A DNA stretch of 34,143 nucleotides from Hyphomicrobiales bacterium (GTDB lineage: Bacteria; Pseudomonadota; Alphaproteobacteria; Rhizobiales; Beijerinckiaceae). The stretch spans positions 1 to 34,143 of the forward strand of contig CANGIS010000030.1 in assembly GCA_947454055.1 (NCBI GenBank), in the 5' to 3' direction. Shown in pieces: positions 1 through 34,143 of the stretch (its first letter is position 1; every line of letters begins with the position of its first letter). Made by a program: the position numbers and the translations under genes. The notes beneath the pieces were generated by a model. It saw only the letters and a list, made by a program, of their open reading frames with translations, was not told where the DNA came from and searched no databases.

Positions 1-132
1 AAGATCAATCGTGGAATTCTGCTGATTGCTGCGGGGCTTGGCATTCTCTATCCGCTGGTCGGTGCATCGCTCATTGTGATGCTGAGCATCGACAAAATCT
101 TGCCGCGCGCCCTGCATGCTCGTTTAGGGTAA
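1..132 (+). CDS. C-terminal end of a membrane protein, probably PepSY-associated TM type (partial)
   Basis: The window opens inside a reading frame of 43 residues that ends at a TAA. The fragment is one hydrophobic helix with a Pro-Leu-Val-Gly-Ala-Ser centre, followed by a short basic tail ending in Arg-Leu-Gly. This resembles the last transmembrane helix of PepSY-associated membrane proteins, which often accompany siderophore receptors, but a single helix is weak evidence. An intrinsic terminator lies about 30 bases after the stop, so this is the last gene of its transcript. The start and the rest of the protein lie outside the window. Confidence 0.5.
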   Translation, partial: KINRGILLIAAGLGILYPLVGASLIVMLSIDKILPRALHARLG

Positions 133-160
133 AAGGATAGGGCAGAATAACGCGTGTTGG

Positions 161-190
161 CCCGTAGCGGAAATTTCGCTACGGGTTTTT
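161..190 (+). terminator. Intrinsic terminator after the partial membrane protein
   Basis: A perfect 9-bp stem (cccgtagcg paired with cgctacggg) with a 7-base loop is followed directly by a run of T. It sits about 30 bases after the stop codon at 132. Confidence 0.85.
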
Positions 191-220
191 GCATATGAGG
201 CTTTAAATCTCTATCCTTTC

Positions 221-424
221 ATGCCCATCATTGCCCAATCTTCCAGCACTCCTTCGATGACGCCCGTTGCACAGGCTTCAGCCCGTCCCGTTGCTGCTCC
301 CAAGGTCAATGATGGAGATGGTGATGATGGTGTTGCTGCGCCTTCAGCAAATGGCAATGTACAGTCGCTGCCGCTCGCTACCAGCGGAACGGCAGGCACG
401 ATGGTCAATATCGCCATCAAGTAA
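221..424 (+). CDS. Small protein of unknown function with a DGDGDD motif
   Basis: The 67-residue frame lies alone between two intrinsic terminators (161-190 and 464-488), so it would be a single-gene unit. It has no signal peptide or membrane helix. The N-terminal half is rich in Ser, Pro and Ala, then comes an Asn-Asp-Gly-Asp-Gly-Asp-Asp acidic stretch near residues 30-36, and the end is hydrophobic (Met-Val-Asn-Ile-Ala-Ile-Lys). From memory, short proteins with a central D-x-D-G-D-x-D segment and a final beta-strand-like tail recur as uncharacterised genes in Proteobacteria. The Asp pattern could bind a divalent cation, but that is inference. No clear Shine-Dalgarno sequence precedes the ATG, so the start and even the coding status are uncertain. 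Confidence 0.5.
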   Translation: MPIIAQSSSTPSMTPVAQASARPVAAPKVNDGDGDDGVAAPSANGNVQSLPLATSGTAGTMVNIAIK

Positions 425-463
425 GGCTTGTCACTCCAACCTTTCTTTAGCCAGTACAGCTGA

Positions 464-488
464 AAGCCCCGTTAACGCGGGGCTTTTT
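464..488 (+). terminator. Intrinsic terminator
   Basis: Stem agccccg / cggggct around a 6-base loop, followed by six T. It closes the small DGDGDD unit, 40 bases after its stop. Confidence 0.85.
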
Positions 489-656
489 TGCGATGTGGTG
501 CCTTCCTCCATCGTCTGCCGCTAGTCGGGCGTCCAAGGAACATCGGCTATCCCATTTTAAAATGTGCCCTTTGTTTTGTATCAAAGTATGGTCAAGCCAT
601 CGTCTATATCATCAACGCCTGCGTGGATGCGAAATTTCCAGTGTGGGAGGCGTGCT

Positions 657-1007
657 ATGAAGATGATCTTTGGGGCTGCCATTATAGGTCTCGGACTTAT
701 GACGGGACTGGCTTATGCGGAAGACCTTGACGCTGGAAAAACGCTGTTTGTCGCCAATTGCCAGAAGTGCCACGGCGCTCGCGCGCAGGGCGGCGTGGGC
801 GCAAAATTGGCCGGCGATGCGACCAAATGGACGTTTGAAGCGTTCAAAAATGCCGTGCTAAATGGCCGCGACGATGAAAATAGGGCCTTGAAAAAACCAA
901 TGCCGCTGTTCGGACAAGTTGGTTTAACGGTTCCTGCCGGTAAAGTTCCCGATGATACCGATCTGCAAAACGTTTTCGCTTACATCAAGACGTTTGATAA
1001 AAAATAG
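657..1007 (+). CDS. Exported class I cytochrome c (one heme)
   Basis: A 116-residue electron-transfer protein of the periplasm. The start at 657 is preceded by gggagg six bases upstream; a longer in-frame extension to 564 has no such site and would bury the signal peptide. Residues 1-21 are a signal peptide ending in Ala-Tyr-Ala. C35-Q-K-C38-H39 is the covalent heme c site, and M82 in the Lys-Pro-Met-Pro-Leu-Phe segment is the likely sixth iron ligand, as in class I cytochromes. The C-terminal helix (Asp-Leu-Gln-Asn-Val-Phe-Ala-Tyr-Ile-Lys) is typical of the fold. The redox partner is not identifiable from neighbours, since the gene stands alone and has its own terminator overlapping the stop. 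Confidence 0.92.
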   Translation: MKMIFGAAIIGLGLMTGLAYAEDLDAGKTLFVANCQKCHGARAQGGVGAKLAGDATKWTFEAFKNAVLNGRDDENRALKKPMPLFGQVGLTVPAGKVPDDTDLQNVFAYIKTFDKK

Positions 1008-1022
1008 GCGTTCGCCTTTTTC
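999..1022 (+). terminator. Short intrinsic terminator overlapping the cytochrome stop
   Basis: An A-run, aggc, gttc loop, gcct, then a T-run form a compact hairpin that begins within the stop codon of the cytochrome c gene. The A-tract and T-tract can extend the stem. Confidence 0.5.
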
Positions 1023-1150
1023 AACGGTTTAACCCGCACTTGCCTGTGTCCATTCGAGATCAAGCTCGTTCCCGCCTTGGCTAAGTCGTCGATGCGTGGT
1101 TAGGTTCCTATAGAGGCAGAACAGGCCTGGTATTGGGAAGGGTAGTGCGT

Positions 1151-1651
1151 ATGAACACGAAATTTGTAGTCGGACTTTTGGGCGCCTTGGCCATTGGAAG
1201 CCCTCAACTGATTGCACCGGCTTCGGCCAGACCGGCTGATCCATTGGTCATCACGACATCGGCCAGCGATACGGTCGCTTTTCTTGGGTTTCAATGGAAT
1301 TTTGGCTCGAAAGCCCCCGAATTGGTATTGGGCGCGCGCTATACGCAATCCGATGCTGAAAACAGCCTTTTGGGCGCCAAATTGGATCTGGCGTTCCCGC
1401 TCGATTCTGCGAAGTGGACGACGCCGACCCTCCGCCTCATGGGCGTCGATGGTGGCTGCAATGTCCAAGGAGAGCTTGGTCTGGGCATGAGCTTTGCCGA
1501 TACAAAGCCCTTTGTGGCAGCAGGCATCCAGGGGCCTTATGTCAATGGCGGTGTGGATCTCGGCTTTGATGGCCGTTATGCCCCCTATTTGGGACTGAGT
1601 TCGCTGGCCGCACCAAGCTGCGCCACGCAAAGAACGTCGGTTATAAATTAA
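1151..1651 (+). CDS. Exported protein of unknown function, beta-strand rich
   Basis: The 166-residue product starts at the ATG at 1151, with gggaaggg about 8 bases upstream. The TTG at 1133 in the same frame is less likely. Residues 1-27 form a signal peptide ending in the Pro-Ala-Ser-Ala-Arg region. The mature part alternates hydrophobic and polar residues with many Gly and aromatic residues (Phe-Leu-Gly-Phe-Gln-Trp-Asn-Phe-Gly; Glu-Leu-Val-Leu-Gly-Ala-Arg-Tyr), suggesting beta-strands of a small outer-membrane barrel or periplasmic sandwich. One Cys lies mid-protein and one near the C-terminus, which could form a disulfide. It lacks the C-terminal aromatic residue of classical porins. I do not recognise a named family. 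A strong terminator follows. Confidence 0.75.
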   Translation: MNTKFVVGLLGALAIGSPQLIAPASARPADPLVITTSASDTVAFLGFQWNFGSKAPELVLGARYTQSDAENSLLGAKLDLAFPLDSAKWTTPTLRLMGVDGGCNVQGELGLGMSFADTKPFVAAGIQGPYVNGGVDLGFDGRYAPYLGLSSLAAPSCATQRTSVIN

Positions 1652-1683
1652 AGTCTTGGCCGGTCAGAGTTTTGTTCTGCTTC

Positions 1684-1708
1684 AAGCCCCGCTCATGCGG
1701 GGCTTTTT
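1684..1708 (+). terminator. Intrinsic terminator between convergent genes
   Basis: Stem agccccg / cggggct-type hairpin with a short loop and five T on the plus strand, about 35 bases after the stop of the exported protein. It lies before the 3' end of the convergent porin gene. It closely resembles the terminator at 464-488. Confidence 0.85.
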
Positions 1709-1749
1709 CATTCCGTGTACTTTGACGCCTTAAATGCCGGATTTTCGGG

Positions 1750-2577
1750 TCAGAACTTATAATTCAGACCGATCCGGATCACGTCCGAGGTCAAATCCGC
1801 GGAATGGGAAAACGGTGTGCCAGTGAATTGCTGCGAGCCACGCGTCAGATTATCGCTCGTTGTTGAAATGTTTGCGAAATTCAGATGCAGATATTCCGCC
1901 TTTAACGACCATTTGGCGTTCAAAGCCACTTCGCTGCCGATACCCGCGACATAGCCGAGTTCGGTCTTGTGAGTCGATGCCGACTCGTGGCCCGGATAAT
2001 AATCCGTATATGAAAAACTGGCACTCAGGTCGGCAAGCGCTACGCCTCCTGTGCCATAGATCAGCCATTGGGGGTTCAATAGCATCCCAACGCGGGGGTG
2101 AGCCGTGACCAGCCAATTAACGGCAAGGTTCTGGGTGACAGAAAAAGGCGCCGTGGTCGAATCGCCGATGAAGAAGGCGCCGTTCACTGCCGAAATATTC
2201 TTAATGGGAGAAAAATCGAAGTCGCCCTCGAGGCCGTAGACAAATGAACCCGCCCGTTTGTTGTAGCCTGCTTCAATGCCGCCCATCAGATTGGTCGATT
2301 GTGCCGTGCTCTGGCCTGCCTCATTCAAAATGGCCAGATTTGTCAGGGCATAATAGCTGCTTTGATCAACCACATGGGTATCCAGCGCCGAGCGATTTGA
2401 CGTGCCGCCCACCAAAAAGCCGGCATAAAAGCCGTTCCAATGGTCTTCAGCAGGGGCAGGGCTTTGCGAACCGATCCCGCTGGACCGTTTTGAAGTGGCG
2501 GAATGAATTTTCCTCTCCGAAGCATTGGCTGTCATAGAAAGCGTCAAACACATCGCAACTGTCAGCACTAACCGCAT
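1750..2577 (-). CDS. Outer-membrane beta-barrel protein, Omp25/Omp31-like
   Basis: This 275-residue protein has a signal peptide (about residues 1-19, ending Ala-Asn-Ala-Ser), a Ser/Lys-rich linker, then Trp-Asn-Gly-Phe-Tyr-Ala-Gly-Phe near residue 47, the hallmark entry strand of Omp25/31-type barrels of Alphaproteobacteria. Recurrent features are Gly-Gly-Ile-Glu-Ala-Gly-Tyr-Asn, Tyr-Gly-Leu-Glu-Gly-Asp-Phe-Asp and a final strand Ile-Arg-Ile-Gly-Leu-Asn-Tyr-Lys-Phe with the terminal Phe recognised by the BAM machinery. Family members are small surface-exposed barrels that help envelope integrity and are often highly expressed; no specific solute can be assigned. It stands alone, with about 220 bases of non-coding DNA upstream, shared with the divergent gene at 2799. 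Confidence 0.88.
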   Translation of the reverse strand: MRLVLTVAMCLTLSMTANASERKIHSATSKRSSGIGSQSPAPAEDHWNGFYAGFLVGGTSNRSALDTHVVDQSSYYALTNLAILNEAGQSTAQSTNLMGGIEAGYNKRAGSFVYGLEGDFDFSPIKNISAVNGAFFIGDSTTAPFSVTQNLAVNWLVTAHPRVGMLLNPQWLIYGTGGVALADLSASFSYTDYYPGHESASTHKTELGYVAGIGSEVALNAKWSLKAEYLHLNFANISTTSDNLTRGSQQFTGTPFSHSADLTSDVIRIGLNYKF

Positions 2578-2798
2578 TTCGAAACCTTTTACACAACCGG
2601 TTCAAGCACGCTCCCTGATGACGATATGACAACCAGAGCCTTATGAATCAGATATACTATGTTTTCGGTTGAATGATCTATCTCAATTGATCCGGCTCGA
2701 TGGCACTTAGGGCGAGTGTCATTGGAGCTGCCCCTCATCTAAGGGTGTGCGGGCCATCCCGTCGTCTTGGTCCGCAAATAAAGATAGAATAACGAAGC

Positions 2799-4235
2799 AT
2801 GGCTGCTAACATGCACGAGCCTCTATCGTTGCGTTCTGAAGCTGGTTTTTTTGATATGCCTCTCAATTTTAGTGCTTACCCGTTGCTCGATCAGGCGTTT
2901 GAGGCATCGCCGTTTGCCTTCGTTCCGGGGCAGGCCAGCGGCAATCTGGCTTTTCTGGTTGAATTGGACCTGATTGAAAATGGCTCGCCCGTTGCGCGGG
3001 CAGTTTGGCAGGCCAAGCAATTGGGCAATCTGTTGCAGCATGCCCGACAAAAATCGGCGTTTTGGCGAGCCCGATTGCCGAGTGGCGAGATAAATGCCGC
3101 GATGCTTTCGTATTTTCCAGTGTTGAGCAGGCAGGAACTTATCGAGCAGATCGCAACCGAGGGGTCGCTGATGGCGTCTCCGGACGGCGCCCCAGCCTTA
3201 CCCGCAAGCCCGACGACAGGGTCAACCGGCACCCCGGTTCGCGTCTTCGTTACCCGCCAAAATGCCATGTATAATTCGATGCGCAGTGTTTTCGAATATT
3301 TCAATCAGGGTTGGTCGGTCGATGGCAACCTGACGAGGCTGATGAAGCTTGATTTCGAGTTGATCAACGAGCGCGATAAGAAGCTGAAGGTTGTCACGGC
3401 GGACAGCTGGCTCGGGCCCCTCTCCAGCCTGTTTAAAAACGGCAAGTATAAAATCATTTATTTTGCAACGCCGAACGATGAAATGCGAGCAGAAATGGCG
3501 AAGGATAGCTTAGGCTATCTGGCTGCCGGAAGCTGGTTGCTGGAACGATTATTGACGGCTGTTTCACCCGCGGAACTGAAAAATCTTGGCATGAAAGCCT
3601 GGATCCAGTTGGGCGGTGCCCGCGTTCAGACGCATATTGATGCGCTGAATGAGGTCGGCATTACCACGCATGCAAACTATTCTTGCGAGGAAATTGGTCC
3701 GATCGCGCAAGGGTGTTCGACGTGTCCCGACCATTATCACGTCGCCCATAGCAATGTCGTGGTCGAGGAGGACAAGAGCCTGACGGCAACCTTCGAGGGG
3801 CGAACGCTGAGCCGCGTGCTGCTAACCCATCTTCATTCCTATGCGACACCGCTGATCCGCTACGATGTCGGAGATTTCGCCGAGTTTTTATCGGCCTGCC
3901 CCTGTGGTCATCAGGGAACTGTTTTAAAAAACCTCTATGGGCGCCAGAAAAATTTTGTTCGCCATGCGGATGGCCGATTTACCGAATTTATGATCACCGC
4001 AAGAACAGGGCGTACGGTTCGTGAGTTCAAGGAATGGCGCGTGCAGCAGCTTTCCTTCACGGAATTGCTGCTTGAATTGTCGGGGGTTCCCGATTTGACC
4101 GAGCAGGAAGTGGAAAAATTCCAGTTTCTCGTTGGCTTAGCGGCGGGTACTGAGTTTAAAGTGACCGTCAAGGTTGTTGATGCCATCGATTGGTCGGATA
4201 ATCCGAAGCGGCTGTTTTTCAGGTGCCGGATTTAG
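2799..4235 (+). CDS. PaaK-like adenylate-forming enzyme (phenylacetate-CoA ligase family)
   Basis: A 478-residue cytosolic protein of the PaaK/CapK branch of the ANL superfamily, which activates a carboxylate with ATP. The P-loop-like Thr-Thr-Gly-Ser-Thr-Gly-Thr-Pro is at residues 139-146, the Tyr-Ser-Cys-Glu-Glu-Ile-Gly segment at 294-300, and Leu-Ile-Arg-Tyr-Asp-Val-Gly-Asp at 352-359, with Gly-Arg-Gln at 381-383 marking the hinge. Cys306/Cys309 and Cys367/Cys369 probably bind a structural metal, as in many PaaK-like proteins. No other phenylacetate catabolism gene is nearby, so the substrate is unknown; solitary members are often linked to polysaccharide or natural-product synthesis, which fits the neighbouring glycosyltransferase only loosely. 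The start has no strong ribosome site; Met5 is an alternative. Confidence 0.85.
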   Translation: MAANMHEPLSLRSEAGFFDMPLNFSAYPLLDQAFEASPFAFVPGQASGNLAFLVELDLIENGSPVARAVWQAKQLGNLLQHARQKSAFWRARLPSGEINAAMLSYFPVLSRQELIEQIATEGSLMASPDGAPALPASPTTGSTGTPVRVFVTRQNAMYNSMRSVFEYFNQGWSVDGNLTRLMKLDFELINERDKKLKVVTADSWLGPLSSLFKNGKYKIIYFATPNDEMRAEMAKDSLGYLAAGSWLLERLLTAVSPAELKNLGMKAWIQLGGARVQTHIDALNEVGITTHANYSCEEIGPIAQGCSTCPDHYHVAHSNVVVEEDKSLTATFEGRTLSRVLLTHLHSYATPLIRYDVGDFAEFLSACPCGHQGTVLKNLYGRQKNFVRHADGRFTEFMITARTGRTVREFKEWRVQQLSFTELLLELSGVPDLTEQEVEKFQFLVGLAAGTEFKVTVKVVDAIDWSDNPKRLFFRCRI

Positions 4236-4282
4236 GCTCGCGGGCGTCCAAGATCCGGATCATCGAGCTCTGGCCAGCCGTG

Positions 4283-4708
4283 TTATGACCAGTTCAATGC
4301 CAGAAACGCCGAAGATCCGATCCGGTTGGTGCCCCCGTCAATCGCGTATTGAAGATTGATGTTGTGCTGCAAGGCGTACATGATCGCCCAGCTGAGCACT
4401 TCGACGTGCAATTTCTCGCCTGCTTCGGTAATTTCGAGATAATCCAGACCATCTTTGGTGCGGGATGTGAAAATCGCGTTGATGTCGTCGGGCTTCATCC
4501 ATCCCGGAATATCATTGTTGGTCAGCCATTGGCACTTGAAGGTCTTGCACGGGTCTTCGGGATGATTGCCGTAGATCGAGCATTTGCCGGCACTGAGATA
4601 GTGACAGGGGCGCCCCCGCCAGAACGGCTTTCCATAGGCGTTACCATGGAGCCATCCTTCACAGCATTTCGTGCAGGTACCACATTCCCGCGCTAGGTTG
4701 GCTTCCAT
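4283..4708 (-). CDS. YkgJ-like Cys-rich protein (Zn/Fe-cluster binding domain)
   Basis: The 141-residue product has a dense Cys array in its first 60 residues: C9, C12, C15, C16, C35, C43, C54 and C59, with the pattern Cys-x2-Cys-x2-Cys-Cys and later Cys-Ser-Ile-Tyr and Asp-Pro-Cys-Lys-x-Phe-x-Cys. This is the layout of the YkgJ/UPF0153 family, thought to chelate zinc or iron; the biochemical role is unknown. The C-terminal part is a non-Cys alpha/beta segment. It lies 53 bases behind the two-domain glycosyltransferase on the same strand and is probably co-transcribed with it. It converges on the PaaK-like gene. Confidence 0.85.
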   Translation of the reverse strand: MEANLARECGTCTKCCEGWLHGNAYGKPFWRGRPCHYLSAGKCSIYGNHPEDPCKTFKCQWLTNNDIPGWMKPDDINAIFTSRTKDGLDYLEITEAGEKLHVEVLSWAIMYALQHNINLQYAIDGGTNRIGSSAFLALNWS

Positions 4709-4761
4709 CTTTTGTGTATCCTTGTGGTCCAGTATGGATGTTTAACGTGGGGTATTCAGGA

Positions 4762-6705
4762 TTAAAAGAGCCGCCAGTCCGGATAAAATCCGAGGGAGCG
4801 GATCGTTTCTTGGATGCCGTCGGGGGATGTAAGCCACGCCAGTTCGGCCTTACCGATGCCGTCTTTCAAGCCTTCCCGGGTTCCGAGACCGCCCTTCACG
4901 TAATGCACGTTATACTGTGAACGAAACGCCACTGTCCGCCGTTCCGAGAAGGCCATAGTGAAACGGTTCTGCCGCAATGCGGCAAAAAAGACACGGTCAC
5001 AGATCGCGGAAAGCTTACGCGGCATATTCAACCAGACCGAGAGCGTCTTGAAAGTGTTGCGATGCAGCAGGAAGCAGCTCGTATCGACGTGACGATGGCT
5101 GTCTTCATCAGGATCATTGGCCCCTTTGATTTCCTCGCCATTGAGCTGATGAAGGGTTCGCAAGGAACAACAGACATCGGCCTGCGTATCGCGATGGAGC
5201 TGCAGCAGGGAGTCCAAATGTCCCGGATGGAACCAATTGTCGGCATCGAGATAGGCGATAAAGTCAAAGCCTTCGACATCCGCCAGCTGGCTACCGATGC
5301 CGCGCGGCGTATTTCCATTGTCGGCGTGGGCACCGGGCAGGACGACATGCCGCACATTCCAGCTGTCGATTTCCTTGTTCGGAAAGCCGTCAGCGATGAA
5401 GAAATGCGTAACCTTACCCTCGAGCGACGCCACACTCTCGTAACACTGCCGCAGAACCGCGATATTCTCTTTATAATAAGGCGTAATCACTGCAATCTTG
5501 GCCGTACCCTTGGCGTAGAGCGTCGAATTTTCCGATCTACCGCTTTTGCGCGGCGTTGCGGTGATTGGTTGGGGCAAGGCCGTGGGTGGAGGCGATGTCT
5601 TCGCAGCTTCCGACAGAACCCGCCATGCGGCGCGTGCATTGGCAATGATCCGAGGAACGTCGCCGCTCGGCATTTTGCCATCGCCCAGAAGGTTGAGGCA
5701 GGCTGTGAGGCATTCGTCGTGGTGGTCCGTCCAATAGGCATTGACGGCATACTCGTCGAGCAGGCCCGTGTCATAAATCCAGGGCTCGGCGAACAAAGCG
5801 CCTTGCGGGAAAGCCTTGCCCAGGCTCTTTTTGGCGATCTCGTAGCCTTGGGCGTAAAGTCCCTTCAGGCGGCAATACCGGCTAGCGCCATGGGCAGCCT
5901 CGATGCGTGTCGGAAGGACAGCCGTGGCCGCCTCATAGGCTGCAAGCACCTGATCGGCGGGATGATTGAGCGCCTCTTTCAGCTTCGCAACCTGATAGAA
6001 GCCGACATAAATCTCCTCTATCCAGCCGCCGAGCTTTGTTCGTTCGAGATAATGATGGATCGCCTTTTCCGGCAGTTTAGCGTCGCGATAGCTTTGCGCG
6101 AGATAGAACGTGTAACGCGTTCTTAAAAAGGCGTCGGTCTCGGTCAGCAGCGCCTTTTCAAAAATCTCCACGTCGCGGAGAAACCGCTCGGGATCTTTGC
6201 GGCGCGCGCCGTCATGATTGCGCCGGATGCCAATGGGCAGATGGCCGCTGGAATGGGGCTCGTTACAGGTCAGAAACTCGTGAAGGACGCCACGATAGAT
6301 CCATTTCAGACGGTTATTGACCAATTGGACCCTAGGGTAGAGCAAGGGCGGGTCGCGGATTTCGACGGTGTAGGAGTCCGCCGTCAAATGCGGCATCTGA
6401 AAGGCGAGGGGGACATCGAGTGCATCGTCGGCGTCAATGATAAGGGAATAGGCGCCGTGGGGCCGTGCAAGGGTTAGGGCTTCGGACCGGTTATGGGCAA
6501 AATCCTGCCAGGGGCGCTCATAGAGCGTGCCGGGAAATCCCTTCAGATGTTCGCGTATAATGTCCTGAGTGCCGTCTGTGGAGCCGGTATCGACAATAAC
6601 CCAATGGCTGATCAGCGGGCGCACACTGTCCAGACACCGCTTGATGACCGAGGCCTCGTTCTTGACGATCATGCAAAGACAAATGTCTTGCGTCGAAGCA
6701 TTCAT
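4762..6705 (-). CDS. Tandem two-domain family 2 glycosyltransferase with central helical (TPR-like) region
   Basis: 647 residues with two GT-A modules. The first (about 8-200) opens with Leu-Cys-Met-Ile-Val-Lys-Asn-Glu, has Val-Asp-Thr-Gly-Ser-Thr-Asp-Gly-Thr near 38-46 and Asp-Ala-Asp-Asp at 91-94, the metal and nucleotide-sugar site. Residues about 200-370 are helical and resemble TPR repeats. A Pro/Thr/Ser linker follows, and a second GT-A module starts at about 403 (Lys-Ile-Ala-Val-Ile-Thr-Pro-Tyr-Tyr) with Asp-Ala-Asp at about 487-489. No membrane segment is seen. It probably transfers sugars onto a polysaccharide, lipid or protein; donor and acceptor are not inferable. It leads the YkgJ-like gene. 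The ATG at 6705 follows ggtgtgag by five bases. Confidence 0.87.
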   Translation of the reverse strand: MNASTQDICLCMIVKNEASVIKRCLDSVRPLISHWVIVDTGSTDGTQDIIREHLKGFPGTLYERPWQDFAHNRSEALTLARPHGAYSLIIDADDALDVPLAFQMPHLTADSYTVEIRDPPLLYPRVQLVNNRLKWIYRGVLHEFLTCNEPHSSGHLPIGIRRNHDGARRKDPERFLRDVEIFEKALLTETDAFLRTRYTFYLAQSYRDAKLPEKAIHHYLERTKLGGWIEEIYVGFYQVAKLKEALNHPADQVLAAYEAATAVLPTRIEAAHGASRYCRLKGLYAQGYEIAKKSLGKAFPQGALFAEPWIYDTGLLDEYAVNAYWTDHHDECLTACLNLLGDGKMPSGDVPRIIANARAAWRVLSEAAKTSPPPTALPQPITATPRKSGRSENSTLYAKGTAKIAVITPYYKENIAVLRQCYESVASLEGKVTHFFIADGFPNKEIDSWNVRHVVLPGAHADNGNTPRGIGSQLADVEGFDFIAYLDADNWFHPGHLDSLLQLHRDTQADVCCSLRTLHQLNGEEIKGANDPDEDSHRHVDTSCFLLHRNTFKTLSVWLNMPRKLSAICDRVFFAALRQNRFTMAFSERRTVAFRSQYNVHYVKGGLGTREGLKDGIGKAELAWLTSPDGIQETIRSLGFYPDWRLF

Positions 6706-6902
6706 GAAAACTCACACCTTTTACTCGATACGCCCACTACCCGCCTGATTATATCATGGCGAAGCTTAGTAATAGTCCCATTTTTCGTCGGATTTGGCCC
6801 TTCGCCAGTCATCAATACTGAAAGCGCATCGGCTTGGTTTGATGCCGCGACGCTCGTGTCAGCTGCGGCGCGTTAGGGTGTGGCGGAGAAAAGAGGGGCA
6901 CA

Positions 6903-6933
6903 AAAAAAGGCCGGGAAAATCCCGGCCTTTTCT
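6903..6933 (-). terminator. Intrinsic terminator of the autotransporter gene
   Basis: An almost perfect inverted repeat (ggccggga / tcccggcc, loop of about 3) flanked by an A-run on the left and a T-run on the right, so it can terminate in both directions. It lies 32 bases beyond the stop codon of the autotransporter; read leftward it ends in a run of T. Confidence 0.85.
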
Positions 6934-6964
6934 TTCGAATGTTTGAAAGGATCAAACGTTCTGA

Positions 6965-9900
6965 TCAGAACTTGCTTTGGAAACCAGCCAGGACCGTGAA
7001 GGCCATGTCGGAACCATAGTCCATCTGCGAACCAGCGACGTCGAGCGTGACGGTCTGGTTTGGCTTCACGGCGACGCTCACACCGGCCGAGCCGTTGAGG
7101 CGGACAGACCGCGGCGTCGTCGTGCTGATGTAGCTTGCGCCGTCCGGCAGGTTGTCGCCGACGAGGTTGACAAGCCGGAAGGTGTCGAGGTTGTAGGAAT
7201 AATCATATTCCAAACCAGCACCCAGACGGTAGTTGACGGTTTCCGAAACCGCACTGTTCAAGCGCACACCCGCCGTTCCTGTCAGACGGTTCTGGGCATA
7301 GGCCGAGTAGCCGAATGGATCCTCAACCACACCTGGGTTGTAGGATTCGATATAGGATCCACGGCTGGCCTGCGTGTAGCGAATGCCGACATAAGGCGTC
7401 ATTACATTCTTGCTACCCGAAGCAATACCCCAGCCCAGTTCCTGCGCGAAGCCTACGCTGTTGACATCGCTCTTGCCGGTAACGGTGTAAGCCGTACCCA
7501 GCAGATTGGCGCGGGTAAGATCGACGTTCTCGGTGCCGTAAGCAACCGACGCGCGACCCTTCAGGCCCGTGCCGTCCTTGTTGCTGCCGTAATCGATGAA
7601 CGCACCCAGGGATGACATGCCACCATTGCTCTTGATGAACGAGCCATCCTTGGACGAACCATTGATGTCGACGAAGCCACCGAGACGAATGCCCGAACCG
7701 ATATCTTTGGCAACCGTCAACACGCCTGCACCCTCATCTTTTCCGTTGAAGCTCGAATAACGAGCGCGGAAGGAGACGCAAGCACCGCCATTGTCAAACA
7801 GGCTGCAATCATAGTCGAGGCTTTGACGGATCGCCATTTCGCGGCTTTCGAGCATCAAACGTTGTGGCTCTGCCATGTCCTGACCGAAGTTCAGGACACG
7901 AAGATCCCAGTTCGAGGTACCTTCAGAAACAGCAGGAGCCACCGTATCACCGCGCCAAACGGCATCCGTCAACGACCACAACAGACCGTTCGCACCAACA
8001 TAAATGCTCTCGGGGTTCGTGATTTGTGCGGTGCTTACTGCCTGGATGACGTCCTCATAGATATGGGTCGCCGTCGCGGAGGTTAGTCCCTCGACGTCTA
8101 CCGTCGTGGTGCCGGTTGAGCCGTAAATGTAGGCATCAAGCTGGCCGTAATGCGTCTGCGTGTCGACCGAGATCGTATAAGCGGTCGGCAAGACACCGGA
8201 GAACGTCAGAGCCGTATGCGATGCACCGACGCCGTCGCCACCCTGGCTGTTCGTCAGAGCCGACAGCGTGCCATTGTTGACGACGATACCGGCCGGAGTG
8301 CTGCCCGTGCCGCCCGAGCCGCCCGTGATGGCGCCGTAGTTAACAATCGAGCCGACCACCGCGCTCGTATCGATCAGGATGCCGTTGCCGCCAACAGCAC
8401 CGGTGCCGCCTGCTGCACCGCCCTGGATGACACCGGTCGAATAGTTGGTGATCACCGAGCTGCCGGTTGAGCCGGTCGCCAAGATCTGGATCGCCGCTGC
8501 ACCATTGCCGTACGTAGTACCGGCAAGGCCGGTTGTGCCCGTGGTGCCCGTGGTGCCAGCCGAACCGCCGATACCGCCGTCGCCGCCTAAGCCACCACTG
8601 CCGCCAACGCCGCCCGTGCCGGAACCCGCAACGCCAACGCCACCTGTGGAACCTGAGGTGCCTGACGTGCCGGTTGCGCCGGTGCCACCCGAGGCACCTA
8701 TGCCACCACTGCCGCCGATACCGCCCGAGCCACCCAAGCCGCCAATGTCGCCGGTACCGCCGCTGCCGCCGACACCGCCGACACCGCCGAGACCGCCCAC
8801 GCCGCCATTGCCGCCATTGCCTGCTGCTCCAGCAGCACCACCGTTGCCAGCCGCGCCGACGCCACCGCCAGCACCACCGGTAATCGTGCCACTGTTGGCG
8901 ATTGTGAGGCCCGCGCCCTGGATAGCAACGGCGCCGTTACCGCCATTACCACCATTGCCGCCAATGCCACCATTGCCGCCATTGCCGCCATTGCCGCCAT
9001 CGCCGCCATAGCCGCCCGCGCCGCCCATGGCGCCTGTCGAACCCGTATTACCGGTGACACCAGCGGCACCATCGCCACCATTGCCGCCTGCAGCGCCATT
9101 GCCGCCAGCGCCAGCAGCGGCGCCATTGCCGCCTGCGCCACCCGTGCCGCCGTTGCCGCCGGTGATGCTTGCGCCCACATTGTTGGTAATGCTGAGATCG
9201 GTGCCAGAAATAGCAATGCCGCCATCGCTGCCGTTCGCGCCATTGCCGCCTGCGCCGCCATTGCCGCCATTGCCACCTGCAAGGCCATCGGTGCCATCGG
9301 CGGCATCGCCGGAGCTAACGCCGTAAACGCCATCGGCACCATCATTTGCATTGGCAGGGGTGTAGCCAGCTGCACCAACGCCGCCATTGCCACCCGCGCC
9401 GCCAAGACCATTGCCGCCGGCGATGGTGCCATTGTTGACGATGGAGCCCGTAGAACCAGTAATTGCAACACCACCGGTCGAGCCGATGCCGCCTGTACCG
9501 CCTGCACCGCCATTGCCGCCGGTAGGGACACCAATTGTACCAGCAAAACCGCTGCCGCCGTTACCACCTGTACCACCGGACGAGCCAACACTGCCGGCCG
9601 TACCATTCGGAGCACCAGCATTCACACCATCCGCACCCGTGGCACCCGCAGTACCGGTATCTGTCGAGCCGGTGACGTTAACAGCCGCGTCGACCGTAAC
9701 AGTTGCCGGCCCAACGATGTTTGCGGCCGATCCAGTGCTTCCCGTGGTGCTGACTGAAATCGAGCAATCAGCCGAAATCGTTACGCTCACGTCACAATCG
9801 GTAGCATAGGCCTGACCCGATACAAGCGCCATCGAGGCAACCAGAGCCGCGACGGAGACGGAGCTGCGGATCATCCGCGATGCGCCGAAGGAGAGCGCAC

Positions 9901-9976
9901 GATCGGCGCTCAAAGCCAGGCCGTCGTTCGACGACGAGCCGGCATTTAACACATGGAGACTGTGATTTTTTAACAC
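6965..9976 (-). CDS. Autotransporter with Gly-Gly-X (PGRS-like) passenger domain
   Basis: A 1003-residue type V secreted protein. It starts at a GTG (9976) with agggtgg seven bases upstream. Residues 1-34 are a long N-terminal extension before a hydrophobic core ending Gln-Ala-Tyr-Ala (about 58), as in extended autotransporter signal peptides. Residues about 80-570 are dominated by Gly-Gly-Asn/Ala/Ser/Thr repeats, interrupted by short rungs such as Ile-Val-Asn-Asn-Gly-Thr-Ile-Ala-Gly-Gly that recur five or six times. About 570-720 is a transition, and about 720-1003 is a beta-barrel translocator (autotransporter domain) ending Phe-Gln-Ser-Lys-Phe. The surface role, such as adhesion or matrix, is inferred. 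It is monocistronic, with its own terminator. Confidence 0.9.
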   Translation of the reverse strand: MLKNHSLHVLNAGSSSNDGLALSADRALSFGASRMIRSSVSVAALVASMALVSGQAYATDCDVSVTISADCSISVSTTGSTGSAANIVGPATVTVDAAVNVTGSTDTGTAGATGADGVNAGAPNGTAGSVGSSGGTGGNGGSGFAGTIGVPTGGNGGAGGTGGIGSTGGVAITGSTGSIVNNGTIAGGNGLGGAGGNGGVGAAGYTPANANDGADGVYGVSSGDAADGTDGLAGGNGGNGGAGGNGANGSDGGIAISGTDLSITNNVGASITGGNGGTGGAGGNGAAAGAGGNGAAGGNGGDGAAGVTGNTGSTGAMGGAGGYGGDGGNGGNGGNGGIGGNGGNGGNGAVAIQGAGLTIANSGTITGGAGGGVGAAGNGGAAGAAGNGGNGGVGGLGGVGGVGGSGGTGDIGGLGGSGGIGGSGGIGASGGTGATGTSGTSGSTGGVGVAGSGTGGVGGSGGLGGDGGIGGSAGTTGTTGTTGLAGTTYGNGAAAIQILATGSTGSSVITNYSTGVIQGGAAGGTGAVGGNGILIDTSAVVGSIVNYGAITGGSGGTGSTPAGIVVNNGTLSALTNSQGGDGVGASHTALTFSGVLPTAYTISVDTQTHYGQLDAYIYGSTGTTTVDVEGLTSATATHIYEDVIQAVSTAQITNPESIYVGANGLLWSLTDAVWRGDTVAPAVSEGTSNWDLRVLNFGQDMAEPQRLMLESREMAIRQSLDYDCSLFDNGGACVSFRARYSSFNGKDEGAGVLTVAKDIGSGIRLGGFVDINGSSKDGSFIKSNGGMSSLGAFIDYGSNKDGTGLKGRASVAYGTENVDLTRANLLGTAYTVTGKSDVNSVGFAQELGWGIASGSKNVMTPYVGIRYTQASRGSYIESYNPGVVEDPFGYSAYAQNRLTGTAGVRLNSAVSETVNYRLGAGLEYDYSYNLDTFRLVNLVGDNLPDGASYISTTTPRSVRLNGSAGVSVAVKPNQTVTLDVAGSQMDYGSDMAFTVLAGFQSKF
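8540..9620. repeat. Degenerate short tandem repeats coding for Gly-Gly-X
   Basis: On the plus strand this block is built from 6- and 9-base units such as ccgccattg and ccgccg, densest at about 8940-9010 and 9065-9260. It lies wholly inside the autotransporter passenger. Codon variation between units shows that selection acts at protein level, but near-perfect stretches could change length by slippage or recombination. Confidence 0.8.
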
Positions 9977-10254
9977 GATTTTACCACCCTACTGAGTTAC
10001 GAACTGACAAATGACACACAACACACGATAAAAAATATCGTAAAACGTGATTCCACTTGCACGCTTTATGTCAAAATTTTGTTTAAAAGGCAATGCTTAG
10101 CCTAGAGACTTTCGAATAGGCCGATCATGGCCGCCCAATCGATAGCAATAGACGCATCAAACGGAAATTACGCCGTCGGATCTTCTATCCCGAGCGCTCG
10201 CTTCTTCTCGTTATACACTGAAAAATAGAGCGCGACGCGCTCGCGGCCTATCCT

Positions 10255-11067
10255 TCACCTGCCGCCGTGGCCCGATTGGTAGGTGGCCAAGATCCGTTCC
10301 AGTGCGGGAAAGACATCGGCATTGCCGGCAATCAGCGAATTGCCCTTGTTCAGCCCGTCACTGGCCAGAAAATCACTGGTTTTGAGGCCCGCCGCGCGGA
10401 TAATGGCGATGGCACCCAGACAATCCCAGGAATTGATATGGGGTTCGAGATAGCCCAGCAACTGGCCGGCTGCGACATAGCACAGGTTGAGCGCGCCCGA
10501 GCCATCGCGGAAAAACATGCCGCCTTCGTTCAAAAACAGGCCGAACATCGCCAGATAGGCCTCCGGATGGACGCGGTTGGAATAGCCGGTGCCGATAATG
10601 CCTTCCTTGACCGACCGGCCCGGATGCCGGCTGACCGGCTTGCCGTTGAGCGTTGCGGGCATGGTTATGCCACCGGCAAACAGCTGGTTTCGCTCCGGCG
10701 CATAGACCAGACCGAACTGGAGTTCGTCGTTCTGGACAAAGGCGATCGACACGCACCAGCTTGAAAGACCGCTGATAAAAGGCTGCGTGCCATCAATCGG
10801 ATCGACCACCCAGATGCCCTGACCGGGGGCGAAATCGGAAATTCCGGTTTCCTCGCCCAAAAAGGCATCGTCGGGAAACGAGGCGGCCAAGCGGTCGCGG
10901 ATCAGGATTTCGGTGTTGAGATCCGCCTCGCTGGCCATATCCTGCAGGCCCTTGCTCTTGATCGTCAGCGTTTCGCGGCTGTTGAAATAGGATTGCGCCA
11001 AGGCGCCCGCCTCGCGGATCATGTCGAGGGCAAAAGCGTAACGGGCGGCGATTTGCGGATCGGTCAT
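10255..11067 (-). CDS. Inositol monophosphatase family phosphatase
   Basis: 270 residues, the usual length of the IMPase/CysQ/HisN family of Mg-dependent sugar and nucleotide phosphatases. The metal site is complete: Glu72-Glu73 in Leu-Gly-Glu-Glu, Asp89-Pro-Ile-Asp92-Gly-Thr (motif A) and Trp214-Asp215 (motif B). The substrate cannot be told from motifs; inositol phosphate, histidinol phosphate, PAP or fructose bisphosphate are all family options. The gene lies 27 bases behind a Mak-like fructokinase on the same strand, so a sugar-phosphate substrate is plausible. The ATG is preceded by agga at seven bases. The Thr-Gln-Pro-Phe after motif A differs slightly from the common Thr-x-Asn-Phe. Confidence 0.88.
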   Translation of the reverse strand: MTDPQIAARYAFALDMIREAGALAQSYFNSRETLTIKSKGLQDMASEADLNTEILIRDRLAASFPDDAFLGEETGISDFAPGQGIWVVDPIDGTQPFISGLSSWCVSIAFVQNDELQFGLVYAPERNQLFAGGITMPATLNGKPVSRHPGRSVKEGIIGTGYSNRVHPEAYLAMFGLFLNEGGMFFRDGSGALNLCYVAAGQLLGYLEPHINSWDCLGAIAIIRAAGLKTSDFLASDGLNKGNSLIAGNADVFPALERILATYQSGHGGR

Positions 11068-11094
11068 GGGGCGGTCCTTGTGTCTTCGGGGCTT

Positions 11095-11988
11095 CTATAT
11101 CCAAAGCCACGCCGCACCGCGAACGCCGCTCGAATCACCGTGTCTGGCTTTTACGATAGGTGTGTGAAAGACGGTAGAAAAAGTACGTTTGGCCAAGGCC
11201 TGCGGTAAATCCCGATAGAGCTCATCGACATTCGACATGCCGCCGCCCATCACCAGCACATCCGGATCGAGCGAATTGACGACGGTGGCGAGGCCTCGTG
11301 CAACGCGGTCGATATAGCGGTCCCATAACAGCCCCGCCAACCGGTCCCCGTTGCGCATTTTCTCGATAATCTCGCGGGCGAGTAGGGCTTGGTCGGTGTG
11401 GCGGGTATATTCGGCCTCAAAGGCGCGGCCGGACACCCAGGTCTCCATGCAGCCATGCCGCCCGCAATAGCAGGGGCGGCCGGAAATCTCGGTAATATCG
11501 GGGAATGGCAGGGGATTATGCCCCCATTCGCCGCCGCTATTGTTGGGGCCATGATGCGCTTTGCCGCCGACAGCCAGCCCCGCGCCGACGCCAGAGCCCA
11601 AAATGACGGCGAAGACGACATTATAGCCGGCGCCTGCGCCATCAACGGCTTCGGAGGCGGCAAAACAATCGGCGTCGTTTTCCACCCTGATGTCGCGTTG
11701 CAAAACGGCGTGTAAATCTTTCTCGACCGGTTGGCCTAGCAGCCATGTCGAACTCGCGCCTTTGCCAAGCCGGGTCTTTGGTTCGAGCGAGCCGGGAATG
11801 CCGATACCGAGGCTGCCCGTGCGACCCGTGCGGCTCTCCAGCGCATCCACCATGGTGCGGATTGTCTGAAGGCAACCCAGATAGTCATGCCGCGGGGTAG
11901 GCTCGCGCAGGCGGAGCAGTTCGCGCCCGTCGCGCTCCATGGCCACGCCTTCGATCTTGGTGCCGCCCCAATCAATTCCGATCAGCAT
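11095..11988 (-). CDS. mak: ROK-family fructokinase (Mak-like)
   Basis: 297 residues phosphorylating a hexose, most likely fructose, with ATP in the cytosol. Gly-Ile-Asp-Trp-Gly-Gly-Thr-Lys (4-11) is the phosphate-binding loop, Asn104-Asp105 holds the catalytic base, and His157 with Cys173, Cys175 and Cys180 is the ROK zinc site. The C-terminal His-Gly-Asp-Ser-Ser-Gly-Val-Arg-Gly-Ala-Ala-Trp-Leu-Trp and the Pro-Gly-Ser-Leu and Gly-Glu-Trp-Gly-His-Asn-Pro-Leu-Pro segments match E. coli Mak as I recall it, more closely than NagK or glucokinase. It is not a repressor, as it lacks an N-terminal helix-turn-helix. ggga lies six bases before the ATG. It is the leading gene of a pair with the IMPase-family gene. 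Confidence 0.87.
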   Translation of the reverse strand: MLIGIDWGGTKIEGVAMERDGRELLRLREPTPRHDYLGCLQTIRTMVDALESRTGRTGSLGIGIPGSLEPKTRLGKGASSTWLLGQPVEKDLHAVLQRDIRVENDADCFAASEAVDGAGAGYNVVFAVILGSGVGAGLAVGGKAHHGPNNSGGEWGHNPLPFPDITEISGRPCYCGRHGCMETWVSGRAFEAEYTRHTDQALLAREIIEKMRNGDRLAGLLWDRYIDRVARGLATVVNSLDPDVLVMGGGMSNVDELYRDLPQALAKRTFSTVFHTPIVKARHGDSSGVRGAAWLWI

Positions 11989-12096
11989 GATGTTTCCCGC
12001 TCCCCTCGGTTGGCCTTATGGCACCAATCATACGGGGAAGACTGCTGCAGACAATCTTTTCGTCGGTCGTGATTGGGCGGGTCGATTGCTAAGCCG

Positions 12097-12519
12097 TCAG
12101 CTAACGCGCTTGCCTTCGGCGTCGATCATCACGGCACCATCTTCTTTATAAAAGGGGCCTTTGGGCCAAATGTCGATCAGATCAAGCACAGTTTCGCTGG
12201 GCCGGCAAAGCCGCACCCCCTTCGGCGTGCATACAATAGGCCGGTTGACCAAAACGGGGTGCTCGACCATGGCGTCGAGAATCTCGGTGTCGCTCACCGT
12301 GTCGGCCAGCAACCCCAGTTCGGCGGCGGGAGATTTTGTGGTTCGCAACGCCGATTTCGGCGTTAGACCCGCCGCGGCAAAGAGGCCAAGGAGTTGCGGC
12401 AGCGTCCAGCCGGTTTTCAGATACTCGATGATGGTCGGCGTATAGCCTGCGGCTTCCAGGAGCGCGAGCACGTTGCGGGAGGTGCCACATTCTGGATTGT
12501 GGTAGATGACGATGCTCAT
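12097..12519 (-). CDS. arsC: ArsC-type (glutaredoxin-coupled) arsenate reductase
   Basis: 140 residues, the normal size of thioredoxin-fold ArsC. The start at 12519 has gagg six bases upstream; the longer frame to 12606 lacks this and adds an unrelated extension. Cys11 in Asn-Pro-Glu-Cys-Gly-Thr-Ser-Arg is the catalytic cysteine, and the Leu-Arg-Thr and His-Pro-Val-Leu-Val-Asn-Arg-Pro-Ile segments carry the oxyanion-binding arginines. The full set supports arsenate to arsenite reduction with glutathione and glutaredoxin. However, no arsR, arsB or acr3 gene is adjacent, so it may act with a distant efflux pump. Confidence 0.9.
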   Translation of the reverse strand: MSIVIYHNPECGTSRNVLALLEAAGYTPTIIEYLKTGWTLPQLLGLFAAAGLTPKSALRTTKSPAAELGLLADTVSDTEILDAMVEHPVLVNRPIVCTPKGVRLCRPSETVLDLIDIWPKGPFYKEDGAVMIDAEGKRVS

Positions 12520-12598
12520 GGCAAACCTCGCTGCGATGTTTAGGTGGTCAATTCGGTAAGAACGGTTCATGGCACCCAACTGCCGGACGATAGATCGT

Positions 12599-12898
12599 TC
12601 AGGCAAGGCCCATAAGAGAGCGGCAAAAGACCACCGTCACCGTTCCGATCGCGATCGAGGCGATGAGGGGTAGACGGGTGACGGCCAGAACCGTGACCGC
12701 TCCGGCGATCATTTCCGCCGGACCATTGGTGACGGCGGGTGCAATCACGGCGGTCAGAACGGCGATCGGCAAGGCGTCGAGCGCCTGCCGCGCCCGACCC
12801 TCGACCGGCAGGCGATGGCCGATCAAAATACCGGTAATGCGCGTGAGATAGGTCACGGCCGTCATCGCCAGCATGGCGACCACATTATCAAGCTGCAT
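12599..12898 (-). CDS. azlD: AzlD-family small subunit of a branched-chain amino acid exporter
   Basis: A 99-residue hydrophobic protein with about four membrane helices, including Thr-Tyr-Leu-Thr-Arg near the N-terminus and Ala-Leu-Asp-Ala-Leu-Pro mid-protein, both typical of AzlD. It works with AzlC in exporting branched-chain amino acids. The start at 12898 overlaps the last 11 bases of azlC, so translation is probably coupled. An in-frame extension to 12937 lies inside azlC and is unlikely. Confidence 0.88.
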   Translation of the reverse strand: MQLDNVVAMLAMTAVTYLTRITGILIGHRLPVEGRARQALDALPIAVLTAVIAPAVTNGPAEMIAGAVTVLAVTRLPLIASIAIGTVTVVFCRSLMGLA

Positions 12899-13592
12899 TC
12901 TGGCGCCCTTTCGTGGACGGAGGCAGAAGGGCCGCAATCACCATGCCGGCCATGCCGCCAAGGATGACGAAGGAGGTTCCGCCGATATAATGATGGGCCA
13001 GAAGCGCGGCTATGGCGCTGCCAATGATGACCGGTGCGGCCAGCCAGTTTTTGGCAAACCCCATCACAAGTCCGATAAAGATGGTCGGAAAGATGAAATC
13101 GAGCCCGAACACTTCCGGCCTCGGAATATATCCGCCCACAACAGTACCGAGCGCCGTTCCCAACAGCCATAAAACATAAAGGCAAAGCCCCACGCCAAAA
13201 TAATAAGGCGGGGTAAGCGGCTGGGATTGCGCCCTCCGCTCATTCAGCGCCCATGTTTCGTCAGCCATGAGGAAGGCCGCGAGATAGCGCTGCCAGGGCT
13301 TGAAATGCTTGATTTTGCTCGATAGCGAGGCGGCCATCAGCACATGCCGGAGATTGATCAGCAGCACGGCGAAGGCCAGACCCGCCCACGGCGCCGGATG
13401 CTCCCACAGGCCAACGGCCATGAATTGGGCGCTGCCGGCAAACACCGTTGCACTCATAAAGACGATTTCAGCCGGCGTCAGGCCATGCCGCACCGCCTCC
13501 GCGCCCAGCACCATGCTGAACGGAACGGCGGCAAGGGCGATGGGCAACATGGCAAGCACACCTGCTTTCAGCGATTGGGCAGGCGATAGCAT
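12888..13592 (-). CDS. azlC: AzlC-family branched-chain amino acid exporter, large subunit
   Basis: 234 residues with about seven membrane helices. The Phe-Ala-Gly-Ser-Ala-Gln-Phe motif at about residues 50-56 and the Leu-Ile-Asn-Leu-Arg-His segment are signatures of AzlC. The family, with AzlD, forms an inner-membrane exporter for leucine, isoleucine, valine and analogues. The ATG at 13592 is chosen because the product then begins Met-Leu-Ser-Pro-Ala-Gln; an upstream in-frame start at 13622 is possible, and neither has a strong ribosome site. There is no adjacent Lrp/AsnC regulator. It is first of a run azlC-azlD-arsC on the minus strand. Confidence 0.9.
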   Translation of the reverse strand: MLSPAQSLKAGVLAMLPIALAAVPFSMVLGAEAVRHGLTPAEIVFMSATVFAGSAQFMAVGLWEHPAPWAGLAFAVLLINLRHVLMAASLSSKIKHFKPWQRYLAAFLMADETWALNERRAQSQPLTPPYYFGVGLCLYVLWLLGTALGTVVGGYIPRPEVFGLDFIFPTIFIGLVMGFAKNWLAAPVIIGSAIAALLAHHYIGGTSFVILGGMAGMVIAALLPPSTKGRQNAA

Positions 13593-13754
13593 CACGCAAT
13601 TTCCGATCCGATAGGGCCGCACATGGGCTACCCCAAAGGTGAGGAGGCCCGTCCGGCTGCGTCATACCTGAATTTGCGGGCTTAAAACATCCATTTTGTG
13701 GGTCAGGCGATTTCCCATCGATCAGCTTGGTGAAGCTCTTCACCGCGCCATCGC

Positions 13755-15449
13755 CTAGGCGGGTGAACCGTTGGTGGCCCCCGAAAGTGCGTCCTCGGAC
13801 AGGGCCGGTATTTTTAGGCGGCTTTCATTGATCGCGCCGCTGGCTTCCAAAATTGGGTAGGCAACCGAGGTGATATGGGCGTTGATGCGCTTTAGATCCC
13901 GAATAATGTCGAGATGCAGCGCGGTCGTTTCAATCGAGGCAAGCGTACCATCGCGCAGACGACCAAAATGGCTTTCCGCAGCCTGTTTTTCAGCCTGCCG
14001 AATTTTATCCTTCTCGGCGACCAGCTCTCGCGCCATGCCCTGATCGCCCGTCATGAAAACGGTGATGGCGAGGCGCATTTGTTCAACGATGCGGGCGTGA
14101 AGGGTCGATATTTCCGCCCACCCTTGATCGGAAAAGGTCAAGTGCTGGCGCTGCATTTTAGCCGCCAATTCCAGCAGGCTTTTATCGATGATGTCGCCGA
14201 TATGTTCGAGATTGGTGGTGAAAACGATCAGGTTGAAGGTCTTACGGCTGTTTTCCTCGGAGAGGGGCTGTCGCATCAGGCGGGTGAGATAGAGTTTGAT
14301 TGCCTCGTGCAACCGGTCGACGGGAACGTCCAGTTCCTTGATCTTTTCACGTCGTTTCGCGCCGTCCTTGCCGAAGGTCAAAATCACCTCGCGCAGCATG
14401 GTTTCAACAATGCTGGATAGGTTCATGACCTCGCGCGAAGCGCTCGATATGGCCAAAGCAGGCCTGACCAGCAAGGCGTCGTCGAGATGTTCGGGCTGGC
14501 CCGGCTCAGGTTCGCCGGCTTCCGGAATAACAACGGCAAGCCAATGGGCCACATGTGATGTGAGCGGCAAGAACAGCATCGCCAGTGCGATGTTGAAAAG
14601 CGAATGAAAATCCGCAATTTGCCGCGCTGGATCGGATTCGAGTCGAGCCAACAGCGAAAGGATATAGGGGCTGAAAACGGCGGCTAGAAGCACGCCGACC
14701 AGTCTAAACGCCAGATTGCCATATAAAACACGCCGCACGCCGGCCGGCGCACCAAAGGACAGGCCGATCGGGATGAAGCCCGAGCCGATATTGGCCCCGA
14801 GCACCAAAGCCATGGCCAAAGGAACCGCGATCATGCCCGAGCCGGCAAGCGAGGTGATCAGCAGAATAAAAGCCACGCTGGAATGAAAAACCCAGGTCAT
14901 CAGCGCGCCAAGTACAATCGCCATGAACAAGTCATCGCCGAGCCGTTGCAAGATCAAACCGAATAGGGGGCTCTCGCGCATGCTTGCACTGGCTGCGACC
15001 ACCATGCCCAGCGACAGCATCATCAAGCTGAGGCCGATAATGACCCGTCCGATCTGCTGAACCAGCGACGAATTTGACAGCATGAAAGCAAAAAAGCCGA
15101 GGCAGAGCAAAAGCGGGATCAGTTCCGCGATCTTGAACGACAGAGACTGCACAACAAGGGTTGATCCGATATCGGCGCCCAGCATGACCGCCAAGCCGGC
15201 CGACAAGGGCATCAATGCCCGTTCAATGAAGGACACAACCAGGAGGGCCGTCGCTGACGAACTTTGAACGGCCGCCGCAACACCGATGCCGGTCAGGCAC
15301 GCCATCAAAGGGCTGCGGGTGACATGGCCGATCGAGCGTCTGAACTTCTCGCCGAATGCCCGCAACACGCCGGTTTTCACCATGCGCGTGGCCCAAAGCA
15401 GGAGGCAGATTCCGCCCAGCATATTCAACAGCACTGTATGACCAGCCAT
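13755..15449 (-). CDS. Na/phosphate cotransporter family protein with PhoU-like tail
   Basis: 564 residues. The start at 15449 is preceded by ggagg six bases upstream, better than the frame opening at 15563. The N-terminal two thirds contain two inverted repeats of the NptA/PNaS family: Gln-Ser-Ser-Ser-Ala-Thr at 62-67 with Gly-Ala-Asp-Ile-Gly-Ser-Thr, and a second Phe-His-Ser-Ser-Val-Ala with Gly-Ala-Asn-Ile-Gly-Ser. The second QSSS is changed to His-Ser-Ser, so the pair is asymmetric. From about residue 345 the chain is cytosolic, helical and PhoU-like, as in bacterial NptA/YjbB proteins that mostly export phosphate or sense it. No pst or pho gene is nearby. Confidence 0.88.
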   Translation of the reverse strand: MAGHTVLLNMLGGICLLLWATRMVKTGVLRAFGEKFRRSIGHVTRSPLMACLTGIGVAAAVQSSSATALLVVSFIERALMPLSAGLAVMLGADIGSTLVVQSLSFKIAELIPLLLCLGFFAFMLSNSSLVQQIGRVIIGLSLMMLSLGMVVAASASMRESPLFGLILQRLGDDLFMAIVLGALMTWVFHSSVAFILLITSLAGSGMIAVPLAMALVLGANIGSGFIPIGLSFGAPAGVRRVLYGNLAFRLVGVLLAAVFSPYILSLLARLESDPARQIADFHSLFNIALAMLFLPLTSHVAHWLAVVIPEAGEPEPGQPEHLDDALLVRPALAISSASREVMNLSSIVETMLREVILTFGKDGAKRREKIKELDVPVDRLHEAIKLYLTRLMRQPLSEENSRKTFNLIVFTTNLEHIGDIIDKSLLELAAKMQRQHLTFSDQGWAEISTLHARIVEQMRLAITVFMTGDQGMARELVAEKDKIRQAEKQAAESHFGRLRDGTLASIETTALHLDIIRDLKRINAHITSVAYPILEASGAINESRLKIPALSEDALSGATNGSPA

Positions 15450-15653
15450 TATCTTCCTCCCGCGTCCCGTTCTGAGGGTCGTCAGAAGGGAAACGAAATC
15501 TGTCATAAAATTTTCACAAAATAAAGCAAACCCATAAAATAAAACAGTTTTTATGATTTTCATAAACGGGGTTTCAACCGGCTCTAAATCCTAATCCTAA
15601 GGCGTGGACGTGCGGGCTTGATCCGTTCTCAAATGCCCTTTGCCCTTGAGCCT

Positions 15654-16463
15654 CTATTCCGCCAAGCGGGGATAAAGATGGGCGGCGATGGCGACGCAAA
15701 GGCCGGTGAGAACCAAAAGAACGGCAAAATCGATCGGTAAGCCGTATCTGGAGAGGCCGTTTTGCAGCATCAAGGTCCGGATGCCGTCCACTTCATAGGT
15801 CAGCGGGTTACTCAGCGAAACCGACTGTAGCCAGTGCGGCATGAGCTCAATCGGATAAATGGCATTGCTGGCAAAGAAGATCGGCATGGTCAACACCTGC
15901 CCGATGCCCATAAAGCGTTCCCGAGTTTTGACCAGACAGGCGATCATTAACGAAAAGGTCGAAAACAGCGCCGAGCCGAGCCAGATCAAGGCAATCACGC
16001 CGAGAATGTCGAAGGGACGGAATGAGAGTCCTATCCCGAGCATAAGGGCGAGCGCATACACGATGACGGCTTGCGCCACGCCGCGTGCTCCGGCCGAGAC
16101 AGCCTTTCCGAGCACCAGCGCGCTGCGGGGGGCGGGACTTACCAATTGGCGGTGAAGCACGCCCAGATCGCGCTCCCAGATCACTGAAATGCCGTAAAAT
16201 ATGGCTGAAAACAGGACACTCTGGGCCAATATGCCGGGGGCCAGAAAATCGAGATAGGATTGGCCGGTGGTATTCAGTCCCCTGACATTGGCCATCACTT
16301 CGCCGAACAGAAGCAGCCAGACGACGGGCTGGAAAGCGCGGGTGAGCAATTCGCTAGGATCGCGCCGGAGCTTGCGGATCTCCGTGTCGGCGACGGCTTG
16401 AATTTGGGTGAGGTAGGACAGCACGGCCCGCGCCGGTTTGGGTTCAGGAATGGGCATGGGCAC
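15654..16463 (-). CDS. ABC-2 type transporter permease
   Basis: 269 residues with about six membrane helices, an amphipathic N-terminal Arg-Lys-Leu-Arg-Arg-Asp-Pro-Ser-Glu-Leu segment and the C-terminal Asn-Pro-Leu-Thr-Tyr-x-Val-Asp-Gly-Ile-Arg motif of DrrB/NodJ-type ABC-2 permeases. It forms the membrane part of an exporter with the ATPase encoded just upstream; the two genes overlap by 20 bases. The cargo (a drug, lipid or polysaccharide) cannot be told from sequence. Confidence 0.9.
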   Translation of the reverse strand: MPMPIPEPKPARAVLSYLTQIQAVADTEIRKLRRDPSELLTRAFQPVVWLLLFGEVMANVRGLNTTGQSYLDFLAPGILAQSVLFSAIFYGISVIWERDLGVLHRQLVSPAPRSALVLGKAVSAGARGVAQAVIVYALALMLGIGLSFRPFDILGVIALIWLGSALFSTFSLMIACLVKTRERFMGIGQVLTMPIFFASNAIYPIELMPHWLQSVSLSNPLTYEVDGIRTLMLQNGLSRYGLPIDFAVLLVLTGLCVAIAAHLYPRLAE

Positions 16464-17271
16464 TGCTTCGGCCTTGCTGGATCAGGCGCAGGGAGCCTTC
16501 CTTGGCGATTTCCGATCCTGTGATGGCGGCAAAGACGTCATCCAGTGTCGCATCGGGCGACACATCGGCCTTCAATGCGCCCGGTGTGCCAATGGCCTGC
16601 AGGCGCCCATCATGCAGTATCGCGATCCGGTCGCACAGGGCTTCGGCTTCATCCATTTGATGGGTGGCCATTAACATGGTCATGCCAACGCGGTCGCGCA
16701 ATTCACGCATGTGTTTCCAGATTCCGTGCCGTGCGACCGGATCAAGTCCGACCGTCGGCTCATCGAGAAACAGAATGGCAGGTTCGTGCAGCATGGCTTG
16801 GGCAATTTCAAGCCTGCGGATCATGCCGCCCGAATAATGCTGCACCAGCCTGTCACCCGCGTCGGCAAGTTCCATCAGAGCCAAAGCTGAGCGGATGCGC
16901 TCCTCGCGTTCGTGGTGCGGCACAAGATAAAGACGTGCCGACATCAACAGGTTCTCATAGCCGGTTAAATTGCCATCGGATGAGAGAAGCTGGGGCACAT
17001 ACCCAATATGGGCGCGGACTTTGGCCGGTGCCGTCAGAATGCTATAGCCTGCAATCAAGGCATCGCCCGAACTGGGGGGCAATAAAGTGGTCAGCATTTT
17101 GATGAGCGTCGATTTGCCCGCGCCGTTCGGGCCGATCAAGCCGACGATCTCGCCTTCCATGACCGTCATGGAGACGGCCTCGACCGCCGGCACATCGCCA
17201 TAGGTCTTGGTTAGGTAATCCGTGATGATAACGGCTTTGGGTTCTGACACGCTGCGTGGCCTCGATGACAT
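16444..17271 (-). CDS. ABC transporter ATP-binding protein (DrrA-like)
   Basis: 275 residues, with Walker A Gly-Pro-Asn-Gly-Ala-Gly-Lys-Ser-Thr at 47-55, ABC signature Tyr-Ser-Gly-Gly-Met at 146-150 and Walker B Ile-Leu-Phe-Leu-Asp-Glu-Pro at 166-172. The signature has Gly-Gly-Met-Ile-Arg-Arg-Leu, typical of the DrrA/ABC-2 exporter branch. It energises the permease encoded downstream. The annotated ATG has agg almost touching it; the in-frame GTG at 17250, with gagg about nine bases upstream, may be the true start and would remove seven residues. Confidence 0.92.
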   Translation of the reverse strand: MSSRPRSVSEPKAVIITDYLTKTYGDVPAVEAVSMTVMEGEIVGLIGPNGAGKSTLIKMLTTLLPPSSGDALIAGYSILTAPAKVRAHIGYVPQLLSSDGNLTGYENLLMSARLYLVPHHEREERIRSALALMELADAGDRLVQHYSGGMIRRLEIAQAMLHEPAILFLDEPTVGLDPVARHGIWKHMRELRDRVGMTMLMATHQMDEAEALCDRIAILHDGRLQAIGTPGALKADVSPDATLDDVFAAITGSEIAKEGSLRLIQQGRSSAHAHS

Positions 17272-17376
17272 CCTAAGTGCATTGCCGTCTCATCCCATCT
17301 TAGGATCCATAAAAATCAGCGTAGTCCGTATATCCCCTCATGTGACAGTATATTTAACCAATTGCGCCTGCCGCTT

Positions 17377-18234
17377 TTACACCGCGATATAGAGCAGCAT
17401 TATTCCCATACCGGCCCGGTAAATGACAAAGGGCCAAGCCGACATTTTTTCGAAAAAGCGCAGAAGTCCCCATACCGCGACAAAGGCCGAGAGCGAGCCC
17501 GTCAGAAGGCCCACACCCAAAATTTCCCACGCCTGAGCCGACAGACCCGCATGCAGCAACACCCAGATTTCTTTTAAACCGGCAAGCGTGATGGCAGGTA
17601 GCCCGATCAGGAAGGATAGGCGGGCGGCATCTTCGCGCGCAAAGCCTAACAGCAGGCCCGCCGTCAGCGTCGAGCCGGAGCGCGATACGCCCGGGATCAG
17701 GGCACCAACTTGGGCGATACCGATGAGGATGCAGTCCATCATCGTAACCTGTGCCGAGCTACGCCGGTGCGTGCTGATGAGCTCGGTCAGGCCCAACAAG
17801 ATCGCCATCGCAAGCGAAGCCGCTCCGATGACCCATGGCGCGCGCAACGAGGTGCCGCAGGCGTTCAGCCAGGACGACATCGCGATGCCAACCAGTCCGA
17901 TCGGCAGGGTTGCGAGCAGAATGCCGATCGCGGTCCTGAGCGATGGATTGCGGAAATTGCCCCGCGCGATGGCGGTTACCGAACCTGTGGCCAGTGTAGC
18001 AATGTCGCGGCGGAAATAGGTGACGACGGCAAACAGCGCCGCAAGTTGCATGGCAGCCGAGAAGGCGGAACCGGGATCAGGCCAACCCGACAGCAAGGGG
18101 ACAAGGCGCATATGCGCGGTAGACGAAATCGGCAGCAATTCGGTGATGCCCTGGACAATGCCCAGGATGGCCGCCTGCACCATGTCCAACTGGGCAAAAC
18201 CCGTATCAATCCCGCCAGTGCATCCATCCGCCAT
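17377..18234 (-). CDS. uppP: Undecaprenyl-diphosphatase UppP (BacA)
   Basis: 285 residues with about eight membrane helices. It converts undecaprenyl diphosphate to the monophosphate, recycling the lipid carrier for peptidoglycan and polysaccharides. Gly-Ile-Val-Gln-Gly-Ile-Thr-Glu32-Leu-Leu-Pro-Ile-Ser-Ser-Thr-Ala-His41 is the first catalytic motif and Pro-Gly-Val-Ser-Arg185-Ser-Gly-Ser-Thr the second. The first Glu of the classical E-G-x-T-E motif is Gln28 here, a variation I recall in some members. The N-terminus is about 15 residues longer than E. coli UppP; gggtgag five bases before the ATG at 18234 supports it. It is a stand-alone gene. Confidence 0.92.
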   Translation of the reverse strand: MADGCTGGIDTGFAQLDMVQAAILGIVQGITELLPISSTAHMRLVPLLSGWPDPGSAFSAAMQLAALFAVVTYFRRDIATLATGSVTAIARGNFRNPSLRTAIGILLATLPIGLVGIAMSSWLNACGTSLRAPWVIGAASLAMAILLGLTELISTHRRSSAQVTMMDCILIGIAQVGALIPGVSRSGSTLTAGLLLGFAREDAARLSFLIGLPAITLAGLKEIWVLLHAGLSAQAWEILGVGLLTGSLSAFVAVWGLLRFFEKMSAWPFVIYRAGMGIMLLYIAV

Positions 18235-18417
18235 GTTATCTCACCCTTTTGCCAAAGGCCTTCCTAACCGGAAGCGCGACCATTGTTTATCCCGTCAGTA
18301 GGCGTGTTTGCCGTCCAGATCAATCATGCGACCGTCGTGTGAGGATTCGTCCTTATGACGGTCTCGGGTCGGAAGGTTCGATCAATTCCTTGGGCGTTGC
18401 TGTGACGCCAAACCGTG

Positions 18418-19482
18418 TCACTCATTGACGACGGCGGCCAACTCGATATCGGCATATCCTTTGAGGCGGTAAATCACGATCGAGATCAGCCAGCTGGCGC
18501 TAAAGACGCCGATGATGACATAGCCGAGCATTCCGAAATTGCCCGAAAGCATGGCGATGATGTCCCAAAAACTGCCTTCCAGACCCAGCTTGTCGCCAAT
18601 CAGCCCCAGTGTTTCGATCCCGCCGACGAGAAGGGCCACGACGACGGACACCGCCGTAATCGTCATGTTGTAATAAAGCTTGCGGATCGGCCGCTCATAG
18701 GCCCAGCCATAGGCGCCGATCATCAATATACCATCCAACGTATCGACCAGCGACATGGCAACGGTGAACAGGGCCGGGAAGACGAGAATGGTGCTGAACG
18801 ACATTCCATTGGTGGCCTGCGAGGCGGAAATGCCGAAAAGCGCAACCTCGGTGGCCGTATCAAAGCCCAGCCCGAACAGAAAGCCGATCGGGAACAAATG
18901 CCAGCTTTTCGACACCATTTGAAACAGTGACCGGAACAAGCGCGTCAGAAGACCCGTTCCGTTGGACAGAATATCCATTTCGGTGGCGGCAATCGGAAGG
19001 CCTGCTTTGACGTGCTTGAAGGTTCGGTAGACCGAGCGGAACAGCAGGATGTTGAAAATCGCCAGAAAGAACAGAAAGCTCGCCGAGGCCAGCGTGCTGA
19101 TGACGCCGCCGATCTGCTTCATTTCGGGAAAACTATCCGCCAAACTGCCGGCGGTAAGCCCCACCAGCGTGGACATCACGATGACGATGGCGGAATGGCC
19201 GAGCGAGAAGAACAAACCCAAGGCGATCGGCCGCTTGTCCTCCTGCATGAGCTTGCGGGTGGCGTTGTCGATGGCGGCGATATGGTCGGCATCGACCGCA
19301 TGGCGCAATCCGAAGGTGTAGGCGAGAAAAGCGGTGCCCAGCAGAACCGGACTGTCGCGCAAGGCAATCAGAGCCCATATCCAAACGAGGATATTGGCCG
19401 CAATAAGAGCCACAAACAGCCCAATAATGCGTTGTCGAAAGCCTAGGGCGTGCCCTTTGGCGGTCGAAAGAAAACCGGACAT
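18418..19482 (-). CDS. NiCoT-family nickel/cobalt permease, probably cobalt specific
   Basis: 354 residues with about eight membrane helices. The family signature His61-Ala-Val-Asp64-Ala-Asp66-His67-Ile (first metal-binding helix), Leu-Phe-Phe-Ser-Leu-Gly-His96-Ser and Leu-Gly-Phe-Asp-Thr-Ala-Thr-Glu are all intact. These are secondary importers of Ni2+ and/or Co2+ in the HoxN/NixA/NhlF group. A cobalamin riboswitch just upstream implies that the gene is repressed when B12 is plentiful, so cobalt for B12 synthesis is the likely physiological substrate. The start at 19482 lies close to an agggtg sequence; the longer open frame runs through the riboswitch and is not coding. It is monocistronic. 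Confidence 0.93.
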   Translation of the reverse strand: MSGFLSTAKGHALGFRQRIIGLFVALIAANILVWIWALIALRDSPVLLGTAFLAYTFGLRHAVDADHIAAIDNATRKLMQEDKRPIALGLFFSLGHSAIVIVMSTLVGLTAGSLADSFPEMKQIGGVISTLASASFLFFLAIFNILLFRSVYRTFKHVKAGLPIAATEMDILSNGTGLLTRLFRSLFQMVSKSWHLFPIGFLFGLGFDTATEVALFGISASQATNGMSFSTILVFPALFTVAMSLVDTLDGILMIGAYGWAYERPIRKLYYNMTITAVSVVVALLVGGIETLGLIGDKLGLEGSFWDIIAMLSGNFGMLGYVIIGVFSASWLISIVIYRLKGYADIELAAVVNE

Positions 19483-19544
19483 GACACCCTCGCATGGTCC
19501 TATGGTCACGATGCGACTTGTCCGGTGACGGATAAGCCGCGCGG

Positions 19545-19715
19545 GTGATAGCAGGTCTCCTGACTTCGCGGGTCGCTGCGCACCACCAGCCTTCCCGGGA
19601 AATCCCAGTGGCCTCGTTTGGCAATGCACTCTCCACTCACAGTTGCGGGGGCAGTCACGGCTTTGCGCATCGCTGCCCGCACCGTGTTCCCTTTCAATCC
19701 TCGTTAGAGGAACTA
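19545..19715 (-). promoter_or_regulatory. Cobalamin (AdoCbl) riboswitch upstream of the NiCoT gene
   Basis: Read on the minus strand the leader contains the conserved B12-box (core agtcaggagacctgc, 19551-19567), and upstream of it gactgcccccgcaactgt and the ggcgg-like helix segments of the cobalamin aptamer, in the right order. About 60 bases separate the B12 box from the start codon. No clear T-run terminator is seen after the aptamer, so control of translation initiation is the simpler model, though not proven. Exact helix ends are estimated. Confidence 0.95.
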
Positions 19716-19799
19716 TCAATATCGACGCTATCAGCCCGTCCTCGCCAAGGCTAGAGCGAAAACGACGCTTTCCATGCCTTATGGGACGTTGCATGGCGC

Positions 19800-20489
19800 T
19801 CAGGCGTCCGCCTGAATCCGGCCATCAACCACCCGAACGATGCGGTCGCATTGCCTGGCAAGCTCCAGATTATGGGTGATCAGCAGAATGCTGGTGCCGC
19901 TTGTGCGATTGACCTCGCGCATCAGTTCGAAGATGCTTTTGGCATTCTCGGTGTCGAGATTGCCTGTCGGCTCGTCGGCGAGCAGAATATCGGGATTCAT
20001 GGCCAGTCCGCGCGCAATCGCAACGCGTTGCTGTTGGCCGCCGGACATGTTGTTCGAGCGGTTATGGGCAACTTGAGTGAGGCCGACGCGTCCGATCAAC
20101 TCCATCGCGCGGTGTTCGGCGGCATCTGTTGGAAAGCCGTGATCGACCAGCATCGGCATCATCACATTCTCGAGCGCGGTGAAAGCCGAGATCAAATAGT
20201 GATATTGAAACACAAAGCCGATCCGGTGACCCCTCAGACGGGTGAGTTCGGTATCACCGAGGGTGCTCGTATCTTGCCCATTGATGGACAAATGCCCGCT
20301 GCTGGGACGGTCGAGCAACCCGATAATGTTCAACAGCGTACTCTTGCCCGAACCCGATGGCCCCATAATCGCAACGAATTCTCCCTTGGCGATTTCCAGA
20401 TCAATGTCGTGCAGGACAGCCACTTCCGACGGCTCGCCCGGATTATAGACCTTGTTGATTTTGGCGAGGGTGAGGATGGAGTTAGCCAC
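19800..20489 (-). CDS. ABC transporter ATPase, LolD/MacB type
   Basis: 229 residues with Walker A Gly-Pro-Ser-Gly-Ser-Gly-Lys-Ser-Thr at 43-51, signature Met-Ser-Gly-Gly-Gln-Gln-Gln at 148-154 and Walker B Leu-Leu-Ala-Asp-Glu-Pro at 169-174, followed by Thr-Gly-Asn-Leu-Asp. These are the hallmarks of the type VII (mechanotransmission) ABC class that includes LolD, FtsE and MacB. The start overlaps the end of the permease gene by 8 bases, making it the third gene of a MacAB-like operon with separate ATPase and permease. Confidence 0.93.
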
Positions 20490-21708
20490 GGATTGCCACC
20501 ACCGGATCGAGTTTGGCCGCCCGCAGAGCAGGTGCCATGGCGGCCATGAGGCCGGTGAAGGTAGCCAGCACCGCGGTCGAGAAAAAGAGTTGATATTCGA
20601 TCACCAGCGGAAACAGTTCCGAGCCGTCGGTTTGGCGGGCGGCCGAGTGCCAGTAAACCAGTGCAAAGGCCCCGAGAGCCGATCCAATGATCGATCCGAA
20701 AAAGCCAAGGACGCCGCCCTGCAGCAAAAAAAGCCGCATGATCTGACCGCGTGACGTCCCCATCGCCCGCAGAATACCGATATCGCGCGACCGCTGGATA
20801 ACCGAAACCACCAGCACCGCGGCAATACCGAAGGCCACCGATAGGCCCACAAAAATGCGAATGACCATATTGGTCAGATTTTGCGCATAGATCGCGGTAA
20901 AAAACTGCGCGTTTGTCTTGATCCAGCTGTCGGCGATGACGTCATTGGACGATTGAATGTGCTGCGCCAGATCTTCGGCGGCATAGATGTCCTTGACGCT
21001 GAGATCCAGCGTCGTCACACCGCCAAGCATGCCAAGGAGACTTTGGGCGGTGCGCAGCGATACGAAGGTACTGCGCGAGTTTGCGCCCTTATTGCCGAAA
21101 TCCAGAACTCCAATAATCGTCAGAATGCGCGAGCCGCCTGCGGAGGTTGTGATATTGAGTTTGTCGCCGAGATTGGCCCCGAGATCCTTGGCGAGCTCGA
21201 TGCCCACCAAAATATCATCGCTCAGCAGTCTGGGTTGGCCCTCCACGATATATTCGGGAACATGGACGACGTTGAAATAGGTGTCCGGCTCGACCCCATT
21301 CAGCGTGATCGCCCGGTTGGCATCGCCGCGTTTGGCCAGCGCCGATCCGGCAACCGTGGGCGCTACGACCGAAATCTCCGGCATGGCTTCCAGTTGCTTG
21401 ATGATTTTTTGCCACTGGTCGATGGAAACCAAGCGCTGACTTGGGCGCTGGATGATGGCATCTTCAATATCGGGTGCCCCCAGCCGTTGCGGGCGGGCCA
21501 ATTGGTCTGGCGGCAGGATCTGGATTTGGGCCTGCGAGGTCAAAGCCCGTTTGATGAAATTGGCCTGCAATCCGGTGAGCATGGCCGACATGAAGACGAT
21601 GACGCCAACGCCAATCGAAATACCGACAATGATGAACAGCGTCTGCAATTTGCCGTCGAGCAGAAACCGGACGGCGGCAATCCATTCGAAGGGCAGCCAG
21701 CGTTTCAT
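20482..21708 (-). CDS. ABC transporter permease, FtsX/MacB type
   Basis: 408 residues. One membrane helix near 20-45, a large periplasmic MacB_PCD-like domain (about 46-275), and three C-terminal helices of the FtsX domain with the [12 protein letters not shown] coupling helix. This arrangement is a mechanotransmission permease that acts with a periplasmic adaptor. The stop of the adaptor gene overlaps this start by 4 bases (ATGA), and this gene overlaps the ATPase start. The cargo may be a peptide, antibiotic or lipoprotein; it is not LolC/E since a membrane fusion partner is present. Confidence 0.92.
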
Positions 21709-22952
21709 GGCACAACGGGCCTGAGCCGCTGGCCGGACAAGGTGCCCGACAGCGAGGGGATCACCATGTCGCCCTCCGCCAGTCCGTCGAGAATTTCGAC
21801 ATCGCTGACGCCGCGCAGGCCTGCTTTGACCCATCGTTTGACGGCGCGGCCATGGTCGGCGGCCAAGACCCACGGCTTGTCGGTTTGCAAATCATGCAGA
21901 AAGCGGGTGCCGAGGACGAGGGCATGGTCGCGTCGTCCGACCTCGATATCGACCGAGACCGTCATGTCCTGACGCAGGAAGGGCGGTGGATCGGCAACCT
22001 CGAGTTTGACCTCCACGGAGGCGCGGGTGATGTCGACCGAGGGGTTGATATAGCTGACTTTGGCCTCGAATTTTTGATCGGGGAAGGCATCGGCGGAAGC
22101 GATTGCCTTCTCGCCGAGCGTAATCAGGCCAAGATTTTTCTCGTCCACCGTTATGACGAGCTGGCTTATGCCGTTGGGTGCCAGCACCAGAAGCGCTTTG
22201 CCGGATTGGACAACCGAGCCCTTTTGGACATTGCGGCTGATCAGAATGCCATCGCGCGGGGCGACGATGGTGGTGTAGGTCAGTCGTGAGCGGGTCGCTT
22301 CCAGATTGGCGCGCGCCTGATGCACCTGCGTTTCGGCAACAACATAATCGCTGCCGGCGGGGCTGGCGGTAAAGACTTGCAGCTCGGCATTCCGGACCTG
22401 CGCTTTGGCAACGTCGAGATTTTTCTGCGCATCGTCGAGCGCTGAATTCGGGGAGAAGCCGCTTTTGAACAGCGATGAGGTCCGGTCATAGGTGTTTTGG
22501 GCGTCAATCAAGGACGCTTGCGCTTGCGCGAGGGATGCTTTGGCTGCGGGTAGCGTCAGATCGTTCAACTGGCGGATACGGGCTTCGGCTTGGGCCAGTG
22601 CCCCTTCGGCTTGTACGACCGAGGCATTGACCTCCCGATTGTCGAGCCGGATCAATTCCTGACCGGCTTTGACGGTTTGCCCCTCCTCCACCAGAACATC
22701 GGTCACGATGCCGCTCATCTGGCTGCCGATTTCAACCCGATAGGGTGTTTCAAAATGGCCGCTGGCAACCACGGTTTTGACGAGGTTGCCGCGTTTGATC
22801 TGTTCGACAACGACTTCGGGTCCGAGCAGGGTGCGCAATGTCGCCCAACCGCCGACGCCGAATAAGGCGACAATGGCCAGAATAAACCACCGGTGGGACC
22901 ACAGCTTGATGGCCGAGCGGGAAAGCGGAGAAGAGGAAGGGATAATGTGCAT
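21705..22952 (-). CDS. Membrane fusion protein (MacA/HlyD type) of a tripartite ABC exporter
   Basis: 415 residues. One N-terminal membrane helix (about 20-42), split biotinyl-lipoyl halves (near 60-90 and 225-245), an Ala/Gln-rich alpha-helical hairpin at about 100-190, a beta-barrel domain and a membrane-proximal C-terminal domain. It should bridge the inner-membrane FtsX-type permease to an outer-membrane channel such as TolC, which is not encoded nearby. It is the first gene of the three-gene operon. The ATG at 22952 is preferred, but a TTG three codons upstream is open; neither has a strong ribosome site. A 152-base gap separates it from the divergent SDR gene. Confidence 0.92.
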   Translation of the reverse strand: MHIIPSSSPLSRSAIKLWSHRWFILAIVALFGVGGWATLRTLLGPEVVVEQIKRGNLVKTVVASGHFETPYRVEIGSQMSGIVTDVLVEEGQTVKAGQELIRLDNREVNASVVQAEGALAQAEARIRQLNDLTLPAAKASLAQAQASLIDAQNTYDRTSSLFKSGFSPNSALDDAQKNLDVAKAQVRNAELQVFTASPAGSDYVVAETQVHQARANLEATRSRLTYTTIVAPRDGILISRNVQKGSVVQSGKALLVLAPNGISQLVITVDEKNLGLITLGEKAIASADAFPDQKFEAKVSYINPSVDITRASVEVKLEVADPPPFLRQDMTVSVDIEVGRRDHALVLGTRFLHDLQTDKPWVLAADHGRAVKRWVKAGLRGVSDVEILDGLAEGDMVIPSLSGTLSGQRLRPVVP

Positions 22953-23104
22953 GGTCAACAAGCGTTAAACCGCTTTTGCTTTCAAGGTTTTGATCTGAGA
23001 CAAAAGTGGAGCTTCTCTTGCATTTGGGCAGACTTTGACATTGACGGTTCGAAATCGAGGCAAGATGGTGGGCGCCCCAGCATCGGGCATTGCGGAGATT
23101 GAAC

Positions 23105-23809
23105 ATGACGACGAAGAAAGTGGCTTTGATTACGGCGGGCGGAAGCGGAATGGGGGCCGAGGCTGCCCGTAAATTGGCCGCCGACGGCTTTGAAGTCGGT
23201 ATTCTTTCCTCATCCGGCAAAGGCGAGGCCTTGGCGAACGAGCTCGGCGGTCTGGGCGTGACCGGTTCCAATCAATCCACTGATGATCTGAAAAAACTGG
23301 TCGATCTGGCGGTTGCCCGCTGGGGGCGGATCGACGTTCTGGTTAACAGTGCCGGCCACGGTCCAAGGGCTGCGCTGCTCGATATTACCGACGAGCAATG
23401 GCATACGGGGATGGACGTCTATCTGATGAATGTCATCCGCGCGACGCGGCTTGTGACACCGGTGATGCAGGCCCAGAAATGCGGCGTTATCATCAATATT
23501 TCAACGGCTTGGGTGGGCGAACCCAGCGCGATGTTCCCTACCTCCGCCGTGTTTCGGGCAGGCCTTGCCGCGTTCACCAAATTATTCGCGGACCAATATG
23601 CCGGCGACAATCTTAGGATGAACAATGTGTTGCCGGGTTGGATCGACAGCCTGCCGCAAGTGGATGAACGCCGTCAGGGTGTGCCGATGAAGCGGTATGG
23701 CACGGGCGCCGAAATTGCGGCCACCATTGCCTTTCTGGCCTCCGAGGGGGCGGGCTACATCACCGGACAAAGCCTGCGGGTAGATGGTGGGCTGATGCGG
23801 TCGGTCTGA
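23105..23809 (+). CDS. Short-chain dehydrogenase/reductase-fold protein with atypical active site
   Basis: 234 residues in the Rossmann SDR fold. Ile-Thr-Ala-Gly-Gly-Ser-Gly-Met-Gly (9-17) is the NAD(P) loop, Asn-Ser-Ala-Gly at 81-84 is the structural NNAG-type motif, and Ser133 matches the catalytic serine. The usual Tyr-x-x-x-Lys is not present: the aligned positions read Ser147 and Arg151 (Ser-Ala-Val-Phe-Arg-Ala-Gly-Leu). The C-terminus has Pro-Gly-Trp-Ile, and Gly-Tyr-Ile-Thr-Gly-Gln-x-Leu-Arg-Val-Asp-Gly-Gly as normal. It may therefore be a non-standard oxidoreductase or a binding protein. The start at 23105 follows ggagattgaac. It is divergent from the exporter operon. Confidence 0.88.
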   Translation: MTTKKVALITAGGSGMGAEAARKLAADGFEVGILSSSGKGEALANELGGLGVTGSNQSTDDLKKLVDLAVARWGRIDVLVNSAGHGPRAALLDITDEQWHTGMDVYLMNVIRATRLVTPVMQAQKCGVIINISTAWVGEPSAMFPTSAVFRAGLAAFTKLFADQYAGDNLRMNNVLPGWIDSLPQVDERRQGVPMKRYGTGAEIAATIAFLASEGAGYITGQSLRVDGGLMRSV

Positions 23810-24008
23810 GGAAAAAGCCTAAAAATGGAGTACGGCAAGCTTGGCCTTGCCGTGCCCTTCGGATCTTTTTTGGCCCGTTAATCAGCGCTGGATGATCCGA
23901 CCGGTTAATATTCAGTGACTGGCCACGAAACGATCATTGCTTATGCCCTTATGAAGGACTAAGGGTCTGCCCCGCTACCCAGACGGTATGTACGTGGAGC
24001 CCTTCGGT

Positions 24009-25898
24009 ATGGTTAAGTTCCATTCGACTTATGATCAGATTAAAGTTAGTGCCTCGACCCGAACAGCGATGATTGCCGCTTTGGGTGTTGTGTATGGCGA
24101 CATTGGCACCTCGCCGCTCTACGCCTTCAAACAATCCGTTATGGCCGCAGGCGGCGTGAGCGAATTCAACGTCTATGCTATTTGTTCGCTGATTTTCTGG
24201 TCACTCCTGATGGTCGTGACGATCAAATATGTGACCGTCATTATGCGCGCCGACAATAAGGGGGAGGGCGGCACCTTTGCCCTGACGGCCTTGGCTCTGG
24301 ATTACGTCAAATCTCCGCTGGTTCGCACCTTGGTGCTGGGCGCGGGCCTGTTCGGTGCCGCGCTTTTTTATGGCGACAGCGTCATCACGCCGGCGATTTC
24401 AGTTTTAAGCGCGATCGAGGGGCTCGATATCGCGACCAAAGCCTTGCACGGCTTCAGCGTGCCGGTCACCCTCGTGTTGATTGCAGGCCTGTTTATGATC
24501 GAACGCTATGGCACAGCCGTCGTCGGTCGTGTGTTCGGACCCATTATGGTGGTCTGGTTCGGCACCATTGCGATTACCGGCATCGCGTCGATCATCCATC
24601 ATCCGATGATCTTTTTTGCGCTCGATCCGCGCTATGGACTTGGTTTTCTGATCCACCATCCGGGTTTGGCCGCGGGCGTTCTGGGTGCCGTTGTTCTGGC
24701 GGTTACCGGTGGCGAGGCATTGTTTGCCGATATGGGTCATTTTGGACGCGATCCGATCAATAAAACCTGGTTATGGTTTGTCTTTCCGTCCCTGGTGCTC
24801 AATTATTTCGGTCAGGGCGCCCTGGTGCTCAGCGATCCGAGCACGATTGCCAATCCCTTCTATTTGCTCTCGCCGGCATGGACGCTGTTTCCGATGGTGC
24901 TGCTTTCCGCAGCCGCGACCATTATTGCCTCGCAGGCTGTGATTTCCGGTGCCTTCTCGATTACCAATCAAGCGGTTCAGCTCGGCTATATTCCACGCAT
25001 TCGGGTGCGCCACACCTCGGCCGAGGAAGTCGGCCAAATTTATGTCAGTCAGGTCAATGTCATTTTGTTCCTGATCGTTGAAGCTCTTGTGGTGGTGTTT
25101 CAGACCTCCGACAATCTCGGTGCGGCCTATGGCATCGCGGTAACGGGTACCATGGCGGTTGTGACCATGCTGGCGGGTATTGTGATGGTCAAAAAGAACA
25201 ATTGGCCACTTTATTACGTCCTTCCGCTCTTCGGCGTCTTTCTCGTGATCGATCTGGTGTTTTTCGGTACTAATCTGCTCAAATTTTTCGAAGGTGGCTG
25301 GTTCCCGCTCTGCCTTGCGGCCTTCCTGTTCTTTGTGATGGCCGTCTGGATCAACGGACGCAGCCGGCTTTTGAAAGCGCGGTGGCGGGATGCCATTTCG
25401 CTCGATATTTTCCTTAAAAACATCCTGAAGCGTCCGCCGATCCGCGTGCCGGGGACGTCGATCTTCATGGTCGCGCATACCGATGTCGTGCCCAATGCCT
25501 TGCTGCACAATCTGAAGCACAACCGCATTCTGCACGAGCGGGTCTTGCTGATGAAGGTCGAGTTCGTTTCGCAGCCAACGGTGCCGGATAAAGAGCGGAT
25601 CGAGATTACCCATCTCGACGGCAATTTCCATGTGGTTAAGCTGCGCTACGGCTTTTTCGAGGAGCCGAAAATTCTGAGGGTTTTGGCCCAATTGCGGATT
25701 CAGGAATTCCGCTTCAAATTGGCGGAAGTCTCGTTCTTTGTCGGCAGCGAGACATTGACCTCAAAAAAGCACAATCTGTGGGACTCGTTAACCACCAAAC
25801 TGTTCATCGCGCTTCATCGCAATATGATGACGGCCACCGATTATTTCCGGATTCCGCCGGGCCATGTGGTCGAGCTGGGCGGTCATCTCGAAATGTAG
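24009..25898 (+). CDS. kup: Kup-family low-affinity potassium uptake transporter
   Basis: 629 residues from the ATG at 24009, which has ggag nine bases upstream; an in-frame ATG at 23988 would add seven residues. E. coli Kup is of similar length. The N-terminal [15 protein letters not shown] (26-40) is the family fingerprint. About 12 membrane helices extend to residue 450, followed by a C-terminal cytosolic domain. The protein imports K+ by proton symport at the inner membrane. It is intact and convergent with a second kup, with only 7 bases between the two stop codons. Confidence 0.95.
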   Translation: MVKFHSTYDQIKVSASTRTAMIAALGVVYGDIGTSPLYAFKQSVMAAGGVSEFNVYAICSLIFWSLLMVVTIKYVTVIMRADNKGEGGTFALTALALDYVKSPLVRTLVLGAGLFGAALFYGDSVITPAISVLSAIEGLDIATKALHGFSVPVTLVLIAGLFMIERYGTAVVGRVFGPIMVVWFGTIAITGIASIIHHPMIFFALDPRYGLGFLIHHPGLAAGVLGAVVLAVTGGEALFADMGHFGRDPINKTWLWFVFPSLVLNYFGQGALVLSDPSTIANPFYLLSPAWTLFPMVLLSAAATIIASQAVISGAFSITNQAVQLGYIPRIRVRHTSAEEVGQIYVSQVNVILFLIVEALVVVFQTSDNLGAAYGIAVTGTMAVVTMLAGIVMVKKNNWPLYYVLPLFGVFLVIDLVFFGTNLLKFFEGGWFPLCLAAFLFFVMAVWINGRSRLLKARWRDAISLDIFLKNILKRPPIRVPGTSIFMVAHTDVVPNALLHNLKHNRILHERVLLMKVEFVSQPTVPDKERIEITHLDGNFHVVKLRYGFFEEPKILRVLAQLRIQEFRFKLAEVSFFVGSETLTSKKHNLWDSLTTKLFIALHRNMMTATDYFRIPPGHVVELGGHLEM

Positions 25899-25905
25899 GC
25901 GGTCT

Positions 25906-27805
25906 CTAGATACCGATTTGCGTGCCGACTTCGACCGCACGATCGGACGGGATGTGGAAATAGGCGGACGCGTCATGCGCCCGCCGCGCCAGCCAGATGA
26001 ACAATCCATCTTGCCAACCCGGCATATCCGAATGCGCCGCGCGCTTCAGCATACGACGAGACAGGAAAAACGACGTCTGCATCACGTCAAATTTCAGGCC
26101 AAGTCTTCTCAAAGCAGGTATCGCTTTTGGAATATTAGGCTCGTCCATGAAGCCGAACCTCAAACGCACAATATAAAAACTGTCCGAGAGCTGCTTGACG
26201 TTGGCACGCTCTTCAGAAGGGACATAGGGAATATCGGCCGTTTCAATCGACATGATGACGTTTTGCTCGTGCAAAACCTTGTTGTGTTTGAGATTATGCA
26301 ACAGCGAACTCGGCACCGTATCGGCATGGCCGGTGAGAAAGACGGCCGTACCCGATGCGCGGTTGGGCGGATGCTTTTCGATGATCTCGACGAAATGGCC
26401 GAGGCCGACCTCGTCGCGATGGGTGCGCTCCGACAGGAGCGCCGAGCCGCGCCGCCATGTCAGCATCACAACCATCAGGCCGAAGCCGACCAGGAGCGGT
26501 AGCCATCCGCCCTCGAGGATTTTCATTAGATTGGCACCCAGAAAAACGAGATCCACCAGCAGAAAGGGGGCGATCAGCACGCAGGCCAGTCCTGCCGGCA
26601 TTCGCCATAATTTCCATGCGACAATAAAGGCCAAAACGGCGCTGATCACCATGGTTCCCGTCACGGCGATGCCATAGGCGGCGGCAAGACTGGTTGACGA
26701 GCGGAACACTTGCACCAGCAGCAGCACGCCAATGAGCAGCAGCCAGTTGATGCCGGGGATGTAGATCTGGCCGCGCTCCAGCTCCGAGGTGGCGCGAATA
26801 TCAAAGCGGGGCAAGAGACCAAGCTGAATGGCCTGCTGGGTCAAGGAATAGGCCCCCGTAATCACGGCCTGACTGGCGATGATGGTTGCAACCGTTGCTA
26901 TAAGCACCATAGGCGCTAAGGCCCATGCCGGATAAAGCAAAAAAAAACGGATTTTGGATGGCTTCCCGCGTCGTGACGACGAGGGCGCCCTGTCCCAGAT
27001 AATTCAGGGCAAGGCATGGAAAGGCAATAAAGAGCCACGCGACGCGGATCGGGCTGCGGCCGAAATGGCCAAGATCGGCATATAGCGCTTCGGCACCCGT
27101 CACCGCCAGAAAAACCGAACCAAGGGTCAAGACACTCATCATGCCGTGCTGAAGGAGAAAGCGGATACCGAAAAGCGGGTTCACAGCCCAAAGAATGTCG
27201 GGATGGGCGATGATTTGCGCCAGCCCGCCTATGCCGAGCAGCATAAACCAGACCGTCATCGCGGGACCAAAAAAGGCACCGACGACCGCGGTGCCGCGCG
27301 ATTGCATCAGAAACAGGCCGATCAAAATGACAAGGCTAATGATCACAACATAAGGATCGAAAGCGGGGGTCACGAGCTTTAAGCCTTCCACCGCGGAAAG
27401 GACCGAAATGGCAGGCGTGATGACGGCGTCCCCATAAAATAGCGCGGCTCCGATAATGCCCAATAGCGGCACAAGGGCTATCTTGCGACCCAGCGTCTTC
27501 TGCGCCAGAGCCATCAGGCTCAAGGTTCCGCCTTCACCTTTATTGTCGGCGCGCAGCATGATGACGACATATTTCAAGGTAACGATGATGGTGAGGGCCC
27601 ACAGAATGAGCGAGATGACCCCGTAAATCGTACTGTCATTGAGGTCGCCTCCCTCGCTGGCGGCCTTGAGGGATTCTTTGAAAGCATAGAGTGGGCTTGT
27701 GCCAATATCGCCGTACACGACGCCCAGTGACCCGATCATCAAGGTCGCGAAGCCCGATTTTCGGCCGTCCGAAGAGCCCGATCTGCCGCGGTGTCCGGTC
27801 GCCAT
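25906..27805 (-). pseudogene. kup: Second kup paralogue, interrupted by a one-base frameshift
   Basis: The N-terminal part (from 27805, with the Kup fingerprint near residues 28-42) is in frame to about 26940. The C-terminal part continues in another frame from about 26940 to 25906. At the junction the minus strand has nine T. With eight, the reading becomes [11 protein letters not shown], which matches the first kup and joins both parts into about 632 residues. As written, translation leaves the Kup frame after about 288 residues and then continues for about 46 residues. No other damage is seen, so sequencing error, recent mutation or expression by slippage are all open. The restored protein would be a K+/H+ symporter. 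Confidence 0.85.
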
Positions 27806-27997
27806 TGCCGTCTCTCCATCCTGATCGCGCGGATGTGCCGGGGTGCGGCACGTTTCAGCGAGATCGGACGTACCACAATAGATGACGCAAGGGAAAGTAC
27901 GATCGTCACCGTAAACCGATCCGGATAGGATCGGTTAGGCACTTTTAGCATCCAGGATGACGCAGCTAGAAAAATGGCACCTTTACCGGACAGAAAG

Positions 27998-28026
27998 TCC
28001 GCCTCCTAAAGCGAGGCGGACCTTTT
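27998..28026. terminator. Strong stem-loop with T-run, likely intrinsic terminator
   Basis: Perfect 8-bp stem (tccgcctc / gaggcgga) with a 7-base loop, followed on the plus strand by cc and six T. On the minus strand it lies about 60 bases beyond the cold-shock stop, followed by ctttctgt, so it may stop that transcript. The better T-run faces the plus strand, where no gene reads into it. Confidence 0.6.
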
Positions 28027-28084
28027 TTCGCCCCGATCTGCGCCGGACATCGATGTCTTCGCCATCGTGCCGGCTTTAGGTCGT

Positions 28085-28297
28085 TCAGGTGCTGGCCTTC
28101 AGATTGTCTGCCGACATTTTTCCGCTCTTGCGATCAGCGATCAGCTCGTAACTGATTTTTTGGCCTTCGCGCAATTCGCGTAATCCGGCGCGCTCCACCG
28201 CACTGATATGGACAAACGCGTCTGCCCCGCCATTATCAGGCTGAATAAAGCCAAAGCCCTTGGTCGAATTGAACCATTTCACGGTTCCAGTAGCCAT
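28085..28297 (-). CDS. Cold-shock domain protein, CspA family
   Basis: A 70-residue single-domain nucleic-acid-binding protein: RNP1 Lys-Gly-Phe-Gly-Phe-Ile (13-18) and RNP2 Asp-Ala-Phe-Val-His-Ile (26-31) are intact. It should act as an RNA chaperone or transcription antiterminator. The start at 28297 is chosen for gaagga seven bases upstream; the frame is open for 48 more codons, but this is probably an untranslated leader, as is usual for CspA genes. Numbered paralogues cannot be told apart from sequence alone. Confidence 0.95.
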
Positions 28298-28526
28298 CGA
28301 TATATCCTTCCGCAGCGTGTATGAGTCAGGTGGCCGGGCGCTCAGGCCAAAAATTTCGCGCGCTTTATGACCTATGGCGATCGCGTCGCCTTGAATATTC
28401 GGTAAACGGCGTAGGGTTTGGAATTTCAGTCGGTCGGTCACTGAAAGCGCTAGCGGCGGTCAGCCTAAGCATAGTTTGAGGACTGAAGTGTTTTCGAAGG
28501 TGCGCGAAAAATCCCGATTGGCTAAA

Positions 28527-28556
28527 TTGACAAAACTGAACGAGCCTTGAATAGTA
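28527..28556 (+). promoter_or_regulatory. Candidate sigma-70 promoter of the potassium channel gene
   Basis: A perfect ttgaca at 28527-28532 is followed 17-19 bases later by aatagtaa, a weak -10 box. The start codon is 27 bases downstream, leaving a short leader with a gtggga ribosome site. Confidence 0.4.
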
Positions 28557-28582
28557 AAAATGTGTTGGGTGGGAAATATGTG

Positions 28583-29626
28583 ATGCGTAGCGGTGTGATG
28601 CTTTTTTTAGAACGAATTTTTACTGACGTAACCTTTGTTGGATATCAAAGGTTTCAGAAATTTATCGCCGTTTTTATCTTTTTGTCTTGCATTGGTATCG
28701 CGGCTGAGACGCTCACAGATTTTGCGGCAGGCTATGGCGATTATCTGAGATTTTTTGAAAAAATTACGCTGGCTGTCTTTGTCATCGAATATATCGGCAA
28801 CCTCTATTTTGCGCCAAGCCGCACCAAATTCATTTTCAGTTTCTGGGGACTGGTCGATTTGATGTCGATCCTTCCCTCCTTGACGCTTATGCTTAACGTA
28901 TCGGCGTTGCGGGGGACCAAAGTTCTGCGCGTGATGCGGGTCTTGCGGGTTCTGCGGGTTCTCAAACTCGCACGCCAAGCGCTGGAAATGCTGGCGGGAA
29001 GCAATGGCAAGAAGCGTAACCCGCTGCTCGTCAATTTGAACATCTATCTCATCACGCTCTTCGCCGTTGTGATGATTTCGAGCAGCGCGATGTATTATGC
29101 GGAAGGGTCTCAATATGCGCCCTCGACGATTTCGGACGGTCAGGCAGCTCTTGATGCGGTCGCCGCGGCCAATGGTGGCGAGGCAGAAACCTATGTGCCG
29201 CATGACCCGTTGACGGGAGCTCCTATTCCCGATGACAAACACTTTTTTGACTCCATCCCAACCTCGATGTGGTGGTGTCTGGTGACGCTGACGACGACCG
29301 GCTATGGCGATCTGTATCCGGTCACGCTTCTGGGTCGGATCATCGCCGTCTTTACGATGTTTGCAGGCTTGATCTTGTTCTCGATTTTGATGAACCTCGT
29401 TGGCCGGACCATCATGATCTTGCTGTTCGGCGAGGCGGTGGATGAAACCCAGAAGGCCGATACTCCTGGCGATTCATTGTCGGTGCAGGCTCAAATTCAT
29501 CCGCTCTCGACGGCCCTTGTGCTGATGGAACGGCAGAATCTCGTGACAGCCGATCAGGCTGCCCGCATTGTCATTTTGCCGCCTGGCGAAATCAGGGCCG
29601 CGATGGAACAGCTTGCCGGCAAATAA
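28583..29626 (+). CDS. Voltage-gated-type potassium channel, six transmembrane helices
   Basis: 347 residues. Helices S1-S3 at about 25-100; S4 at 113-131 has seven basic residues at every third position (Lys113, Arg116, Arg119, Arg122, Arg125, Lys128, Arg131), a full voltage-sensor pattern. S5 is at about 153-170, the selectivity filter Thr-Thr-Thr-Gly-Tyr-Gly-Asp at 237-243, and S6 at about 250-280. The pore linker between S5 and the filter is unusually long, about 45 residues with Gly, Ala and acidic residues. The cytosolic tail (about 283-347) has no recognisable cyclic-nucleotide or RCK domain. It conducts K+ across the inner membrane, tetrameric by family. ATG at 28583 is chosen for ggtggga upstream; TTG at 28547 is less likely. 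Confidence 0.92.
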   Translation: MRSGVMLFLERIFTDVTFVGYQRFQKFIAVFIFLSCIGIAAETLTDFAAGYGDYLRFFEKITLAVFVIEYIGNLYFAPSRTKFIFSFWGLVDLMSILPSLTLMLNVSALRGTKVLRVMRVLRVLRVLKLARQALEMLAGSNGKKRNPLLVNLNIYLITLFAVVMISSSAMYYAEGSQYAPSTISDGQAALDAVAAANGGEAETYVPHDPLTGAPIPDDKHFFDSIPTSMWWCLVTLTTTGYGDLYPVTLLGRIIAVFTMFAGLILFSILMNLVGRTIMILLFGEAVDETQKADTPGDSLSVQAQIHPLSTALVLMERQNLVTADQAARIVILPPGEIRAAMEQLAGK

Positions 29627-29658
29627 GTAGGGCCGCCGGTTTACACCGGCCGTCCAGA

Positions 29659-30027
29659 CTAATGGCAGGGCCAGACACTATGCAGGGCAGCGGTGGCGCG
29701 GATGTCGAAGCGCTCGCGCAGGCGGTTCACATCGCGTTCGAGAAATTCCACCACCGCTTGGGCAATGCGGTGGGGTGGGATGTTTTCCGGCACACAAGAA
29801 TTCAGAAAAACCGGCTGAAGCGGCCCGTTTTTGACGATGGATTCCAAGGCATCTCGGCAAATTAACGCTTGGGTCCATTCGCTATCCTGAACCGGCGGCG
29901 GATTAAGCGCCTGAAAGCGGCAGCCGGGCAGCATGTATTCGACGTTGCGACGGTCATCGGCCAAGGCATTGCTCGATAGCAGGATAAAGCCTGCGATGCC
30001 CAAAGTGATGATTTTAATGCCTGTCAT
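29659..30027 (-). CDS. Exported small protein, Rap1a/Tai-like
   Basis: 122 residues with a signal peptide to about residue 23 (Ser-Asn-Ala-Leu-Ala). Four cysteines (C36, C57, C78, C121) are probably two disulfides. The second half, Cys-Val-Pro-x-Asn-Ile-Pro followed by Val-Val-Glu-Phe-Leu-Glu, then Ala-Thr-Ala-Ala-Leu-His-Ser-Val-Trp-Pro-Cys, matches the Rap1a/Tai domain, which includes periplasmic immunity proteins against type VI amidase effectors. No effector or type VI gene is seen here, so an immunity role is not supported, and many family members are of unknown function. The gene reads into the channel gene's 3' end and is divergent from the AT-rich block. Confidence 0.75.
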   Translation of the reverse strand: MTGIKIITLGIAGFILLSSNALADDRRNVEYMLPGCRFQALNPPPVQDSEWTQALICRDALESIVKNGPLQPVFLNSCVPENIPPHRIAQAVVEFLERDVNRLRERFDIRATAALHSVWPCH

Positions 30028-30420
30028 CTTTTATGCTTTTACCTCGGGTGCCCAATTGCAGTGAATGATAGGCAGGTTCGCCGCGAGTTCAAAGGAAATT
30101 CATGCCGTTATTTTGTGTTGGTAGTTTTTTCTGAAGATCGTCATGGCATTTTCCTTGTCTTGATTTGTTTTATTATTTTTAATTATTATAATTATTAAAT
30201 ATATAAATTTACGTAAGTGTCAATTTAAGTATATATTATTAAGTAATTGATCTCCGATGATTAGAATAAAAATATATATTATTAAATATCCAAGCTAATC
30301 AATAAATAAAAACGATTGGCTTTATTCAAGTGACTGTTTGTCAAACTTCATTGACGGCGTCGTTCTGTCTCCCGGGTGACCGGCGAAGATCGTCACCGTC
30401 CCAACCTACGGAGAGTTTCG
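30028..30420. other. Non-coding region with an intensely AT-rich core (about 30165-30320)
   Basis: Between the Rap1a-like gene and the first Ala/Gly-rich gene lie about 390 bases without a gene. The core consists almost only of A and T, in sharp contrast to the GC-rich window. It has two copies of a 13-base motif. It is a plausible promoter, a nucleoid-protein binding site, or scar of gene transfer. The part at 30320-30420 returns to normal composition and holds the leader of the gene at 30421. Confidence 0.7.
30230..30285. repeat. Two direct copies of a 13-base AT motif
   Basis: tatatattattaa occurs at 30230-30242 and again at 30273-30285, 43 bases apart start to start (about four helical turns). 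In such AT-rich DNA chance repetition is possible. Confidence 0.5.
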
Positions 30421-31038
30421 ATGTATCGTATTCTTGCATCCCGCTCGCATATTGTCGCTGCCGGAGCCGTGGCAACCTTGGCCATTGGCCTGCTTGGAGC
30501 AACCCAGGCGTCTGCGGACGCCCTTAACATCAGCACGTCTTATGGTGGCGGGCATAATGGCAGCACCACAAAGGCTTGGACCAAAGGGGATGGCTCCAGT
30601 TCCGGTGCAACGGCAGGTAGCGTGGGGGCAGGTCTCGGCTACTCGCAGACCGGCTATGCGGCGGGTATTTCGGGTGGTGGCGGCATGGCTGGCGTCTCGG
30701 CAGGTAGTGCCACCGACGGCAAGGCCGGCGCCAAGGCATCGGCTGGCGGCGGCGGCTCGGCTGGTGGCTCTAACATGACGTCCACCACAGCTAATGTTGC
30801 GGATACGGCTGCCGGTGGCGGCACGGATTCCTCGGTTAAGACCAAGGGCAATGCCTCCGGTACCGCTGGCGGGGCAGGCCTCGGTGTCGCCGGTGCGTCT
30901 TCGGGCGGCTATGGCACGATGACGTTTGCAGGCGGCGGTGGATTGTCGGGTTCGACCGCAAGCTCCGCCAATGGCGGCCGTGCGTCGTCGTCGAGCAACT
31001 CCAATGGTGGCGGCAACGCGACGGCTGGCGGTCTCTGA
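30421..31038 (+). CDS. Exported Gly/Ala/Ser-rich protein of unknown function (first of three)
   Basis: 205 residues. The start at 30421 has ggaga six to seven bases upstream, and the signal peptide (hydrophobic core about 10-27) ends Ala-Ser-Ala near residue 30. The mature chain is about half Gly, Ala and Ser, with Gly-Gly-Gly clusters, repeated Thr-x-Gly-Ala-Gly segments, scattered Lys and no Cys. Low complexity suggests an extended or beta-rich secreted, matrix or surface protein rather than an enzyme. No barrel, autotransporter or anchoring domain is seen. It is the first gene after the AT-rich block and is followed by a 10-bp perfect inverted repeat. I do not recognise the family. Confidence 0.75.
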   Translation: MYRILASRSHIVAAGAVATLAIGLLGATQASADALNISTSYGGGHNGSTTKAWTKGDGSSSGATAGSVGAGLGYSQTGYAAGISGGGGMAGVSAGSATDGKAGAKASAGGGGSAGGSNMTSTTANVADTAAGGGTDSSVKTKGNASGTAGGAGLGVAGASSGGYGTMTFAGGGGLSGSTASSANGGRASSSSNSNGGGNATAGGL

Positions 31039-31053
31039 CCTAAGCCAAAGGGG

Positions 31054-31086
31054 CCTCGTTTGCGCCGTTCGAGTCAGCAAACGAGG
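31054..31086 (+). terminator. Perfect 10-bp inverted repeat after the first Gly/Ala-rich gene
   Basis: cctcgtttgc pairs with gcaaacgagg around a 13-base loop. There is no T-run directly after it, so it may be a weak terminator or an mRNA-stabilising stem that lets the next gene be read at lower level. Confidence 0.55.
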
Positions 31087-31195
31087 TCCTCCCTCCTCGT
31101 CTTCATTTTCATCTTAACCCCCTGCGGTTGCAGAACTTCTTGGATGCGGATCCGATGGGTCGATGGCTCAGGGGCAAATACCGGGAGCGGAAGAC

Positions 31196-31792
31196 ATGAA
31201 TCCTGTTTCAAGGCCGAGCGCCTGCCATACCCCTGACGGGGCAAAAACGTCTCCTTCATGGTCTCAGCCGATGATCTCGCTGAGTACGATGGCTGCCGCT
31301 TTTCTGCTTTTTGGGGCCATTAGCGCGAACGCACAGCCTGCGTCCACCTCGCCTTCTTTTGCGGCGTCGATCGGCTACGGGTCGGGTATCGGTGTTTCCT
31401 CCACGGGAACGAGCGGTGCTATGGGAGCGGGTGCCGCCGGATCCTTCGCGGGAGCTGGTTCGGCGCAAGGCCAATCGCAAAGTGTGTCGGGCGCGTCTGG
31501 CGCCGGCCTTTCGGGGGCTGCCAGCCACAGCAATCCGACCAATGTTCAACTTGGTCGGTCCAATTCGTCCGGTAGCGGCTTCGGTCATACTCAAACCTTG
31601 ACCATGGGGAGCGGCCAGGCATCGGCGACAGCGGGGGGCAGTGCCGCCGCTCACACAAAAATAGATGCGGCGGCAAGCCAATCGTCCGGCAGCGGACTGG
31701 CTGCAACGACAACCACGGCTTCGACGCCGGACGCCAGCGCCTCCAGTGGCGCCTTGGGCGGCGGTTCTGGCACAGCAACAACAAGCCCATAA
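31196..31792 (+). CDS. Exported Ser/Gly/Ala-rich protein of unknown function (second of three)
   Basis: 198 residues. The start at 31196 has gggagcgga upstream; an ATG at 31163 in frame is a weaker option. A long, polar N-region (about 30 residues) precedes a hydrophobic core and Ala-Asn-Ala at about 44-47, an unusual but possible signal peptide. The mature chain is mainly Ser, Gly, Ala and Thr, with Gln-Ser repeats (Gln-Gly-Gln-Ser-Gln-Ser) and Ser-Ser-Gly-Ser-Gly, and lacks Cys in the mature part. No known domain is seen. It lies 157 bases after the first Gly/Ala-rich gene and 159 before the third, same strand, so the three probably work together. Confidence 0.7.
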   Translation: MNPVSRPSACHTPDGAKTSPSWSQPMISLSTMAAAFLLFGAISANAQPASTSPSFAASIGYGSGIGVSSTGTSGAMGAGAAGSFAGAGSAQGQSQSVSGASGAGLSGAASHSNPTNVQLGRSNSSGSGFGHTQTLTMGSGQASATAGGSAAAHTKIDAAASQSSGSGLAATTTTASTPDASASSGALGGGSGTATTSP

Positions 31793-31812
31793 ACCAAGGG
31801 TCAAAACGGTGA

Positions 31813-31839
31813 GGCGGAGGGGTCGATCTAGCCTCCGCC
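31813..31839 (+). terminator. GC-rich stem-loop after the second Ala/Gly-rich gene
   Basis: ggcggagg / cctccgcc (8-bp stem, loop of about 11) is followed by a pyrimidine-rich but not pure T stretch. It lies 20 bases after the stop. Confidence 0.5.
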
Positions 31840-31951
31840 AACCTTCTTTCCCTCTGCTACCGACGATGACGCCGACGCGCTTTGGGGTGCAGCGGCGACG
31901 GAGTTGGCACGTCAAGAATCCCCCGAAACCAAGTGTTTACGAGGTAGGCCC

Positions 31952-33769
31952 ATGCTTACAAGCTCCCCCCTTCGCGCGGTTCCGCAACCTTCCGTGATCG
32001 TTAAGTCCTTTGCGGCAATCGCCTTTCCCCTTCTCGTGTTTATCGTGACCGGTTGCCCGGCAACGGCAAAATCCACCACCCATTCTACGCTTGCCCATCA
32101 GGTCGCGGTTCAAGAATGTCACGTTCCAAGGGATGAGTGCGACCATTCGGCTGAGTGTGTCGCTCCCGACAGGCTGGTGCGTTGCCCAAGCTCTGCCGGT
32201 CATGGATCGGTGGCCACCAAAGGCGACGGGCCGATGATCGGTCCCGTTCCGCATCCTCCTACGCCCAAGCCGGTCTCGACCGAGCGGGTACTGAACCAGA
32301 CGATATCGGTCACCTTCAATACTTTTGTGTCCTTTCCGGATTTGGCCAAGCCGCTCAAACAATGGCAAGATGGCGGACACCAGCGGACCGGCACGGCGAG
32401 CGCGCTGGCCGCCAATACGGCTTATGGCATTGGCGTCGGCGTGGCGACGAATGGCGTTCAGACGGCGGTTTCGATCGGGGCAGGCGTGACAGGTGCAGCC
32501 GTTTGGTCGGGCCGTTCCGGATCAAGTACAGGCGCGGTCGGCCAAGGCATCGGCATCGCGATGGCCATCGATACACCCTCTTCCGCGCTTGTTTCGACCG
32601 GCGGCACCGTGGTCAGCCAGTTCATTTCGATATCGGTCAATACCAATCTGGCCATATTCGGTGTCGGCTCGGCGTATGGTGTCGGAACGTTGGCAGCACT
32701 TCCTGGAGGCGGCGTTAGAACATCTGATCGGGTGACGATCGTGTCGACCGTATCGCTTCCGGCCGCTGGCAAGACCGCGTCGGTTGGAAATGCTGCTGCT
32801 CTGGTGACTGCCGCCACCTTGTCGGGTTCAACCACGCTCGCAGCCCAAACGAGCCCGAGCGGGTCGGCCACAGCAGTCGCGCAATCGGTCAACGCCAGCA
32901 AGGCGGCAGCCCTCGTCGTTTCGTCCGTTGATCCGGCGTCGGCTCCCATCGGGCCCACGATCATCCATCAGACCCTGATTATAACCTCCAACACCGTGAT
33001 CGGCGCCCCGCCAAAAAACGCTCTTGTCGCCAGCGCAACGTTATCCCAGACGCCTGATCAGCACGCTTCCGTATCCGGGCTGGGCATCGGCAGCGGCGGT
33101 GGACACGCCAATGTGGATGCTGCCGCCAATGGCGCGGGTAACGGATCGGCGCAGGCAACCGGTCCCTTGGCGTCGGCAGCGGGTGCCGACGGACAGGGCG
33201 TATCGGCTGCAGCAACCAATCTGGTCGATAAAACGGCTCCTACCGATCCCGGAACCCACCTTCAGGCGGTCACAATTGCCATAAATGATAAGGTTTCGGT
33301 CGGAAAAGGCCTCGGGCCTCAAAAGGCGTCCGGCCCGGTGCAAGCCAACACGCAATTGGTCGGGTCGACCGGTGTTGCAAGTGCCAACGCGTTCGGAAAT
33401 GCGGCCATGACAACACCGACGATGTCGGCAAATGGCGCTGGTTTGGCGGGATCTGTAGCGGCCAGCCTATCGCCCTCGACGGCCGGAGCGGGGGGCGCCG
33501 CTGTGGCTGCGGGTCAGGCGACACTTCAGTCCGGATTGATCGGATCCCCTGTCACGTCCTCTACCACCGGCTTGAATGCCGCGCAAACCATGGCCCAAAT
33601 CAACACCACGGGTCCGGCAAAGGCGGCTTCGAATGCCGGAGCGGCGGGGCAGGCGGTTGCCGCAACCCAAACGGGCCCCACACTCGCGGGTTCAGGGCAA
33701 TCCGGTCTGAAGGCATTAGCAGGCACCACCGGCGGGGTGTCGTCGCAAGCTGGCGTCACGGTTCATTGA
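31952..33769 (+). CDS. Exported Ala/Gly/Ser/Thr-rich protein with repeated beta-strand modules (third of three)
   Basis: 605 residues; ATG at 31952 has gagg seven bases upstream. The N-terminal hydrophobic stretch (about 17-40) ends Val-Thr-Gly-Cys35, which fits a lipobox, or alternatively a signal peptide ending Ala-Thr-Ala. Four Cys lie at 56, 63, 69 and 78, then none. Five alternating-hydrophobic segments recur at 115-128, 222-237, 259-269, 339-351 and 437-451 (core such as Gln-Thr-Ile-Ser-Val-Thr-Phe-Asn-Thr), each followed by a long Ala/Gly/Ser-rich stretch. Residues 460-605 are purely low complexity. It looks like a surface or matrix polymer, perhaps lipid anchored. No known family was recognised. 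Confidence 0.75.
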   Translation: MLTSSPLRAVPQPSVIVKSFAAIAFPLLVFIVTGCPATAKSTTHSTLAHQVAVQECHVPRDECDHSAECVAPDRLVRCPSSAGHGSVATKGDGPMIGPVPHPPTPKPVSTERVLNQTISVTFNTFVSFPDLAKPLKQWQDGGHQRTGTASALAANTAYGIGVGVATNGVQTAVSIGAGVTGAAVWSGRSGSSTGAVGQGIGIAMAIDTPSSALVSTGGTVVSQFISISVNTNLAIFGVGSAYGVGTLAALPGGGVRTSDRVTIVSTVSLPAAGKTASVGNAAALVTAATLSGSTTLAAQTSPSGSATAVAQSVNASKAAALVVSSVDPASAPIGPTIIHQTLIITSNTVIGAPPKNALVASATLSQTPDQHASVSGLGIGSGGGHANVDAAANGAGNGSAQATGPLASAAGADGQGVSAAATNLVDKTAPTDPGTHLQAVTIAINDKVSVGKGLGPQKASGPVQANTQLVGSTGVASANAFGNAAMTTPTMSANGAGLAGSVAASLSPSTAGAGGAAVAAGQATLQSGLIGSPVTSSTTGLNAAQTMAQINTTGPAKAASNAGAAGQAVAATQTGPTLAGSGQSGLKALAGTTGGVSSQAGVTVH

Positions 33770-33820
33770 TGGCTTTGGGCCGCTTGGCATAAAGTATTCG
33801 GCTGTGTTACCGTTAGACAC

Positions 33821-33856
33821 AACGACGCCTGCTCTGCGGGCGTCGTTTGCGTTTGT
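33821..33856 (+). terminator. Intrinsic terminator after the third Ala/Gly-rich gene
   Basis: aacgacgcc pairs with ggcgtcgtt around a 9-base loop, followed by a T-rich tract (tttgcgtttgt). It ends the Ala/Gly-rich gene group, about 50 bases after the stop. Confidence 0.7.
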
Positions 33857-33906
33857 AGGGTTGTCCATGTCGCGCTTTGAAACGCGCCGCCAGAGTGAAT
33901 TGATTC

Positions 33907-34143
33907 ATGTTTCGATTGATGCCGTTGATGATTGGGCTGCTGGTCATGGGTTTGGTCGGTTCGACCGAATTGCGGGCCGATTCTGCTGATCCCTTGCCCA
34001 AGATTGATGATCTCATTCGATCCAATCAGTTCGGCGAGGCGGTCAAATTGACGCGGCAAGCTGCGGAAGCGGAGAATATCGAGAGCGAATTTCGGCTCGC
34101 AATCTTCTACTGGCATGGTGTGGGAGTAGCCCAAAACTATCTG
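33907..34143 (+). CDS. Exported Sel1-repeat-like protein, N-terminal part (runs off the end)
   Basis: The first 79 residues are visible and the frame is open to the window edge. A signal peptide covers about residues 1-24 (core Met-Ile-Gly-Leu-Leu-Val-Met-Gly-Leu-Val-Gly). Then comes a helical segment and Glu-Phe-Arg-Leu-Ala-Ile-Phe-Tyr-Trp-His-Gly-Val-Gly-Val-Ala-Gln-Asn-Tyr-Leu, which is the consensus second helix and turn of a Sel1 (TPR-like) repeat. Such periplasmic proteins mediate protein-protein contacts. The ATG at 33907 has only a weak agagtga site upstream; other in-frame starts exist. It follows a terminator, so it need not belong to the gene group before it. Confidence 0.75.
   Translation, partial: MFRLMPLMIGLLVMGLVGSTELRADSADPLPKIDDLIRSNQFGEAVKLTRQAAEAENIESEFRLAIFYWHGVGVAQNYL

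Follow-up and report, generated by a model that had tools for sequence, protein, structure and literature searches.

Curli and other functional amyloid subunits (CsgA/B and HfaA type) are Sec-exported, glycine-rich and beta-prone proteins that are encoded in small gene clusters. PE_PGRS-like proteins are secreted low-complexity proteins rich in glycine and alanine. The three-gene cassette described here, which encodes the proteins P1, P2 and P3, resembles the curli/HfaA type in that its products are glycine-rich, of exported type and beta-prone and come from a small cluster. However, P1 to P3 have no Pfam match, and CsgG, the sole exporter family that we tested, was found in none of the 12 genomes of the genus. 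The likeness to PE_PGRS-like proteins is one of composition only; P1 to P3 match nothing in Pfam or NCBIfam at E <= 1, and their N-termini look Sec-type by eye. In relatives, the nearby flagellar cluster also encodes large repetitive proteins, those with ALTTAQ repeats (PF20080), but PF20080 is not matched by P1 to P3. Lipoproteins would be expected to conserve a lipobox cysteine, which the P3 orthologue N-termini that we saw do not have.

The window, i.e., the whole 34,143-nucleotide stretch that was analyzed, is the entire contig C30 of genome G000 (2.67 Mb). The initial annotation had described three plus-strand reading frames spaced by about 160 bases behind an AT-rich block. All of this was borne out (Table 1), with stop-to-start gaps of 157 bases between P1 and P2 and 159 bases between P2 and P3. 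When the 150-base windows of the contig are ranked by AT content, each of the top 12 begins between positions 30091 and 30201. Upstream of the cassette in G009 there is an AT-rich stretch of like strength, and the four other P1-bearing genomes have a milder one. Inverted repeats do follow all three genes, but calling them strong was generous, since a terminator scan of positions 29600 to 34143 gave 2 sites against a shuffle mean of 5.0, fewer than in the shuffles. An FNR-like box lies 55 to 56 bases 5' of P1 in 4/4 intact clade A copies (clades are defined below), which account for 4 of the 8 occurrences of the pattern in 129,827 bases. We dropped this box as a feature of the window locus because it is missing from G000 and G009.

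Table 1. Features at the cassette locus, in window coordinates
Feature	Position	Strand	Description
Rap1a-like small protein gene	29659..30027	-	Signal-like N-terminus; divergent from P1; PF18602 24.9 bits (cut-off 27.7)
AT-rich block	30160..30330	.	Separates P1 from the divergent Rap1a-like gene, on the 5' side of P1; 16.4% GC vs 57%
P1	30421..31038	+	205-aa exported-type protein, 31% Gly past residue 35; signal-like N-terminus by eye
Inverted repeat 3' of P1	31051..31089	+	13-nt arms, 92%
P2	31196..31792	+	198-aa exported-type Ala/Ser/Gly-rich protein; signal-like N-terminus by eye
Inverted repeat 3' of P2	31813..31839	+	8-nt arms, 100%
P3	31952..33769	+	605 aa, of exported type; a signal-like start is followed by a variable Pro/Gly linker, a beta-strand core and a tail of low complexity
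P3 conserved core	32285..32656	+	First to second Q-x-I-x-V strand, from alignment; profile matches in 5 genus genomes
Inverted repeat 3' of P3	33821..33847	+	12-nt arms, 92%
Sel1-repeat gene, first part of mot operon	33907..34143	+	Truncated at contig end; Sel1 18.6 bits (cut-off 30.7)

The proteins had been said to belong to no recognized family, and this stands: none of the three matched Pfam or NCBIfam at E <= 1 or PHROG at E <= 0.1, and the P3 alignment matched no PDB sequence at E <= 1. Among the matches listed in the open-access literature, there was no evident description of such proteins or of the Sel1-mot genes. In 248 sampled genomes of the family, the profiles built from P1, P2 and the P3 core matched 6, 7 and 6 genomes, respectively, counts that include two matches that we rejected. 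These were G012 as a P2 relative (E 7e-4) and G175 as a P3-core relative (E 0.002); listing the open reading frames placed each match in another gene, which we take to be a SulP-type transporter gene and an SDR gene. Also rejected was G441 as a P3-core relative (E 5e-4), a 40-residue match with two internal stops. Thus, among the family genomes, the profiles found no credible relative of P1, P2 or the P3 core outside the genus. In an order-wide search with the P3 core (397 sampled genomes), the matches were G000 and this rejected G441 stretch. Phages searched with P1, plasmids searched with P3 and viral contigs searched with the P1 alignment gave no match.

A pattern scan of genome contigs with the P1 alignment yielded 100 candidate stretches, from which 5 loci were confirmed, corresponding to five relatives. 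The five relatives that the P1 profile recovered are assembled from metagenomes and labeled Alphaproteobacteria, Rhizobiales or Hyphomicrobiales, and their sample-like names suggest lake bacteria. Co-occurrence across genomes had been named beforehand as a test, and all six genomes with P1 (G000, G001, G004, G007, G011 and, with a shortened copy, G009) carry P2 and at least part of P3 in the same visible order. No case was found of homologues that never occur together. The cassette is present in this one order in 5/12 genus genomes (G000, G001, G004, G007 and G011), with P3 cut by contig ends in two of them. P3 is complete in G000, G001 and G004, cut by a contig end in G011 and broken in G009, where P2 is reduced to its tail. 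In G007, one contig carries the start of P3 followed by other sequence, and a second carries the P3 tail before Sel1; the P3-core profile matches the other five P1-bearing genomes, the core being unseen in G007.

The remaining seven genomes comprise the decayed copy in G009, a remnant in G003 and five without the cassette. In four of the latter (G005, G006, G008 and G010), the Rap1a-like gene and Sel1 are separated by a short gap, which in G006 holds a reading frame that is presumably transposase-like; G002 has another upstream context. G003 retains the end of P3 (by eye against G007), and its Rap1a-like gene contains three stops, so the block was lost there. A tree of three neighboring proteins, rooted on the long branch of G002, separated clade A (G001, G003, G004, G007 and G011; support 98) from a sister group of G000, G009, G005, G006, G008 and G010 (support 86); its rows are incomplete, with G000 contributing the Rap1a-like protein and a portion of Sel1, G011 contributing the Rap1a-like protein only and G002 and G003 lacking it. 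The simplest history puts the cassette in the common ancestor, with loss from G003 and from the clade of G005, G006, G008 and G010, and with decay in G009; transfer between the clades is an alternative history. The cassette is therefore real, conserved and lineage restricted, and its absence, decay or reduction to a remnant in 7/12 genomes, together with the fast divergence of P3 described below, makes it dispensable.

P1 orthologues share 66 to 70% identity in four genomes, apart from the shortened G009 copy, and P2 orthologues share 43 to 51% in four genomes. Past residue 35, the P1 and P2 orthologues are 16 to 32% Gly and 17 to 25% Ala, and P1 has no Cys there. By eye, P1 to P3 and their orthologues all have signal-like N-termini ahead of a Gly/Ala/Ser/Thr-rich remainder. 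P1 gave dN/dS values of 0.11 to 0.20 in 10/10 pairs and P2 0.12 to 0.20 in the 7/10 pairs with unsaturated dS (Nei-Gojobori with Jukes-Cantor), values that are rough because many dS estimates are near saturation. Both proteins evolve under purifying selection. The AlphaFold model of P1 is unstructured beyond the signal helix (pLDDT 31). We do not claim an internal duplication in P1; self-alignment exceeded 100/100 full shuffles in five orthologues, yet 1 to 8 of 100 windowed shuffles equaled the score.

P3 is fast diverging. The window copy is 24 to 32% identical to the two other complete orthologues, and the range among complete copies is 24 to 36%. Six pairs gave a dN/dS of 0.14 for G004-G011 (216 codons), 0.29 to 0.38 for three others and saturation for two. 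In the alignment, the core is the most conserved part and includes the segment YGIGVGVATNG; the G001 linker is rich in Pro, those of G004 and G011 in Gly and Ser. The initial annotation had proposed four beta-strand-like modules, three of which were retained: a Q-x-[IL]-x-[VIT] pattern occurs at residues 116, 223 and 340 of the window protein and at the equivalent sites of the G001 and G004 proteins, i.e., in 3/3 complete copies. The fourth, at residues 437 to 451, is without an equivalent in either of the other complete proteins. Three strand-pattern matches were reached by 2, 0 and 2 of 5000 shuffles, the pattern having been fitted to these very sites; with a looser pattern, the observed number was reached by 72, 8 and 1 of 3000, the window protein (72) being less striking. 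The low-confidence AlphaFold model (mean pLDDT 38) places strands at residues 112 to 127, 219 to 234 and 336 to 351, the same three sites. Foldseek with this model returned no match at E <= 0.001, and its best E value of 0.7 is meaningless at such model confidence. A possible lipoprotein site had also been suggested and did not hold up, as by eye the VTGC of the window protein is missing from the four other P3 N-termini seen (G001, G004, G007 and G011).

The three proteins had been described as differing from one another. This is correct for P1, which gave no signal against P2 or the P3 core in profile comparisons and shuffled controls, but P2 and the P3 core have a weak glycine-rich segment in common (profile-profile probability 38%, P 3e-4). 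As a control, nine profile-against-orthologue tests were run with 800 shuffles each. Four exceeded all 800 shuffles, namely, the P3-core profile on P2 of G000 and the P2 profile on P3 of G000, G004 and G011; in G000, the latter match lies at about residues 356 to 383, outside the core. The other five were equaled by 2 to 56 of the 800. Since the false matches in G012, G175 and G441 score like the P2-to-P3 cross matches of those genome searches, the sequences give weak grounds for a possible homology of P2 and the P3 core.

Taken together, the genes are real and selected; they stay together at a constant position next to the mot operon, and some relatives lack the entire block. The reading that we favor, held tentatively and at somewhat less than an even chance, is that the co-inherited P1, P2 and P3 are structural proteins exported through Sec and belong to a surface or extracellular material, such as a coat or matrix, that is specific to this lineage and dispensable. 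Exported low-complexity structural proteins in this sense are grouped by function rather than by homology. Most likely, P1 and P2 would be small glycine-rich subunits, for the most part disordered or repetitive, and P3 would be a large scaffold whose beta-strand core is carried on a flexible Pro/Gly linker; the three would jointly form the material. The single gene order in five genomes plus a decayed set in a sixth is consistent with this reading, as are the low dN/dS of P1 and P2, the signal-like N-termini, from which export is predicted by eye, the Gly/Ala/Ser/Thr-rich composition of the rest and the three strands in every complete P3, which the low-confidence model also shows. In relatives, the cassette also borders a cluster that contains motA/motB, flagellin, FliD and genes for large ALTTAQ-repeat proteins. 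Against it stand the low-confidence models and the lack of a Foldseek match at E <= 0.001, CsgG in 0/12 genomes, the less striking result of the window protein with the looser strand pattern, the fast divergence of P3 and the missing, decayed or remnant cassettes. We infer joint assembly, surface location and any flagellar tie of the cassette proteins; a surface structure, which the initial annotation had put as a coat, matrix or adhesive fiber, is a plausible prediction. Doubtful, though worth stating, is the bolder version that this is a new three-component, silk-like surface or flagellum-associated fiber of one Hyphomicrobiales genus, in which the P3 core would nucleate or anchor and P1 and P2 would be bulk subunits. 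The series of intact, decaying, remnant and absent cassettes within one genus offers a natural setting in which to probe the role of lineage-specific low-complexity surface proteins; should the proteins assemble, the product would be a glycine-rich material of a kind new to bacteria.

The genomic neighborhood raises a possible link to motility. The Sel1 fragment in the window matches the G001 protein with an E value of 5.5e-17, and the G001 protein is above the Sel1 cut-off. Downstream of P3, G001, G004 and G009 have Sel1, a gene for 160 to 165 aa and motA, and G007 has the same behind its P3 tail; motB comes next in G001 and G009. Pfam was run on the G001 Sel1, 164-aa and motA proteins and on G009 MotB, and the others were named by similarity. 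The Sel1-bearing contigs of G001 and G010 also carry flagellin, FliD and ALTTAQ-repeat proteins, one of which, in G001, spans 2184 aa and contains 74 repeat stretches; a crescentin-like rod and another MotB-like protein are likewise encoded in G001. The cassette proteins could modify or coat the flagellum or sense surfaces through it, the position beside mot being functional. Sel1 follows the cassette wherever the contig continues (G000, G001, G004 and G009) and, across a break, in G007, while the genes further upstream differ; the downstream side in G011 is unseen, its contig ending inside P3. However, motA occurs without an intact cassette in G003, G005, G006 and G010, and Flagellin_N is matched above cut-off in 12/12 genomes (best in G000, 57.5 bits on a 184-aa frame). 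Vertical inheritance can explain the position, and an inverted repeat lies between P3 and Sel1, so we consider a flagellar function unlikely. Further upstream in clade A lies a repeat protein of about 700 aa, rejected as part of the cassette because it was not found in G000 or G009.

It is likewise unlikely that these are orphan genes of little function that are drifting and being lost. Such genes would be expected to be lost, decay or shrink to a remnant, as this cassette has in 7/12 genomes, and to diverge as the complete P3 copies have, but P1, P2 and the closest P3 pair all have dN/dS values well under 1, and the gene order is preserved across two deep clades. More improbable in our judgment are curli-like functional amyloids. 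Small Gly-rich subunits of exported type and Q-containing predicted beta strands in P3 would suit these, but no curlin repeat was detected in P1 to P3 (Pfam, E <= 1), and the CsgG search (PF03783) that was negative throughout the genus was positive in 4/14 known genomes used as a control.

The Rap1a-like gene adjoins P1 divergently in 5/6 bearing genomes, the G009 copy being on another contig. It is present in 12/12 genus genomes, including those without a cassette, and is a genus core gene at the cassette flank, probably not a cassette member; both proteins scanned scored below the family cut-off. Rap1a immunity proteins, after which PF18602 is named, are known from type VI secretion (PMC3533786, PMC3852654). 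That the divergent gene guards against a cassette toxin, as its place beside P1 and the family name might hint, is very improbable, given that it occurs in twice as many genomes as P1 and is thus not paired with it, that it misses the cut-off and that P1 to P3 have no Pfam family.

By eye, a ten-base motif, ATAAAGTATT, lies 5' of Sel1 in G000 and in the cassette-less G005, G008 and G010. It is split by an insertion in G006 and does not occur within the 180 bases inspected in G001 and G004. With this distribution, the mot operon may have its own promoter in the group to which the window belongs.

All four intact clade-A copies of the P1-P2-P3 cassette (clade A being five relatives within the genus) carry a palindrome, TTGACCTGAATCAA or TTGACCTCGATCAA, upstream of P1, at the listed L014 position and at corresponding sites in the relatives' stretches L015, L016, and L018. 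The palindrome is FNR/FixK-like. It was not found upstream of P1 in G000, the window's own genome, or in G009, which has a decayed cassette.

In clade-A relative G007, the start of P3 passes into other sequence (L016:1-612, minus strand), which weakly matches virion protein phrog_2824 (E = 0.027). This junction may represent an insertion or a chimeric contig end.

A repeat protein of about 700 aa precedes the cassette locus in clade A, and a Pfam scan of its G001 copy returned no match. G007 and G003 hold a diverged second version.

Features of the window and of relatives' stretches (L numbers)
Feature	Location	Strand	Remarks
Palindrome	L014:5919-5932	-	55 bases upstream of P1
~700-aa repeat protein	L014:6596-8725	-	
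~700-aa repeat protein	L015:1456-3558		
Large ALTTAQ-repeat protein	L082:6486-13037		74 repeat stretches; within flagellar cluster
Large ALTTAQ-repeat protein	L084:3709-5895		21 repeat stretches; within relative's flagellar cluster
Crescentin-like rod protein	L082:14699-16183		PF19220, 164.8 bits; near G001 mot genes
1003-aa ORF	Window 6965-9976	-	Pfam scan: zero matches at E <= 1e-4
Full-length Kup	Window 23988-25898		Adjoins ORF pair
Overlapping ORF pair	Window 25906-27805	-	
Kup-type potassium transporter ORF	Window 26801-27805	-	Matches first 272/454 profile positions only

Since the Kup-type ORF covers just the first part of its profile, its gene may be split.
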